Of a DNA stretch of 58,885 bases, positions 1 through 58,885 are shown one piece after another. This DNA comes from Porphyromonas sp. COT-290 OH3588 (GTDB taxonomy: Bacteria > Bacteroidota > Bacteroidia > Bacteroidales > Porphyromonadaceae). The position numbers and the translations under genes were made by a program. How positions within the stretch are numbered: position 1 is the stretch's first letter; every line of letters begins with the position of its first letter. Where the stretch lies: assembly GCF_000769075.1 (NCBI RefSeq), contig NZ_JRFC01000008.1, forward strand, positions 1 through 58,885. The letters are read 5' to 3'. Below the pieces are notes generated by a model. That model did no database searches and had not been told where the DNA came from. It worked only from the letters and a program-made list of their open reading frames with translations.

Positions 1-197
1 AAATATCCCTCAGGGATGGGGATAGGGGGATAGTATTCAAGGCTCCCCAAGCCGCTCAAACACGCAAAAAACACCGAGAAAGATACAAGAACCTTTGAAC
101 GGCGCATTGCGCAATAGTCTCTCGAGGGGCGAAAGGGTTCGGGAGAAATGAGTTAAATTTGTAGCACATTATATCAATAAACAAAGATTATGACCCT
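1..197. other. Leader region upstream of purB
   Basis: No coding region is supported here. A TAAATTTG box at 154-161 fits the Bacteroidota -7 consensus TAnnTTTG and lies about 37 nt before the purB start, but no convincing TTTG element is seen 19-21 nt upstream. The first 40 bases are purine-rich with several G runs. Confidence 0.4.
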
Positions 198-1538
198 ATG
201 CAACTAGACAAGCTCAAGGCCGTCTCTCCCGTCGATGGTCGCTATCGTGCGCAGGCCGAACCATTGGCTGCCTACTTCTCCGAGGAGGCGCTCATTCGTT
301 ACCGAGTGCGTGTCGAGATACTCTATTTCATCGCTCTAAGCAAGGAGATTCCTCAGCTATCTGGTCTACTCGATCGTATTGACGAGGAGAAGCTTCACGA
401 TATCTATCGCCACCTGACAGCCGAGGACGCCCTGCGCATCAAGGAGATCGAGTCTGTAACCAATCACGACGTCAAGGCCGTAGAGTACTATATCAAGGAG
501 CAGTTCGATCGCCTAGGCCTGAGCGATGAGAAGGAGTTTATCCACTTCGGTCTGACCTCCCAAGATATCAACAATACCTCTTTCCCTCTGATGACTAAGG
601 AGGCCCTTGAGCAGATATATCTACCAGCCCTTGATAAGGTCATTGATACTCTGCGTGCCTATGCCGAGGAATGGGCGAATATCCCCATGCTGGCTCGTAC
701 ACACGGCCAACCAGCCTCGCCAACTCGTCTAGGTAAGGAGATACAGGTATTTGTCTATCGCCTAGAGCAGCAGAGAGCACAGCTGGTACAGATCCCTCAT
801 TCTGCCAAGTTTGGTGGAGCTACGGGCAACTTCAATGCCCATCGCATTGCCTATCCTACGCACGACTGGCTCGGGTTTGCAGCGAACTTCGTGAGCTCTA
901 TGGGGCTAATGCGTGAGAGCTATACGACACAGATTGCCAACTACGACCACACGGCAGCCCTCTTCGATGCCCTAGAACGCATCAACGTAATCCTCACGGA
1001 TCTTGCTCGTGATATGTGGATGTATATCTCGATGGACTACTTCAAGCAGCGCATTAAGGAGGGAGAGGTTGGCTCGTCTGCGATGCCACACAAGGTTAAT
1101 CCGATTGACTTTGAGAATGCCGAGGGTAATCTAGGCCTTGCGAATGCAATCTTTGGTTTCCTCTCTCGCAAGCTACCGATCTCTCGCTTGCAGAGGGATC
1201 TTACGGACTCTACTGTTCTGCGCAATATCGGGGTGCCTCTAGCACACACGCTTATTGCTCTCAATAGCTTGAGTAAGGGTCTAGGTAAGGTGCTGCTCAA
1301 TCAGGAAGCCCTAGAGGCCGATCTAGAGCGCAACTGGGCTGTGGTGGCCGAGGCACTCCAGACGATCCTTCGTAGAGAGGGCTACCCTAAGCCCTACGAG
1401 GCGCTTAAGGCTCTTACCCGTACCAATGAGGCAATCACGGCGGACTCGATCGCCAAGTTTATCGACACGCTTGATGTATCTGAGCAAGTCAAGAGTGAGA
1501 TGCGCCAGATTAGCCCAGCGACCTATCTAGGCTACTAA
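198..1538 (+). CDS. purB: Adenylosuccinate lyase
   Basis: Cytoplasmic lyase of purine synthesis that cleaves SAICAR to AICAR and adenylosuccinate to AMP, releasing fumarate. The 446-residue length is normal for the family. Visible signatures are the N-terminal SPVDGRY, the ARTHGQPAS segment with His169, and the fumarase/ASL superfamily loop GSSAMPHKVNP at residues 292-302, where Ser294 would be the catalytic base. The start at 198 is chosen because the ATG at 190 reaches a stop after five codons. It is a single-gene unit with a strong hairpin just behind it, followed by an unrelated glycoside hydrolase. Assignment is by family motifs and is very secure. Confidence 0.97.
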   Translation: MQLDKLKAVSPVDGRYRAQAEPLAAYFSEEALIRYRVRVEILYFIALSKEIPQLSGLLDRIDEEKLHDIYRHLTAEDALRIKEIESVTNHDVKAVEYYIKEQFDRLGLSDEKEFIHFGLTSQDINNTSFPLMTKEALEQIYLPALDKVIDTLRAYAEEWANIPMLARTHGQPASPTRLGKEIQVFVYRLEQQRAQLVQIPHSAKFGGATGNFNAHRIAYPTHDWLGFAANFVSSMGLMRESYTTQIANYDHTAALFDALERINVILTDLARDMWMYISMDYFKQRIKEGEVGSSAMPHKVNPIDFENAEGNLGLANAIFGFLSRKLPISRLQRDLTDSTVLRNIGVPLAHTLIALNSLSKGLGKVLLNQEALEADLERNWAVVAEALQTILRREGYPKPYEALKALTRTNEAITADSIAKFIDTLDVSEQVKSEMRQISPATYLGY

Positions 1539-1556
1539 TCATACGCAATAGATACC

Positions 1557-1605
1557 CCGAGAGCGAGGAGAGGCATCTCTTTTGGATGTCACTTCTCGCT
1601 CTCGG
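1557..1605 (+). terminator. Hairpin behind purB
   Basis: A perfect 11-bp stem (CCGAGAGCGAG at 1557-1567 with its complement at 1595-1605) closes a 27-nt loop 19 nt after the purB stop. There is no clear T run afterwards, so it may be a weak terminator or an mRNA 3'-end stabiliser between purB and the mannosidase gene. Confidence 0.6.
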
Positions 1606-1653
1606 AACTATTGAGCATACCACAGTCATTAATCGCAAAAACAATCCGAATAG

Positions 1654-3927
1654 ATGAAGAAGAAGCAATACCTCAGACACGGTCTGCTAGGGCTGATGTT
1701 TATGAGTACTCTGAGCCTTTCGGCACAGAAGACGGGACGCCTAATCGACGAGGTCAATCCGTTTATCGGGACTAGTAACTTCGGTACGACCAATCCGGGC
1801 GTCGTCCTACCCAATGGTTTGATGAGCGTAACGCCTTTCAACGTGATGGGCGGTGGCGAGTTGAATACATTCGATAAAGATGCTCGCTGGTGGAGCACAC
1901 CCTACTCGGCCGACAACAAGTATTTTACGGGCTTTAGCCACGTCAATCTAAGTGGTGTAGGTTGTCCAGAGCTAGGTAGCCTGCTCCTCTCGGCTGCCTC
2001 GGGAGAGCTAGATGTAGACTACAAGAGCTATGGCTCTACACTGAGCAAGGAGCACGCACACCCGGGCTACTATACAGCTCATCTAGATAAGCACAGCATC
2101 AAGGCCGAGCTGACGGCGACGGCACGTACCTCCGTCACGGCCTTTACCTTCGAGCGTGGAGGCAAAAGTAATATCCTGCTCAACCTAGGCCAAGGGCTGA
2201 CGAACGAAAGTGGAGCGACTGTGCGCTTCGTCAATGACTCTACTATACTAGGTAGTAAGCTCATGGGCACCTTCTGCTACAATCCACAAGCCGTCTTCAA
2301 CCAGTACTTTGCGATGCGCATCAGCAAGCGAGCTCCCGAGAGCGGCTACTGGAAGAAGCAGCCCCCTATGACGGGGACAGAGGCCGAGTGGGATCATGAC
2401 CACGGGCGCAACAAGATCTACCGCTCTTATCGCCGTGAGATGAGTGGTAATGATATCGGGGTGTGGTTCTCTTACGATACGCAACCCGGCGAAACGATCT
2501 ATGTGCAGACGGCAGTTTCTTTCGTTAGTGCCGAGAATGCTCTGCTCAACCTAGAGACAGAGCAGCCCAAGCTAGACTTCGCTGCCACACGAGCTCGAGC
2601 AGAGGAGGCGTGGGAGCAGGCGCTCTCTCGCATCGAGGTAGAAGGCGGTAGCCCAGATCAGCGTACGATCTTCTACACGGCGCTCTATCATTTGCTCATT
2701 CATCCCAATATCCTGCAAGATGTCAATGGCGAATACCCCATGATGACTAGCCTCAAGACGGCCAAAACCAGCCACAACCGCTATACGGTCTACTCGCTCT
2801 GGGATACGTATCGCAACGTGCACCCACTACTCTCTCTGCTCTACCCGGAGAAGCAGTTAGATATGGTACGCACGATGATTGATATGTACAAGGAGAGCGG
2901 CTGGCTACCCAAGTGGGAGCTATATGGTCGTGAAACGCTTACGATGTCGGGCGACCCATCTATCACAGTAATCAACGACACTTGGCAGCGTGGTCTAAGG
3001 GACTTCGATGTCGCTACCGCCTACGAGGCGATGCTCAAGGGGGCGACGACACGAGGCAAGGACAACCTACTACGTCCCGATATTGATGACTACGTCAGCC
3101 GTGGATACATTCCGCTGAGGGAGAAGTTCGACCACTCGGTGTCTAACTCTCTCGAGTACTACATTGCCGACTGGAACCTCGCACGCTTCGCCGAGAGCCT
3201 CGGTAAGAAAGCTGATGCCAAACGCTTCCATCAGCGCTCGCTAGGTTACAAGCACTACTACGACAAGGAGTACGGTTTGCTGCGCCCCATTACACCCGAT
3301 GGCAAATTCCTATCTCCCTTCGACCCCGTCTTGGGGCGTGACTTCGAGCCTAACCCCGGTTTTCACGAGGGCAACTCTTGGAACTATTCATTCTTCGTGC
3401 CACACGACGTCAAGGGGCTTGCTAAGCTGATGGGTGGCGAGCGCAAGTTCGTGGCTAAGCTACAGAGTGTATTCGACAAGGGTAACTACGACCCAGCCAA
3501 CGAGCCTGATATCGCCTATCCATTCCTTTTCACCTACTTCCCCAAGGAGGCTTGGCGTACGCAGAAGATTACCAAAGATCTGTTACAGACAGTCTACCAC
3601 AATGCGCCCAATGGTATCCCGGGCAATGATGATACGGGTACTATGAGTGCGTGGGCGATCTACACGATGCTCGGGTTCTACCCCGACTGCCCGGGGGATA
3701 TGAGCTTTGCGCTTACGACGCCGACCTTCAAACGAGTAACCCTGCATCTAGACCCTAAGTACTATAAGCAGCCTAAGCTCGTTATTGAGCGTCAAGGAGC
3801 GGAGGCTGATACTTACTTCAAGCGCCTCAAGGTTGGCGATAAGACGCATAGCAACCGCTATCGTCTGAGCAATGAAGAGCTCGTGAACGCAGGTCAAATC
3901 GTATTCTTCACTCAAGATAAGCACTAG
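1654..3927 (+). CDS. GH92 family alpha-mannosidase, exported
   Basis: Likely exo-alpha-1,2-mannosidase acting on host high-mannose N-glycans in the periplasm or at the cell surface. The 757-residue protein has an N-terminal signal peptide (about residues 1-24, LSLSAQ before the cleavage region) with no lipobox Cys. GH92 hallmarks are the VNPFIGT start of the mature protein, the HEGNSWNYSFFVPHD block with Glu572 as the probable catalytic acid, and the GNDDTGTMSAW block (residues 657-667) of the calcium-binding active site. Length matches the family. It is convergent with a sulfatase gene and shares a terminator with it, which fits a glycan-degradation role. Exact linkage specificity (1,2-, 1,3- or 1,6-) cannot be read from the sequence. 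Confidence 0.93.
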   Translation: MKKKQYLRHGLLGLMFMSTLSLSAQKTGRLIDEVNPFIGTSNFGTTNPGVVLPNGLMSVTPFNVMGGGELNTFDKDARWWSTPYSADNKYFTGFSHVNLSGVGCPELGSLLLSAASGELDVDYKSYGSTLSKEHAHPGYYTAHLDKHSIKAELTATARTSVTAFTFERGGKSNILLNLGQGLTNESGATVRFVNDSTILGSKLMGTFCYNPQAVFNQYFAMRISKRAPESGYWKKQPPMTGTEAEWDHDHGRNKIYRSYRREMSGNDIGVWFSYDTQPGETIYVQTAVSFVSAENALLNLETEQPKLDFAATRARAEEAWEQALSRIEVEGGSPDQRTIFYTALYHLLIHPNILQDVNGEYPMMTSLKTAKTSHNRYTVYSLWDTYRNVHPLLSLLYPEKQLDMVRTMIDMYKESGWLPKWELYGRETLTMSGDPSITVINDTWQRGLRDFDVATAYEAMLKGATTRGKDNLLRPDIDDYVSRGYIPLREKFDHSVSNSLEYYIADWNLARFAESLGKKADAKRFHQRSLGYKHYYDKEYGLLRPITPDGKFLSPFDPVLGRDFEPNPGFHEGNSWNYSFFVPHDVKGLAKLMGGERKFVAKLQSVFDKGNYDPANEPDIAYPFLFTYFPKEAWRTQKITKDLLQTVYHNAPNGIPGNDDTGTMSAWAIYTMLGFYPDCPGDMSFALTTPTFKRVTLHLDPKYYKQPKLVIERQGAEADTYFKRLKVGDKTHSNRYRLSNEELVNAGQIVFFTQDKH

Positions 3928-3950
3928 CTGCCAAGAAGTCGAAGAGACAA

Positions 3951-4000
3951 TAAAAGCAAGGAGGGCATCATCGCATTGCATGATGTCCTCCTTGCTTTTA
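3951..4000. terminator. Bidirectional terminator between GH92 and sulfatase
   Basis: A 21-bp stem (left arm 3951-3971, right arm 3980-4000) is perfect except for one G-T wobble, with an 8-nt loop. The arms begin and end with A4/T4 tracts, so either strand gives a hairpin followed by a short U run. It serves both convergent genes. Confidence 0.88.
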
Positions 4001-4029
4001 TGATGCTGTACTTAAGATCCCTATCCCTC

Positions 4030-5442
4030 TTACTTGACCTCAGACTTGAAGGGGAACTCGGCAGAGGGCTGATGCATCTGCTGCATCAGTTTGCTTAGTC
4101 GTCGTACCACCTTGGGGTGCTTATGGGCGACATTGTTATGCTCGCCTAGGTCACTGTCTAGTCGGTATAGCTCATATTGAGGTTGCCCAGAGTTCACTTG
4201 TAGGGCAATCAGTTTCCATACGCCTTGTCGAATAGCCATTTTGCCCCCCTCCTCATGAAACTCCCAGTAGAGTGGGCGTGTAGGGGACGGGCGGCTGGTG
4301 CCTCCTTGCCACAGACCTAGAAGGGAGCTGCCATCGGTGCGCTCTACAAATTGAGGCTGCTTGAGCATCTCTGCAAAAGTTGGCAAGAAATCCCAAAAGG
4401 CAGCGGGGGTATTAGCCTCTGTCTTTGGCTTGATTTGCCCCGGCCAAGTAGCAATCATGGGTACACGAATGCCACCCTCATACAGATCTCGTTTGGCTCC
4501 TCTGAGTGGGCCATTGCTGTCGAAGTACTCAGGGTTGGCTCCACCCTCACGGTGTGGTCCATTGTCGCTCGTAAAAACAATCAGCGTATTCTCCTCTACT
4601 CCTAGGGCTCTAAGCTCCTGAACGAGCTCGCCTACATATAGGTCTAGCTGACCGACCATGGCAGCAAATGAGGCATGAGCATCGGGTGTGCTGGGATAGT
4701 CGTGCTTGTATTGGCTCTGCCATGGGCGAGGCTCAACCTTGCCTCTGTAATACTGATAGAGGCCTCTGTGTGGCAGATTGAGCTCTGCGTGTGGGAGCGT
4801 GTAGGTCATCATCGCCATGAAGGGTTTACCTCTATGCACAGACTGGCGAATGAAGTATTTGGCATCTTGCTGAATGAGATCTGGGGCGTAGGTAGACTGG
4901 CGCTTGCCAGAGTTCTCGGGGAGGGTAACTCGAGAGCGATCCGCCCAGAGATGCTCGGGGTAGTAGTGGTGTGAGATGCGCTGGCAGTTGTAGCCGTAGA
5001 AGCGATCGAAACCTCTGTCTTGTGGTTCGGCTCCCGAGGCAGGTGCTCCCAAGCCCCACTTGCCGAATAAGCCCGTAGCATACCCCACAGAGCGAAAGAG
5101 TGTGGCTAGTGTGGGGACATCAGCCATAGGCATCTGCCCCTCGGGTTTGATCTCCTTATTGCCTCTTATTTTGGTATGCCCAGTGTGCAACCCTGTCATC
5201 AATGAGGCACGAGAGGGGGCACTCACGGTACACCCAGCATAGAAGTCTGTGAAGCGCATACCACGGTCAGCCAAAGCATCTATGTGTGGTGTCTCGATGA
5301 TTTTCTGCCCATAGCAGCCGATATCTCCGTAGCCTAAGTCGTCGGCTAGAATGAAGATGACATTTGGGCGCTCGCCTCCCTCGGCGAGCAATGGACTAAT
5401 TGACCCAATGAGGCAGAGGGGCAGAGCTATTGTTCTAGTCAT
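4030..5442 (-). CDS. Ser-type sulfatase (S1 family), exported
   Basis: Hydrolyses sulfate esters, probably on host glycans, in the periplasm. The 470-residue protein has a signal peptide (about residues 1-20). Metal-binding residues of the alkaline-phosphatase superfamily are visible as Asp34-Asp35 (ILADDLGYGD) and Asp293-Asn294 (FTSDNG). The maturation motif is S-A-P-S-R at residues 74-78 followed by ASLMTG, so the formylglycine would form from Ser74, not Cys. Ser-type enzymes are matured by the anaerobic radical-SAM enzyme anSME, which is not in this window. Lys128 in GKWGLG also fits the active site. The substrate cannot be read from the sequence. The neighbour is a convergent mannosidase. 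Confidence 0.93.
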   Translation of the reverse strand: MTRTIALPLCLIGSISPLLAEGGERPNVIFILADDLGYGDIGCYGQKIIETPHIDALADRGMRFTDFYAGCTVSAPSRASLMTGLHTGHTKIRGNKEIKPEGQMPMADVPTLATLFRSVGYATGLFGKWGLGAPASGAEPQDRGFDRFYGYNCQRISHHYYPEHLWADRSRVTLPENSGKRQSTYAPDLIQQDAKYFIRQSVHRGKPFMAMMTYTLPHAELNLPHRGLYQYYRGKVEPRPWQSQYKHDYPSTPDAHASFAAMVGQLDLYVGELVQELRALGVEENTLIVFTSDNGPHREGGANPEYFDSNGPLRGAKRDLYEGGIRVPMIATWPGQIKPKTEANTPAAFWDFLPTFAEMLKQPQFVERTDGSSLLGLWQGGTSRPSPTRPLYWEFHEEGGKMAIRQGVWKLIALQVNSGQPQYELYRLDSDLGEHNNVAHKHPKVVRRLSKLMQQMHQPSAEFPFKSEVK

Positions 5443-5606
5443 AGGCTTGTATTGCTGTCATGATTGATTGTTTGTGAGCCCTAAAATTGCCCAAATTCTG
5501 TCAACCGACCAAACGCCTCTTCTGCGTTTTTAAGAAATTAACACTTTGTGTGATGTTTGGCGAGGTTTGCGATTGATATTCTCTCTCTTGCCTAGAAAAT
5601 GCTAAA

Positions 5607-5875
5607 CCTCGTATTTGCCCTCTAGGAGGCTCTCTGCCGCGTCCGATGCCGCTCCCGCACTGCATACCTAGTCAACCCCAGATATGCGTCTAAAACGCGA
5701 TCTTTGTAATTTCTTGATAGTCATTTGTTTGTGGTTTTTCTTGGGGGCGATTAATAAGTCTGATGCTCATTTTTCGTCTTTTCTTCCCACCAATCTTTGT
5801 AGATTGACGGACACGTCGCAGAGGATTGGTCCACCAATGTCCAAAAATCTTCCCACCAATCCTCTGAATCCATTC
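5607..5875 (+). repeat. Dispersed intergenic repeat, copy A
   Basis: Copy A of a family found four times in this window. Block 1 is CCTCGTATTTGCCCTCTAGG at 5607 onward (5607-5633 in full); block 2 begins TTCTTCCCACCAATCTTTG at 5781 and ends at 5817. A second CTTCCCACCAAT copy lies at 5849-5860, 66 bp after the first. Block 1 to block 2 start distance is 174 bp, against 173, 174 and 172 in the other copies. It lies between the divergent sulfatase and gyrA genes. A short reading frame through it (5684-5881) is not credible as a gene. Confidence 0.75.
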
Positions 5876-5881
5876 TGCTAG

Positions 5882-6324
5882 TTCTTATGAATTGCTCATT
5901 TATTCCTCAATAATTGAACCTAATGTCTTAACATACCTTAACGAAAGAGTAGAGGAATGAGCGTGTAAAATTAGATCTGTCTGTCCTCATGCATGGCTAG
6001 AGCTAGGCGAGGGCTGAGAGTTGATGAATCGCTTTGTTTGCACACACAACCATAGATTTTGATGCTCGGTGTGCATGAGTGAACCCTCGCATGATAGCAA
6101 ATCGGCTGGCAAAGAGCCTCGATGTAGTAGGGGCGAAATCTAACTTTGTGATGATTGGCCGAATGTAGGGTTCTAGAGTCTATTGACTTTTGTCTAATCT
6201 TTACATATACATAATGCCCAACCTCTACGTTATATAGAGAAAATAAGGGCGATATTCGGCAAAAAAATCGTACCTTAGCTTCCCAAATATATAGAATAAC
6301 GAAAATCATTGATCCAGTATAAAA
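5882..6324. other. Leader region upstream of gyrA
   Basis: No gene is supported. A TACCTTAG box at 6271-6278, about 46 nt before the gyrA start, resembles the -7 consensus (TAnnTTTG) with one base different. No good -33 element is seen. The remainder is AT-rich spacer. Confidence 0.35.
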
Positions 6325-8904
6325 ATGGTTGATGCAGAAGATAGAATAATAGATATCAAGATCGAGGAGGCCATGAAGACGGCCTACATCGACTACTCTA
6401 TGTCGGTGATCGTCTCTCGTGCTCTCCCCGATGTGCGTGATGGTTTCAAGCCCGTGCATCGTCGTGTCTTGTATGCGATGAACGAAATCGGCAACACGCA
6501 CGATAAGCCTACTCGTAAGTGTGCCAATGCCGTTGGGGAAGTGCTCGGTAAGTACCACCCACACGGCGACTCATCTGTCTATGGGACGCTTGTGCGTATG
6601 GCTCAGCCTTGGAGTCTTCGCTATCCGCTGATAGAGGGGCAGGGGAACTTTGGTTCGGTCGATGGCGACTCGCCTGCGGCCATGCGTTATACCGAGAGCC
6701 GTCTGAGTCGCTTGGCTGCAGAGATGCTCCGCGATATAGAGAAGGAGACGGTAGACTTCCAGAACAACTTCGACGATACGCGTCAGGAGCCAACGGTGCT
6801 ACCTACCCGTTTCCCAAATCTTCTGGTCAATGGCTCTGCAGGTATCGCTGTGGGGATGGCCACGAATATGCCCCCACACAACCTCTCGGAGTGTATCGAC
6901 GGCTGTGTGGCCTATATCGATAGCGCAGAGACGATCGATGTGGAGGGCTTGATGAAGTACGTCAAGGCTCCAGACTTCCCCACTGGGGGCTTTATCTACG
7001 GCTATGCTGGCGTGAAGGAGGCTTTCGAGACGGGGCGTGGACGTGTCGTGATCCGTAGTCGTGCCGAGATTGAGCAGCACAATAACCATGAGCGTATCAT
7101 CATCTCCGAGATTCCCTATCAGGTGAATAAGGCTGAGCTGGTGCGTGGTATCGCAGACCTTATCGGGGAGAAGCGCATCGAGGGCATATCCAATATCTCG
7201 GACGAGTCCAACCGTAAGGGTATGCGCATCGTCATCGACATCAAGCGTGATGCCAATGCCTCGGTAGTCCTCAATAAACTATACAAAATGACGGCGCTAC
7301 AGAGTTCCTTTAGCGTCAATAATATAGCCCTCGTCAAGGGGCGTCCGCAGCTACTCAACCTCAGAGATCTGATCGCACACTTCGTGGATCATCGCTTAGA
7401 TGTCGTGACACGCAGATCTGTCTATGAGCTGCGTAAGGCTCGTGAGCGTGCACATCTGCTCGAGGGCTTGATCATCGCAGTAGACAATATAGACGAGGTA
7501 GTGAGCATCATTCGCTCTTCTAGCGAGCCGCAGGAGGCTATCTCTCGTCTGATGGAGCGCTTCAATCTAAGCCTCATTCAGGCTCGTGCTATCGTAGACA
7601 TGCGTCTAAGAGCCCTCACGGGGCTCGAGCGAGATAAGCTCAAGGCAGAGTATGCCGAGATTATGGCCACGATTGAGTACCTAGAGGGGCTGCTCGCCGA
7701 TCGTGCGCTGCGTATGGGCGTAGTGCGTGACGAGCTGATCGAGATCAAGGAGAAGTTTGGCGATGAGCGTCGTAGCGAGATTGTCTATGCCGCCGAGGAG
7801 TTCAATCCAGAGGATTTCTATGCCGACGACGAAATGGTCATCACCATTTCTCATCTAGGATATATCAAACGTACGCCGCTATCTGAGTTCCGCACGCAGA
7901 GCCGTGGAGGGGTAGGTAGCAAGGGTAGTGATACTCGAGATGAAGACTTCATCGAGTACATCTATTCGGCTTCGATGCATGCCACGATGCTCCTCTTCAC
8001 TCAGATGGGGCGCTGCTACTGGCTCAAGGTGTACGAGATCCCAGAGGGGGCCAAGAATGCTAAGGGACGTGCCATACAGAACCTGCTCAATATCGAGCCG
8101 GGCGATCGTGTAACGGCTTTCATTCGCATCAAGAATCTGACTAAGGATGTCGAGTTTACCAAGTCGCACTACCTCTTCTTTGCCACCAAGCGTGGTGTCG
8201 TCAAGAAGACACTGCTAGAGGCATACTCTCGTCCCCGCACTACGGGTATCATTGCCATCAACCTGCTCGAGGGTGATGAGCTAGTAGGCGTGGCTTTGAC
8301 CAATGGACGTAGCGAGATTGTGTTGGCTAACCGCAATGGCCGTGCCGTGCGCTTCAACGAGAGCGCTGTACGCCATACAGGGCGTACAGCCACTGGTGTG
8401 CGTGGCATGATCCTCGATGACGACGGCAAGGACGAGGTGATCGGTATGCTAGCTGTCAAGGACGCAACCAAGGAGTCGATCCTAGTGGTTAGTGAGCATG
8501 GCTTCGGTAAGCGCAGCAATGTCGAGGACTACCGCATTACCAACCGTGGTACCAAGGGGGTCAAGACACTTAATATTACTGATAGGACGGGTGTGCTGGT
8601 GGCAATCCGCAGTGTAACGGACGAGCATGACCTGATGATCATCAACCGCAGCGGTGTGACGATCCGTGTGCATGCCAGAGATCTGTCTATCATCGGACGC
8701 AACACGCAGGGCGTGCGCATCATCAATCTAGATAAGCGTGGCGACGAGATTGCTTCCGTGTGCCGAGTAATGGCCGAGGACGAGCTCCCCGATGCCGATG
8801 CGATAGAAGTAGACCCAATGGCTCAGCCATCTGCAGATATGGTTGAGGGCGGGGAGATGCAGCAGGGCGATGCCGATGCAACGGAGCCAACAGACGAAGT
8901 GTAA
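6325..8904 (+). CDS. gyrA: DNA gyrase subunit A
   Basis: Breakage-reunion subunit of gyrase, which introduces negative supercoils together with GyrB (not in the window). The 859-residue length is normal. The active-site Tyr is Tyr122 in AAMRYTESR, with the winged-helix domain ahead of it. The C-terminal beta-pinwheel carries a GyrA box at residues 525-531 reading QSRGGVG (canonical QRRGGKG), and the tail is acidic. In the quinolone-resistance region ([10 protein letters not shown], residues 78-87) position 83 is Ser as in sensitive strains, while position 87, Asp in E. coli, is Gly. A TPR protein gene follows after 42 bp and may be cotranscribed. Confidence 0.98.
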
Positions 8905-8946
8905 TAATAGAAGCAATAGATTATCAACTTCAAACAATACAAACCG

Positions 8947-10128
8947 ATGAAGAAACTGATTTATGTAGCAGCACTAGGCCTCGTGGCCACAGGTGCTTTT
9001 GCTCAGAAGGCTAACGTGAAAGCAGCCGAGAAAGTAGCAGACAGCAACGTGGCCGAAGCTCGCAACTTGGCCAAGGCTGCTCGTGAGCACGAGGAAACTA
9101 AGGCAGACCCCTATGCATGGTATGTATCTGGTCTGATCGAGCAGAAGGAGTTTCGAGGCGAGCTCGTCAAGGCTCAGCTACAGCAGCCACACAACGAGGC
9201 TGTGATGTATGGTGCTCTGATGGGCGAGGTGCCTTACCTGCTCGAGACTTATCGTCTAGAGAGTATCCCCAACGAGAAGGGCAAGGTTAAGCTCAAGTAT
9301 GCCAAGAAGGCTAAGGATATGCTCCGTGAGGACCACCCACTGCTCGTAAATGCTGGCTACTTCTACATTCAGAATAAGGAGTATGACAAGAGTGCAGAGG
9401 CTTTCGACCACTATATCAAGGTAAGAAAGCACCCTCTATTCGCCGACGATAAGGCTATCGCTACCGTTGATACTGCGATGCTAGATGCCTCTTATCTGCT
9501 TGTGGCTGCCTGCTACGAGGGTAAGCTCTACGACAAGGCTGTAGCTTATGGTCAGCAATTCAAGGATCAGGACTATAAGGGCGACGATATTCATCAGCTC
9601 ATCTCAGCCTCTCTGCTGGCTAAGGCTGACACGGTCGCTGCTATGAAGGTGCTTGAGGAAGGTGCTGCCAAGTTCCCCAAACAGCCCTACTACTTCGGCA
9701 ATATCATCAATATCTATGCGATCCAAGGCAACAACGATGGAGCTATCGACTACCTAAACAAGGCTATCAGCCAAGATCCTACCAATACTAACTACCTCAT
9801 CGCTATGGGTGGTCTGTATGAACGCAAGGAAGACTGGACTGCTGCAGCCGACTGGTACAAGAAGGCGCTTGAGATCAAGGGTGATGACTTCGATGCCAAC
9901 CACAACCTCGGTCGCTCATACTACAATCAGGCTGTTACTCTGCTCAACGCTGCAGAGCTAGACAAGCTCACCGAGGATAAGGCTAAGGCTCTGTTCGAGA
10001 AGGCTTATCCATACCTAGAGAATGCCTACAAGCAGAAGCCTGACGAGGTGTACTACGTGCTTGCCAACGTTTGTGACCGTCTAGGCAAGAAGCAGCGCTA
10101 CGACGAGATCATGGCTGCGCACAAGTAA
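8947..10128 (+). CDS. Exported tetratricopeptide repeat protein
   Basis: A 393-residue protein with a clean signal peptide (about residues 1-19, cut near GAFAQ). Most of the mature part is helical TPR-type repeats, clearest at residues about 240-330 where tandem units of about 34 residues carry the Ala/Gly-8 and Pro-32 pattern (for instance GNNDGAIDYLNKAISQDPTN and EDWTAAADWYKKALEI). TPR proteins act as protein-binding scaffolds; the partner is unknown. It follows gyrA by 42 bp and ends before a strong terminator, so it may be the last gene of the gyrA unit. Exported TPR proteins of this layout are common in Bacteroidales. No enzymatic motif is visible. Confidence 0.85.
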   Translation: MKKLIYVAALGLVATGAFAQKANVKAAEKVADSNVAEARNLAKAAREHEETKADPYAWYVSGLIEQKEFRGELVKAQLQQPHNEAVMYGALMGEVPYLLETYRLESIPNEKGKVKLKYAKKAKDMLREDHPLLVNAGYFYIQNKEYDKSAEAFDHYIKVRKHPLFADDKAIATVDTAMLDASYLLVAACYEGKLYDKAVAYGQQFKDQDYKGDDIHQLISASLLAKADTVAAMKVLEEGAAKFPKQPYYFGNIINIYAIQGNNDGAIDYLNKAISQDPTNTNYLIAMGGLYERKEDWTAAADWYKKALEIKGDDFDANHNLGRSYYNQAVTLLNAAELDKLTEDKAKALFEKAYPYLENAYKQKPDEVYYVLANVCDRLGKKQRYDEIMAAHK

Positions 10129-10166
10129 TACTTATAGGGGCTTTGCCTCTAGTATAACGTAATATA

Positions 10167-10216
10167 TTAGCCCTAGACGTGTGGAGAGTAACTCCGCAGT
10201 CTAGGGCTAATCTTTT
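10167..10216 (+). terminator. Rho-independent terminator behind the TPR gene
   Basis: A perfect 12-bp outer stem (TTAGCCCTAGAC at 10167-10178 with its complement at 10199-10210) contains an inner GGAG/CTCC stem and is followed by TCTTTT. It ends the gyrA-TPR unit ahead of comF. Confidence 0.88.
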
Positions 10217-10236
10217 GGAGCTGTGAAATCACTATT

Positions 10237-10941
10237 ATGTCTATACCTATACGCACCATCGGGCGATATGCTCTCTCTCGACTGCTAGACTTCGTCTATC
10301 CGCCTCTGTGTGCCGTTTGTCGCGCTCGCCTGCACACCGAGGAGCTGGCGATCTGCACGTTCTGTACCCTTGGGCTTAGGCACTACGAACCCTCCACCAT
10401 GGTAGCACACGAGCGCCTATATAGCTCTGCCGTTTTTCGAGATCTGTACGCTCTCTATGCCTACGAGAGAGGGACGCAGGTTCAGAAGCTGATTCATAGC
10501 CTCAAGTATCGAGGGCATGCCGATGTAGCCCAGCTGATTGGCAGTACTGCTCTTGAGCTATATCCCCAATGGATGGGAGCCTATGATTTAGTCATTGCTG
10601 TCCCCATAGAGCAGAACCGCCTTATGGAGCGTGGCTACAATCAGGCACTCTCCGTGGCTCGTGTCATCGCCAAGGGTTTGGGTGTTGAGGCAAGCGATAC
10701 GCATATTCGACGGCAACGAGGTAGTCATTCGCAGACTCAGCTGACCCGTCAGGAGCGAATGAATAATACCGCAGACGCATTCTACCTACCCAATGAGGAG
10801 AAAAAATACCTAATAGGTAAGCGAGTGCTACTTGTCGATGATGTGCTGACCACTGGATCCACTATTCTGGGTATATGTGTTCATTTAGAGTGTGTTGGAG
10901 TCGCTTCTGTTGATGTTTTCGTAGCCTCTGTTGCTGTTTAG
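10237..10941 (+). CDS. comF: ComF family phosphoribosyltransferase-like protein
   Basis: A 234-residue cytoplasmic protein of the ComF/GntX family. An N-terminal zinc finger is shown by Cys25, Cys28, Cys40 and Cys43. The C-terminal phosphoribosyltransferase fold carries the PRPP-binding loop VLLVDDVLTTGSTI at residues 197-210. In naturally competent bacteria ComF works with ComFA in DNA uptake; in many others the role is unknown. No other competence gene is next to it. It stands alone after a terminator and before the ferredoxin gene. Family membership is secure, the biological role is not. Confidence 0.88.
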   Translation: MSIPIRTIGRYALSRLLDFVYPPLCAVCRARLHTEELAICTFCTLGLRHYEPSTMVAHERLYSSAVFRDLYALYAYERGTQVQKLIHSLKYRGHADVAQLIGSTALELYPQWMGAYDLVIAVPIEQNRLMERGYNQALSVARVIAKGLGVEASDTHIRRQRGSHSQTQLTRQERMNNTADAFYLPNEEKKYLIGKRVLLVDDVLTTGSTILGICVHLECVGVASVDVFVASVAV

Positions 10942-11021
10942 GGATACCTAAAAAGTATTAGAAGCCCAGTTGGGTAGAAAATAAAATACCTATAAGTAGG
11001 TATATATTTCGGAAACTTTAC

Positions 11022-11029
11022 TACCTTTG
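11022..11029 (+). promoter_or_regulatory. Probable promoter -7 box of the ferredoxin gene
   Basis: TACCTTTG matches the Bacteroidota -7 consensus TAnnTTTG exactly and lies 47 nt before the ferredoxin start. No clear TTTG is present at the -33 position, so only half of the promoter is supported. Confidence 0.55.
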
Positions 11030-11076
11030 CTCTCAGAATAAGAATTTGATTTATCACTTAAACGGTTTTTACGACA

Positions 11077-11241
11077 ATGGCACATGTTATTACTGATAGC
11101 TGCGTAGCTTGCGGCACTTGCATCGACGAATGTCCAGTATCAGCTATCTCAGAAGGCGCTATCTATGTGATTGACGCAGACACTTGCATCGACTGTGGTG
11201 CTTGCGCTAGCGTTTGTCCTACAGAAGCAATCCACGCATAA
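11077..11241 (+). CDS. 2[4Fe-4S] ferredoxin, 54 residues
   Basis: A small cytoplasmic electron carrier of clostridial type. The 54 residues contain two [4Fe-4S] motifs of form CxxCxxCxxxCP: VACGTCIDECP (Cys9-Cys19 region) and IDCGACASVCP (Cys37-Cys47 region), related by internal duplication. The ATG at 11077 and stop at 11239-11241 leave no doubt about the frame. It stands alone with its own promoter box and a very strong terminator, as expected for a highly expressed gene. The natural partner in the window is pyruvate:ferredoxin oxidoreductase (47400-50957), although hydrogenases or Rnf elsewhere could also use it. Confidence 0.97.
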   Translation: MAHVITDSCVACGTCIDECPVSAISEGAIYVIDADTCIDCGACASVCPTEAIHA

Positions 11242-11351
11242 GTAAGTCCTACCAAGAGTGCCACAGCTCCTCAGGTGAGTTTCGGGTACTTTAGGGCAAA
11301 GGTCAAAGCGACTATTCTTAGTATAGGAGCATTTTTTGAAGTTTGAGAGAT

Positions 11352-11397
11352 GTCGGGGTTTGGCTCTAGAGTTCTAGAGTCAAACCTCGGCTTTTTT
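11352..11397 (+). terminator. Strong terminator behind the ferredoxin gene
   Basis: A 19-bp stem (11352-11370 with 11373-11391; three of the pairs are G-U wobbles, none mismatched) is followed by TTTTTT. It lies 110 bp after the ferredoxin stop and before lplA. Confidence 0.85.
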
Positions 11398-11456
11398 AGT
11401 TTTGGGCAAACAGATTATCGTATAGCAGTGTTCTTGATACAAACGTTATCATCATA

Positions 11457-12230
11457 ATGACAGAGCATAAGCAGGCCTATTACTATATCAGTCCGTTGAG
11501 CGATCCTTTCTACAACATTGCCCTAGAGGATTATCTCTACACTCAGATGAGAGATGTAGGGTGCATCTATTTTTTTTGGGTCAATAGCCCCTCCGTGTTT
11601 ATGGGGCGCTACCAGTGTGCCGAGGCGGAGAGCGATGTGCAGTATCTCATCGAGCAAGGCATACCAGTGCTGCGTCGAGCCTCTGGTGGTGGCACGGTCT
11701 ATCACGACGCTGGCAATCTTAACTACACTTGTATCCAGAATGATCTGGCAGGGAGAGGATTTGATCTGCGTGCTTTCCCTAGACCGATCGTCGAGGCGAT
11801 GCAGAGGCAGGGTGTGGAGCTTGAGATCAGCCCTAGAGGAGATTTGAGGCTTGAGGGGTATAAGGTGGGCGGCTCGGCCGAAGCGACCAGATCGGGGCGT
11901 ATGCTCTACCATATGTCGCTACTATTCGATGCCGATCTCGACCAGCTAGAGCGGGTCCTACAGGTTGATCACGATGTGCAGGTTCGCTCACGAGTGCCGT
12001 CTGTGCGCTCACGGGTAAGGAACCTCAAGACAGTATTGCCCAGTGTTGCGACGATTGATAGCTTTCGAGATCTGATTCTCTCGGCTATTGCTCAGAGATA
12101 TGAGGCGCTACTCCCGCTGGAGCTTCCGCTAGAAGCCGAGGCCTATGTCGCAGCAATACAAGTCGAACGCTACGCCAATCCAGAGTGGATACACTCGAGT
12201 GTAGGGCGTATGACCCAAAAGGGAGGGTAG
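11457..12230 (+). CDS. lplA: Lipoate--protein ligase A
   Basis: Attaches lipoate (via lipoyl-AMP) to the E2 or H subunits of 2-oxoacid dehydrogenases or the glycine cleavage system. The lipoate-binding motif RRASGGGTVYHD is at residues 73-84, and the conserved Lys is Lys136 in GYKVGGSAE. The 257 residues end with EWIHSS, matching the end of the large catalytic domain; the accessory C-terminal domain of the 338-residue E. coli enzyme is absent. Short ligases of this kind often need a separate accessory protein, but none is next to it. It is first in a tight cluster with a radical SAM gene 4 bp downstream. Confidence 0.92.
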   Translation: MTEHKQAYYYISPLSDPFYNIALEDYLYTQMRDVGCIYFFWVNSPSVFMGRYQCAEAESDVQYLIEQGIPVLRRASGGGTVYHDAGNLNYTCIQNDLAGRGFDLRAFPRPIVEAMQRQGVELEISPRGDLRLEGYKVGGSAEATRSGRMLYHMSLLFDADLDQLERVLQVDHDVQVRSRVPSVRSRVRNLKTVLPSVATIDSFRDLILSAIAQRYEALLPLELPLEAEAYVAAIQVERYANPEWIHSSVGRMTQKGG

Positions 12231-12234
12231 TGAG

Positions 12235-13155
12235 ATGAACGAATGGATTGATTTTGGCTCATACCTCAGAGAGCGCTTTGGCGGGCGGCGTGTGCAGAAG
12301 ATCACACTGAGTGCAGGCTTTACTTGCCCTACACGTGATGGGACCCATGGCCGAGGTGGGTGTACCTATTGCAATGTCAAGAGCTTTAGCCCTGCTTTCG
12401 CCATTAGGCAGAAAAGTGTGAGTGAGCAGCTGCGTGAAGGGATTGCCTTCTTCTCACACAAGTACCCCGATATGGAGTACATCGCCTACTTCCAGTCCTA
12501 CACCAATACGTACGGAGAGGTAGAGGAGTGCATTCGTAAGTACGAAGAGGCCCTTGCCTATCCCAGTGTCGTCGGGCTGATTATCGGTACCCGTCCAGAC
12601 TGCATGCCCGACGAATTGCTGAGCTATCTGTCGGATCTGGCCAAGAGGCACTTCGTCATCGTCGAGTATGGTGTGGAGAGCACGCTTGATAGAACCCTCG
12701 AGAGAGTGCAGCGTGGCCATAGCTGGGCTACGAGTGTGGCGACTATTGAGCGCACGCACCGAGCTGGTATTATCGTTGGGGCACATCTAATTTTAGGCTT
12801 GCCCGGAGAGAGCAGAGAGGAGCAGCTCGCTCATGCCGATCGGCTCTCCGCTCTCCCCATCACGACGCTCAAGATACATCAGTTGCAGATCATCAAAGGT
12901 ACGATCATGGCAGCCGAATATCTCGAAGATCCCTCCGACTATCATCTCTATACAGAGGAGGAGTATATCGAGCTATGCCTAGACTTCCTAGAGCGTCTAA
13001 GACCGGACATCGTTATCGAACGCTTCGTGTCGCAGTCCCCTATGGAGCTATTGCTTGCGCCTCGCTGGGGGTGGAAGAATTATCAGTTTACCGAGAAAAT
13101 ACGCAGTGGCCTACGTGCTCGTCAGGCTCTAGCCAATTCCAGTACTAAGCAATGA
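12235..13155 (+). CDS. TIGR01212/YhcC-type radical SAM protein
   Basis: A 306-residue radical SAM protein of the YhcC family. The cluster-binding cysteines are in the family-specific spacing: Cys31, Cys43 and Cys46 (CPTRDGTHGRGGCTYC). The rest follows the Elp3-like TIM barrel, for instance the GTRPDC and VEYGVES strands and the GLPGE loop. The reaction is not established for the family. The start lies 4 bp after the lplA stop and the gene overlaps the next by 4 bp (ATGA), so the three are translationally coupled. Pairing with lplA might hint at lipoate or sulfur metabolism, but this is only context. Confidence 0.9.
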   Translation: MNEWIDFGSYLRERFGGRRVQKITLSAGFTCPTRDGTHGRGGCTYCNVKSFSPAFAIRQKSVSEQLREGIAFFSHKYPDMEYIAYFQSYTNTYGEVEECIRKYEEALAYPSVVGLIIGTRPDCMPDELLSYLSDLAKRHFVIVEYGVESTLDRTLERVQRGHSWATSVATIERTHRAGIIVGAHLILGLPGESREEQLAHADRLSALPITTLKIHQLQIIKGTIMAAEYLEDPSDYHLYTEEEYIELCLDFLERLRPDIVIERFVSQSPMELLLAPRWGWKNYQFTEKIRSGLRARQALANSSTKQ

Positions 13156-13811
13156 AACAGAAGCTACGTAATTCTCTCAAATATAGTACCTATCGACGGC
13201 TATCTCGGGCCAAACGCTTCGTGCTCAATAGGCGTGGCGATGGAGTACACTCTCCGTATGCTTTTCGACTAATTAGTAAGGTTATCCGCAACCCTTACCC
13301 CTACACGTGCTTCGAACCTCTGGCTCGGGCAGGTAGAGAGCGAGCTGAGGCCCTACGTAGTGAATATGGCGATAGGTGTATCTATCGCCGTCGTGTCTTG
13401 GAGTTGGTCTTTCGTTTGGTCATGGATCATCGCCCAGATCGAGTTTTTGTTTTGGCTCCCCATGAGAGCCTTTTGCCTCTCTACGTACAGGCTATCTCTA
13501 CTGCTCTACAAATGACCCACATCTCTAGGCTAGATAGTTCAGCGGCTGCACATATCGCTACGGCTGACTTCATTATCGTAGAGGATATGCTGGAAGAGGA
13601 GTTTGTGCTACTAGAGCAGATGCTCCTAGCTGCTTGCGAAGTGGGCGAGCTCAAGCAGGTGCTGATTAATCGAAGTAACCCCATGCTTCGTCGGTATAGC
13701 CAGCACCTTAGGTCAGTTCTAAGGCCAGATGTGGCGTTTGACTTGCTCCATTTGGAGCTATGGGTCTGGAGAGAGGCTATTACTCCCGGGCGATACAAGG
13801 TCTATTATTAG
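13152..13811 (+). CDS. Methyltransferase-like protein, degenerate SAM site
   Basis: A 219-residue protein whose N-terminus (RRGDGVHSPYAFRLISKVI) matches the 'GVHSPF' entry of a Bacteroidota family annotated as class I SAM-dependent methyltransferases. The glycine-rich SAM loop expected after it (ExGxGxG) is not visible: the corresponding segment reads VFVLAPHESLLPLYV. Later segments keep the hydrophobic strand pattern (TADFIIVEDML). It may therefore be a non-catalytic member or have an altered cofactor site. It overlaps the preceding radical SAM gene by 4 bp and is probably cotranscribed with lplA. Function unknown. Confidence 0.75.
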   Translation: MKQKLRNSLKYSTYRRLSRAKRFVLNRRGDGVHSPYAFRLISKVIRNPYPYTCFEPLARAGRERAEALRSEYGDRCIYRRRVLELVFRLVMDHRPDRVFVLAPHESLLPLYVQAISTALQMTHISRLDSSAAAHIATADFIIVEDMLEEEFVLLEQMLLAACEVGELKQVLINRSNPMLRRYSQHLRSVLRPDVAFDLLHLELWVWREAITPGRYKVYY

Positions 13812-13891
13812 CCCAGTTTCATGGCCTAATAGCATGTTTATCCGATTTTTAAGGCTTATTTTTGCTGTGTAATCACTAATAAACTCTATCG

Positions 13892-14464
13892 ATGAATACA
13901 GAAAAATATAAACTCTACACCAAGGGTGGGGATAAAGGTATGACCTCCTTGGTCGGGGGGCAGCGTGTCCCTAAGTATGACCTACGCATCGAGAGCTATG
14001 GCACTATTGATGAGCTGAACTCATTCATTGGCCATCTGCTATCTTTTGATCTAGAAGAAGCCGATCGTAAGACTCTCACATGGATGCAGCATAAGCTCTT
14101 CTCTGTCGGCTCTTATCTGGCTACCGACCCTAATGATGGCTCATTCCACATGGAGAGTCGTGTCACGGATGAGGCAATCGAGCGAGTAGAGCGAGAGATC
14201 GACCGTTTGGACGATTTGGTGCCTCCCATTAAGGCTTTTATCTTGCCCGCAGGTGGGGCTATTCCAGCGGCTGCACATATCTGCCGCACGGTGTGTCGTC
14301 GAGCCGAGCGTTGCATCTACAGGTTAGATGCCGACCAAGGACAAGTTGAGGCTCAGGTGCTTCGCTATGTCAATCGTCTGAGTGACTACTTCTTTGCTCT
14401 AGCGCGTAAGGAAAGCTATCGCCTCAACGGGGAGGAGATCACTTGGCTCTACGAGCACGATTAG
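13892..14464 (+). CDS. Cob(I)yrinic acid a,c-diamide adenosyltransferase, PduO type
   Basis: Transfers the adenosyl group of ATP to cob(I)alamin to make coenzyme B12. The 190-residue length and motifs are those of the PduO/EutT-like class: YTKGGDKGMTSL at the N-terminus (ATP binding), SYGTIDELNSFIG, and ICRTVCRRAER near residue 135-145. Adenosylcobalamin would feed enzymes such as methylmalonyl-CoA mutase, used in propionate or succinate fermentation of Bacteroidales; that gene is not here. It lies 80 bp after the lplA cluster and may be a separate unit. An inverted-repeat element sits 80 bp downstream. Confidence 0.93.
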   Translation: MNTEKYKLYTKGGDKGMTSLVGGQRVPKYDLRIESYGTIDELNSFIGHLLSFDLEEADRKTLTWMQHKLFSVGSYLATDPNDGSFHMESRVTDEAIERVEREIDRLDDLVPPIKAFILPAGGAIPAAAHICRTVCRRAERCIYRLDADQGQVEAQVLRYVNRLSDYFFALARKESYRLNGEEITWLYEHD

Positions 14465-14544
14465 CTTATCGAGGGCTGCTCTTCGGCCAAGAATAGGAAG
14501 GCAAGAGCCGTAATATCTCTGCCCTTAGTGGGCGTAAATACATC

Positions 14545-14583
14545 GAGGGGCTGTGTCAAAATTTATTTTTGGCGCAGCCCCTC
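14545..14583. repeat. GGGCTGTGTCAAAATT palindromic element, copy 1
   Basis: A near-palindrome with arms GAGGGGCTGTGTCAAAAT and ATTTTTGGCGCAGCCCCTC. Only a few positions differ between the arms. It is 80 bp behind the adenosyltransferase gene, with no T run after it. The arm and loop sequence is shared with copies at 16988, 35359, 39628, 44842 and 58646, which points to common origin instead of a chance terminator. Confidence 0.8.
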
Positions 14584-14925
14584 TTGTATGAGGTCAAGTG
14601 AATAAAGACCATGATACACGCCTCCATATTAGGAAGCCTCACGATACATGACTACTGGGGCCCCGTACTTTAAGATTGCTGGGGGCTCCAAAGAATTGTT
14701 GAGCCAAACATATCCCTATCAGGCCTTAATCACGGTAAATGTCGGACGCTCCATAATGTTCCCTCCTCCTCCTAAGGTTACACAATACTTTCTCAACCTT
14801 GAATGTTTCGTTCTTTGGGAGCATTATACCCTGAGTATTGTCTTTCGTTTAGCTGGGGGTTGAAAGTTCATAGCCTAGCCCTGAAAATTTATTGATCTGT
14901 GTGCAATTCTTTAGAGTAAGCTTAG
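14584..14925. other. Gene-free stretch
   Basis: I see no supported gene. One open frame at 14648-14863 (71 codons) has no recognisable domain, no signal and no promoter, and is probably chance. The stretch is AT-rich spacer between the palindromic element and the 21-bp tandem repeats. Confidence 0.4.
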
Positions 14926-14995
14926 CTCTATATAGATCAAGGTTATCTCTATATAGAGCAAGACTATCTCTACATAGAGCTAAGCTTGCTCTAGA
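14926..14995. repeat. 21-bp tandem repeats with palindromic core
   Basis: Three consecutive 21-bp units start at 14926, 14947 and 14968, with a 7-bp start of a fourth at 14989. Each begins with CTCTAyATAGAk, a 12-bp palindrome in the middle unit (CTCTATATAGAG). The flanks (TAAGCTTAGCTCTA at 14917-14930 and TAGAGCTAAGCTTG at 14975-14988) make the whole array a larger inverted repeat. It ends about 100 bp before aspS and could be a protein-binding site or an RNA structure. Confidence 0.75.
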
Positions 14996-15048
14996 CTGAT
15001 CCTTCGCTGCTTTTTTGATCTAACTAATGAGCATTGATGGAAATTCTG

Positions 15049-15056
15049 TACTTTTG
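15049..15056 (+). promoter_or_regulatory. Probable promoter -7 box of aspS
   Basis: TACTTTTG matches TAnnTTTG and lies 42 nt before the aspS start. No TTTG occurs at the usual 19-21 nt distance upstream. Confidence 0.5.
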
Positions 15057-15097
15057 TAACCTATAACTGATTACAAAGACTACAGGCTACATATAAT

Positions 15098-16858
15098 ATG
15101 TATAGGACGAGAACTTGTGGCGAACTTCGCCTCAATCACGTAGGAGAGATCGTTACACTTGCAGGTTGGGTACAGAGAGCTCGCCGTATGGGTGGCATGA
15201 CATTTGTTGATCTGCGCGACCGCTATGGTATCACTCAGTTGGCTTTCAACGAAGAGCATACTGGGAGTGAGCTTGCTGCTCAGGCTCAGGAACTGGGGCG
15301 TGAGTATGTGATCCAAGTGGTGGGTGTGGTGTCTGAGCGCTCAAGCAAGAATGCCAATCTGCCTACTGGGGATATCGAGATTGAAGTTAAGGAACTGAAG
15401 ATCCTTAATGCCTCCGAGACCCCTCCTTTCACGATTGAGGACGCTACCGACGGTGGCGATGATCTGCGTATGAAGTATCGCTATCTCGACCTGCGTCGAA
15501 ATGCAGTGCGTGCCAATCTTGAGCTAAGACACCGCTGTGCTCTAGAGGTTCGTCGCTATCTAGACGGTGAAGGCTTCCTAGAGGTAGAAACGCCTGTGCT
15601 CATCAAGTCTACTCCAGAGGGGGCAAGAGATTTCGTAGTGCCTAGCCGTATGAACCCCAACCAGTTCTACGCTCTCCCTCAGAGCCCGCAGACCTTCAAG
15701 CAGTTGCTGATGGTCAGTGGCTTTGACCGCTACTTCCAGATCGTTAAGTGTTTCCGTGACGAAGACCTCAGAGCTGACCGACAGCCAGAGTTCACTCAGA
15801 TAGACTGCGAGATGAGTTTCGTAGAGCAGGAAGATGTACTTACGGTCTTCGAGGGCATGACGGCTCACCTCTTCAAGGAGCTTAGAGGTGTAGATATTCC
15901 ACTCCCACTGCCACGCATGAGCTTCGCCGATGCAATGCGTTTGTATGGCTCGGATAAGCCTGACACACGTTTCGAGATGAAGTTTGTGGAGTTGATGGAC
16001 GTGATGCAGGGCAAGGGCTTCCCAGTCTTCGACTCGGCCGAATATGTTGGTGGGATTTGTGCTAAGGGAGCTGCTAGCTACACACGCAAGCAGATTGATG
16101 CGCTAGTGGACTTCGTTAAGCGTCCGCAGATTGGAGCCACAGGCCTAGTTTATGCCCGTGTAGAGGCCGATGGATCTGTCAAAAGTAGCGTAGATAAGTT
16201 CTATACTCAAGACGACTTGCAGGCGCTCAAGTCCAAGATGCAGGCAGAGGTAGGCGACCTGATGCTCATCATGTGTGGCGAAACTAATAAGACACGTAAG
16301 CAACTCTGTGAGCTGCGCCTAGAGGTTGGCTCTCAGCTTGGTCTAAGAGATAAGAATCAATTTAGCTGTCTGTGGGTAGTAGACTTCCCACTGGTGGAGT
16401 GGGACGAAGAGACGCAGCGCTACTATGCTATGCACCACCCCTTTACCTCTCCTAAGCCAGAGGACATTGAGCTACTGAAGACCAACCCTGCACTTGTACG
16501 TGCCAATGCCTATGACATGGTCATCAACGGCGTCGAGGTAGGCGGAGGGTCTATCCGTATACACGACAGCCATCTGCAAGCAGAGATGTTCCAAGTATTA
16601 GGCTTCACGCCAGAGAAGGCGCAGGATCAGTTTGGCTTCTTGATGAACGCCTTCAAGTATGGTGCTCCTCCTCATGGAGGTATTGCCTATGGTCTAGACC
16701 GATTGGTGTCGCTCTTTGCTGGGCTGGATAGTATCCGTGATTGCATTGCCTTCCCAAAGAACAACGCTGGGCGTGATGTGATGATCGACGCGCCATCTGT
16801 CATTGACCAAGAGCAGCTCGACGAGCTGTACCTAGATATTCGTCCGTTCAATAAGTAG
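15098..16858 (+). CDS. aspS: Aspartate--tRNA ligase
   Basis: Charges tRNA-Asp with aspartate. The 586-residue bacterial-type class IIb enzyme has the N-terminal OB-fold anticodon-binding domain ([15 protein letters not shown]), motif 2 [18 protein letters not shown], the bacterial GAD insertion in the middle, and motif 3 GIAYGLDRL near residue 525-533. The start at 15098 begins the typical [10 protein letters not shown]. It is a single-gene unit preceded by the 21-bp tandem repeats and a -7 box. Whether it also charges tRNA-Asn cannot be told from the sequence alone. Confidence 0.97.
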
Positions 16859-16871
16859 GACGATCCTAGAC

Positions 16872-16886
16872 CCCACTATACGTGGG
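16872..16886 (+). terminator. Small hairpin behind aspS
   Basis: A 5-bp stem CCCAC/GTGGG with a 5-nt loop lies 13 nt after the aspS stop, followed by CTTATTAT. Weak on its own; the palindromic element 100 bp further on may add to it. Confidence 0.35.
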
Positions 16887-16987
16887 CTTATTATAGCGAT
16901 GCCAATGTTAGCCTTGAGCAGTGTTTGAGGTGGCTGGGGCGTCGGGGACTATTCAAAAAGTAAGCGTTTACGCAGAAATAAAAGGAT

Positions 16988-17026
16988 AGGGGCTGTGTCG
17001 AAATCTGATTTTGGCACAGCCCCTTT
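16988..17026. repeat. GGGCTGTGTCAAAATT palindromic element, copy 2
   Basis: Arms AGGGGCTGTGTCGAAAT and ATTTTGGCACAGCCCCTTT, with TTT at the right end. It lies between aspS and the Nif3-like gene, both on the plus strand, and may act as a terminator. The rest of the 16859-17178 gap holds nothing else that I recognise. Confidence 0.8.
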
Positions 17027-17178
17027 AGGTGTCTTGCAGAGCACTCGTGTAGTAGCCTAGAGTAGAGTTGGATAAGGAGTGTGTGTAGGCTGCATACAAG
17101 GCAGAGATCGTCAAGTGATGTTGCTCGCAACGGATACTTGTGGTCGTTTACCTATTTGATAAATTAATGAATGACTGT

Positions 17179-18279
17179 ATGAAGATCAAAGATATTATAC
17201 TAGCCCTAGAGGCGGAGCTGCCACTATGGCTACAGGAGAGCTACGACAACTGTGGCTTGCAGGTTGGTGATCCCGACCTCGAGGCTACGGGAGCTCTGCT
17301 CTGTGTAGACCTAACCGAGCAGGTTGTCGAGGAGGCTATTGAGCGAGGTTGCAACCTCATTGTTGCTCATCACCCGCTTCTATTCAAAGGCCTCAAGACC
17401 ATCGGTATGGGTAGCTACATCGAGCGGGTGGTTATGCGAGCCATTAAGGCGGATGTTGCGATCTACGCAGCCCACACCAATGCAGACAATGCCCCTGTCG
17501 GACTGAATGCTCTATTGGCTCGGGATTTGGGCTTGAAGAATCTCCGCCCGTTGCAGCCTCTCTCTGGTAAGATGAGCGAGCTCATTACGTTTGTTCCCCA
17601 AGATTATCTGGAGCCAGTGCAAGAGGCACTCTGGGCGGCAGGTGCTGGTCGTATAGGTGCCTACGACAAGTGCAGTTTCTCTAGCTCTGGGCAGGGAACT
17701 TTCCGTGCGCTAGAGGGGGCTAACCCATTCGTGGGAGAGCAGGGGGAGCTACATCATGAGTCGGAGGTTCGCCTCTCCGTTGTGCTTGCCTCGGCGGATA
17801 GCTCGGCTGTGATCAAGGCTCTATATGAGGCTCATCCATACGAAGTCCCAGCTTACAGCCTTGTGCCTCTGGCCAACGACTACCCAATGGCTGGTAGTGG
17901 TATTGTGGGCGATTTGGCACAGCAGGAGCTTTTATCCGACTTTCTAGATCGGGTTAAAGCGTATTTTGCTACGGAGAAACTTAGCTATAGCGCCTGCGAT
18001 GCTTCAGCCCATGAGGTGCGCCGTGTAGCAATCTGTTCGGGTGCTGGTGCTTTCCTTTGGAGGGCCGCCCGCAGAGCTTCTGCAGATGTACTCATAACTG
18101 GCGAAGCGAAGTACAACGATTACTTCGATGTGGAGTGCCGCCCAGTGCTAGCGACTGTCGGGCACTACGAGAGTGAGTGCATTGCCACTAGGGTTTTCGG
18201 AGAAATCATCTCACGCAAATTCCCTAACTTTATGTTGTTTACAAGTCAATTAAATAGTAATCCAATAAAATCTATCTAA
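17179..18279 (+). CDS. Nif3-like dinuclear metal center protein
   Basis: A 366-residue member of the Nif3/YbgI/YqfO family, ring-shaped hexamers with a dinuclear metal site; proposed roles include GTP cyclohydrolase-like hydrolase activity, none settled. Metal ligands are visible in VAHHPLLFKG, HTNADN and near the end VGHYESE. The length includes the central PII-like insert seen in the longer bacterial form. The frame is open to an ATG at 17140, but I choose 17179 because MKIKDII is where the family begins. A zinc-ribbon gene follows after 8 bp, a pairing commonly seen in Bacteroidota. Confidence 0.92.
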   Translation: MKIKDIILALEAELPLWLQESYDNCGLQVGDPDLEATGALLCVDLTEQVVEEAIERGCNLIVAHHPLLFKGLKTIGMGSYIERVVMRAIKADVAIYAAHTNADNAPVGLNALLARDLGLKNLRPLQPLSGKMSELITFVPQDYLEPVQEALWAAGAGRIGAYDKCSFSSSGQGTFRALEGANPFVGEQGELHHESEVRLSVVLASADSSAVIKALYEAHPYEVPAYSLVPLANDYPMAGSGIVGDLAQQELLSDFLDRVKAYFATEKLSYSACDASAHEVRRVAICSGAGAFLWRAARRASADVLITGEAKYNDYFDVECRPVLATVGHYESECIATRVFGEIISRKFPNFMLFTSQLNSNPIKSI

Positions 18280-18287
18280 CATAAATT

Positions 18288-19046
18288 ATGAAGCAAGAAC
18301 TAACAAATCCGCAGGAGAAGACTGTCGAAGAGAAGTTGATCGACCTGCGCAATCTGCAGAATGCCTATTCGGAGATTGATCGCATCAAGACACTACGTGG
18401 CGAACTACCTCTTGAGGTGCAAGATCTCGAGGACGAGCTAGCAGGTATGCAGACCCGACAAGGTAATCTGGAGGAAGAAATCAAGCGTTATAGCCAACTA
18501 ACAAGCGCTGAGAAATCCAAGATCACGCATGCCGAAGGCCTGATTGAGAAGTATAAGACTCAGCTAGAGAGTGTGAAGAACAACCGTGAGTACGACAACC
18601 TCTCCAAGGAAATTGAATTCCAAGGCCTCGAGATTGAGCTATCTCGCAAGCGCATTGCCGAGCACTCAACCGAGATCCAGACACGCAAGGAGCGCATAGC
18701 TAGCCTCAAGACGAGCATTGACGAGCGTGGTATCGACCTGAAGGCTAAGCAAGAAGAGCTAGATCGCATCAAGGCCGAAACCAAGGCTGAGGAGGAAACG
18801 CTACGCAAGCATGCTCTCAAGATCGAGGAAGGAATCGAGGAGCGTCTGCTCAAGGCTTTTCACCGTATACGAGAGGGCGCTCGCAATGGTCTGGCTGTCG
18901 TAAGTGTAGATCGTGACGCTTGTGGCGGTTGCTTCAACAAGATCCCCCCTCAGCGTCAGCTCGATATTAAGCTCCACAAGAAAGTTCTCGTGTGTGAGTA
19001 CTGCGGGCGCATCATGGTAGACCCAGAGCTAGGCCAAGAGGACTAA
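18288..19046 (+). CDS. Coiled-coil zinc-ribbon protein (CT398-like)
   Basis: A 252-residue protein of the C4-type zinc ribbon family (DUF164). Residues about 15-190 are a long charged coiled coil with heptads of Leu/Ile, and the C-terminus has the zinc ribbon CGGCFNKIPP ... CEYCGRIM with two CxxC pairs. Related proteins are thought to bind other proteins or nucleic acid; in Chlamydia the relative CT398 binds sigma-54 and secretion components. It lies 8 bp after the Nif3-like gene and 17 bp before tilS, so the three are probably one operon. Confidence 0.9.
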   Translation: MKQELTNPQEKTVEEKLIDLRNLQNAYSEIDRIKTLRGELPLEVQDLEDELAGMQTRQGNLEEEIKRYSQLTSAEKSKITHAEGLIEKYKTQLESVKNNREYDNLSKEIEFQGLEIELSRKRIAEHSTEIQTRKERIASLKTSIDERGIDLKAKQEELDRIKAETKAEEETLRKHALKIEEGIEERLLKAFHRIREGARNGLAVVSVDRDACGGCFNKIPPQRQLDIKLHKKVLVCEYCGRIMVDPELGQED

Positions 19047-19063
19047 GACGCAATGCCTAAACT

Positions 19064-20419
19064 ATGTTGCCACTAGAAGAAACTGTAGCCCGAACCATCG
19101 CTCGCTACCGACTAGCTAGTCTTGGGCAACCCATATATATAGCCCTAAGTGGAGGTACAGACTCTGTAGCTCTGCTTAGGGCTATGTCTGTTCTAGGCTA
19201 TGAGCTCAGAGCGCTACACTGCAATTTCTCGCTGCGTGGGGAGGAGAGCGATGCCGATGAGCAGTTCGTCCGCTCGCTTTGCCATACGCACGCCATACCG
19301 CTAGAGGTAGAGCGCTACCAGACCGAGGCATACGCACAGAAGCACGGTATCTCCATTGAGATGGCTGCTCGGGAGTTGCGCTATGCGTGGTTTGCGCGCA
19401 TCCTCTCGGCGCATCCAGAGGCTCATGTGGCCGTAGCGCACAATGCCGACGATCAGATCGAGACGATGCTCCTGAACCTCTCGATGGGGACGGGTATTAG
19501 AGGGCTTAGTGGTATGCCGTATAGGCGCACAGATCGGATTGTCCGCCCATTGATGGATTGCTCACGCAGGGATATCGAGGCATATATGCACGCACTTGGC
19601 CAGCCGAGCCGTGAGGATAGCTCCAACAGCGACGAGGTCTATCGTCGCAACTACATCCGTCATAAGCTAATTCCTGCTTTCGAGCAGCTCAACCCTTCTT
19701 TCCGACAGTCCTCTGGGCGTACCATAGAGCATCTGCGTGGAGTAGAGGCGATTTATCTAGATGCCATAGAGCTGCTCAAGCGTGCTGTGATGCCTACTGC
19801 AGGGCAAATCGACATCGCTCGGTTAATGAGTACTCCACACCCACAGACAGTGCTCTATGAGTTGCTCAGACCCTACGGCTTCGGTAGTGAGCAGTGCCAT
19901 GCCATTGCACAGAGTTTGCCCGACTTGCCCTCTGGGCGTCGGTTCCTCTCTGCTAGCCATTGCCTTATTCGCTCTAGAGGAGTGTTGGAGCTGGGCGAGA
20001 TAGAGCAGGAGCGACTAGAGATCACGATGCTTGATATCTTGGAGAGTAGATACATTGACTTGCCTATTGGCCGCCTCTCATGGGAGGTCGGGAGTGTCAA
20101 GATGCTGAACTCCCTGCGCTGTGGCAAGCACGAGGCTATCTTCTCGCTCGACAAACTTGGCGATATGCCACAGCTTAATATCCGCACACGCCGAGAGGGC
20201 GATAGCTTGGCTCCCTACGGCATGCAGGGACGCAAGAAGCTAAGGCGTATCTTCATCGATGGGCATTTCTCGCACGAGGAGCGTCGGCGTGCCCTGCTGC
20301 TCTGCCTCGGCGACCAACCAATCTGGCTGATTGGCCACATTGCAGATCGTACCTATGCCATAGACACACGGCAGGGGCAGTACATCAAATTTCGGCTGTT
20401 GCCTCTAGACCAGATCTAG
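19064..20419 (+). CDS. tilS: tRNA(Ile)-lysidine synthase
   Basis: Converts C34 of tRNA-Ile(CAU) to lysidine so that it reads AUA. The 451-residue enzyme has the N-type PP-loop SGGTDS at residues 29-34, the AHNADDQIETML motif, the mid-region RRNYIRHKLIP, and the C-terminal tRNA-binding domains. It is last in the Nif3-zinc ribbon-tilS unit. Its stop overlaps that of the convergent trmN6 gene inside a single palindromic CTAG (20416-20419), which provides TAG on both strands. No terminator separates the two, so read-through antisense transcription is possible. Confidence 0.95.
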   Translation: MLPLEETVARTIARYRLASLGQPIYIALSGGTDSVALLRAMSVLGYELRALHCNFSLRGEESDADEQFVRSLCHTHAIPLEVERYQTEAYAQKHGISIEMAARELRYAWFARILSAHPEAHVAVAHNADDQIETMLLNLSMGTGIRGLSGMPYRRTDRIVRPLMDCSRRDIEAYMHALGQPSREDSSNSDEVYRRNYIRHKLIPAFEQLNPSFRQSSGRTIEHLRGVEAIYLDAIELLKRAVMPTAGQIDIARLMSTPHPQTVLYELLRPYGFGSEQCHAIAQSLPDLPSGRRFLSASHCLIRSRGVLELGEIEQERLEITMLDILESRYIDLPIGRLSWEVGSVKMLNSLRCGKHEAIFSLDKLGDMPQLNIRTRREGDSLAPYGMQGRKKLRRIFIDGHFSHEERRRALLLCLGDQPIWLIGHIADRTYAIDTRQGQYIKFRLLPLDQI

Positions 20420-21141
20420 TCTAGGAGATAGTCTTTCGTTAGATTTTTAAATTCGAGTGTTTCCTTGGAGGCTTCGTCCCTGAGGGTGAGCGTGTCGTAT
20501 CTGCACCTCTGGTATGAGCCGTGCAGATCTAGCCGACGCCATAGGCTAAGTAATCTGATAGGCTTACCCTTGCTCGCATAGACCCGAACTAGCGTATCGG
20601 GGCGAAGTAGATACTCTGCGCCGTAGAGGCGCAGATCTTGCTCTCTGTCCCAAGGTGTGATGAGGGCAAGTACGCCAGATGGAGCGAGTAGGCCCGACGC
20701 ATGTTGCATCAGACTGCGCAGGTTGAGCCCACTGCTCAACTCGTGGCGTGCCATCTGTCGCTTATGCTCTGAGCTACGAATGCCGTCTTCCTCGAAGTAG
20801 GGCGGATTGCTGACGATGAGGTCGTATGGGCCAGAAGTCCAATCGAGGAAGTCGGCTTGCTCTACTTGTAGGCGTGAGGCGAAGGGCGAAGCTGCGATAT
20901 TGTCCCGAGCATCAAGCACGGCATTGGGCTCTAGATCGAGGGCGATGCCTCTAGCCTTGGGGTAGGCCTGCGCTAGCATTAGAGCGATGATACCTGTCCC
21001 CGTCCCCACATCTAGGAAGCTCTGCGGGTTGAACCCTAGGGAGCCAAGCCAGCTCCCCAAAACAATAGCGTCGGTGCCGACCTTCATTGCGGCACGCTGC
21101 TGTCTGATGCTGAACTGTTTGAGATGGAAATCGCGCGACAT
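20416..21141 (-). CDS. trmN6: tRNA1(Val) (adenine37-N6)-methyltransferase
   Basis: The YfiC/TrmN6 family methylates N6 of A37 in tRNA1-Val. The 241-residue protein has the class I SAM loop DVGTGTG at residues 44-50 and the N6-adenine methyltransferase motif NPPY at residues 112-115. The N-terminal FSIRQQRAAMKVGTDAIVLG is typical of the family. It is last of a three-gene minus-strand unit, 9 bp after the RsmF-like gene, so two RNA methyltransferases are made together. The substrate is inferred from family. Confidence 0.92.
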   Translation of the reverse strand: MSRDFHLKQFSIRQQRAAMKVGTDAIVLGSWLGSLGFNPQSFLDVGTGTGIIALMLAQAYPKARGIALDLEPNAVLDARDNIAASPFASRLQVEQADFLDWTSGPYDLIVSNPPYFEEDGIRSSEHKRQMARHELSSGLNLRSLMQHASGLLAPSGVLALITPWDREQDLRLYGAEYLLRPDTLVRVYASKGKPIRLLSLWRRLDLHGSYQRCRYDTLTLRDEASKETLEFKNLTKDYLLD

Positions 21142-21150
21142 ACCTCCCTA

Positions 21151-22584
21151 CTACCAGTATTCTTCTTGCTCGGCTTGCAGACGCTCTACCTGCTCACGAT
21201 GGCGGATACGCCAGTGCGTCGGGTAAAGATTGTTGGTGCGGTTGCCAAGATGCTTGGCGAAGCCTAATGGGATCCCCCCATAGCAGATGAGCTTAATGCC
21301 GGTGGACAGGCTAGAGGGTAGGGTAATAGCCTCTCGAGAGAGGTAGGGAATGAGCTGATCGTCTGGGAGCTCCACACGCTCGAAGGCATGGCCAGCCAGC
21401 AGGTTGCTTAGGGCCAGAGGTGCTAGCGGGAGCACAGACTTACCTTTGACCTCAGCCGCAGGAATGCCGTAGCTCATAGGAGATACCTTGACCTCTCTGA
21501 GTAGCTCTAGCATCGGAGCGAGCGCCTCGGGGTAGGCGACTATGCGCCCTTGATCTGCCTCCCATAGCAGTTTGGTCTTCGTCGCATCTACCCAGCCCTT
21601 TACCTCTTGTGGCAAGTCTTTGCTGGTTCGCCCCTGCTTGTCTTTGCCTTTTTTACTTTTCGACCTATCGCCTCTGATAGTGCACTCGCCCCCCTTGCGC
21701 AAGACTGCCATAAATAACCCCTCTCCCTTGGCCCGATGTGGTAGCATACGGTAGCATGGATAGTCAGATAGGGTAGAGCGCCACACACCATGGCCTATCT
21801 CGCCTAAATCTATTGGCTCGGCCTCTAGTTCATCAACTAGATAGGCCACTATGTCTTCGTTCTCTTGCCTATTCATCGTGCAGGTGCTGTACACGAGTAG
21901 ACCGCCGTCCTCTAGAGCTGGCCAGATATCTGCCAGTATGGTGCGCTGACGCTCGGCGCACACTTTGGGGCTGGAGGGTTGCCACTGGTTGCGTGCCCCT
22001 AGGTCTTTGCGAAACATGCCCTCTCCCGAGCATGGCGCATCGACGAGTATTAGGTCGAAGGCGCCTTGGAGCTTGCCGAGCCGCTCGGGTAGAGTGGACG
22101 TCGTGATGTGCATCGGGTTGCCCCACTTCTGGAGGTTCTCCACCAAGATATGCGCACGCTGAGGAACGACCTCGTTGGCGACCAAGAGGCTCCCCTCGGG
22201 CAGCAGATCTAGCAGTAGGGTGCTTTTACCCCCCGGGGCTGCACAGAGGTCTAGGGCAACGAGAGGGGCGGAGGAGTCCAAGAGTTGGCCTATCTGATAG
22301 AGTAGCATCGACGAGGCTTCTTGTACATAGTACACTCCGCCGTGGAAGGCAGCGTCGCCCGTGAAGGTTGGTCGCTCTGGTATATAGTAGCCCCACGAGC
22401 ACCAAGGTACCTGCTCGAGGTCGCTGGGGACTATCTTGGCTGGTATGTATTTGTGCCGATTGAGGCGAATAGAGGTTGGGGCAGGCTGCTCGAGGCAGGC
22501 GCATAGAGATTGCGCCTCTTCTGCCCCCAGTAGCTGGCTCATCTGCTGGCAGAAGGCCTCTGGTAGTACGGTCGCGTGGCTCAC
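21151..22584 (-). CDS. RsmF-like rRNA (cytosine-C5)-methyltransferase
   Basis: Methylates C5 of a cytosine in rRNA (16S position 1407 for RsmF of E. coli). The 477-residue protein has the NOL1/NOP2/Sun fold: SAM motif LDLCAAPGGKS near residues 111-121, DAPCSGEG with Cys185 (product-release cysteine) and STCT with Cys235 (catalytic nucleophile). The C-terminal third resembles the RsmF PUA-like extension. The start codon is GTG at 22584, overlapping the TGA stop of the upstream transporter-family gene in a GTGA 4-bp overlap, which implies translational coupling. The exact rRNA position is inferred only from family. Confidence 0.92.
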   Translation of the reverse strand: MSHATVLPEAFCQQMSQLLGAEEAQSLCACLEQPAPTSIRLNRHKYIPAKIVPSDLEQVPWCSWGYYIPERPTFTGDAAFHGGVYYVQEASSMLLYQIGQLLDSSAPLVALDLCAAPGGKSTLLLDLLPEGSLLVANEVVPQRAHILVENLQKWGNPMHITTSTLPERLGKLQGAFDLILVDAPCSGEGMFRKDLGARNQWQPSSPKVCAERQRTILADIWPALEDGGLLVYSTCTMNRQENEDIVAYLVDELEAEPIDLGEIGHGVWRSTLSDYPCYRMLPHRAKGEGLFMAVLRKGGECTIRGDRSKSKKGKDKQGRTSKDLPQEVKGWVDATKTKLLWEADQGRIVAYPEALAPMLELLREVKVSPMSYGIPAAEVKGKSVLPLAPLALSNLLAGHAFERVELPDDQLIPYLSREAITLPSSLSTGIKLICYGGIPLGFAKHLGNRTNNLYPTHWRIRHREQVERLQAEQEEYW

Positions 22585-23744
22585 TTCTTACGTTTTTTGC
22601 GTGGCTTTCGTCGGATGTTGGCTTCCTCTAGGAGCTTCTTATCGACCTCTTCTATGTATTGCTCATCTCTGAGCACATAGCGCATATAGAGCGAGTAGAT
22701 AGACATCGTCATCGGTAGGGCAATGAGCATACCAAAGAAGCCGAGTAGATAGCCCCATACTGCTAGAGAGAGCAAGATGATAGAGGGGCGCATGCCCATG
22801 CTCTCGCCCATGATGCGAGGGATAATCAGCGTGTCTTGTAGCACTTGCACGATCAGTAGTACACCGTATGCCAGCAGTAGGCAGAAGAATACCCCTTGCC
22901 CCGTCTGGGCCGCCATAAGGAGTGCCATTAGACCGAGGGGGATAACTCCCAAGGCTTGCATATAGGGGATTAGGTTGAGTAGCCCAATGAAAATCGCCAT
23001 GGCTGTGGCCATCGGTAGCCCAATGATGTTGAAGCCAATGGCTAGGAGTACCGTCACGCTTAGGGCTATGAGGCCTTGGCCACGGAAGTAGCTATTCATG
23101 TAGAAATCTACCTCCTTGAGGGCTGCTTTGGCTGGAGATTGGAGGCTATGTGGTATGAGCGAGATGAGGCCATGAGCTAGATCCTCGAAGTCGATCATGA
23201 TGAAGATGAAGTAGAGTAGCCCCATGAAGAATACTAAGCCCCATGAGAAAACGGATAGCGTGCCGTTGACAATGCCATTAATCTGTCCCCAAATCGTTTT
23301 GCTAGTCTCGACGATGCTCTCGGGGCTTAGGTGTGAGCTGAGCTCTTGGAAGTTGAGAGATTCCTTGAGTGTAGACATCAGCCAGTCGGGGATGAGCATA
23401 TCTAGGATACTCTGCCCTTGGCTGTATGCCGATAGGGCCTCCAAAGTTTTGCTTACCTCGCTCTCTAGAGCCGGTATGAGGTAGATGACAGCCAGCGTGA
23501 TTACCAGAGCTATAAGGGCAAAAACGAGTAGAACTGCCAGCCCTCTGATGCGAATACGTAGCTTGTACTGGAAGAAGCGTACGAGTGGCATCATCACATA
23601 GGCGAATATCCCTGCTAGCAAGAACGGGAGTAGCACCTCCCAAATGGCGGAGATAGCCCATATAAAGATGATGCCTACTAGCGTGGTGAAAATGATACGT
23701 ACCGTTCGGTCTAGGTCGAATGGCTTTCGTAAAAAATGATCCAT
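22581..23744 (-). CDS. AI-2E transporter (PerM) family membrane protein
   Basis: A 387-residue inner membrane protein with about eight hydrophobic segments in the usual PerM/TqsA arrangement: a pair near residues 17-65, one at 65-90, and a cluster at 160-345 including LLNLIPYMQALGVIPLG. The family includes the autoinducer-2 exporter TqsA and Na+/H+ antiporter-like proteins; members of unknown cargo are the rule in Bacteroidota. The C-terminus is strongly basic (RRKPRKKRKK). It leads the rsmF-trmN6 unit and is divergent from the DUF2027 gene, with repeat copy B between them. Confidence 0.9.
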   Translation of the reverse strand: MDHFLRKPFDLDRTVRIIFTTLVGIIFIWAISAIWEVLLPFLLAGIFAYVMMPLVRFFQYKLRIRIRGLAVLLVFALIALVITLAVIYLIPALESEVSKTLEALSAYSQGQSILDMLIPDWLMSTLKESLNFQELSSHLSPESIVETSKTIWGQINGIVNGTLSVFSWGLVFFMGLLYFIFIMIDFEDLAHGLISLIPHSLQSPAKAALKEVDFYMNSYFRGQGLIALSVTVLLAIGFNIIGLPMATAMAIFIGLLNLIPYMQALGVIPLGLMALLMAAQTGQGVFFCLLLAYGVLLIVQVLQDTLIIPRIMGESMGMRPSIILLSLAVWGYLLGFFGMLIALPMTMSIYSLYMRYVLRDEQYIEEVDKKLLEEANIRRKPRKKRKK

Positions 23745-23828
23745 ATTTGAGTACTAAAATGCTTAAAAGTTGCCCTCCAAAGTTCGTCATTTGCTAGCAA
23801 CTAGCCAAAGTTCGTCGTGCAACTGCAG

Positions 23829-24170
23829 AATTTATATTTTAGACCAATTTTCAGAATGTTGGTGGGGAAACCTCTGTTTGCGCCGAGCGAAAATACATAG
23901 GCCTCGCATTTGCCCTCTAGGAGGCTCTACACGGCACTCTGCTTCGTTAGGGCACCTGCCCTCCAGCAGGTTGAAAATGCCCCCTTAAAAGCGGTTTTTG
24001 TAATTGTTTGATAATCATTGGTATATTCGGTTTTATTGGTCTGTTTTATGTGATCTAGCCGTACTTCTAGGCATTTCCTCCCATCAATCTTATCGGATTG
24101 GTGGACATATCTTGGCCAATGAGCCCACCGATTGGTTAGAGTCTTCCCATCAATTTTCTTAGGTTGCTTC
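23829..24170 (+). repeat. Dispersed intergenic repeat, copy B
   Basis: Copy B, between the divergent AI-2E family and DUF2027 genes. Block 1 (CCTCGCATTTGCCCTCTAGG) is at 23902-23928, block 2 at 24075-24111, and CTCCCATCAAT/CTTCCCATCAAT at 24079 and 24143, about 65 bp apart. Upstream of block 1, ATTTATATTTTAG followed by TTCAGAATGTTG (23830-23861) is also present in copy D, so the element extends about 75 bp beyond block 1. The middle shares TTTGTAATT, TTGATA and TCATT with copy A. Confidence 0.78.
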
Positions 24171-24513
24171 GCTGCTCTCGGCAAATTTCAGCCCCGTTCG
24201 CCAAAATACTCAATAAATCCTTTGCATTTTTTAACCAAAGAGGAGGAGAAATGGCCGAGGGGTCTTTCTTTTATACTAGTGCTGCATAATGTGCTCTACT
24301 GCTGGATAGAACTGGGTCAGTTGGCTAGCTTGTAGTATTGATGCTGCCCTGCTGCTATCATCGCTAGTAGGCACAAGGTGTATATGGGGCTAGATGGATC
24401 CGCCACGATGCATAGGGAACCTGATGAACCAGTGGCAGAGCCGTCGTGTGGGTGTAGATGCGCCGCCGAAAAGTTGTAACTTTGGCTATCAACAAAATAA
24501 ACAATACAAGATT
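24171..24513. other. Leader region upstream of the DUF2027 gene
   Basis: No gene is supported. TAACTTTG at 24477-24484 fits the -7 consensus and lies 30 nt before the chosen start at 24514. An upstream in-frame ATG at 24394 lies before this box and is unlikely to be used. Confidence 0.5.
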
Positions 24514-25638
24514 ATGTCAGCAAAAAAAATAGAAGTTGGTGCTCAGGTTCGCTTCCTCAATGCCGTGGGTGGTGGACGTGTCGCCCGAGTAGTTGGCGAT
24601 ACCGCTTGGGTAGAGGATCCCGACGGGTTTGAGATCCCTACACTCCTACGCGAGTGCGTCGTCGTGGAGCAGGGAGATACATTCATGCCAGCCTATAAAC
24701 CACCTACCTTCGAGAAGAAGCCCGTAGAGGTGGAGGGCAGACCTCAGGCTAGAAGCGTCGCCGCTGCTCAGCCCAAAGCTCCCGAGCCCGAGCGTCCTAT
24801 CAAGGCAGCGCACACCTTCCTCCCTGCCACGGGCGAGGTGAGTGCCCATCTAGCCTATCTGCCCATCGATGAGAAGCGTCTAGGGCAGACCAACTACGAG
24901 GCCTACCTCATCAACGACTGCAACTATAGTCTATATTATGTATATAGTAGCCAGCAGCATCGGGGCTGGAAGCTCAGGGCGCACGGCATTATCGAGCCAA
25001 ATACCAAACTTTTCGTCGAGGAGTTTGCCGCCACAGACATCAACGATCTGGAGCGCATCAACATTCAGCTCGTGGCCATTGCCGAGAACCCCGGGATCTA
25101 CAAGGGGACTTATGGCGTGGAGTTTAGGCTGGACGGGCGCAAGTTCTTTAAGCTCCATACCTTCGAGGAGAATGATTTCTTCGACGAGGGGGCTTGGGTA
25201 GAGCCGCTCGTGTGTGCAGGTGTGGTGCGTGGCGTAGAGGCCAAACCAAATGTCGAGGCACTCGCCGAGGCGATGACGCAGCGTACCAGCAAGAGCGAGC
25301 CTGCACGCAAGCAGTCGGTGTCGCAGCCTGCCCCTAAGCTGGACGAACCTCTTGTCGTAGATCTGCATATCGATGAGCTACTCGACGATACTACTGGCAT
25401 GGGCAATGCCGAAATCCTGCGCTATCAGCTAGACAAATTCAACGAAGTGATGCAGCAGCACCTCAAGCACCCGGGGCGTAAGATCGTCTTCATTCATGGC
25501 AAAGGCGAGGGCGTACTGCGCAATAAGATAGAGGGTGAGCTCAGGTATCGCTACAAGCACTGTCGCTATCAGGACGCTTCGTTTAAGGAGTATAGCTACG
25601 GGGCTACGCAGGTTACCATAGGCAATCAGCCCAAGTAG
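24514..25638 (+). CDS. DUF2027 and Smr domain protein
   Basis: A 374-residue protein typical of Bacteroidota. Residues 1-55 form a small beta domain (KIEVGAQVRFLNAVGGGRV), the middle is the DUF2027 beta-rich part with a Pro/Ala-rich linker, and the C-terminal about 85 residues are an Smr domain with DLHIDEL and HGKGEGVLRNKI. Smr domains are endonuclease-like and bind branched DNA or stalled-ribosome mRNA; function here is not established. The frame stays open to 24394, but MSAKKIEVG at 24514 matches the family start and follows a -7 box at 24477. The CYTH gene begins 10 bp downstream. Confidence 0.9.
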   Translation: MSAKKIEVGAQVRFLNAVGGGRVARVVGDTAWVEDPDGFEIPTLLRECVVVEQGDTFMPAYKPPTFEKKPVEVEGRPQARSVAAAQPKAPEPERPIKAAHTFLPATGEVSAHLAYLPIDEKRLGQTNYEAYLINDCNYSLYYVYSSQQHRGWKLRAHGIIEPNTKLFVEEFAATDINDLERINIQLVAIAENPGIYKGTYGVEFRLDGRKFFKLHTFEENDFFDEGAWVEPLVCAGVVRGVEAKPNVEALAEAMTQRTSKSEPARKQSVSQPAPKLDEPLVVDLHIDELLDDTTGMGNAEILRYQLDKFNEVMQQHLKHPGRKIVFIHGKGEGVLRNKIEGELRYRYKHCRYQDASFKEYSYGATQVTIGNQPK

Positions 25639-25648
25639 ACTATATACC

Positions 25649-26104
25649 ATGGAGATTGAGCACAAATACCTCGTCGTGGACGAGAGTTTCAGAGCCCAAG
25701 CTACTAAGGTTTACCACATCGAGCAGGGGTATCTCGCCACGCGCCCCACAGTGCGTGTGCGCATCAGAGACGAGGAAGCCTTCTTGACTATTAAGGGAGC
25801 GTCGGATCCGTCTGGGCTGATGCGAGACGAATGGGAGTATGAGATCCCCGTGGCCGAGGCACGCGAGCTGATGAAGCTATGCTCTGGGCGAACCCTCGTC
25901 AAGGATCGCTACCTCGTACCCTACGCAGGGCATACGTGGGAGGTAGATGTATTTCTCGGTCGCCACGAGGGGCTGACTCTAGCGGAGCTGGAGGTGGAGC
26001 GCGCCGATGAGACCTACGAGCTCCCGCCTTGGGTTGGGCAGGAGGTAACGGGCGATCGTCGCTATTACAACGCCACTGTGGCGCTTAGCCAGTCTAATCT
26101 CTGA
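25649..26104 (+). CDS. CYTH domain protein
   Basis: A 151-residue protein with the CYTH (CyaB/thiamine triphosphatase) fold. The signature ExExK is at residues 2-6 (EIEHK), followed by alternating charged strands such as VRVRIRDEEAFLTIKG and EWEYEIP. These enzymes form a tunnel that binds metal and triphosphate and hydrolyse inorganic tripolyphosphate or nucleoside triphosphates. Which substrate is used here is unknown. It lies 10 bp after the DUF2027/Smr gene and is surely cotranscribed with it. Confidence 0.9.
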   Translation: MEIEHKYLVVDESFRAQATKVYHIEQGYLATRPTVRVRIRDEEAFLTIKGASDPSGLMRDEWEYEIPVAEARELMKLCSGRTLVKDRYLVPYAGHTWEVDVFLGRHEGLTLAELEVERADETYELPPWVGQEVTGDRRYYNATVALSQSNL

Positions 26105-26198
26105 CGAGCGTAGAGGAGCGAACAAAATAAGGCAGGGGGCGCATGCGCTTGGGCCTCGCCTCGCTATAGGTGGGTATACGATATAGTTCCGAATTCTT

Positions 26199-26206
26199 TA
26201 GCTTTG
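26199..26206 (+). promoter_or_regulatory. Probable -7 box of the alpha/beta hydrolase gene
   Basis: TAGCTTTG matches TAnnTTTG, 49 nt before the start. No -33 TTTG is seen at the right distance. Confidence 0.5.
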
Positions 26207-26254
26207 TGACATTAGACTAGATAGGACTGGCATACTCCTATAATAACGATAATA

Positions 26255-27628
26255 ATGAAGAAGTACATATTTGCCTTGGCTCTCATTGGGCTGTTTGGCC
26301 TTGCCGCCGTAGCTCAGAGTCCTATGATAGGCTCATGGCGAGGCGCCCTACAGACGCCTATGGGCAAGCTACAGCTTGTGCTACACCTCAAACACAATCA
26401 GGACAGATGGACTGCTACTCTCGATAGTCCTACCCAAGGGGCATACGGTATCCCAGTTGATGCTCTCAGTGTTCGTGGAGATAGCCTCTCTCTTGGTGTC
26501 AGCCCTTTGGGGTTGAAGTACGAGGCTGTACGCTCGGGAGATGAGCTTCTCGGGCAGTTCGCCCAAGGTGGATTCTCTACCCAGCTACAGTTCGCTCGAG
26601 AGGTCAAAGCACCAGCTCCCGTCGTAGCCAGTCTGCCCTATATCGAGCGAGAGCTGACCATTGGAGGCCACCCTCAGGGGATTAGTCTTGTTGGCACGCT
26701 TACCTTACCTAAGCAGAGAGTGGGTAGGCTCCCCATTGTGGTCTTGATTACGGGTAGTGGCCCACAGAATAGAGATGAGGAGCTCTTCGGGCATAAGCCC
26801 TTTGCCGTGCTTGCCGATGCTCTAGCACGAGCAGGCTATGCTGTCTTTCGCTACGACGATCGTGGGGTAGGCAAGAGCACGGGTAAGTATGTAGAGGCAC
26901 TGCTCGACGACCTAATCCTAGATGCTGAGAGCGTCTACAAAGGGATTGCCGAGGTTGAGGAGGTAGACCCTGGGCGTATCGTCCTACTTGGCCATAGCGA
27001 GGGTGGCTATCTAGCAGCTTCGGTGGCTAGCCGAAACCCCATGGTTTCCGGCGTCGTTAGCCTTGCCGCTCCCACAGAACCATTTGGGGAACTTCTGCTC
27101 AAACAGATGGATCGAGCCTCGGAGCTCATGGGGCTAACCGCAGAGCAGCAAGCGCAGAATAGAGCGGTCAATGAGCAGGTCTACGCCCTAGCCGCGGACG
27201 ATAAGCTCTCCATGCAGGATTTGTCTGTGCGTGTCGAAGAGCTTGTGCGTCAGCAGGCAGGCAGATCGGGCTTGCTCCAGCCTAGCCAAATTGATGCGTT
27301 TGTCAAGCAGACCGTGGGGCAGGTAGCCACGCCTTGGTTCCGTCAGTTCGTCAAGACCGATCCTGCTGCCACATGGCAGGCGGTTCGATGCCCGATCATC
27401 GGGATATATGGCTCTCTAGATATGCAGGTCTTCCCTAGTAATGCCAGTAGGCTAGAGGAGCTTGTCCCCAGTGCTCGGGTGCGCGTGTTTGAGGGGTTGA
27501 ATCATTTGATGCAGAGAGCTAAGACTGGGTCGCCTATGGAGTACGGACAAATCAAAACAACCATAGAGCCAGAGGTCATAGCTTGGCTCATCGATCGGCT
27601 GCAAGAGATCTCTCCGATACAGATGTAG
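26255..27628 (+). CDS. Exported alpha/beta hydrolase
   Basis: A 457-residue protein with signal peptide (about residues 1-20, cut near AVAQS). Residues 21-120 form a beta-rich N-terminal domain, followed by an alpha/beta hydrolase domain. The catalytic triad can be read as Ser248 in the nucleophile elbow GHSEGG, Asp389 in GSLDM and His417 in LNHLM. The segments ITGSGPQNRDE and YDDRGVGKS are typical of the S9-like esterase/peptidase branch common in Bacteroidota. Substrate unknown: ester or peptide. It has its own -7 box and appears to be a single-gene unit. Confidence 0.88.
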   Translation: MKKYIFALALIGLFGLAAVAQSPMIGSWRGALQTPMGKLQLVLHLKHNQDRWTATLDSPTQGAYGIPVDALSVRGDSLSLGVSPLGLKYEAVRSGDELLGQFAQGGFSTQLQFAREVKAPAPVVASLPYIERELTIGGHPQGISLVGTLTLPKQRVGRLPIVVLITGSGPQNRDEELFGHKPFAVLADALARAGYAVFRYDDRGVGKSTGKYVEALLDDLILDAESVYKGIAEVEEVDPGRIVLLGHSEGGYLAASVASRNPMVSGVVSLAAPTEPFGELLLKQMDRASELMGLTAEQQAQNRAVNEQVYALAADDKLSMQDLSVRVEELVRQQAGRSGLLQPSQIDAFVKQTVGQVATPWFRQFVKTDPAATWQAVRCPIIGIYGSLDMQVFPSNASRLEELVPSARVRVFEGLNHLMQRAKTGSPMEYGQIKTTIEPEVIAWLIDRLQEISPIQM

Positions 27629-27727
27629 TGGGCGAGAGAGCTCCAAACCTCTGGTATTAGGCTCAGGCTCGTCAGGCTTAGGTATGCCAAGGGGTACTAT
27701 TCCTCCCCTTATTTGGCCTAAAAGGCT

Positions 27728-27758
27728 TTTGGTTTATAATGACTTATTCTTAACTTTG
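27728..27758 (+). promoter_or_regulatory. Consensus Bacteroidota promoter of the TPR membrane protein gene
   Basis: TTTG at 27728-27731, a 19-nt spacer, and TAACTTTG at 27751-27758 fit the housekeeping consensus fully. Transcription would start near 27765, giving a leader of roughly 45 nt. Confidence 0.85.
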
Positions 27759-27811
27759 CAGGGGTAATAATTAGGATTATAAACAAATTAAATAATACAA
27801 GCTAGTTAAGT

Positions 27812-28501
27812 ATGTCTAAAAAACATCTTCAAAATTCTGAACTAGAGACACAGGTAGAGGAAGCTATGGTGCAGGGAGAGCAGTTCCTAGAGAAAAATCT
27901 GAAGAAGATCCTCATCGCCCTCGGTGCCCTTATCCTGATTGGTGTTGGTGCTTTCGTGTACGTCAATAAGGTGAGTAAGCCTGCCGCAGAGAAGGCTTCT
28001 GCTGCGATGTATGTAGCTGAGGACCGATTCCTCATGGGACAGGACAGCACAGCCCTCAAGGGTGAAGGCATAGCCAATATGGGCTTCGAGGCTATCCAGA
28101 AGGAATACTCGGGCTCTGCTGCAGCCAACCTCTCGTATGCCTATGCAGGTATCTGCCTTTACGACGCAGGTAAGTATCAGGAAGCACTCGATGCACTTAA
28201 GCAGTTTACAGCCAAGGACGCTTATGTAGCTCCATCTATCCAGCGCCTCATCGGTGATTGTTATGCTCAGCTTGGTCAGATCAAGGACGCTGCCAGCGCC
28301 TACGAGAAGGCTGCTTCTATGGCAGATAACGATGCTATCGCCCCTAGCTGTCTCATCAAGGCAGGCCATGCCTACGAGAAGTTGGGAGATCCTAAGAAAG
28401 CTCTAGAGCTATACCAAAGCATCAAGACTAAGTACTATACTGCACCAGAGGCTCAGACTGTAGAGGCCGACATTATCCGCGCTACAGCTGCTGTCAAGTA
28501 A
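27812..28501 (+). CDS. Membrane-anchored TPR protein (YfgM-like)
   Basis: A 229-residue protein with a single membrane segment at about residues 31-51 (ILIALGALILIGVGAFVYV) after a charged cytoplasmic N-terminus, then a periplasmic TPR-like helical domain with repeats such as DAASAYEKAASMA and KALELYQSIKTK. The arrangement equals that of YfgM, an accessory protein of the Sec machinery and periplasmic chaperone network in E. coli. Bacteroidota carry it widely, usually beside ribH as here. A hairpin separates it from ribH. Confidence 0.88.
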   Translation: MSKKHLQNSELETQVEEAMVQGEQFLEKNLKKILIALGALILIGVGAFVYVNKVSKPAAEKASAAMYVAEDRFLMGQDSTALKGEGIANMGFEAIQKEYSGSAAANLSYAYAGICLYDAGKYQEALDALKQFTAKDAYVAPSIQRLIGDCYAQLGQIKDAASAYEKAASMADNDAIAPSCLIKAGHAYEKLGDPKKALELYQSIKTKYYTAPEAQTVEADIIRATAAVK

Positions 28502-28525
28502 GTCAGTCTTGTCGATGATATCACT

Positions 28526-28568
28526 TGTCGCATGGTGGTGCTCACTGGGTGGGTTGCATCATGCGACA
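28526..28568 (+). terminator. Hairpin between the TPR gene and ribH
   Basis: A 12-bp stem (TGTCGCATGGTG with CATCATGCGACA, one G-U pair) with a 19-nt loop, followed by TTTTC. It probably terminates the TPR gene or attenuates expression of ribH. Confidence 0.7.
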
Positions 28569-28605
28569 TTTTCATTACACCATATATAAATACGTATAGT
28601 AGGAT

Positions 28606-29115
28606 ATGTCTACAATCGAATACATTCAGTCTAGAGAGCATCAAGCCCCAGTGATCCTAGATGGTAAGGGACTCAACATCGCCATCGCGGTGGCTGAGTG
28701 GAATAGCAATATCACAGAAGCCCTGCTCGAGGGTGCAATCAAGGTGCTCAAGCAGTCGGAGGTGAAGAGGATTAAGGTGATGCGTGTGCCGGGGACTTTT
28801 GAGCTAACCAATGCCGCAGCACGCCTAAGAGCAGAGATGAATGTAGATGCCGTGATTGTCATTGGCTGCGTCGTGCGTGGGGATACGCCTCACTTCGACT
28901 ACATTTGCCAAGGCGTTAGCTACGGTATCAGCTATCTCAATGCGACGCAACCGTATCATTCTGGCGAGATCAAACCAATTATTTTTTGCGTGCTGACGAC
29001 AGAGAATATGGCTCAGGCTGAGGAACGTGCAGGAGGCAAGCTAGGTAATAAGGGTGAGGAAGCGGCCGAGGCTGCGATAAAAATGTGCCGCCCGATTTGC
29101 ACAGTTGAAAAATAG
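28606..29115 (+). CDS. ribH: 6,7-dimethyl-8-ribityllumazine synthase
   Basis: Penultimate enzyme of riboflavin synthesis; condenses 5-amino-6-ribitylaminouracil with 3,4-dihydroxybutanone 4-phosphate. The 169-residue protein shows the substrate-binding segments [10 protein letters not shown] and MRVPGTFEL, and the [10 protein letters not shown] motif with the catalytic His. Length fits the icosahedral family. No FMN riboswitch is visible upstream, and no other rib gene is adjacent. Two tRNA genes with their own promoter, the -33 box of which lies inside the end of ribH, follow. Confidence 0.96.
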
Positions 29116-29127
29116 TGTCTATCTTTG
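29096..29127 (+). promoter_or_regulatory. Consensus promoter of the tRNA-Tyr/tRNA-Gly unit
   Basis: TTTG at 29096-29099 (inside the last codons of ribH), a 20-nt spacer, and TATCTTTG at 29120-29127. The start point near 29134 is about 16 nt before tRNA-Tyr. Confidence 0.85.
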
Positions 29128-29149
29128 CAGTGCAAAACAAAACAAGGAA

Positions 29150-29232
29150 GGGCAGTTACCAGAGTGGCCAAATGGGGCTGACTGTAACTCAGCTGGCTTA
29201 CGCCTTCGGTGGTTCGAATCCATCACTGCCCA
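29150..29232 (+). tRNA. tRNA-Tyr (GTA)
   Basis: An 83-nt class II tRNA with acceptor arms GGGCAGT and ACTGCCC, discriminator A, a 7-nt anticodon loop CTGTAAC (anticodon GTA) on the stem GCTGA/TCAGC, a long variable arm and the T arm GGTTCGAATCC. CCA is not encoded. Confidence 0.95.
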
Positions 29233-29254
29233 CCCTTTTGTTTCCTTAGGGAAT

Positions 29255-29327
29255 GCGGAAGTAGCTCAGTTGATAGAGCATTAGCCTTCCAAGCTAAGGG
29301 TCGCGGGTTTGAGCCCCGTCTTCCGCT
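29255..29327 (+). tRNA. tRNA-Gly (TCC)
   Basis: A 73-nt tRNA with acceptor arms GCGGAAG and CTTCCGC, discriminator T, D arm GCTCAGTTGATAGAGC, anticodon loop CTTCCAA (anticodon TCC) and T arm GGGTTTGAGCCCC. It is 22 bp behind tRNA-Tyr and shares its promoter. Confidence 0.96.
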
Positions 29328-29338
29328 CTATCAAAGAC

Positions 29339-29371
29339 TCCAGTAGGCAATAGCTTACTGGATTTTTGTTT
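29339..29371 (+). terminator. Terminator of the tRNA pair
   Basis: A 10-bp stem TCCAGTAGGC/GCTTACTGGA (one G-U pair) with a 4-nt loop is followed by a T-rich tail (TTTTTGTTTTT), 11 nt behind tRNA-Gly. Confidence 0.85.
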
Positions 29372-29424
29372 TTATGGCTGGATAGTATCTCTCCTATGCC
29401 AATCCATAGTTTTGAGAATTAGAG

Positions 29425-29432
29425 TATCTTTG
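29425..29432 (+). promoter_or_regulatory. Probable -7 box of panD
   Basis: TATCTTTG matches TAnnTTTG, 31 nt before panD; no TTTG lies at the -33 distance. Confidence 0.5.
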
Positions 29433-29462
29433 CCCCCGTTATAAGGTATAACAACAGAAATA

Positions 29463-29813
29463 ATGTTAGTAGAACTTGTTAAGTCCAAGATACATCGGGT
29501 AACCGTCACAGAGGCCAACCTTAGCTACATTGGTAGCATCACCATAGACGAGGCACTGATGGAGGCTGCCAATATCCTCCCCGGAGAGAAAGTGCAGATT
29601 GTCAATAATAATAATGGGGCTCGCCTAGAAACCTATACGATAGCTGGCGAGCGTGGTTCTGGGGTCGTTTGCCTCAATGGTGCAGCAGCTCGTCTGGTAC
29701 AGCCGGGTGACATCGTCATCATCATGGCGTACGCTTGGATGACCTATGAGGAAGCGCAAGGCTTCAAGCCCGCAGTCGTGTTCCCAGACACGGCTACCAA
29801 TCAGATTGTATAA
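29463..29813 (+). CDS. panD: Aspartate 1-decarboxylase proenzyme
   Basis: Makes beta-alanine for pantothenate and coenzyme A. The 116-residue proenzyme cleaves itself between Gly24 and Ser25 in YIGSITID, the Ser becoming the pyruvoyl group. The NNGARLETY and NGAAARL segments of the family follow. No other pan gene is nearby. The ffh gene starts 58 bp later with no terminator between, so they may be cotranscribed. Confidence 0.96.
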
Positions 29814-29871
29814 TATAAGTAGTATGATGCCTGCTCTCGGAATGGCTGGGAGGATCGGGCGTAAGAGATAG

Positions 29872-31233
29872 ATGCTCATGTTCGAAAATTTAAGCGAAAG
29901 ACTCGAGAGATCGTTTAAGATCCTCAAAGGTGAAGGTAAAATCACCGAGATAAATGTAGCCGAAACGCTCAAGGATGTACGTCGAGCCTTGCTAGAGGCC
30001 GACGTAAACTATAACGTAGCAAAGCAATTTACTGAGCAAATCAAGATCAAGGCTCTAGGGCAGAATGTGCTTACCTCAGTTCGCCCCGGCGAGTTGATGG
30101 TCAAGATCGTCCATGACGAGCTGGCCGAGCTCATGGGTGGTAAGGCTATGGATATTAATCTCTCAGGCCAGCCAGCCATTATCTTGATGTCCGGCCTTCA
30201 GGGCTCTGGTAAGACTACGATGAGTGGTAAGTTAGCCAACCTGCTCAAGACTAAGCAGAGTCGCAAACCCCTGCTTGTCGCTGCCGACGTCTATCGTCCT
30301 GCTGCTATCGAGCAGCTCAGAGTACTGGCCGAGCAGATCGGTGTGCCAGTTTTCTTCGATCTAGAGAGCAAAGATCCCGTAGGTATTGCTCGTCGTGGAG
30401 TAGCTGAGGCTATGGCTCAGGGATGCGACACCGTGATCGTCGATACTGCTGGTCGTCTGGCTATTGATGAGGAGATGATGCGTGAGATCGAGGCCATTAA
30501 GGCAGCCGTCAAGCCCTCAGAAACGCTCTTCGTCGTAGACTCAATGACGGGTCAGGACGCCGTGAATACCGCCAAGGAGTTTAATCAGCGCCTAGACTTC
30601 GACGGCGTTGTCTTGACGAAGCTCGATGGAGATACGCGTGGTGGTGCAGCCCTCTCTATTCGATCTGTCGTAGATAAGCCAATTAAGTTTGTCGGTACGG
30701 GAGAGAAAATGGACGCTCTAGATGTTTTCCACCCCGACCGTATGGCCGACCGTATCCTCGGTATGGGTGATATCATCTCCCTCGTGGAGCGTGCTCAGCA
30801 GCAGTATGATGAGCGTGAGGCACGTAGGCTTGAGGAGCGCATCGCTAAGGATCAGTTTGACTTCAATGACTTTTTGGCACAGGTACAGCAGATCAAGAAG
30901 ATGGGTAGCCTCAAAGACCTTGCTTCGATGATTCCCGGGCTGAGCAAGATTATGAAGGATAATAAGGATGTAGAGCTCGACGACAATGCCTTCAAGAGCG
31001 TAGAGGCAATCATCTACTCCATGACCCCAGAGGAACGTAAGCGTCCGTCCATTATTGACGGCCGACGTCGTAAGCGTATCGCCGATGGTAGTGGAACGAG
31101 CGTGCAGGAGGTAAACAAGCTGATCAATCAGTTTACCCAAATGCGTAAGATGATGAAGCAGTTGCAAGGCTTTGGGGGTAAGATACCCAAGCTCCCTAAG
31201 ATGCCCAAGTTCCCCGGTAAGTTTGGGTTCTAG
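29872..31233 (+). CDS. ffh: Signal recognition particle protein Ffh
   Basis: Protein part of SRP; binds signal sequences and 4.5S RNA and delivers ribosomes to FtsY. The 453-residue protein has the N domain, the G domain with P-loop GLQGSGKTT, DTAGRL and TKLDGD, and the Met-rich M domain (MRKMMKQLQ). The end is basic and rich in Pro-Lys-Met-Pro. The start may be 29872 or the ATG two codons on at 29878 (MFENLSER), which matches the family better. A perfect terminator follows. Confidence 0.97.
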   Translation: MLMFENLSERLERSFKILKGEGKITEINVAETLKDVRRALLEADVNYNVAKQFTEQIKIKALGQNVLTSVRPGELMVKIVHDELAELMGGKAMDINLSGQPAIILMSGLQGSGKTTMSGKLANLLKTKQSRKPLLVAADVYRPAAIEQLRVLAEQIGVPVFFDLESKDPVGIARRGVAEAMAQGCDTVIVDTAGRLAIDEEMMREIEAIKAAVKPSETLFVVDSMTGQDAVNTAKEFNQRLDFDGVVLTKLDGDTRGGAALSIRSVVDKPIKFVGTGEKMDALDVFHPDRMADRILGMGDIISLVERAQQQYDEREARRLEERIAKDQFDFNDFLAQVQQIKKMGSLKDLASMIPGLSKIMKDNKDVELDDNAFKSVEAIIYSMTPEERKRPSIIDGRRRKRIADGSGTSVQEVNKLINQFTQMRKMMKQLQGFGGKIPKLPKMPKFPGKFGF

Positions 31234-31257
31234 TCCATCGGTATAGAGCGATATATC

Positions 31258-31300
31258 AAAGGCAGGAGATGGTAGGTGTGGCTATCCATCTCCTGCCTTT
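31258..31300 (+). terminator. Terminator behind ffh
   Basis: A perfect 15-bp stem (AAAGGCAGGAGATGG at 31258-31272, complement at 31286-31300) with a 13-nt loop. The TTT at the right arm and CGTTTG after it make a modest U tail. Confidence 0.82.
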
Positions 31301-31342
31301 CGTTTGCCTTTGAGCGTGGCCACAGGTTTGGTTATAAATGAT

Positions 31343-31350
31343 TACCTTTG
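31343..31350 (+). promoter_or_regulatory. Probable -7 box of ddh
   Basis: TACCTTTG matches TAnnTTTG and is 47 nt before the start chosen for ddh. It overlaps the first codons of a longer in-frame reading from 31338, which argues against that longer start. Confidence 0.6.
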
Positions 31351-31397
31351 TCTTGCTAAATTATATAACAGAAAGAAATAGGATTAGAAACGAAAAA

Positions 31398-32303
31398 ATG
31401 TCGAGGACAAAGACTATTAGAGCGGCCATCGTAGGCTATGGCAATATCGGCCGCTATGCAGTAGAGGCACTTCGAGCCGCAGACGATTTTGAGATTGCTG
31501 GTGTTGTGCGTCGAGACCCCACACAGATCCCCCATGAACTCTCGCCTTATTCAGTGGTTGGGCATATCTCGGAGCTTGGGCAAGTGGACGTGGCGATCAT
31601 TTGCTCACCAACTCGTTTGGTGGAGTCTACTGCGCTAGAGATTTTGGGCCTTGGCATCAATACCGTCGATAGCTACGATATCCACACGGGGATCGTGGCG
31701 CTACGCCGAAGCCTTGGAGATAAGGCGCTGCAAAATAATGCCGTGGCGATCATTGCCTCAGGTTGGGATCCCGGTAGCGACTCCATCGTTCGCACGCTTA
31801 TGGAGGCGATTGTCCCCAAGGGGGTAACGTACACCAACTTTGGCCCGGGGATGAGTATGGGGCATACAGTAGCGGTTAAAGCTATTGCGGGCGTTCGCAA
31901 AGCCCTATCTATGACAATCCCAACGGGAACTGGTATTCACAGACGTATGGTTTATGTCGAGCTAGAGGACGGGTATGAGGCTGATCAAGTCAAAGCGGCC
32001 ATCAAGGCGGACGAATACTTTGTCCACGACGAAACGCATGTACAGGTCGTAGACTCGGTTGATGCGCTCATTGATATGGGCCATGGGGTTAATATGGTAC
32101 GTAAGGGCGTGTCGGGGCAAACGCACAATCAGCTCCTCGAGTTCAATATGCGCATCAACAATCCAGCTCTTACGGCGCAGATCCTCGTTGCCGTGGCTCG
32201 AGCTTCTATGCGTCAGAGCAGCGGTTGCTATACGATGCAGGAGATTCCACTCATTGATTTGCTTCCCGGTGAGCGTGAGCAGTGGATCGCCAAACTTTGT
32301 TAA
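31398..32303 (+). CDS. ddh: Meso-diaminopimelate D-dehydrogenase
   Basis: NADPH-dependent enzyme that makes meso-diaminopimelate in one step from tetrahydrodipicolinate, giving lysine and the peptidoglycan cross-link residue. With the start at 31398 it is 301 residues. The Rossmann motif GYGNIGRYAVEAL is near the N-terminus, and ICSPTRLVE, GWDPGSDS and GPGMSMGHT match the family. The longer reading from 31338 contains the -7 promoter box and is not favoured. It is alone, before lgt by 27 bp. Confidence 0.94.
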   Translation: MSRTKTIRAAIVGYGNIGRYAVEALRAADDFEIAGVVRRDPTQIPHELSPYSVVGHISELGQVDVAIICSPTRLVESTALEILGLGINTVDSYDIHTGIVALRRSLGDKALQNNAVAIIASGWDPGSDSIVRTLMEAIVPKGVTYTNFGPGMSMGHTVAVKAIAGVRKALSMTIPTGTGIHRRMVYVELEDGYEADQVKAAIKADEYFVHDETHVQVVDSVDALIDMGHGVNMVRKGVSGQTHNQLLEFNMRINNPALTAQILVAVARASMRQSSGCYTMQEIPLIDLLPGEREQWIAKLC

Positions 32304-32330
32304 TCTATCTGATTTACATCCCCACACAGT

Positions 32331-33221
32331 ATGCTTAGTGTCATTAATTGGAATGTAGACCCTGCTATCTTCGAGATTTTCGGAAGAGAAGTCCGCTGGT
32401 ATGGTTTGCTCTTTGCTCTAGGGCTTTTGATTTTGGGCCCCGCTATCGAGGAGAAGATCTGGAAGCGTGAGAAACTCAATCCGGAGTGGATGAGCTCGCT
32501 CTATATATACGTTGTACTAGGTACCGTGATTGGTGCTAGGCTGGGGCATGTGCTTTTCTATGACCCCATGTACTATCTGGCCAATCCGCTCAAGATTTTC
32601 GCCGTTTGGGAGGGAGGTCTTGCTAGCCATGGCGGTACGCTGGGCATCATCATCGCTGTGTGGATTTATTCCCGTCGGGTAGTTAAGAAGCCTATTGTTT
32701 GGACTCTAGATCGCTTGGCGGTACCAGTAGGTTTAGCGGCTGCGCTTATTCGACTAGGCAATCTGATGAATAGTGAAATCTTTGGTCGCCCAACGGATTT
32801 GCCTTGGGCATTTAGCTTTGTGCGATCGGGAGAGTACTACAATATTTTCGCCAAACAGAAAGCAGGGGAAGCGCTCACAGACGTAGAGCAGGGGCTACTC
32901 ACCGGTTCTATCGGCTGGCATCCTACCCAGCTCTACGAAGCACTGGCTTATCTGCTTGTCTTCGCCTTCTGTATGTGGCTATACTGGAAGCGCAATGCTG
33001 CCCAACGCTACTCTGGGCTGATCCTTGGCTACTTCTTGACGGGCATATTCGGTGCTCGCCTCGTTGTGGAGAGCATTAAGAATGTGCAAGAGAGCTGGGA
33101 GCTAGATATGATACAAACCATCGGGTTGAACATGGGCCAGCTCCTAAGTATCCCATTCGTTCTTGTAGGGCTCTGGCTCATTGTTCGAGCTTACAAGCAC
33201 CCCCTCCAGCCAACTAATTAA
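32331..33221 (+). CDS. lgt: Prolipoprotein diacylglyceryl transferase
   Basis: Inner membrane enzyme that transfers diacylglycerol from phosphatidylglycerol to the lipobox Cys of prelipoproteins. The 296-residue protein has seven hydrophobic segments and the signature [21 protein letters not shown], plus the HGG motif (ASHGGTLG) and the late conserved Arg in FGARLVVE. It is 27 bp behind ddh, and the flavodiiron gene follows 25 bp after it, so transcription may continue through. Confidence 0.96.
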
Positions 33222-33246
33222 GTATAATAATCAAACACCTAATAAT

Positions 33247-34467
33247 ATGTATCAAGTACCTCAGGTTACAGACTCTATTTATTACGTTGGGGTTAACGAC
33301 CGTACCAAGCAGCTTTTTGAGAATATGTGGTCGCTACCCTATGGTGTGTCCTACAATTCATTTCTTGTTGTAGATGAGGTGACCACGCTTATCGACACAG
33401 TCGATGTGTGCTACTCCGACGTCTTCTTCCATAAGCTCGAAACCGTTCTTGGGGAGCGTCAGCTCGATTATCTCATTGTGAACCATATGGAGCCCGACCA
33501 TGGAGGGTCTATTGGCTTGCTTCGTAAGCGCTATCCTAATGTGAAGATCATTGGGAATAAGAAGACTTTTGATATGCTCAAGGGCTATCATGGCATCACA
33601 GATGGGCTAGTGGAGGTAAAGAGCGGAGATGCGATCCGTGTAGGCAAGCACGAGTTCTCCTTCCTGATGGCTCCTATGGTACATTGGCCCGAGGTGATGT
33701 TTACCTACGAGCAAACCCAAAAGGTGCTTTTTTCTGCTGATGCATTTGGCACTTTTGGTGCTCTCAATGGTCATATCTTCGACTACCAAGCTGATCTAGA
33801 TCTCTACTTCAGAGAGATGCATCGCTACTACTCTTGCATTGTTGGGAAGTATGGTTCCTTCGTTCAGAAGGCGCTTAAAGCCATGAGCGAGCAGAACCTC
33901 ACGATCGACTACGTTTGCCCCACGCATGGTGTGATTTGGACGCCTAAGCATTTCCCACAAGCTCTAGAGATCTATGATCGCCTTAGTCGCTACGAGGGTA
34001 AGGACGGAGTGGTCGTTCTCTATGGATCTATGTACGGCAATACGGAGCAGATGGCCGATATTATTGCTCAGTCACTAGCCGAGGCTGGCATCAGTCAGGT
34101 TGTTTGTCACAACGTTAGCAAGAGCGATCAGTCCGAGATCCTGCGTGATATTTTCACTTACAAGGCACTTATCGTTGGTAGCCCGACCTACTGTGGGGGG
34201 CTATTTTCACCGATTGAGAATATCCTCAACCTACTTCGTGTTCGTGATCTCAAGAATCGCTTGTATGCTGTCTTTGGCTCCTATACTTGGGCGCCCGCAG
34301 CGGTCAAGAAGCTACTGCCTTTCGCCGAAGAAATGGGCTGGACGCAGATTGGTACTCCAGTCGAGCTCAAGATGGCGGATTTGCCTGCGGTCGTAGATGC
34401 CGCTTGGAGTCTGGGACAAGAAGTTGCCGCTGCACTTACAGCAGATAGCTCTCAGGCTGACGCATAG
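33247..34467 (+). CDS. Flavodiiron protein (A-type flavoprotein)
   Basis: Cytoplasmic O2- or NO-reducing enzyme that protects anaerobes. The 406-residue protein has a metallo-beta-lactamase-like di-iron domain with ligands His80, Glu82, Asp84, His85 (HMEPDHGG), His146, Asp165 and His227 (CPTHGVIW), followed by a flavodoxin domain with the FMN loop YGSMYGNTEQM. All iron ligands are present. The frame is open to 33181 inside lgt, but MYQVPQV at 33247 is the natural start. Electrons would come via a rubredoxin or similar, not visible here. Which gas it prefers cannot be read from the sequence. Confidence 0.95.
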   Translation: MYQVPQVTDSIYYVGVNDRTKQLFENMWSLPYGVSYNSFLVVDEVTTLIDTVDVCYSDVFFHKLETVLGERQLDYLIVNHMEPDHGGSIGLLRKRYPNVKIIGNKKTFDMLKGYHGITDGLVEVKSGDAIRVGKHEFSFLMAPMVHWPEVMFTYEQTQKVLFSADAFGTFGALNGHIFDYQADLDLYFREMHRYYSCIVGKYGSFVQKALKAMSEQNLTIDYVCPTHGVIWTPKHFPQALEIYDRLSRYEGKDGVVVLYGSMYGNTEQMADIIAQSLAEAGISQVVCHNVSKSDQSEILRDIFTYKALIVGSPTYCGGLFSPIENILNLLRVRDLKNRLYAVFGSYTWAPAAVKKLLPFAEEMGWTQIGTPVELKMADLPAVVDAAWSLGQEVAAALTADSSQADA

Positions 34468-34506
34468 AACCTTAATTGGACATCATCAAACTAATCAAAA
34501 TATATA

Positions 34507-35301
34507 ATGAGACTAATCATTCAGCCAGATGCTCAGGCCATAGCCTCTTGGGCTGCCGAGTATGTGATCGCTCGTATCAATGCTTTCGTTCCTACGTCCG
34601 ACCATCCTCACTTTGTGCTTGGGTTACCTACTGGATCTACGCCTCTGGGTATGTATCGTGCCTTGATTGAGGCACACAAGGCTGGGCGTGTATCTTTCGC
34701 CGAGGTCGTAACGTTTAATATGGACGAATATATAGGTTTGCCTCAGGATCACCCCCAGAGCTACCACTCGTTCATGTGGAACAATTTCTTCAACCACATC
34801 GATATAAATCCCGAACATGTACATATTCTTGATGGTAATGCCGCAGATGCAGTAGCCGAGTGTGCTGCGTATGAGGGTGCGATCGTCAAGGCAGGTGGGA
34901 TTGACCTCTTCCTCGGAGGGATTGGTCCCGATGGCCATATTGCTTTCAATGAACCGGGCTCCTCACTGACTTCTCGTACACGTGTTAAGACGCTGACGAC
35001 AGACACGATCATTGCCAACTCGCGCTTCTTTGAGGGCGATGTCAATAAGGTTCCTAAGACTGCCATGACTGTTGGTGTAGGCACAGTGATGGACGCTCGT
35101 GAGGTGCTGATCCTCGTTAATGGACATGCTAAGGCACGTGCTTTGCAGCAGGCCGTAGAGGGTTCGGTTAATCAGATGTGGACAATCACCGCTCTACAGC
35201 TACACCCCCATGGCATCATTGTGTGTGATGAGGCCGCTTGCCTAGAGCTTAAGGTTGGCACCTACAATTATTTCAAGGATATTGAGCGTGGCAATCTCTA
35301 A
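34507..35301 (+). CDS. nagB: Glucosamine-6-phosphate deaminase
   Basis: Converts glucosamine-6-phosphate to fructose-6-phosphate and ammonia, feeding amino sugars into glycolysis. The 264-residue length is normal; motifs are [22 protein letters not shown] with the catalytic Asp, and [14 protein letters not shown]. It fits with the sialidase and mannosidase genes of the window as part of host-glycan use. It starts 39 bp after the flavodiiron gene and is followed by a palindromic element with a T run. Confidence 0.96.
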
Positions 35302-35358
35302 ATGCGAGTGCCGTATACTCAGATAGGATAGTCCTCTATTGAGAGGGGAATTAGATTG

Positions 35359-35401
35359 AAAGGGCTGTGTCAAAATTCATTTTTGGCGCAGCCCTTTTTT
35401 T
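35359..35401. repeat. GGGCTGTGTCAAAATT palindromic element, copy 3
   Basis: Arms AAAGGGCTGTGTCAAAAT and ATTTTTGGCGCAGCCCTTT followed by TTTT. It can terminate nagB transcription and is also the left end of the 309-bp composite described next. Confidence 0.85.
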
Positions 35402-35668
35402 AAGATGTTTCAGAATGCGCAAACTACAAGGCGCTAAGACTGAGGCTGACGGGAGCATACTATAAAGTATGTGATTGAAGCCGATGATGAAGTCCGTGCG
35501 GAGCAAATGTCGAAAGCAACACCGCCTTTTGTGCATTCTGAAACACCGCCTTTATTTACTGCCCTATGCTCTAGGGTATTTACATTCTATAACGGTTTTC
35601 GTCTTGTTTAGGCTACCTCACGGTTTGATGTGAGGAAATTGGCAGACGGCGAATTTGCCACAGCCCCT
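35360..35668. mobile_element. MITE-like composite with terminal inverted repeats
   Basis: The left end AAGGGCTGTGTCAAAATTC (35360-35378) recurs inverted at 35651-35668 (reads AGGGGCTGTGGCAAATTC on the other strand), about 85% alike with one gap. No transposase gene is inside. It holds a second inverted-repeat element (35406-35545). Fills the gap between nagB and the C10 peptidase gene. The mobile nature is inferred. Confidence 0.6.
35406..35545. mobile_element. Nested 140-bp inverted-repeat element
   Basis: Ends TGTTTCAGAATGCGCAAA (35406-35423) and TTTGTGCATTCTGAAACA (35528-35545) are inverted repeats matching at 17 of 18 positions. Inside is the palindrome GCATACTATAAAGTATGTG (35455-35473) and a G+C-rich half. 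No open frame of note. Could be a small non-autonomous transposon or a structured RNA. Confidence 0.65.
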
Positions 35669-35696
35669 AAGCTATTATAGACTGCTCGCTCGGAGT

Positions 35697-38600
35697 TTAT
35701 CGAATGACGAGCTTGCTATCCGTCTTGCCGATCTGTACGATATAGACGCCTGCCTCTAGATCTGCCAACGACCAACGCCATTCGTCTGTTTCGGGCATTC
35801 TAACCTCTCGGACGATACGCCCTGCCAAAGACATGAGCCGAATAGTCGTCCCGGGAGCAACACCCGAGATGGTGACGAAGTCATGCGCTGGGTTTGGATA
35901 GAGTACTCCCTGAGAGAGTTGCCGCTCAGTAAGAGAGGTGTTTTGCTTGAGGCTCACTTTCACCCTACTATCGTCCTCTATCTCGAATTTGTATGGTGCC
36001 GCAAGTGGCTGACCATTCACCTTGACGGAATCGACTATATAGCCCTTATCGGGAGAAATGACTAGTGTAAGCATTGTGCCAGACTCAACGGCATCTAGAT
36101 CCACTGCTTCTGGTATGCTGATCTTGCCGTGCTCTAGCTTTGGGAGCCATACACGATAGGTATTCTTGGCAAAGACAGCCACGACTTTGGTGTCTGCCAC
36201 TACGATGAAGTACTTGCTATGGGTAATATCTTTTTCGTTTGCCATTAGGCTCTTGAGCCTATAGTGCTTGTGAGGATTGGCGACGATACTGAACGGGGTG
36301 CCAGCTGCTACTTGATTTAGATCCTCGGCTCCCCTTAGAGTGATCTCTCCTTCGCCCTGCACTTCTCTCGTTACTCGGTAGATATTTGGCTCGAAGGTTG
36401 CCTTGACGAATGTCTTATCGAGGATTGTAATCTCCGTATTGTTTTCTATCTCTTTCTCATTGACCGTGATGGAAACGAGTCTATGCCCCGGGGAAGGGCT
36501 AGCCTGTACGATTAGTTTCGTACCGTAGGGTACATCATCTAGGTCGTCATAGCCTATAAGGTCTAGTCTACCTTCGCCTTTGGTATAATCGAATACGCGA
36601 AAGTTTTTCTTCTCAAACACGGCAACGACCTTGGTGTCGGATGTTACGGTGAACCGACGCCGTGTCTTGATTACTTTGTCATTTGCCATAAGACTTTTGA
36701 GTCTGTGTCCCCGATCCACATGTGCATCTACACTCAGGGTCATGCACTCTTGCACCGAGTCGAGGTCAATGTTTGGTATGTCGATCTTGCCACCCTCGTT
36801 GCTCTCTAGGGTTACTTGATAAGTTTTTGGGGTGGAGGGTGGAGCTGGATTGAGGATCGTTAGTTCATATCTGGGGGTAAATGCCGACCAAATATCAAAA
36901 TCTTCCCCATTGAAGTTGGCTGAGATATGTATGTGATAGGTGCGATTGGCTGGTATTCTGTCGAAGACAGATGCTGCGATCGCGGCTCTCGTCTCCTCAA
37001 CTGTCTTGATGCCCCTGTCAAAATCAAGGGTATCACTTTGCCCCAAATGGTATTTTGCTCCCGTTGTTGGGTCTACGAGTGAGTAGTCTATTACACCCTT
37101 GTAGGGCATCAAATTCTCGTTAACTATGGGACAGGCGATGGAGAGCACATTGTCTGCTAATTTGCTGACATCTAGTATCCGATCGTTGAGGAGCGATGAT
37201 CCTAAGCGAATCTCGAGGGGGGCGGGGGTTTCTCTACGCTGTTTGTCTAGATGCCGGTCTATAGTGTACGGATAAACAAGGTGTGGTCTGCTATCGCAAT
37301 CGATTACTTGTATGCGGTATTGCCCAAAAGGATTCTCTATAGGGTAAACCTTGCCGGGGATAACCTCTTTCGTACCATCGGCATACTTGATAAATCTAGA
37401 TGGGACAATGAAAGAGAATGTTACATCGTAGATACCTTCCTCTAGGTCGATTGGGGATGGATCTAAATACGAAATAAGGTGATTGAAGGTAGCATGACCA
37501 AAGAACTGATATGTCTCCGTTGAGATATCCCTATTTATCCCATCGGTATTTGTTAGATTGAAGTTAATGTAGCCCAAGCCTGTAGAGAAGTCTGTTGTGT
37601 TGGATATGGCAAGTTGAGTACTGCCAAATATATTTGTCCATATTTCCATTGTTTCCAATGGCGCTTGGGTCATAACTAACTTAGCCTCTCGAGGAGATGT
37701 ATCTAATAGGATTTTGCCCTCTCGCACCTCCAATGATAGAGGCGAGCCATTGCCAACCTCTATCCAATTGTTGGGGCTGGTATTCTTTTGCCGACCGAGC
37801 GAGTCGGGAATAAACTCTCTACAAATGGCTACGATTTGGTACGATCCATCCGAGAGCGTAGGCGCAAGCGTGATTGAGTCTTGCAAAGGAGGGTAGCAAA
37901 GTCTTCGGCCGATTTCCTTCAAGGTGCAGTGAGAGGCATATTGTTTCACCTCGTTGCCCTCCTCGTCCCTCAGAGAGTAAGCAATCTCTCCCCGGTAGGA
38001 TCTCGTCAAACCATTGCCCAGCCTTTTTAGGTTAATGCCAATCTTCCTAGATGATAGGTCTGTAGTTCTGCTGTCAAACTCTAAGCCGCCTCCATGAATG
38101 AATGAGAATTGTGCGGGACTCTCTGCAAATGCTTCGACTCCATCTTTGTCGGGACGCAATAGGATAATATCTTGCTTTTGGGTGTACCACATTTGTCCCA
38201 TCCCTGCTTCATAAGGATGCGAAAACATGAAACTTAGGGCAAAATAGCCATTGCTCGAGCCTCTCCAACCCCAGTTGGCATGGAGATAGCCGTTTTCATC
38301 ATAGCCATCTATGACCCAAGTATGTCCAGGTCCGCCTCTGGACTCTGAGATGATAATCGGGTAGTCGCGGTCTAGTTCGTTCTGTATCGCAGATAGAAAA
38401 TCTGCATGAGGTGTATGACTATGGTTAAGGAACGAAACATGGTAGGAGAAGTGCTTGTGAAGTGCTTGGGCTGCGTTCTCACTGGAGGCTCCACTTCCTC
38501 CATATTTCTCCGCATTATAGTTCGTATTGACTGCGATACCCACATCGTGCATGAGTTTGGCGACGGCATTCCCTTGTTTTTCTGTCCAAAATCCCTCCTT

Positions 38601-39296
38601 GTACGACCTGTCATATTCCCATCGCTCTTGGTACTTATATTCGTCTATCATCTCGTCCCATTCATAGACAGATTGGCTAAAGTCCTCGCTCAACTGTCTA
38701 ACCGACCACAACTCTGTGGGGTAGGTATTGGAGCCTTTACCGCGAATGGGCCATTTGTGGTAGTACATTACTTGGGCCATAGCAGTGGCGACACACCCCG
38801 TTACGGTGGGTTCTTGCTCGTGGGTGCGTGGGGTTTGATCGTTGAATGGCTCGTCTTGCCCCCAAATACAAGTCAAAAGAGGCCCCTTGATAACCTTGGG
38901 GTGTGGTTGGGGATTTGAGGAGGGAATACCAAAAGTCTGAGGAGTACTGGACAGAGCCTTAACCTGAGCCTTGTGGGCATCAAGTAGTGCAGCCAGCTGA
39001 ATGGGGAGCTCATTGGCTTTGAGCTGACCCGACTCTGAGTAGCCGAGTATGGGTGTCGTCCTATCATCGCCCGAGATGATGACGAAGCCCGAGTGGTCGG
39101 TATCGTTGAAGATGTAGTACGCTGGCGGAGTGCCTTGGGTTTGCTCCGCTTGTGCGAGCCTTAGTTCGCTCGCTTTATTGATCTTGACATAGCGTTCGGC
39201 TAGGCGCATCGCCTGCTCTCGCCCTATGGGACCTGCTATACTACTGCAAAAGAGTAGTAGATGGCACAGGAGTAGTAGAGATCGTCTGAGTGTCAT
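35697..39296 (-). CDS. C10 family cysteine peptidase with T9SS sorting domain
   Basis: A secreted streptopain-like cysteine protease of 1199 residues. In order: signal peptide (about 1-21), Spi/propeptide domain (about 22-135, with GFVIISGDDR), peptidase C10 domain with Cys168 (VTGCVATAMAQVMYYHKWP), His325 (GHTWVIDGYD) and Asn341-Trp342 (ANWGWRG), a long beta-rich middle (about 360-825), four tandem repeats of 72-74 residues (about 826-1119) ending in strands such as TKVVAVF, and a T9SS C-terminal sorting domain (1132-1199, LYPNPAHDFVTI). It resembles PrtT of P. gingivalis in plan. The sorting domain implies export by T9SS and surface attachment. Confidence 0.94.
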   Translation of the reverse strand: MTLRRSLLLLCHLLLFCSSIAGPIGREQAMRLAERYVKINKASELRLAQAEQTQGTPPAYYIFNDTDHSGFVIISGDDRTTPILGYSESGQLKANELPIQLAALLDAHKAQVKALSSTPQTFGIPSSNPQPHPKVIKGPLLTCIWGQDEPFNDQTPRTHEQEPTVTGCVATAMAQVMYYHKWPIRGKGSNTYPTELWSVRQLSEDFSQSVYEWDEMIDEYKYQERWEYDRSYKEGFWTEKQGNAVAKLMHDVGIAVNTNYNAEKYGGSGASSENAAQALHKHFSYHVSFLNHSHTPHADFLSAIQNELDRDYPIIISESRGGPGHTWVIDGYDENGYLHANWGWRGSSNGYFALSFMFSHPYEAGMGQMWYTQKQDIILLRPDKDGVEAFAESPAQFSFIHGGGLEFDSRTTDLSSRKIGINLKRLGNGLTRSYRGEIAYSLRDEEGNEVKQYASHCTLKEIGRRLCYPPLQDSITLAPTLSDGSYQIVAICREFIPDSLGRQKNTSPNNWIEVGNGSPLSLEVREGKILLDTSPREAKLVMTQAPLETMEIWTNIFGSTQLAISNTTDFSTGLGYINFNLTNTDGINRDISTETYQFFGHATFNHLISYLDPSPIDLEEGIYDVTFSFIVPSRFIKYADGTKEVIPGKVYPIENPFGQYRIQVIDCDSRPHLVYPYTIDRHLDKQRRETPAPLEIRLGSSLLNDRILDVSKLADNVLSIACPIVNENLMPYKGVIDYSLVDPTTGAKYHLGQSDTLDFDRGIKTVEETRAAIAASVFDRIPANRTYHIHISANFNGEDFDIWSAFTPRYELTILNPAPPSTPKTYQVTLESNEGGKIDIPNIDLDSVQECMTLSVDAHVDRGHRLKSLMANDKVIKTRRRFTVTSDTKVVAVFEKKNFRVFDYTKGEGRLDLIGYDDLDDVPYGTKLIVQASPSPGHRLVSITVNEKEIENNTEITILDKTFVKATFEPNIYRVTREVQGEGEITLRGAEDLNQVAAGTPFSIVANPHKHYRLKSLMANEKDITHSKYFIVVADTKVVAVFAKNTYRVWLPKLEHGKISIPEAVDLDAVESGTMLTLVISPDKGYIVDSVKVNGQPLAAPYKFEIEDDSRVKVSLKQNTSLTERQLSQGVLYPNPAHDFVTISGVAPGTTIRLMSLAGRIVREVRMPETDEWRWSLADLEAGVYIVQIGKTDSKLVIR

Positions 39297-39522
39297 ATCC
39301 GATGGCTGTTAAGTGTAGATATTGTATTTGTTTGTAAAGTTAAGCATATAAATTTGTTTGTATTCAAATATAAGGTCTATCTTGATGCTTGCAGGAGGTG
39401 AGAAAGTCAAAGGGGTGCTTTTGAGCGATATAGATTGGTGTTTAGACAGGTTCTGATCTATGACAACTTCCCTGCGATGACTACTCTTGTAGGGTCTAGC
39501 GTAGCCTTGTGTACACGGGCCA
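39297..39522. other. Leader region of the C10 peptidase gene
   Basis: No gene is supported and no full promoter consensus is found on the minus strand. The region is AT-rich near 39310-39370. A minus-strand open frame through it (39309-39560) has no recognisable feature. Confidence 0.35.
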
Positions 39523-39585
39523 GAAATTGATGGGAAGATCGAAAACTTTCTTCCCATCAATCCAAATAAATCTTCCCATCAATTT
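39523..39585. repeat. Cluster of CTTCCCATCAAT motifs (copy E fragment)
   Basis: The 12-mer CTTCCCATCAAT of the dispersed repeat occurs at 39549-39560 and 39572-39583, and inverted (ATTGATGGGAAG) at 39526-39537. No block 1 is found within 250 bp on either side, so this looks like a fragment or an independent site array. Confidence 0.65.
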
Positions 39586-39627
39586 GGAAAAGTTGTAGGG
39601 AAGATTTTTTTTGACTTCTACGAAAGG

Positions 39628-39670
39628 AAAAGCGGCTGCGACAAAATGAATTTTGCCACACCGCCTTTTT
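39628..39670. repeat. GGGCTGTGTCAAAATT palindromic element, copy 4 (diverged)
   Basis: AAAAGCGGCTGCGACAAAAT and ATTTTGCCACACCGCCTTTTT; the arm centres match the family but the GGGCTG end reads GCGGCTG. It is between the C10 peptidase leader and the 3' end of the epimerase gene and could terminate the latter. The remaining 39671-39839 holds no recognisable element. Confidence 0.65.
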
Positions 39671-39839
39671 GCAACTAAGTGTCAAGAGGTCTATTAGTTC
39701 GTCTGCCCTCGGCTGGAGCCGATGATCGAAGCTAGCGACGATATCCCTGCCGAGCCAATGTCGTAAGTAATCTCCGACGTTTACGTATCTCGGCATACGC
39801 CCCTACGGATTTGCCTCTCAATCCAAAGGCACCTTCGTG

Positions 39840-40865
39840 CTAGAAGAAGTACTTCATGCGCTCTTGGTCTTGCTCCTGCCATGCACGATAGGGTTCGGAG
39901 CGGTTGAGCAGATTGCGCTTGATGCGGTTGTGTAGTAGCCCTGCAGCCCAGCGCTTGTAAGACGGTATGGAGGCTACGACATCGGCATAGTAGCTCTCTA
40001 GTGTATCTTGGCGGAAGTTTAGGATCTTCTCTAGCTTGTCCGAGTCGGCATAGAACCCACAATGATAATTGCGCTCAGCGAAGGCTTTGTCGGGGAAGTC
40101 GAGTGCCCCCAAGCCATGTAGCTCGAAGTTCTTCGCTAGTAGCTCTCGATATGTGGTGCGACAGGCTTCTCCGCCGCCGAGGTTGAAGATGCGTCCCTTG
40201 AGTTCATCTCGATGCTCTAGGGCAAGCACGAGGGCTCGAGCCGTATCTCTAGGCGTCGTGATCTCGATAGGCGTATCAAGCGGCATATAAAACATTAGCT
40301 TGGAGATCTTGTGGTTGCCAGCACCCATAATCGCTGAGAGGCGGAAGATGCTCCACTCTAGACGGCTTGCCCTGACGACTTCTTCCAGCTTCACTTTAGA
40401 CGCACCATAGTTATCGCCGTACGAAGGCTTAAGCTCGTCGCTTACTCGTATGTTGGGTTTCTCTAGGCGATCGCCATAGACTGCGACAGAGGAGGTCGCC
40501 ACGATGAAGGCTTCGGGGGAGTTTTTCTCGAGCGAAGCCACTAGATTAGCCGTACCGATGACATTGACGTTGTAGGTCAGCTCCTCATTCCCGTATGCCT
40601 TGGGCGGGATAATCGAGGCTGTATGGATACAGTAGTCTACACCTCTGGTTGCTTGTTGTAGATCTCGTGGCCGAGTCAGGTCGCCATAGAACACTTCGAT
40701 GCGCCCACGATACTTGTCGAAGAGTGCCATACTGCGAGCATTCTTGAGCTCGAATACACGTATGCGGTAGCGGAAGGGTTGCCCGGCTAGAGCCTTGAGT
40801 ACCTCTCTGCCCACTGTGCCAGCAGCTCCAGTGAGTAGTATTGTTGGTTTTGTCCGATTGATCAT
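39840..40865 (-). CDS. NAD-dependent epimerase/dehydratase (SDR)
   Basis: A 341-residue extended short-chain dehydrogenase. The NAD-binding loop TGAAGTVG is at residues 12-19, the catalytic pair Tyr153 and Lys157 is in YGASK, with the preceding Ser in VATSSVAVYG. The substrate, presumably a sugar nucleotide or isoprenoid-like compound, cannot be identified from the sequence. It stands alone between the C10 peptidase and clpB genes, both on the same strand. The C-terminal about 30 residues are basic and aromatic (RAWQEQDQERMKYFF). Confidence 0.88.
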   Translation of the reverse strand: MINRTKPTILLTGAAGTVGREVLKALAGQPFRYRIRVFELKNARSMALFDKYRGRIEVFYGDLTRPRDLQQATRGVDYCIHTASIIPPKAYGNEELTYNVNVIGTANLVASLEKNSPEAFIVATSSVAVYGDRLEKPNIRVSDELKPSYGDNYGASKVKLEEVVRASRLEWSIFRLSAIMGAGNHKISKLMFYMPLDTPIEITTPRDTARALVLALEHRDELKGRIFNLGGGEACRTTYRELLAKNFELHGLGALDFPDKAFAERNYHCGFYADSDKLEKILNFRQDTLESYYADVVASIPSYKRWAAGLLHNRIKRNLLNRSEPYRAWQEQDQERMKYFF

Positions 40866-40965
40866 AGATTATTCTTAATATCTAGTTGAATGTCTTCTAA
40901 AGAAACAACTCCTACATGAACACTTATGTTGAGCTATCTGGGCCTATGCCTCTACCCCAAAAGCG

Positions 40966-41014
40966 AGAGAGGCTAGCCGATAGCCCCACTCGGAGCATAT
41001 CGACTAGCCTCTCT
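40966..41014 (-). terminator. Terminator behind clpB
   Basis: Arms AGAGAGGCTAG-CGATA and TATCG-CTAGCCTCTCT (16 bp with one bulged base on each side) close a 15-nt loop, 22 nt after the clpB stop on the minus strand. No T run follows. Confidence 0.75.
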
Positions 41015-41035
41015 GGCAAATCTTACTTGGGTAGC

Positions 41036-43633
41036 CTAGCTATTGGTCTTGAAGGTGTAGCCAGCCTCGTCGGCGTCCATCACGATGCGTCCGCCGGGCT
41101 CCACGTCACCTCGGAGAATGCTTCGGCTAAGCTCGCTCAGGAGCCTGCGCTGGATTACTCGCTTCACGGGGCGAGCGCCAAACTCTGGGTCGTAGCCCTC
41201 GTGGGCTAGGCGGTCCACTAGGGCTGGCGTGTAGCTTAGCTCGATGCCATTGCCCGCAAGTGTCTTGATCGTAGAGGCGAGCTGTAGCTCTACAATCTGG
41301 CGTATCTCTGCCTCTCTGAGTGGTGTGAAGACAATCGTTTCGTCAATGCGGTTGAGGAACTCTGGGCGTAGAATGCGTTTGAGCATCTCTAGCACTTCGC
41401 TCGCTGTGCGGTCTAGTAGCTCCTCCTCATTGTCTGGGCGGAGCTCTGACATACGCTCACGAATGAGATCGCTACCCATATTGCTCGTCATGATGATGAT
41501 TGTATTCTTGAAATTGACCGTCCGACCCTTGTTGTCGGTTAGGCGTCCGTCGTCAAGCACTTGTAGTAGTACGTTGAAGACATCGGGGTGCGCCTTCTCG
41601 ATTTCGTCAAATAGTACCACTGAGTAGGGCTTGCGTCTAACAGCTTCGGTCAGCTGACCTCCCTCGTCGTAGCCCACATATCCCGGAGGCGCACCAACGA
41701 GCCTAGAGGCTGAGTGCTTCTCCTGATACTCGCTCATATCAATACGTGTGAGCATCTGCTCATCATCGAAGAGCACCTCTGCTAGAGCCTTAGCCAACTC
41801 AGTCTTACCTACCCCGGTTGTCCCAAGGAAGATGAAAGAACCAATCGGGCGCTTGGGGTCTTGCAAGCCAGCACGACTGCGGCGTACGGCCTCGGATACC
41901 GCATGTATGGCTGCCTCCTGCCCTACGACACGCTTGTGTAGCTCGGCTTCTAGGTTGAGTAGCTTCTCACGCTCGCCTTGTAGCATTTTGCCTACGGGGA
42001 TACCTGTCCAGCGAGATACGATCTCGGCAATATCCTCTGCATCGACTTCTTCGCGAATCATAGCCCCCGAGCCTTGCGCCTCGACAAGTTGCTTCTGATA
42101 GGTCTTGATCTCGGCTTCCTTATCTCGTAGCTTGCCGTAGCGTATCTCGGCTACCTTGCCGTAGTCGCCCGTCTGCTCGGCACGCTCGGCCTCGTATTTG
42201 AGTTGCTCGATGTCGATTTTCGCTTGCTGGATTTGGTTGATGAGGTCTTGCTCTTGCTTCCATTTGCCAAGACGACCCGCCTCCTGCTCCTTGAGCTCAG
42301 CGATCTCTCGCCCAAGGCTCTCGAGCTTGGGTTCGTCATGCTCTCGGCGAATGGCCTCACGCTCGATCTCGAGCTGCTTGATGCGTCTGCCTATCTCGTC
42401 CAGATCCTCGGGTAGAGAGTCCATCTGCATTCTCAAGCGTGCTGCCGCCTCGTCCATCAGGTCGATAGCCTTGTCGGGGAGGAATCGGTCGGTGATGTAG
42501 CGATCCGAGAGGCGTACTGCTGCAATGATAGCATCGTCCTTGATGCGTACCTTGTGGTGGTTCTCGTACTTCTCTTTGAGCCCTCGAAGGATCGAGATCG
42601 AGCTGAGCTCGTCTGGCTCCTCGACCATGACCATTTGGAATCTGCGCTCGAGTGCCTTATCCTTCTCAAAGTACTTCTGATATTCGTCGAGTGTCGTTGC
42701 GCCGATTGATCGCAGCTCACCACGAGCGAGAGCGGGCTTGAGGATATTGGCAGCGTCCATGGCGCCCTCGCTCTTGCCAGCTCCTACGAGTGTATGGATT
42801 TCGTCGATGAAGAGGATAATCTCGCCCTCGCTACGGCTCACTTCGTTCACCACGCTTTTGAGGCGCTCTTCAAATTCTCCTTTATACTTGGCCCCTGCAA
42901 TCAAGGCTCCCATATCGAGCGAGTAGACTTGCTTGCTCTTGAGGTTCTCTGGCACATCGCCTCGCACGATGCGGTAGGCCAAGCCCTCGGCAATGGCTGT
43001 CTTACCTACTCCCGGCTCACCGATGAGGATAGGGTTGTTTTTGGTGCGACGAGAGAGTATCTGTAAGACACGGCGTATCTCATCGTCACGCCCTATTACT
43101 GGGTCGAGCTTGCCATCTCTGGCTCTCTGGCATAGGTTGATCGCATACTTCTCGAGCGACTGATACTGCTCCTCTGCACTCTGACTCGTTACCTTGCTCC
43201 CACCTCTGAGCTCCGAGATAGCCTGCTTGAGCTCAGCCTCCTTGGCGCCGAAGTCTGCTTTGAGCATCTTAGCCACGGGGCTATCGACCGAGAGAAGTGC
43301 GAGCAAGATGTGCTCTAGGGCTACATATTCGTCTTGCATGTTGTGGGCGATGTCCTCAGCCTTGAGCAGAACTTCATTAGCCTTGTTGCTCAGATAGGGT
43401 TCTCCTCCCGATACCTTAGGGAGCTGAGCTAGTAGGGCGGTATTCGCCTCTGTCAGCCTCTGCACAGGGATCGAGAGCTTAGCTAGTAGGAACGGTAGTG
43501 GGCTACCCTCTAAGCTAAGCAAACTAGAGAGTAGGTGTGCTGGCTCTATGGCCTGCTGACCTGCTCTGCGCACCTGCTCCACAGCCTGCTGTAGAGCTTC
43601 TTGCGATTTGATTGTAAACTTGTTGATATTCAT
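41036..43633 (-). CDS. clpB: ATP-dependent chaperone ClpB
   Basis: Hexameric AAA+ disaggregase that works with DnaK to rescue aggregated proteins. The 865-residue protein shows the N domain ([17 protein letters not shown]), first AAA domain with Walker [10 protein letters not shown], the long coiled-coil M domain (about residues 405-530) that distinguishes ClpB from ClpA/ClpC, and second AAA domain with [10 protein letters not shown]. The end lacks the VGF-like ClpP loop. It is a single-gene unit. No CIRCE or other heat-shock operator is recognisable in its upstream region. Confidence 0.97.
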
Positions 43634-43865
43634 CGTTTCGTTCTTTTGTTTTTACTTGCATCTAGGCAAACAGCGTTCCTAAGTGTAAATTTATGACAAA
43701 TTGGCTTAATTCTGGCTCGTAGTATCCTATATTTCAGACGTTTTTTCTGCTGCAAGTTCTATAAATAAACGCTTCTTATTGCTCGTTGTCCCTAATTATT
43801 TTGTGTTAATGCTTGATTGATGACCCAAGAACTTTACTCTCAAAACGAGAAAAATCACAGCAAAA
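43634..43865. other. Leader region between clpB and tRNA-Asn
   Basis: No gene and no full promoter for clpB is found. The AT-rich stretch contains no inverted repeat of note. Confidence 0.35.
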
Positions 43866-43897
43866 CTTGCACAATTGGATAATTGGATATATCTTTG
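43866..43897 (+). promoter_or_regulatory. Promoter of tRNA-Asn
   Basis: CTTG at 43866-43869 (one base off TTTG), a 20-nt spacer and TATCTTTG at 43890-43897. The start near 43904 is about 22 nt before the tRNA. The sequence ATCTTTGCA[n]GCAAAACAA is shared with the tRNA-Tyr promoter. Confidence 0.8.
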
Positions 43898-43925
43898 CAT
43901 CGCAAAACAAACCAATAGTGTTTCT

Positions 43926-43999
43926 GCTTTCTTAGCTCAGTCGGTTAGAGCATCTGACTGTTAATCAGAGGGTCCTTGGTTCGAGCCCAAGAGAAAGCG
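43926..43999 (+). tRNA. tRNA-Asn (GTT)
   Basis: A 74-nt tRNA with acceptor arms GCTTTCT and AGAAAGC, discriminator G, D arm GCTCAGTCGGTTAGAGC, anticodon loop CTGTTAA (anticodon GTT) and T arm TTGGTTCGAGCCCAA. It stands alone, on the opposite strand to its neighbours clpB and the CvfB-like gene. Confidence 0.96.
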
Positions 44000-44304
44000 C
44001 TTCTCTTTTTGTTTTTCATAGTAGATTGTGTGGTTGGCATAGGGCGTGAGTCTTGTGCCAATCTTTTTATTGCCCCTTGATAAACTTTATTCGCAAGCTC
44101 CAGAGTTACCTATCCAATGCCCAATATCATAGTTCCGAATGAAAGCACTTGAGATAGTTCTCCTCTATGTATTCTATCCGTTTCAAGCACAACTGAGGCG
44201 AAAATTAGGGTGCGAAACTCATACTTTTCTGTAAAAAAAACTGAATAAATAACGCTTGGTCTATATGCTTAGGAGGGCACGTCTGGTTGGATTGGCCAAT
44301 GGGA
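44000..44304. other. Gene-free stretch behind tRNA-Asn
   Basis: A T-rich tract after the tRNA (TTCTCTTTTTGTTTTT, 44001-44017) may end its transcript. I see no gene or repeat in the remainder. Confidence 0.4.
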
Positions 44305-44565
44305 TAGCTGGATTGAAGGACTGATTTTGGGGGATTGATGGACTAACCTGCCGAGGTGTGTCCACCAATTCCGAAAGATTGATGGGAAGAAATACAGAGA
44401 AAGAACCCAAAAAGCTATAAGATATCCTAGATTGCCGTCTTATGCGTTTGGTTTTTAGGTGATTATGTAGATTCGTTTTAAGGTGGGTGTTTTCGAGCGC
44501 CCGAGTGTGAAGTGCCCAAATGAGCTTGCGGCTAGTGGAGAGCTTGCTAGGGGCCAAATATGAGG
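44305..44565 (-). repeat. Dispersed intergenic repeat, copy C (inverted)
   Basis: Copy C on the minus strand. Block 1 (reads CCTCATATTTGGCCCCTAGC on minus) is at 44539-44565, block 2 at 44356-44391, start-to-start 174 bp. The second CCATCAAT is at 44334-44341, about 47 bp beyond the first, against 65-67 bp in the other copies. The middle shares GAAAACACCCACCTTAAAAC with copy D. It lies between tRNA-Asn and the CvfB-like gene. Confidence 0.75.
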
Positions 44566-44841
44566 TCTAGCCTCTATGACCAGTCTGACAACAATCGTGC
44601 CTCAAATAGTTAGAGATTTGCTAAGAAGTGTAAATCGTTTAGTGGATATTTTGGCACCTGCTGTTGGAGTAGGAGGGGAGCTCCACGGCCAACATCATAG
44701 CGGAGCGTGTGCTGTTGTAGGCAAATTACTGTATCGCTCGTATTGTATCCTCAAAAGATCCTATTATTAATTTGAATATAAGTGATTTAGTTGATCTTGT
44801 GGGTTTCGGTTATGATCACCTCTTTTTCCTCTGAAATACCT
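44566..44841. other. Gene-free stretch
   Basis: No supported gene; an open frame at 44576-44770 has no recognisable feature. TTAATTTGAATATAAG near 44770 resembles no promoter in full. Confidence 0.35.
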
Positions 44842-44882
44842 AAAAGGGCTGTAGCAAAAATTAATTTTGCCACAGCCCTTTT
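44842..44882. repeat. GGGCTGTGTCAAAATT palindromic element, copy 5
   Basis: AAAAGGGCTGTAGCAAAAATT and AATTTTGCCACAGCCCTTTT, almost perfectly self-complementary. It is 64 bp behind the CvfB-like gene on the minus strand; with A4/T4 ends it could terminate on either strand. Confidence 0.82.
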
Positions 44883-44946
44883 ATGGGCAATATGGATTGG
44901 GGCATAGTCTGTCGAGGTGCACAGAGAGCTAGCTCTGGTGATTAGA

Positions 44947-45801
44947 CTAGATGAGCTCTATACTGTTAGGGGTAAGCCTTAGCTTACGCTTCTTGTAGAG
45001 AGCGCCACAGACCATCTTGAAGCTCTTTTTGCTTAACCCCGTTAGACGAAGCACCTCCTCGGCTGGACTTTTGTCCCCGATAGGCAGCTTCCCTCCAGCG
45101 GCATGTAGTAGGCGCATCAGTTTGGTCATATCTCCATCAACACAATCGTAGCCTACGGGGCGTAGTGATAGGTCAATGCGTCCGTCCTCTCGAATTCGTG
45201 TCACATAGGCTGTGATGTTGTCGCCTCGCCTAAGCTCTTCGTCGTACTCTCCCTCATAGATGATACCCCAATGTATATGGTCTACGATACAGCGCAAGCC
45301 TGCATCGTTGCGCTCGTATGCTAGTGCCTGAACACGATCGCCGGGCGCATGGCTGGGCAGCACGTTGCCGATGTGCTTGTTGAGTTTGGCCGAGCCCACG
45401 ATTTTGCCGCTGATGCGATCTATATAGAGATGGACGACATAGGACTTGCCCTCTTCCATCTGCCCTTTCTGCTCGGCGAAGGGTACGAATAGGTCTTTGT
45501 GGATCCCCCAGTCTACAAAAGCTCCAGCTGAGGATAGGCCGACGCACTCTAGGTAGGCCGTTTCGCCAACCTGAGCATAGGGCTTGAGGGTCGTAGCAAT
45601 CAGGCGTCCCTCGTTGTCATGGTAGACGAAGACCTCGACCTTTTGCCCCACCTCGAGCCCTTGAGGCAGATAGCGTAGTGGGAGCAAGATGCCCGATTCA
45701 TTGTCCCACTCGAGGTAGGCACCGATAGACACAAGGCGTAGAACCTCTAGCTCGTTAATCCGCCCTATGTGATAGCGGCTCTGGTGTAGTTTGACTTCCA
45801 T
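44947..45801 (-). CDS. CvfB-like S1 RNA-binding protein
   Basis: A 284-residue protein of the CvfB/YitL family: S1 domains in tandem (about residues 8-65, 72-140 and 150-215, with GAYLEWDNESGILLPLRYLP and GAFVDWGIHKDLFVPF), then a winged-helix C-terminus (about 225-284). In Staphylococcus CvfB binds RNA and affects virulence genes; in Bacteroidota the role is unknown. The gene begins 2 bp after the stop of the PDZ/DUF4136 gene and is surely cotranscribed. Confidence 0.9.
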   Translation of the reverse strand: MEVKLHQSRYHIGRINELEVLRLVSIGAYLEWDNESGILLPLRYLPQGLEVGQKVEVFVYHDNEGRLIATTLKPYAQVGETAYLECVGLSSAGAFVDWGIHKDLFVPFAEQKGQMEEGKSYVVHLYIDRISGKIVGSAKLNKHIGNVLPSHAPGDRVQALAYERNDAGLRCIVDHIHWGIIYEGEYDEELRRGDNITAYVTRIREDGRIDLSLRPVGYDCVDGDMTKLMRLLHAAGGKLPIGDKSPAEEVLRLTGLSKKSFKMVCGALYKKRKLRLTPNSIELI

Positions 45802-45803
45802 AT

Positions 45804-47213
45804 TTAGTTCGGTATGATGGTCGATTCGTCACGTTTCTCTGGACGAATGGGTACCCGATAGACCTCGCCTCGACGCTCTACCTCGAAGACCAGTACGTCT
45901 AGACGCTCTGGGTTGATGTATGGGCGGAAGGAGAAGAGGTAGGAGAAGGCTGCATCGCTGCGATCCCTGAGGAGCATCGTGGCGATAGCATCGTAGTGTC
46001 TAGGTGCCCAGTAGCGACTCTGTAAGTTAGCCATGGGGACATGCATAGCGGGGAGGTCTTTGTCTCGATATTTTTCGCTACGCTCGGCGAACGTATAGTA
46101 GGCCGTGAGCAGATCGTCGAGAGAGGGGTGGTCTAGCTCGATGCCATTGATGCTCTTGATGATATCCCCGGGTAGGATACCTGCACTCATCGCAGGCGAC
46201 CCGTACTCGACGTCTATGACACGCCTAAGTGTAGCCTTGTCGTAGACCAAACCCGTATAGTGGTACCTTAGAGTTTGGAAAGTCCAAGATGGGGCTAGGG
46301 TGTTGGGGGCTAGGGGGAAGCCTTGTAGCATGATGGGTATAGAGTAGGCTGCGTACTCGGGGATCGACATATCCGCTCCAAGGGACTCGTTGGCCTCACA
46401 GCTCCATACGGCCTTTTGGGTTTGTGGGTTTTGAGCCACGATACCTAGGGAGAGCTTGTAGGTCGCCAAAGGAGATTGGGAGGGGAGTACAGGCAGGGGC
46501 TTCAGATCCCGATGCTGTGGGTCGTAGCGCCAGCCAAATGGCATCTCGTCGCTGGGCTTCGCAGTAGGCTCTACTGGGCTAAGCTGGTAGTAGGTAGAGA
46601 TCAGTAGATCGGGGCTGTCGTGGCTCTCCTCTAGTCCCGTAGCCACAAGCGCCTTGCGAATAAGTATGTTGAGTGCTTGGTCTATCCCTTGTGTGGCAGG
46701 CGAAGAAGGAGCGAAAGCGAAGGTTCGCACCTGATCAAGTCTAAATGTAGATGCTTGTTGGTAGGTGAAAGGGTAGGCAATGCGTTGGCTACTGGCGTCC
46801 TCTAGGCTGTATAGGGCGAATAGCTCTGCTAGCTCACGCTCTGTGACGCTGTGAGCAAGTTTGCAATCTCGGCCTAGCAGGTAGGTTTTCTTTTGCCGGC
46901 CAAAGTTGGAGATCTGTAGGATATGCTGAGCTTGTCTGGTATGTAGAAGCTGATGAATTTGCTTCCCCGTCAGATTGAGCGTAGGCACACCATCGATACT
47001 CTCGATGATATCACCCACACGAAGCCCACTCCGATCTGCGGGGCCAAAGGGAGCAATAGACGTGACAACGGGCTGCGAGGCTCCCCAAGCAGGGAGATGG
47101 CTGATCTGGAACTGAAAGCCAACACGACAAACCTCATTGCCAGCCAAAAGCATAGCACCACCCTGCAGGGCAATACCCAGCAGCAGTAGACTTTTTGTAA
47201 TGATCTTCTTCAT
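45804..47213 (-). CDS. Exported PDZ/DUF4136 protein
   Basis: A 469-residue protein with signal peptide (about 1-25, MKKIITKSLLLLGIALQGG...). A PDZ domain follows (about residues 40-105, FGPADRSGLRVGDIIESIDG), then a DUF4136-like middle (about 140-300, starting with YQQASTFRLDQVRTFAFAP), then a second PDZ domain (about 335-420, GSPAMSAGILPGDIIKSING). No protease triad is visible, so it is probably a binding protein. The frame is open to 47264, but a -7 box at 47280-47273 would place the transcript start near 47266, and the signal peptide begins at 47213; I use the latter. It leads the CvfB-like gene by 2 bp. Confidence 0.85.
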   Translation of the reverse strand: MKKIITKSLLLLGIALQGGAMLLAGNEVCRVGFQFQISHLPAWGASQPVVTSIAPFGPADRSGLRVGDIIESIDGVPTLNLTGKQIHQLLHTRQAQHILQISNFGRQKKTYLLGRDCKLAHSVTERELAELFALYSLEDASSQRIAYPFTYQQASTFRLDQVRTFAFAPSSPATQGIDQALNILIRKALVATGLEESHDSPDLLISTYYQLSPVEPTAKPSDEMPFGWRYDPQHRDLKPLPVLPSQSPLATYKLSLGIVAQNPQTQKAVWSCEANESLGADMSIPEYAAYSIPIMLQGFPLAPNTLAPSWTFQTLRYHYTGLVYDKATLRRVIDVEYGSPAMSAGILPGDIIKSINGIELDHPSLDDLLTAYYTFAERSEKYRDKDLPAMHVPMANLQSRYWAPRHYDAIATMLLRDRSDAAFSYLFSFRPYINPERLDVLVFEVERRGEVYRVPIRPEKRDESTIIPN

Positions 47214-47272
47214 CAATAATTCTAGAGTTGGATTGGAGATATGAGTGTACACCAAAGTAGTCATCTCGGGTA

Positions 47273-47280
47273 CAAAGCTA
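47273..47280 (-). promoter_or_regulatory. Probable -7 box of the PDZ/CvfB operon
   Basis: On the minus strand this reads TAGCTTTG, matching TAnnTTTG, 60 nt before the ATG at 47213. No -33 element is found at the right distance. Confidence 0.55.
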
Positions 47281-47326
47281 AGGTATTTTCGTCAAACCTA
47301 TAGAGCGTTACCCTAGGGACATAATG

Positions 47327-47371
47327 CCAAGCGGGTGCGACAGAGCTTGACGCTCCGACGCACCCGCTTGG
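47327..47371 (-). terminator. Terminator behind PFOR
   Basis: A perfect 13-bp stem (CCAAGCGGGTGCG with CGCACCCGCTTGG) closes a 19-nt loop, 29 nt after the PFOR stop on the minus strand. No T run follows. Confidence 0.75.
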
Positions 47372-47399
47372 TTGTCAATAATTGTTGTCTAAACTAACC

Positions 47400-50300
47400 T
47401 TATTCGGCAGAGATAGTTTCTTCTTCCCAAATGCGGTTAGCCAAACGCTTGTAGCCTGCATAGCGCCACTGTGAGTTGCGCTTAGCCTCCTCAAAGAGCT
47501 CGGTAGCCTCTGCGGGATATTGCTTCTTGAGAGAAGCATAACGAACCTCACCCTCTAGGAATGGAATGAAGTTGTCCCAGTTCGGCTCCTTGCTATCTAG
47601 AATGAATGGGTTCTTGCCCTCGGCTTCTAGATCTGGATTGAAGCGCCATAGGTGCCAGTAACCGCAGTTCACAGCATTTACCTCTTCCTTCTGAGCCTTA
47701 CCCATGCCAGACTTTAGACCATGAGAGATACAAGGAGAGTAAGCGATGATCACGGATGGCCCATTGTATGCCTCAGCCTCACGGATAGCCTTGAGTGTCT
47801 GAGCTGGGTTCGCCCCCATGGCGATCTGAGCTACATACACGTAACCATAGGTAGTGGCGATCATGCCAAGGTCTTTCTTGCGAACACGCTTCCCAGAAGC
47901 TGCGAACTTGGCGATAGCACCTACTGGAGTGCTCTTGGAACTCTGACCTCCAGTATTGGAGTAAACCTCGGTATCTAGTACTAGGATATTGACATTGGCT
48001 CCAGAGGCGATCACATGGTCTAGACCACCGAACCCTATATCGTATGCCCAACCGTCACCACCGATGATCCATTGGCTACGCTTGATAAAGTACGAACGCA
48101 TATCGTACATCTTCTGGCATACGCCTGTGATGCGACGTGCGATAATAGGTTTGATCGCATCGGCTAGAGCCTTGGCTCGAGGAGCGTCCTCACGGTTGTC
48201 AATCCACTCACGTAGTAGCCCCTTGAGCTCTGCGTGATCGATGTCGGGGTTAGCGATACATTCCTCTGCAAGACGCACAAGGCGCTCACGCATCTTGGTA
48301 TAGCCAAGGTGCATACCTAGACCGAACTCTGCGTTGTCTTCGAAGAGTGAGTTAGCCCATGCAGGCCCTTCGCCTCGCTCATTGACAGTGTATGGTGTAG
48401 ACGGAGCTGAGCCAGAGTAGATAGATGAGCAACCGGTAGCATTAGCAACCATCTGGCGATCACCGAATAGCTGGGTAATCAGTTTGACGTATGGCGTTTC
48501 TCCACAGCCAGAGCAAGCACCCGAGAACTCAAATAGAGGTGTCGCAAACTGAGAGTTTTTCACGTTTGAGGTAATGTCTACCAAGTGAGCCTTGCTAGAT
48601 ACCTCGGAAACCATCTTATCCCAGTTGCCCTGCTCGGGGAATTGTCCTTCAATCTCCTGCATCACTAGCGCCTTGCCGTTTTTGTTGCCGGGACAGACGT
48701 CTACACAGTTGCTACAGCCTAGGCAGTCGAGTACATTCACTTGGATGCGGAAAGTCATATCGGCAAATTGCTTACCGATAGCCTTGATCGCATTGACGCC
48801 CGTTTTAGCCTGCTCGTCGGCTGTCATCACGAATGGACGAATCGTAGCGTGAGGGCAAACGTAGGCACACTGGTTACACTGGATACAGTTCTCTGCGATC
48901 CACTCAGGTACGTGAGAGGCTACACCACGCTTCTCGCTAGCGGCCGTGCCATTCTCCCAAGTTCCGTCTTCACGACCTCTGAACTGAGATACTGGGATAC
49001 TATCACCATCTTGAGCATTTATTGGGCGAACAATCTTTTGGATAAACTCGCTGTCGTGTGGGTATACCTCTGTTGGGTCGTTGGGTAGATTAGCCCATTC
49101 AGGCTTCACGGGCACTTCAATTACGTCAGAGCCACGATCTACTGCAGCGAAGTTCTTATTAACAACGTCTTCGCCCTTCTTGCCATAGCTCTTGACGATC
49201 GCCTTCTTCATCTGTTCTACTGCCAAGTCGTAGGGGATAACGCCCGAGATCTTGAAGAATGCAGACTGGAGGATTGTGTTGGTGCGATTGCCAAGACCAA
49301 TCTCAGCAGCGATACCCGTTGCGTTGATCATATAGAAGCGAATGTTGTTTTTCGCTAGATGACGCTTAACCTTGTTGGGAAGGTGCTTCTCCACGCTGTC
49401 TACGTCCCACACGGAGTTGAGTAGGAACGTACCATTCTTCTTCAGACCACGAGTTACATCATATAGACGCAGATAGGCAGGTACGTGACAAGCTACGAAG
49501 TCAGGAGTAACCACGAGGTAGGTAGAGCGGATCTGGTTGTCGCCGAAGCGCAGGTGTGAGCAGGTGAAGCCGCCCGACTTTTTGGAGTCGTAGGCGAAGT
49601 AAGCCTGACAGTACTTATTGGTGTTGTCTCCAATGATTTTCACGGAGTTCTTGTTTGCTCCGACAGTACCATCGGCACCAAGTCCGTAGAACTTAGCTTC
49701 AAATGTCTTATTGTCCTCGAAGATCAAGTCTTCCTTCTCGGGCAGAGATGTGAAGGTTACATCATCTACGATACCGATCGTGAAGTGATCCTTGGGTAGG
49801 CGCATAGATAGGTTCTCGAATACCGAGAGAATATGTGCAGGCGTAGTGTCCTTGGACGATAGACCATAGCGACCACCTACGATGAGAGGAGCATTGTCTA
49901 CACCGTAGTAGCATGAGCGCACGTCTAGGTATAGTGGTTCGCCATCGGCTCCGGGTTCCTTAGTGCGGTCAAGTACAGCTACACGCTTCACGGTCTTAGG
50001 CATAGCTGCCAAGAAATGCTTGGCGCTGAATGGACGATATAGGTGCACGGAGAGTAGACCAACCTTCTCGCCCTTGGCACGTAGATGATCTACTACTTCA
50101 CGGATCGTTTCGGTCACAGATCCCATAGCGATGATTACATGCTCGGCATCTTCTGCACCATAGAAGTCGAAGAGGTGATACTTGCGGCCTGTTACCGTGG
50201 CGAGTTTGTCCATATACTCCTGCACGATCTCGGGCACTGCATCATAGAACGGATTGGCAGCTTCACGGTGCTGGAAGTAAACATCAGGGTTCTCTGCCAT

Positions 50301-50957
50301 ACCACGTGACACGGGCTTCTCTGGGTTGAGGCCTCGCTCACGGAATTCACGCAGAGCGTCCCAGTCGATGAACTGAGCTAGATCTTCGTTGTCTAGAGCC
50401 TCAATCTTCTGGATCTCGTGTGAGGTGCGGAAGCCGTCGAAGAAGTGAATGAAAGGAACGCGAGCCTTGAGTGTGGCCAAGTGGGCTACGCCTGCTAGGT
50501 CCATAACTTCCTGCACAGAACCAGTACAGAGCTGAGCAAAACCTGTGGGGCGAGCGGCCATAACGTCTTGGTGGTCGCCGAAGATAGAGAGCGCATGCGT
50601 AGCGATAGCACGAGCTGATACATGGAACACCGTTGGGAGTAGCTCCCCTGCGATCTTGTACATATTGGGGAGCATCAGCAGTAGACCTTGAGATGCAGTG
50701 TAGGTCGTAGTAAGTACCCCAGTCTGTAGTGAACCATGTACAGCACCTGCTGCACCAGCCTCGCTCTGCATTTCTTCTACCAGTACGGTCTCTCCAAAGA
50801 TGTTTTTGCGTCCTTGGGCGGCCCATTCGTCTACGTATTCGGCCATCGTAGAGGATGGCGTGATTGGGTAGATACAGGCTACCTCGCTAAACATATACGA
50901 GATGTGCGCAGCAGCCTGATTACCATCACAGGTCAGAAACTTTTTTTCTTTCGCCAT
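47400..50957 (-). CDS. nifJ: Pyruvate:ferredoxin (flavodoxin) oxidoreductase
   Basis: Single-chain PFOR of 1185 residues that converts pyruvate and CoA to acetyl-CoA and CO2 and reduces ferredoxin, the central fermentation step of anaerobes. Domains in order: the N-terminal TPP-dependent domain (YPITPSSTMAE), the CoA domain, a ferredoxin-like insert with two [4Fe-4S] motifs (CIQCNQCAYVCP and CLGCSNCVDVCP), and the C-terminal TPP-binding domain with CSGCGETPY and GGDGWAYDIG. The frame is open to 51017, but MAKEKKFLTCDGN at 50957 is the family start. The leader from the promoter is about 220 nt. The 54-residue ferredoxin at 11077 is its likely partner. Confidence 0.97.
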   Translation of the reverse strand: MAKEKKFLTCDGNQAAAHISYMFSEVACIYPITPSSTMAEYVDEWAAQGRKNIFGETVLVEEMQSEAGAAGAVHGSLQTGVLTTTYTASQGLLLMLPNMYKIAGELLPTVFHVSARAIATHALSIFGDHQDVMAARPTGFAQLCTGSVQEVMDLAGVAHLATLKARVPFIHFFDGFRTSHEIQKIEALDNEDLAQFIDWDALREFRERGLNPEKPVSRGMAENPDVYFQHREAANPFYDAVPEIVQEYMDKLATVTGRKYHLFDFYGAEDAEHVIIAMGSVTETIREVVDHLRAKGEKVGLLSVHLYRPFSAKHFLAAMPKTVKRVAVLDRTKEPGADGEPLYLDVRSCYYGVDNAPLIVGGRYGLSSKDTTPAHILSVFENLSMRLPKDHFTIGIVDDVTFTSLPEKEDLIFEDNKTFEAKFYGLGADGTVGANKNSVKIIGDNTNKYCQAYFAYDSKKSGGFTCSHLRFGDNQIRSTYLVVTPDFVACHVPAYLRLYDVTRGLKKNGTFLLNSVWDVDSVEKHLPNKVKRHLAKNNIRFYMINATGIAAEIGLGNRTNTILQSAFFKISGVIPYDLAVEQMKKAIVKSYGKKGEDVVNKNFAAVDRGSDVIEVPVKPEWANLPNDPTEVYPHDSEFIQKIVRPINAQDGDSIPVSQFRGREDGTWENGTAASEKRGVASHVPEWIAENCIQCNQCAYVCPHATIRPFVMTADEQAKTGVNAIKAIGKQFADMTFRIQVNVLDCLGCSNCVDVCPGNKNGKALVMQEIEGQFPEQGNWDKMVSEVSSKAHLVDITSNVKNSQFATPLFEFSGACSGCGETPYVKLITQLFGDRQMVANATGCSSIYSGSAPSTPYTVNERGEGPAWANSLFEDNAEFGLGMHLGYTKMRERLVRLAEECIANPDIDHAELKGLLREWIDNREDAPRAKALADAIKPIIARRITGVCQKMYDMRSYFIKRSQWIIGGDGWAYDIGFGGLDHVIASGANVNILVLDTEVYSNTGGQSSKSTPVGAIAKFAASGKRVRKKDLGMIATTYGYVYVAQIAMGANPAQTLKAIREAEAYNGPSVIIAYSPCISHGLKSGMGKAQKEEVNAVNCGYWHLWRFNPDLEAEGKNPFILDSKEPNWDNFIPFLEGEVRYASLKKQYPAEATELFEEAKRNSQWRYAGYKRLANRIWEEETISAE

Positions 50958-51186
50958 TTGTAGTAATCCGTTATTAACATTGTAAGACTTCTCAATGCTC
51001 CTCGACCGCCAGCTCAAAGAGCAGACAGAGGTGAGCGCTATAGTTAGGTTAGGGTTGTTTAGTAGGTTTTGTGCGAAACGAGCTTCGGATTATAACAACC
51101 AAAAGCAGACAAACTCCCCTATCTTTTGCGATAGCGACTAAGGGAGCCTATCTTTTTCGTCCACATATATACCTAATATTTGGTAG
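50958..51186 (-). other. Long leader of PFOR
   Basis: From the predicted transcript start near 51180 to the PFOR ATG at 50957 is about 220 nt. I see no recognised riboswitch. The long leader may hold regulatory structure or an unseen small open frame. Confidence 0.4.
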
Positions 51187-51218
51187 CAAAGGTAATTTTT
51201 CTTGACAAAACTACCAAA
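51187..51218 (-). promoter_or_regulatory. Consensus promoter of PFOR
   Basis: On the minus strand: TTTG (51218-51215), 20-nt spacer, TACCTTTG (51194-51187). Complete match to the Bacteroidota consensus. Confidence 0.85.
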
Positions 51219-51454
51219 GTGTATTGATTAAGCCCTTTGATTTCATATTGTATCGTACTACAATATAGAGCCGTTGCTCTAGCTATTTGTGCTTGAGGGA
51301 GAACAGAAATAGACTATGCCTAGACTATGATACCTCCAGTGCATCATGATATAAATACGTATATACGAGTGGAGGCCACATCGAGATTTCGTTCGATGCA
51401 GCCTCCACTCTTCCTAGGGGTCTATCGGTTGCTACTTGTGAGCAGCTCGTTAGA
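51219..51454. other. Gap between PFOR promoter and the CDKK gene
   Basis: Apart from the hairpin at 51367-51410, the stretch holds no supported gene or repeat. An open frame on the plus strand at 51327-51809 is the mirror of the CDKK gene and not real. Confidence 0.4.
51367..51410 (-). terminator. Hairpin behind the CDKK gene
   Basis: A perfect 10-bp stem GAGTGGAGGC/GCCTCCACTC with a second ATCGA/TCGAT stem inside, 45 nt after the stop on the minus strand. The U tail is poor. Confidence 0.65.
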
Positions 51455-51802
51455 TTACTTCTTGTCGCAAGCTTTTTTCTTATCGCAAGTCTTACCTTCC
51501 TTCTTGTCACAAGACTTCTTGGCATCGCATGCCTTGGCGTCCTTCTTGTCACAAGCCTTCTTCTTGTCGCAAGTCATCTTAGCATCACAAGCCTTCTTAT
51601 CGCAAGACTTGTCTGCCTTGCAGCAAGCCTTCATTTCGCATGCCTTGGCATCTTTCTTGTCGCAAGCTTTCTTAGTATCGCAAGCCTTAGCTTCCTTCTT
51701 GCAGCAGTCCTTTTTCTCTGGGGTCTGTGCGATAGCTGTTGTGCTGAAAAGCATTGCTACTGCCAAACCAAGAGCACCAAAAATCTTTTTCATTTTCTTC
51801 AA
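51455..51802 (-). CDS. Exported Cys/Lys-rich 'CDKK' repeat protein
   Basis: A 115-residue protein that I do not recognise as a named family. It has a clean signal peptide (about 1-26, ending TTAIAQ) with no lipobox, and a mature part of 89 residues holding 15 Cys and 32 Lys. The Cys recur every five to eight residues in units such as KACDKK, KSCDKK, KTCDKK and KACDAK; there are two CC pairs. No aromatic residue occurs in the mature part. It might bind metal, form disulfide polymers or stick to polyanions, but none of this is shown. It has its own full promoter and hairpin, implying real expression. Start could be ATG at 51802 or 51793. Confidence 0.8.
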   Translation of the reverse strand: MKKMKKIFGALGLAVAMLFSTTAIAQTPEKKDCCKKEAKACDTKKACDKKDAKACEMKACCKADKSCDKKACDAKMTCDKKKACDKKDAKACDAKKSCDKKEGKTCDKKKACDKK

Positions 51803-52122
51803 TCTTTAGTTTTAGTTAGTATTATAAATGTGATATTCTCTGCTAAGGCTAGCTCGAGAGCCAAGCCTCTATGCAAAGCGAGTGGGCAATCTGATAAGCG
51901 AGAGTACCAAAGGCTCATAAATACCTCCACGAATGCACACCTATTCTCATAGCCTCTGAACCGCAAATATATTGTAATTTATCTTTCTTGACCAAAAAGT
52001 GAGTAAAAAAGTTCTTTTTATGTGATTTTTTATCCCAAAACAGACCTTAAATAGATCGATTTTTGACTTTTTCGTCCATTAGTCCTTGGTCAAGAAACTA
52101 GATTAATCTACCTATCAGTCTA
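51803..52122. other. Gap between CDKK gene and sialidase
   Basis: Holds the CDKK promoter at 51964-51996. The 52000-52122 part behind the sialidase has no clear hairpin; it is AT-rich with several TTTTT tracts. Confidence 0.4.
51964..51996 (-). promoter_or_regulatory. Consensus promoter of the CDKK gene
   Basis: On the minus strand: TTTG (51996-51993), 21-nt spacer, TATATTTG (51971-51964). The leader to the start at 51802 would be about 155 nt. Confidence 0.75.
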
Positions 52123-54393
52123 CTATCGTTTGCCAGCACGTAGCCAGTCTAGAGAGATGCGTGTGAAGTAGATGTCGTAGGCAGGTCTATCGTCCTCCTC
52201 AGAGATAATCCCTATCGTGCCGTCGGGCAAGACAGCAATCTCGCTATACGCCGCCTCGCCTAGGCAAAGCGTGCGTGCATAGGGCCAAGTCTTACCCTCA
52301 TCTTCGCTCATATAGATACGTAGATTGGTGCGATTGTCTGCCTCTAGGAGCGTATGTAGGAGGATATTCTTTCCTCCTTTGCCATCTTCTTTGCTGTATC
52401 GTGTTAGTGATGCGTTGCAGGCATTGCCACTCAGATCTTCCCATACACGAGGTCCCGACCAAGTCATACCATGATCTTCCGAGGTTACATAGGTACGAGG
52501 TGTAGCCTTGTAGGCTCTATTACGGCTAGAGATCATCAGATCTCCGTTGGCGAGCTCCACGACTTTGGCTTCATCTCCGTTGTAGCGAGCCACAGGAGAG
52601 GCCTGCCATGTAGCTCCATTGTCGTCGGAGTAAACCATTACATTGTCCATCTGTCCGCCCCATTTAGCATCAATACGCATTGCAGCAACGAATGCAATGC
52701 GTCCCTTGCTCGTGATAATGCCATTGCCAGAGCCAAAGAATCCGCCATTGGGGTAGCGATCTGTCTGCACCATAGCGGTAATATCCTTGACAGGCGTCCA
52801 AGTCTTACCTCCATCGACACTCTGGCTATAGTACATCTCTAGAGGCTTCTTGGCTGCGCTTGGGTAGAACCATAGTCCGGAGCCTGCCACCATCACCATA
52901 TGTATGGTCTTGCCGTCCGTGGCAATAGCGGCATCTCCATAGCCATGCTCGGGAGTCCCTTGTGCCACTGTAATGGGTTCACTCCACGTCTTGCCGTAGT
53001 CTTTGCTTATTTTGACCTCTACATCTATATCTTCTGGTAGATCGTAGTCGCTATTCTTACGCTTGTCTATCGCAGCGACAAGTGAGCCGTTATCTAGGCG
53101 CACCAAAGCTGGAATGCGGTAGTGCGCGGAGCGGTTTTCTCCCGGTGTCCAGACGAGCGTGCGCCCTAGTACGATCGTTTGCTCTCCAAGACTGCCTTGG
53201 TCTGGCGTGAAGTTCTTGCTCTTGGCAAACTTCAGGTTCTTAATCTCCGCCTTGATGATGTTCCCCTCCGTGGCATCCTCTGCCACGTCAGCCACTACCC
53301 AGAGCTTACTTAGATTAGAGAGCGTGGGGGTACCCTTGGCGGCACGCAGTGTAACTAACTCCTCAGAGGCAATTCCCTCGGCTACCAGCCTACCGGGGTT
53401 GCGATGATCGTACCGGTCGCCATTGGCAGTTTCATAAATCTTCAGGGCTTTGATATCCGATAGTTGTGTCGTCCCTGTAAGGCTGATGCTGATCTCTTGC
53501 AGCACATCTGGAGTGCGAAGTCCTACGGTCGCTAGACCTAATGCCTGCGTATCGCCACGACCTACAAGGCTACCATTGGTGCGGCGAGCTGTGAAAGACT
53601 TGATATTGGCATGCTCAATGCTTGTATCAAAGCCCATAAGGGTTGCCGTATGCTTGCCCGTAACATCTCTGATTGTGGTATCGCCAATTTTATAGCCATC
53701 GAAGTCGAAAGCGGCGACGAGTCCTTTAGTCCGAGGCTTGATGCGCTCTGTAGCTCTATCGGCGAGTAGCTCTTGGGGCGACAAAGCACGCTTGTAGAAG
53801 CGCAAATTGTCGAGCATGCCGCCGAAGTGCGCAAAAGCCTTACCCTCTTCCTGACCAGCACCGATGAAGAGTGGCAGGTCATTGGTCGTGTGCCAAGGCT
53901 CACTAGCCGAGATGTCGGCATTGTGAGTTTCATGCCCATCTACATAGAAGCGGATTTTGTTTGCTGAGCGATCGACCACCCAAGCCACATGATACCAGTG
54001 GCGCATCTCGCTTTTTTCGGCCGATGGCGCCCAGCCGTCGAAAGCATTCTTCGCACTGCCTTGGCGATCAGACAGGGTCGCTCCAACGAAATTCTTTGCC
54101 GTATTGCGTAGTACCATGAGGTCATATCCAGATCTGTCTATACTATCTCGTTTGGTATTGAGGCGGCGACCAACGACACGTTGAGTAGGCCCCCAGAAAT
54201 AAGTCCGGTTGGAGTTGAACCAGAGGCTAATGGTATAGCTCTCGTTTGGAGCCACATCAAAGTCCGAATGGGCAGGTACACTGAGGTATTGCTTCGTGCC
54301 ATCTAGCTCGATGATAGAGCGATGCTTTACATCACTTGCCGTAGCTGCCAAAGCAGAGCTTAGAGCAAGTGAAACAAGAAAGGTCTTCTTCAT
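52123..54393 (-). CDS. nanH: Exported exo-alpha-sialidase
   Basis: Releases terminal sialic acid from host glycoconjugates. The 756-residue protein has a signal peptide (about 1-19), an N-terminal LamG-like lectin domain (about 25-215), the sialidase-associated N-terminal domain (about 265-390), and the catalytic six-bladed propeller (about 405-756). The propeller shows the YRIP motif (residues 425-428) and five Asp boxes at 463-470, 525-532, 589-596, 638-645 and 696-703 (SxDxGxTW). Tyr716 in AYSEI is the likely nucleophile. There is no T9SS sorting domain. It lies 38 bp after the PorT-like gene and probably shares its transcript. Confidence 0.95.
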   Translation of the reverse strand: MKKTFLVSLALSSALAATASDVKHRSIIELDGTKQYLSVPAHSDFDVAPNESYTISLWFNSNRTYFWGPTQRVVGRRLNTKRDSIDRSGYDLMVLRNTAKNFVGATLSDRQGSAKNAFDGWAPSAEKSEMRHWYHVAWVVDRSANKIRFYVDGHETHNADISASEPWHTTNDLPLFIGAGQEEGKAFAHFGGMLDNLRFYKRALSPQELLADRATERIKPRTKGLVAAFDFDGYKIGDTTIRDVTGKHTATLMGFDTSIEHANIKSFTARRTNGSLVGRGDTQALGLATVGLRTPDVLQEISISLTGTTQLSDIKALKIYETANGDRYDHRNPGRLVAEGIASEELVTLRAAKGTPTLSNLSKLWVVADVAEDATEGNIIKAEIKNLKFAKSKNFTPDQGSLGEQTIVLGRTLVWTPGENRSAHYRIPALVRLDNGSLVAAIDKRKNSDYDLPEDIDVEVKISKDYGKTWSEPITVAQGTPEHGYGDAAIATDGKTIHMVMVAGSGLWFYPSAAKKPLEMYYSQSVDGGKTWTPVKDITAMVQTDRYPNGGFFGSGNGIITSKGRIAFVAAMRIDAKWGGQMDNVMVYSDDNGATWQASPVARYNGDEAKVVELANGDLMISSRNRAYKATPRTYVTSEDHGMTWSGPRVWEDLSGNACNASLTRYSKEDGKGGKNILLHTLLEADNRTNLRIYMSEDEGKTWPYARTLCLGEAAYSEIAVLPDGTIGIISEEDDRPAYDIYFTRISLDWLRAGKR

Positions 54394-54431
54394 TGATTTA
54401 TAATTATCCTGATTGTTGGTTTAGTCGCAAA

Positions 54432-55175
54432 CTACTGGAAGTAGAATGTGAGGGCGATCATTCGATTCTGCCCCGAGCGGATCGCCTGCGTATAGTACAG
54501 GCGTTTATCCTCGGCCAGCTCGGGTCGGTTAGTTTGGATCACATTGGTCAAGCCATAGCTAAAGCTAAGCTCGGGCGATAGTTTGAAGTATCTGAGATAG
54601 AAGTCACAGCCTAGTGATAGGGATAATCCATAGTCAAGTGCCCTCAAACGTACTACATCTTCTCGCTTGCCTCCAAGGCTTAGGGCTGTGTAGACACCAG
54701 CCCCAACGTATGGGCGGACGTTGTTGAGTCTTAGGGCGGCATATTTGAGCATGAGAGGTAGGCTGATGTAAGTGGCTCTCTGGCCAAATTCAGCTACTTT
54801 TTTTACACCATCGCTATAGGCTATGGGTTTGTCGCCGAAGTGGAGGCTTGGGTTGAGCCGAAGCTCTAGTCCCGGGATTAGGACACGACCTGCCATAACG
54901 CCAACGCTGAAGCCGGGGCGGTAGTGAGGGACGTCTGCAAAGAGAGCTTGTCCCTCCGGTGTCACGAAGCCAGAGTTGCTAATCCTAAGGTCTTGGGTAT
55001 GTAGCCCCACGTTGAACCCTAGGTAATAAGTTTTTAGATCGCTGTATGGTTGATGTTTAACCCGCTCTCGCTGTGCCGTGCTCTTATGAATAGGAGCGAA
55101 CCACAAGCACAGCAATACGATTAGCCATCGCCACTGCCCTCGACATATCAAACGCCTTTCTTCCATAGAAGACAA
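54432..55175 (-). CDS. porT: PorT-family outer membrane protein (T9SS-associated)
   Basis: A 247-residue protein with a signal peptide (about 1-35, long basic start then IVLLCLWFAPIHKSTAQ) and a beta-barrel of about eight strands ending in an aromatic residue (ALTFYFQ). The blocks PHYRPGFSVGVMAG, LELRLNPSLHFG, SLPLMLKYAALRLNNVRPY and GCDFYLRYFKLSPELSFSYG resemble PorT/SprT, required for T9SS secretion in P. gingivalis and gliding in Flavobacterium. The match is by my memory of the family, so medium-high. The first Met is at 55175; a consensus promoter (55203-55173) overlaps it, so the true start is the Met three codons on (55166) or a non-ATG codon. Confidence 0.75.
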   Translation of the reverse strand: MSSMEERRLICRGQWRWLIVLLCLWFAPIHKSTAQRERVKHQPYSDLKTYYLGFNVGLHTQDLRISNSGFVTPEGQALFADVPHYRPGFSVGVMAGRVLIPGLELRLNPSLHFGDKPIAYSDGVKKVAEFGQRATYISLPLMLKYAALRLNNVRPYVGAGVYTALSLGGKREDVVRLRALDYGLSLSLGCDFYLRYFKLSPELSFSYGLTNVIQTNRPELAEDKRLYYTQAIRSGQNRMIALTFYFQ

Positions 55176-55203
55176 ATTTACTCAAATCCTCCCGCTAGCC
55201 AAA
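55173..55203 (-). promoter_or_regulatory. Consensus promoter of porT-sialidase
   Basis: On the minus strand: TTTG (55203-55200), 19-nt spacer, TAAATTTG (55180-55173). The predicted start near 55166 would leave almost no leader before the porT Met at 55166. Confidence 0.7.
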
Positions 55204-55409
55204 AGAATGCCCAAAGCGACACTCACTACGTTCGTTTGTCCTAGGCTCGGAAACTTATACCCCACTGGGGCTTTCTTAGTCTGTCGCTTTCAATCGAAGA
55301 CATTGAAAAGCTACTTTTCGTCTTTTGAGTTAAAGTATGTAAATGTGTTTGGACTTGTTTGGGCGAACTGACGGAGGTTTTTGGGAGAATGGTTTCGCCC
55401 AAAATAAGA

Positions 55410-55740
55410 AATTGAAGGGAACGTTTTTTCTGATTAGTCCTACAATTCTCGGCAATGTGCCCACCAATCTCCCAAGATTGATGGGAAGAAAATCAGAAAT
55501 GTCTGCTTTAATCAAACTCAATCTCTCCAGATCCTGTTTTATGTATCTGTAAATAAGTGTGTTGTTTTAGTTTTGTTTTAGGCGGGTGTTTTCATTGGCC
55601 TAGGACTAAGTGCTCAAATAGTATTGGGCGCCGTGTGGAGCCTGCTAGGTGCTAAATACGGCGTGTGCCATTTTTGCTCTGTCCTATTCTCTTTTTCTCA
55701 TCAACATTCTGAAATTTGAGCTAAAATATAAATCTCGCTT
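55410..55740 (-). repeat. Dispersed intergenic repeat, copy D (inverted)
   Basis: Copy D on the minus strand, between divergent porT and ABC transporter genes. Block 1 (minus strand GCCGTATTTAGCACCTAGCA) is at 55636-55662, block 2 at 55455-55490, start-to-start 172 bp. CTTCCCATCAAT is at 55478-55489 and a diverged copy (GTTCCCTTCAAT) at 55411-55422, 67 bp apart. The minus strand upstream of block 1 has ATTTATATTTTAG and TTTCAGAATGTTG (55699-55731), matching copy B. Confidence 0.78.
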
Positions 55741-55913
55741 CTTAGCCAAGCACCGTCATGCGAGCAGGAATAATGGGAGAGAATGAACACGCAAGAGCGG
55801 AATCAGATAGAGAAAATTGTGTATCTTGCATTGTTTTTGGTATTCAGTACTCTCCCCCAAGCTGTGTGCCATAACGCCTATAAACAACAGCAAATTCAAT
55901 ACTTATCATACGT
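55741..55913 (+). other. Leader of the ABC transporter genes
   Basis: No gene is supported. GTATCTTGC at 55821 resembles the -7 box weakly. Otherwise nothing recognised. Confidence 0.3.
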
Positions 55914-56822
55914 ATGGCATTTATAGATGTACAGCATGTAAGCAAGCATTATGCCGCACACACAGCCCTAGACGACGTTAGTCTGTCCGTGCAGGCTGGG
56001 CGTGTTTTCGGCTTGCTGGGACCGAATGGTGCGGGTAAGACTTCTCTTATTCGCATCATCAATCGCATCACGGCTCCAGATAGTGGGACAATCCTTTTCG
56101 ATGGGCATCCGCTCAAAGCTGATGATGTGGCACGTATCGGCTATCTACCCGAGGAGCGTGGCCTATACCGTAAGATGAAAGTGGGTGATCAGGCTATTTA
56201 TCTCTCTCGCCTCAAAGGGCTCAGTAAGGCGGAGGCGAAGAAGCGCCTAGAGCAATGGTTTGAGAAGTTCGACATTATGCCTTGGTGGAATAAGAAGGTC
56301 GAGGAGCTCTCCAAGGGCATGCAACAGAAAGTGCAATTCATCTGCACTGTCCTACACGAACCCGACCTATTGATCTTCGACGAACCTTTTAGTGGCTTCG
56401 ACCCTGTTAATGCTGAGCTACTCAAAAGCGAGATCCTACAACTTAGGGATCAAGGGCGTACGATCATCTTCTCTACCCACAATATGCAGAGTGTAGAGGA
56501 GGTCTGCGACGACATTGCCCTGATCAATCGCTCTCGTCTAGTGCTCAGTGGCACAGTAGAGGAGATACGTGCCCGATATGCTAGCCCATACGTGGAGCTG
56601 CGTGTAGATAGAGCTCTATCTCAGGAGGAGCTGGAGTACATCGACCCCATCAGCTCAAGGCTGCATCAAGGACAAATGGTGCTCAAGCTCATGCGTCGTG
56701 AGGGAGAGAGCAATAGAGCGCTCATCAACCGACTGCCCGAGTATATCAATATCCTAGAGTTTCATCAAGAGATCCCATCTATGCATGAGATCTTCCTTAA
56801 TACAGTGCAGAACCATGATTAA
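55914..56822 (+). CDS. ABC transporter ATP-binding protein (NatA-like)
   Basis: ATPase of an ABC-2-type exporter. The 302-residue protein has Walker A GLLGPNGAGKTS, signature LSKGMQQK and Walker B LLIFDEPFSGFD, plus the H loop (FSTHNMQS) and a C-terminal extension of about 80 residues. The pair with the next gene resembles NatA, part of the Na+ or small-molecule efflux pump NatAB. The permease start at 56815 overlaps its stop by 8 bp, so both are coupled. Cargo unknown. Confidence 0.93.
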   Translation: MAFIDVQHVSKHYAAHTALDDVSLSVQAGRVFGLLGPNGAGKTSLIRIINRITAPDSGTILFDGHPLKADDVARIGYLPEERGLYRKMKVGDQAIYLSRLKGLSKAEAKKRLEQWFEKFDIMPWWNKKVEELSKGMQQKVQFICTVLHEPDLLIFDEPFSGFDPVNAELLKSEILQLRDQGRTIIFSTHNMQSVEEVCDDIALINRSRLVLSGTVEEIRARYASPYVELRVDRALSQEELEYIDPISSRLHQGQMVLKLMRREGESNRALINRLPEYINILEFHQEIPSMHEIFLNTVQNHD

Positions 56823-58134
56823 CTATGGTAAAATAGGGCTGGTTATCCAGCGAGAGTACATCACCCGTGTTGCCAAAAAGAGCTTTATCCTTATTACTCT
56901 GCTTGCGCCCGTAGTATTTGTGCTGATTGCTACAATCCCCATATTGCTCAGTCAGATGGATACGGGAGAGCAGCAGGTCGTTGCTGTGATCGACCGCACG
57001 GGGCAATATGCACCACTGCTAGAAGATACGGAGCAGTATCGCTTCGTCGTGGCAGACAAGAGTGCCAACGAATATCGCTCCGCAGGTGGCGAGCAGGAGA
57101 TCACAGCTGTGCTGGAGATCACAGAGGATCTAGGTGTATCTCCCAAGGCAATCAACCTATTTTCTTTCAAGACTCTGCCCACGGGACTAGAGCGGCATAT
57201 CAATAGCTTACTCTCGACTTACGTGACGGATCAGAAAATAGCCTCGCACAATATCCCTGAGCTTAAAGAAATTATCCGTACAAGCAAGGTCGAGATCGTC
57301 GCCAATACCTACAAGTGGAGCGAAGATGGAGCCGAGAGTGTGAGCTCGGGGGCAGCTTCTAGTGTCATTGGGCTGTTGCTTAGCTTCGTCAGTTATATGT
57401 TCATCATGCTCTATGGAGGTATGATTATTCAGAGTGTCATAGAGGAGAAAAAGAGCCGTATCGTAGAGGTGATGGTGTCTTCTGTTCGCCCCTTCGAGTT
57501 GATGATGGGTAAGATCGTCGGTATAGGCCTAGTGGGGCTAACGCAAATCTTCATTTGGGTAGTTGCCCTTATTGGTATTGGCCTAGCTGCTCAATTCTTC
57601 CTAATAGGCGATTTGTACAGCCCCGAGGCCTTGGCCGCAGCACAGAGTAGTGGTAGCTTATCGGCAAGTGAGCTACAAGCGGCCTCGGATATCTTCGGTG
57701 TCATGCAGGGGATTAACTTCTTCCAGATGATTGTGTTCTTCGTGCTGTTCTTCATTGGGGGGTACCTGCTCTATGCTTCTGTACTGGCAGCACTGGGGTC
57801 TTCCGTTTCGAGCGACGAGGATGCCGGCCAGCTGATGCTCCCCGTAACGATGATTATGGTCTTCTCTCTCTATGTGGGTATGGCTGCGGCCGAGAACCCC
57901 GAGGGCAATCTGGCATTCTGGACCTCGCTCATTCCGTTTACTTCGCCCATAGTGATGATGTCACGCCTCGCCTATGACGTCCCTCTCTGGGAGCAGATCC
58001 TTAGCCTTGTATTGCTCTTTGGGCTCTCTATACTACTTACCTACTTTGGTGCCAAAATTTACCGTGTCGGTATCCTGATGTATGGCAAGAAACCATCGCT
58101 CAAGGAGCTGTGGAGATGGATGAATTATAAGTAG
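56815..58134 (+). CDS. ABC-2 transporter permease (NatB-like)
   Basis: A 439-residue membrane protein with one membrane segment near the N-terminus (LITLLAPVVFVLIATIPILL), a large extracytoplasmic domain (about 40-175), then five or six segments (about 180-425) including SYMFIMLYGGMIIQSVIEEKKSRIVEVMVSSVRP, the family signature. The frame extends to 56785, but MINYGKIGLVIQREY at 56815 is the natural start, overlapping the ATPase stop. The cargo cannot be told. LMW phosphatase follows after 7 bp. Confidence 0.93.
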   Translation: MINYGKIGLVIQREYITRVAKKSFILITLLAPVVFVLIATIPILLSQMDTGEQQVVAVIDRTGQYAPLLEDTEQYRFVVADKSANEYRSAGGEQEITAVLEITEDLGVSPKAINLFSFKTLPTGLERHINSLLSTYVTDQKIASHNIPELKEIIRTSKVEIVANTYKWSEDGAESVSSGAASSVIGLLLSFVSYMFIMLYGGMIIQSVIEEKKSRIVEVMVSSVRPFELMMGKIVGIGLVGLTQIFIWVVALIGIGLAAQFFLIGDLYSPEALAAAQSSGSLSASELQAASDIFGVMQGINFFQMIVFFVLFFIGGYLLYASVLAALGSSVSSDEDAGQLMLPVTMIMVFSLYVGMAAAENPEGNLAFWTSLIPFTSPIVMMSRLAYDVPLWEQILSLVLLFGLSILLTYFGAKIYRVGILMYGKKPSLKELWRWMNYK

Positions 58135-58141
58135 AGGAGTT

Positions 58142-58624
58142 ATGATGAGCCAAGAAAAGATTAAAGTACTGTTTGTGTGTTTAGGGAATATCTGCCGTTC
58201 GCCATCGGCTGAGGGTGTGTTCCTGCATTACATTGAGCATGAGGGCTTGTCTGAGCGATTCGAGATTGACTCGGCTGGTACTTCGGCGCACCACGAGGGC
58301 GAGCGAGCTGATAGTAGAATGCGCGCCCACGCAGCACGCAGGGGGTATGACCTCCTCTCGCTCAGCCGCCCCGTGAGGTATGAGGACTTCTTCCACTATG
58401 ACTATATTATAGGTATGGACGAAGCTAATAGGCGCACACTCCTCGAGCGAGCACCGACCGAAGAGGCTGCAGGCAAGATCAGCATCCTAACGGATTGGGC
58501 GCCCAATCCCCTTCGGGATCATGTGCCCGACCCGTACTACGGCGGTAGCGAAGGCTTCGAGCTAGTTCTCGACCTAATCGAATACTGCTGTCCGTATCTC
58601 GTGGGTAAGATGATCAAGGAATAG
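58142..58624 (+). CDS. Low-molecular-weight protein-tyrosine phosphatase
   Basis: A 160-residue phosphatase of the LMW-PTP family. The P-loop CLGNICRS holds Cys13 and Arg19, and the general acid Asp130 is in DPYYGG. Both are intact. In Porphyromonas such phosphatases affect capsule and community formation, but the target here is unknown. ATG codons at 58142 and 58145 are both possible starts. It lies 7 bp after the ABC permease and may be cotranscribed. A palindromic element closes it. Confidence 0.94.
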   Translation: MMSQEKIKVLFVCLGNICRSPSAEGVFLHYIEHEGLSERFEIDSAGTSAHHEGERADSRMRAHAARRGYDLLSLSRPVRYEDFFHYDYIIGMDEANRRTLLERAPTEEAAGKISILTDWAPNPLRDHVPDPYYGGSEGFELVLDLIEYCCPYLVGKMIKE

Positions 58625-58645
58625 GGTAGGATAGAGTACAGAAAA

Positions 58646-58690
58646 GTGGGGGCTGTAGCCAAATTGCTTTGAGCTAGGCCCCCATTCTTT
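58646..58690 (+). terminator. Terminator behind the phosphatase (palindromic family, copy 6, diverged)
   Basis: TGGGGGCTGTAGCC and GAGCTAGGCCCCCA form a stem of about 10 GC-rich pairs with mismatches and are followed by TTCTTTTTCTC. The GGGGGCTGTAGC arm is like copy 5, but the right arm has diverged. Confidence 0.6.
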
Positions 58691-58885
58691 TTCTCTTGCC
58701 CTAGGTGGGAGTGCGCTATTTCCTCTATACCGTATTATATATAGGGGGTTTTTGGGGGAGGCTGGTTGGTTTTGGGGTTTGCTGGGGGTTGTTTTTTCTG
58801 TTTTCTCTGCTTGTTTTGCTGATTTGTCTTTGTTTTTGGTGCTATTTGCTGTGTATGCGCAGGCATTCCTCGCCGTGTTCTTTTG
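58691..58885 (+). other. G/T-rich tract at the end of the window
   Basis: From 58741 the plus strand is almost devoid of A and rich in G then T. Four G runs (58744-58748, 58754-58758, 58774-58777, 58784-58788) with loops of 5, 15 and 6 nt might form a G-quadruplex. No gene starts before the window ends. Confidence 0.45.

Follow-up and report, generated by a model that had tools for sequence, protein, structure and literature searches.

The window analysed here, 58,885 nucleotides in length, is a whole contig of the 2.29-Mb genome of Porphyromonas sp. COT-290 OH3588 (G000 below). It contains a short gene for a Cys- and Lys-rich protein, which we read as standing alone between the genes for a BNR-repeat, sialidase-like protein and for pyruvate:ferredoxin oxidoreductase; no known metal or redox-stress gene adjoins this copy. 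Upstream of the sialidase-like gene there is a type IX secretion gene, PorT/SprT (NF052311; 54432-55175, minus strand). The features of the locus are as follows.

51964..51996, minus strand: Bacteroidetes-type promoter, TTTG-N21-TATATTTG, the -7 box lying 170 nt 5' of the ATG
51455..51793, minus strand: coding sequence of the Cys/Lys-rich exported protein (112-residue frame at 51458-51793), ATG start, TAA stop
51728..51793, minus strand: putative signal peptide MKKIFGALGLAVAMLFSTTAIA, recognized by eye, with cleavage expected after AIA
51458..51727, minus strand: mature part, 90 amino acids from Q23, imperfect CDKK repeats
51367..51410, minus strand: terminator-like hairpin 3' of the stop codon, 18-bp stem, 8-nt loop, no T-run

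The encoded protein starts with MKKIFGALGLAVAMLFSTTAIA followed by QTPEKKDCCKKEAKACD. The 90 residues of the mature part include 15 Cys, 32 Lys, 14 Asp and 14 Ala, with no Ile, Leu, Val, Phe, Trp, Tyr, Arg or His at all, and have a pI of 9.17. Cys makes up 1.0% of residues in five other genes of the window, at which rate the binomial probability of at least 15 Cys per 89 residues is about 2e-14. The tandem repeats are imperfect, with periods of 42 (2.8 copies, 75% matches) and 18 (3.2 copies, 74%). Cys residues are spaced by 1, 5, 6, 7 or 8 positions only, so that CxC, CxxC and CxxxC are all missing, and a Cys-bearing face on a helix found no support in the window protein (power 0.23 at 100 degrees). 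A signal-peptide-like N-terminus is seen also in most of 15 aligned relatives. The initial annotation had described an exported protein, rich in Cys and Lys, lacking aromatic residues and made of CDKK-like repeats, with its own promoter and a hairpin. This description holds, export being apparent from a signal peptide recognized by eye and the repeats being real, though imperfect. The start codon is another matter: TTG at 51802, proposed in that annotation and located three codons 5' of the ATG at 51793, is less likely than the ATG, as the starts of the relatives were likewise placed at ATG and the alignment runs from the MKK of the window protein.

Codon usage of the gene agrees with that of five neighbouring genes. 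The GC content at third positions is 0.554 here and 0.555 in the neighbours. Lys is encoded mostly by AAG in either case, with 28 of 34 Lys codons in the Cys/Lys gene and 114 of 160 in the neighbours. The element at 51964-51996 fits what we take to be the consensus of Bacteroidetes-type promoters; five such two-box sites are present in the window, that of the Cys/Lys gene being one of them, versus 0.27 expected in shuffled sequences. The hairpin at 51367-51410 has a predicted energy of -37.2 kcal/mol (z -6.6), though it lacks a T-run, and a terminator scan did not flag it. Strong hairpins are predicted also 3' of the other eight Porphyromonas genes discussed below, which were folded without a shuffle control. 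Four of the nine Porphyromonas upstream regions, the window included, contain TAnnTTTG, as do 11.8% of random stretches of 330 bp. The window gene alone has the form with both boxes, and therefore we claim no shared regulator site. The region 50900-52300 has no match in Rfam. An antisense frame of 160 amino acids at the same locus was set aside as a gene, because the relatives use the Cys/Lys frame. Most likely, the latter is a real gene and belongs to a recurrent class.

Searches with the window protein found no Pfam family at E<=1, no PHROGs match at E<=0.1 and no solved structure at E<=1; NCBIfam yielded a single match, to a pilus protein with E of 0.64, taken as chance. No description of such a family was found in the literature searched, which lay mostly outside subscription papers. 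The earlier view that the protein has no characterised family is thus sustained in these four databases. Its treatment as an isolated case is not, since similar proteins recur in Bacteroidota. The class, for which no description was found, is most likely commoner and less metallothionein-like than the earlier annotation held.

Detection of the relatives depends strongly on the method. On genome contigs, 139 stretches fit the sequence pattern and none was confirmed by tblastn, perhaps through low-complexity filtering. The first single-sequence search gave matches in 6 of the 26 genomes of the genus, and four loci that it collected (L005-L008) are not such proteins. A wider profile, made of 15 collected proteins, matched 19 of the 26 at E<=10, and reading of the frames left eight accepted genomes: G000, G002, G011 (with two genes), G013, G014, G016, G019 and G020, among which G000, G011, G013 and G019 had themselves supplied members of the profile. 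The protein of G014 is atypical, being acidic and lipoprotein-like with a net charge of -7. The protein of G019 is 52% identical to that of the window, and there is no close relative of the window gene in the set. Within the genus, presence is patchy and position differs between species. No gene of this kind was found upstream of the oxidoreductase gene at 20 other loci of the genus, where the frames flagged at L014, L018, L025 and L026 lie inside or against the oxidoreductase gene and were rejected. The relative in G019 adjoins malate dehydrogenase, and the same site at 24 other loci has no such gene within 1.5 kb. Neighbours are partly shared only at L003, L004 and L057.

Outside the genus, a DNA pattern scan of named genomes produced 21 loci. 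At 12 of them (L035-L039, L042, L044, L048-L050, L053 and L054, titled Bacteroidales, Prevotella, Bacteroidaceae or uncultured bacterium), Cys/Lys repeats come after what by eye is a signal peptide or a lipobox. One locus, L034, is from a P. pasteri record and encodes a protein also found in G011; three (L040, L041, L051) look unrelated; the remainder comprises fusions, partial sequences and unclear cases. The wider profile matched 33 of 393 genomes at E<=0.001 in an even sample of Bacteroidales, including G000 and G011, and a narrower one, built from four Porphyromonas proteins, 3 of the 393. We sorted 28 Bacteroidales loci (L084-L111) by reading: 16 encode small exported proteins of the present kind that have 3 or more Cys, three encode other Cys-bearing types (L087, L088, L111), seven have at most 2 Cys (L093, L100, L102, L105, L108-L110) and two are ambiguous (L090, L106); some of the matches in this order are merely Lys-rich. 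The sample of the phylum had matches in 8 of 395 genomes, G000 among them, comprising short Cys/Lys proteins (L181-L184) and others with 0 to 2 Cys. Because of the seven Cys-poor loci and of the difference between 3 and 33 matched genomes, we regard the profile as partly driven by composition, and low-complexity likeness among members does not prove their common descent.

Purifying selection is seen in three close pairs of relatives, with dN/dS of 0.08, 0.14 and 0.26; the window gene is in none of these pairs. Cys was kept in them at 25 of 25, 12 of 13 and 4 of 4 sites, or 41 of 42. In a fourth, more distant pair, silent sites are saturated and 20 of 24 Cys are kept. The spacing of Cys is also biased. 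In 33 proteins, CxC occurs 9 times, versus 45.6 in shuffled sequences, and CxxC 7 times versus 38.3; spacings of 4, 6 and 8 are overrepresented, and the frequency of CC is as expected (56 versus 55.0). Many of these proteins had been picked by the CDKK pattern, and for this reason the test was repeated on other sets. None of 1000 shuffles was as low in CxC and CxxC as the nine Porphyromonas proteins (10 together), in which mainly CxxC is depleted (1 versus 12.9; CxC, 9 versus 15.3), or as 11 Bacteroidales profile matches, which have neither motif; for five proteins found through the sensor kinases described below, with one such motif, 17 of 1000 shuffles were as low. CC is in excess in the Bacteroidales set (20 versus 6.6) and in the kinase-found set (7 versus 2.9), and slightly so in the Porphyromonas set (22 versus 17.5); spacing 8 is overrepresented in each of the three sets. 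Some members contain His as well, e.g., L117 with its EGHKC-type repeats.

A sensor histidine kinase is encoded divergently from the Cys/Lys gene at 8 of the 28 Bacteroidales loci (L085, L086, L091, L092, L095, L098, L099 and L101), whose genomes belong to five families. The kinases form one similarity group, and each of the five scanned in Pfam has HisKA and HATPase_c domains; one more kinase of the group, next to L093, was not counted, its neighbour being a Cys-free gene in the same orientation. Of the 16 loci having 3 or more Cys, 8 are linked, versus 0 of the 7 with at most 2 (Fisher P 0.052; the three loci of other Cys types and the two ambiguous ones were omitted). Genes for an OsmC-like protein and a thioesterase are near four of the eight linked loci, one of each having been scanned in Pfam, where the OsmC-like gene was confirmed; OsmC has a role in peroxide defence. 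Searching from the kinase side, in 60 genomes, we obtained 30 loci and used the 14 with near full-length alignments. Six of these kinases (L112, L113, L115, L117, L119 and L123) have a divergent gene for a small exported Cys-bearing protein, where L115 is L086 again and the protein of L119 is poor in Lys; the locus of L136 had no upstream DNA to judge. A response regulator, recognized by eye, is downstream of 11 of the 14, and none was seen after L112 and L115, both among the six linked to such a gene. Cys in the sensor region is equally common in kinases with and without the gene. Scans of two adjoining regulators gave RprY as the best match (273.5 and 237.1 bits, below the cut-off of 370). 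RprY has been tied to the oxidative-stress response in P. gingivalis (PMC3646045, PMC6032018). G000 has one RprY-like regulator (318.4 bits, also below the cut-off) with a kinase match adjoining it, and 5.2 kb read around this pair contain no Cys-rich exported frame. The window copy has no divergent kinase alongside, so that the linkage informs on the class and not directly on this copy. At L179, a 4Fe-4S protein (Fer4_5; 1244-2916, minus strand) comes after a Cys-bearing exported gene that is divergent from a kinase.

Several known systems resemble the window protein in part. Bacterial metallothioneins, such as SmtA and BmtA, typically arrange their Cys in CxC and CxxC. MymT is also named as a bacterial metallothionein (PMC7558416). 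The window protein is likewise small, Cys-rich and free of aromatic residues, but it differs in having a signal peptide, in its many Lys, in the lack of CxC and CxxC and in the lack of any Pfam hit; metallothionein profiles in Pfam and NCBIfam do not match it. The initial comparison to metallothioneins therefore stands for Cys content and fails for arrangement, as the two motifs are absent here and scarce in the relatives, which argues against ordinary metallothionein clusters. Csp1 copper storage proteins are exported, with a Tat-type signal, and contain many Cys on a four-helix core (PMC7558416). Apparent export and abundant Cys are shared with the window protein, and several relatives titled Prevotella or Bacteroidaceae are rich in CxxxC; however, the signal of the window protein looks by eye to be of the Sec type rather than Tat, and the protein contains neither CxxxC nor the Ile, Leu, Val, Phe, Trp or Tyr for such a core.

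CpxP and ZraP of E. coli are accessory proteins of envelope stress two-component systems, and cpxP and zraP are each divergent from the gene of their own sensor kinase. This resembles the arrangement of some of our relatives, which are small exported proteins too; Spy, described as an envelope stress protein (PMC8144458), is a further case for comparison. The window copy differs in that no LTXXQ domain was found in it (Pfam, E<=1) and no kinase is adjacent. CDKK-type repeats lie before or beside Spy/LTXXQ-like stretches, as judged by eye, at L043 (563-1090, plus strand) and L052 (7605-8000, minus strand, cut at the locus end); L052 has a DUF4890 match with E of 1, below cut-off, and L043 no Pfam match of the Spy/LTXXQ type. 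At L035 (3201-3683, minus strand), a stretch that by eye is Spy/LTXXQ-like occurs beside CDKK-type repeats, and the Pfam match of its neighbour (E 0.027) is below cut-off. Bufferins and the Buf_EGKCG/oxazolin group have a signal peptide and Cys in repeats, stand-alone precursor genes have been described, and DoxX is a gene of bufferin clusters (PMC12452194). The window protein shares the signal peptide (by eye) and the Cys-bearing repeats, and differs by its Lys content and lack of a Pfam hit; the MNIO modifying enzyme, PF05114, was found in none of the 26 genomes of the genus, with the control positive in 2 of 14. At L182 (1022-1701, minus strand), a short Cys/Lys exported protein is encoded directly upstream of a DoxX-like gene (20.0 bits, cut-off 23.6). 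Thus, at least one defining feature of metallothioneins, of bufferins and of CpxP/ZraP/Spy was looked for and is missing in each case; the window protein may nonetheless work like a metal or redox buffer.

The explanation that we favour, and to which we give about an even chance, is that of a polycationic, unfolded protein that is exported and buffers soft metals, oxidants or both by its thiols. The small protein would be exported by Sec, its signal having been recognized by eye, and would act in the periplasm. Having no Ile, Leu, Val, Phe, Trp or Tyr for a core, the mature chain should not fold alone, and it would stay unfolded as long as its 15 thiols are neither engaged with soft metal ions (such as Cu(I), Zn, Cd, Hg or As(III)) nor joined in disulfides; such bonds could order the chain, which is why this explanation is favoured. 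The 32 lysines may provide solubility, retention near the anionic envelope and higher reactivity of the thiolates, and the protein might sequester metals and/or take oxidation in place of other envelope proteins. The metal and thiol chemistry suggested initially is plausible; the oxidising periplasm assumed with it may or may not apply here, VKOR (PF07884) having turned up in none of the 26 genomes of the genus. We base the proposal on composition, transcription signals, recurrence of the class, selection on the relatives, Cys spacing and kinase linkage, and assume that the window gene acts like its relatives. Against it we count the lack of a stress-gene neighbour, the scarcity of CxC and CxxC, the low-complexity likeness, the patchy presence, the lack of a Cys-rich exported frame around the RprY-like pair in G000, and the fact that sensor Cys is unlinked to gene presence.

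The divergent kinase at 8 of 28 loci in five families of genomes, the 6 of 14 kinases that have such a gene and the regulator (by eye) following 11 of the 14 would fit another role, in which the protein is an accessory of an envelope stress two-component system that binds the kinase and releases it when the thiols are occupied or oxidised. We think this unlikely: 20 of the 28 loci have no such kinase, the kinases of L112 and L115 lack a regulator downstream, the likeness to Spy/LTXXQ consists of matches below cut-off or seen by eye, and the window copy, with no kinase beside it, would have to be an orphan or act on another kinase. A structural or protective coat protein of the envelope, cross-linked by disulfides, would account for the many Cys behind a signal peptide and for the lipoprotein-like N-termini of L049, L050, L054 and L061 (by eye). 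The small size, an odd number of Cys in 13 of 33 members (with the mature part cut at residue 22 throughout) and the finding of VKOR (PF07884) in none of the 26 genomes of the genus make such a coat rather improbable. Little chance is given to low-complexity drift, i.e., a repeat tail that expanded after a signal peptide and is selected for no function. It would fit the imperfect repeats, weak conservation between species and patchy presence, but dN/dS is well below 1 and Cys is kept in the three related pairs (the window gene being in none of them), the five kinase-found proteins show the same Cys bias, and the gene has matching codon usage and its own promoter and hairpin. A metal-binding modified peptide of the bufferin/oxazolin kind, to which the signal peptide with Cys repeats, the EGHKC-like motifs of L117 and the sub-threshold DoxX-like neighbour of L182 point, is very improbable in a genus where none of the 26 genomes has PF05114.

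The exported thiol buffer proposed above could be placed in a broader, and doubtful, scheme: a Bacteroidota-wide class of "thiol sponges" with a Cys grammar of their own (CC and spacing 8 favoured, CxC and CxxC avoided) might serve as the sensed periplasmic partner of an RprXY-like system, and have lost its tie to the kinase in Porphyromonas. More speculatively, since Lys and Cys can be joined by N-O-S bridges, the dense Cys-Lys neighbours could form such bridges as a redox switch. Short, low-complexity genes of this kind are easily overlooked, yet they recur across Bacteroidales. Should their products act as metal or oxidant buffers beyond the inner membrane, part of the defence of these anaerobes against oxygen or metals would have gone unnoticed. 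The signal could be sought directly through the kinases that are linked to the gene in some species.

Among the profile matches, L087 (1501-1875, minus strand) and L088 (1417-1794, minus strand) encode exported proteins with DKNNNGVCDN-like repeats, which by eye are similar to EF-hand loops with Cys. At L046 (1849-3366, plus strand; the stretch contains unread bases), a Bacteroidales aldose 1-epimerase (PF01263) ends in a C-terminal run of CKEGACEKKHGE and CDKK repeats.
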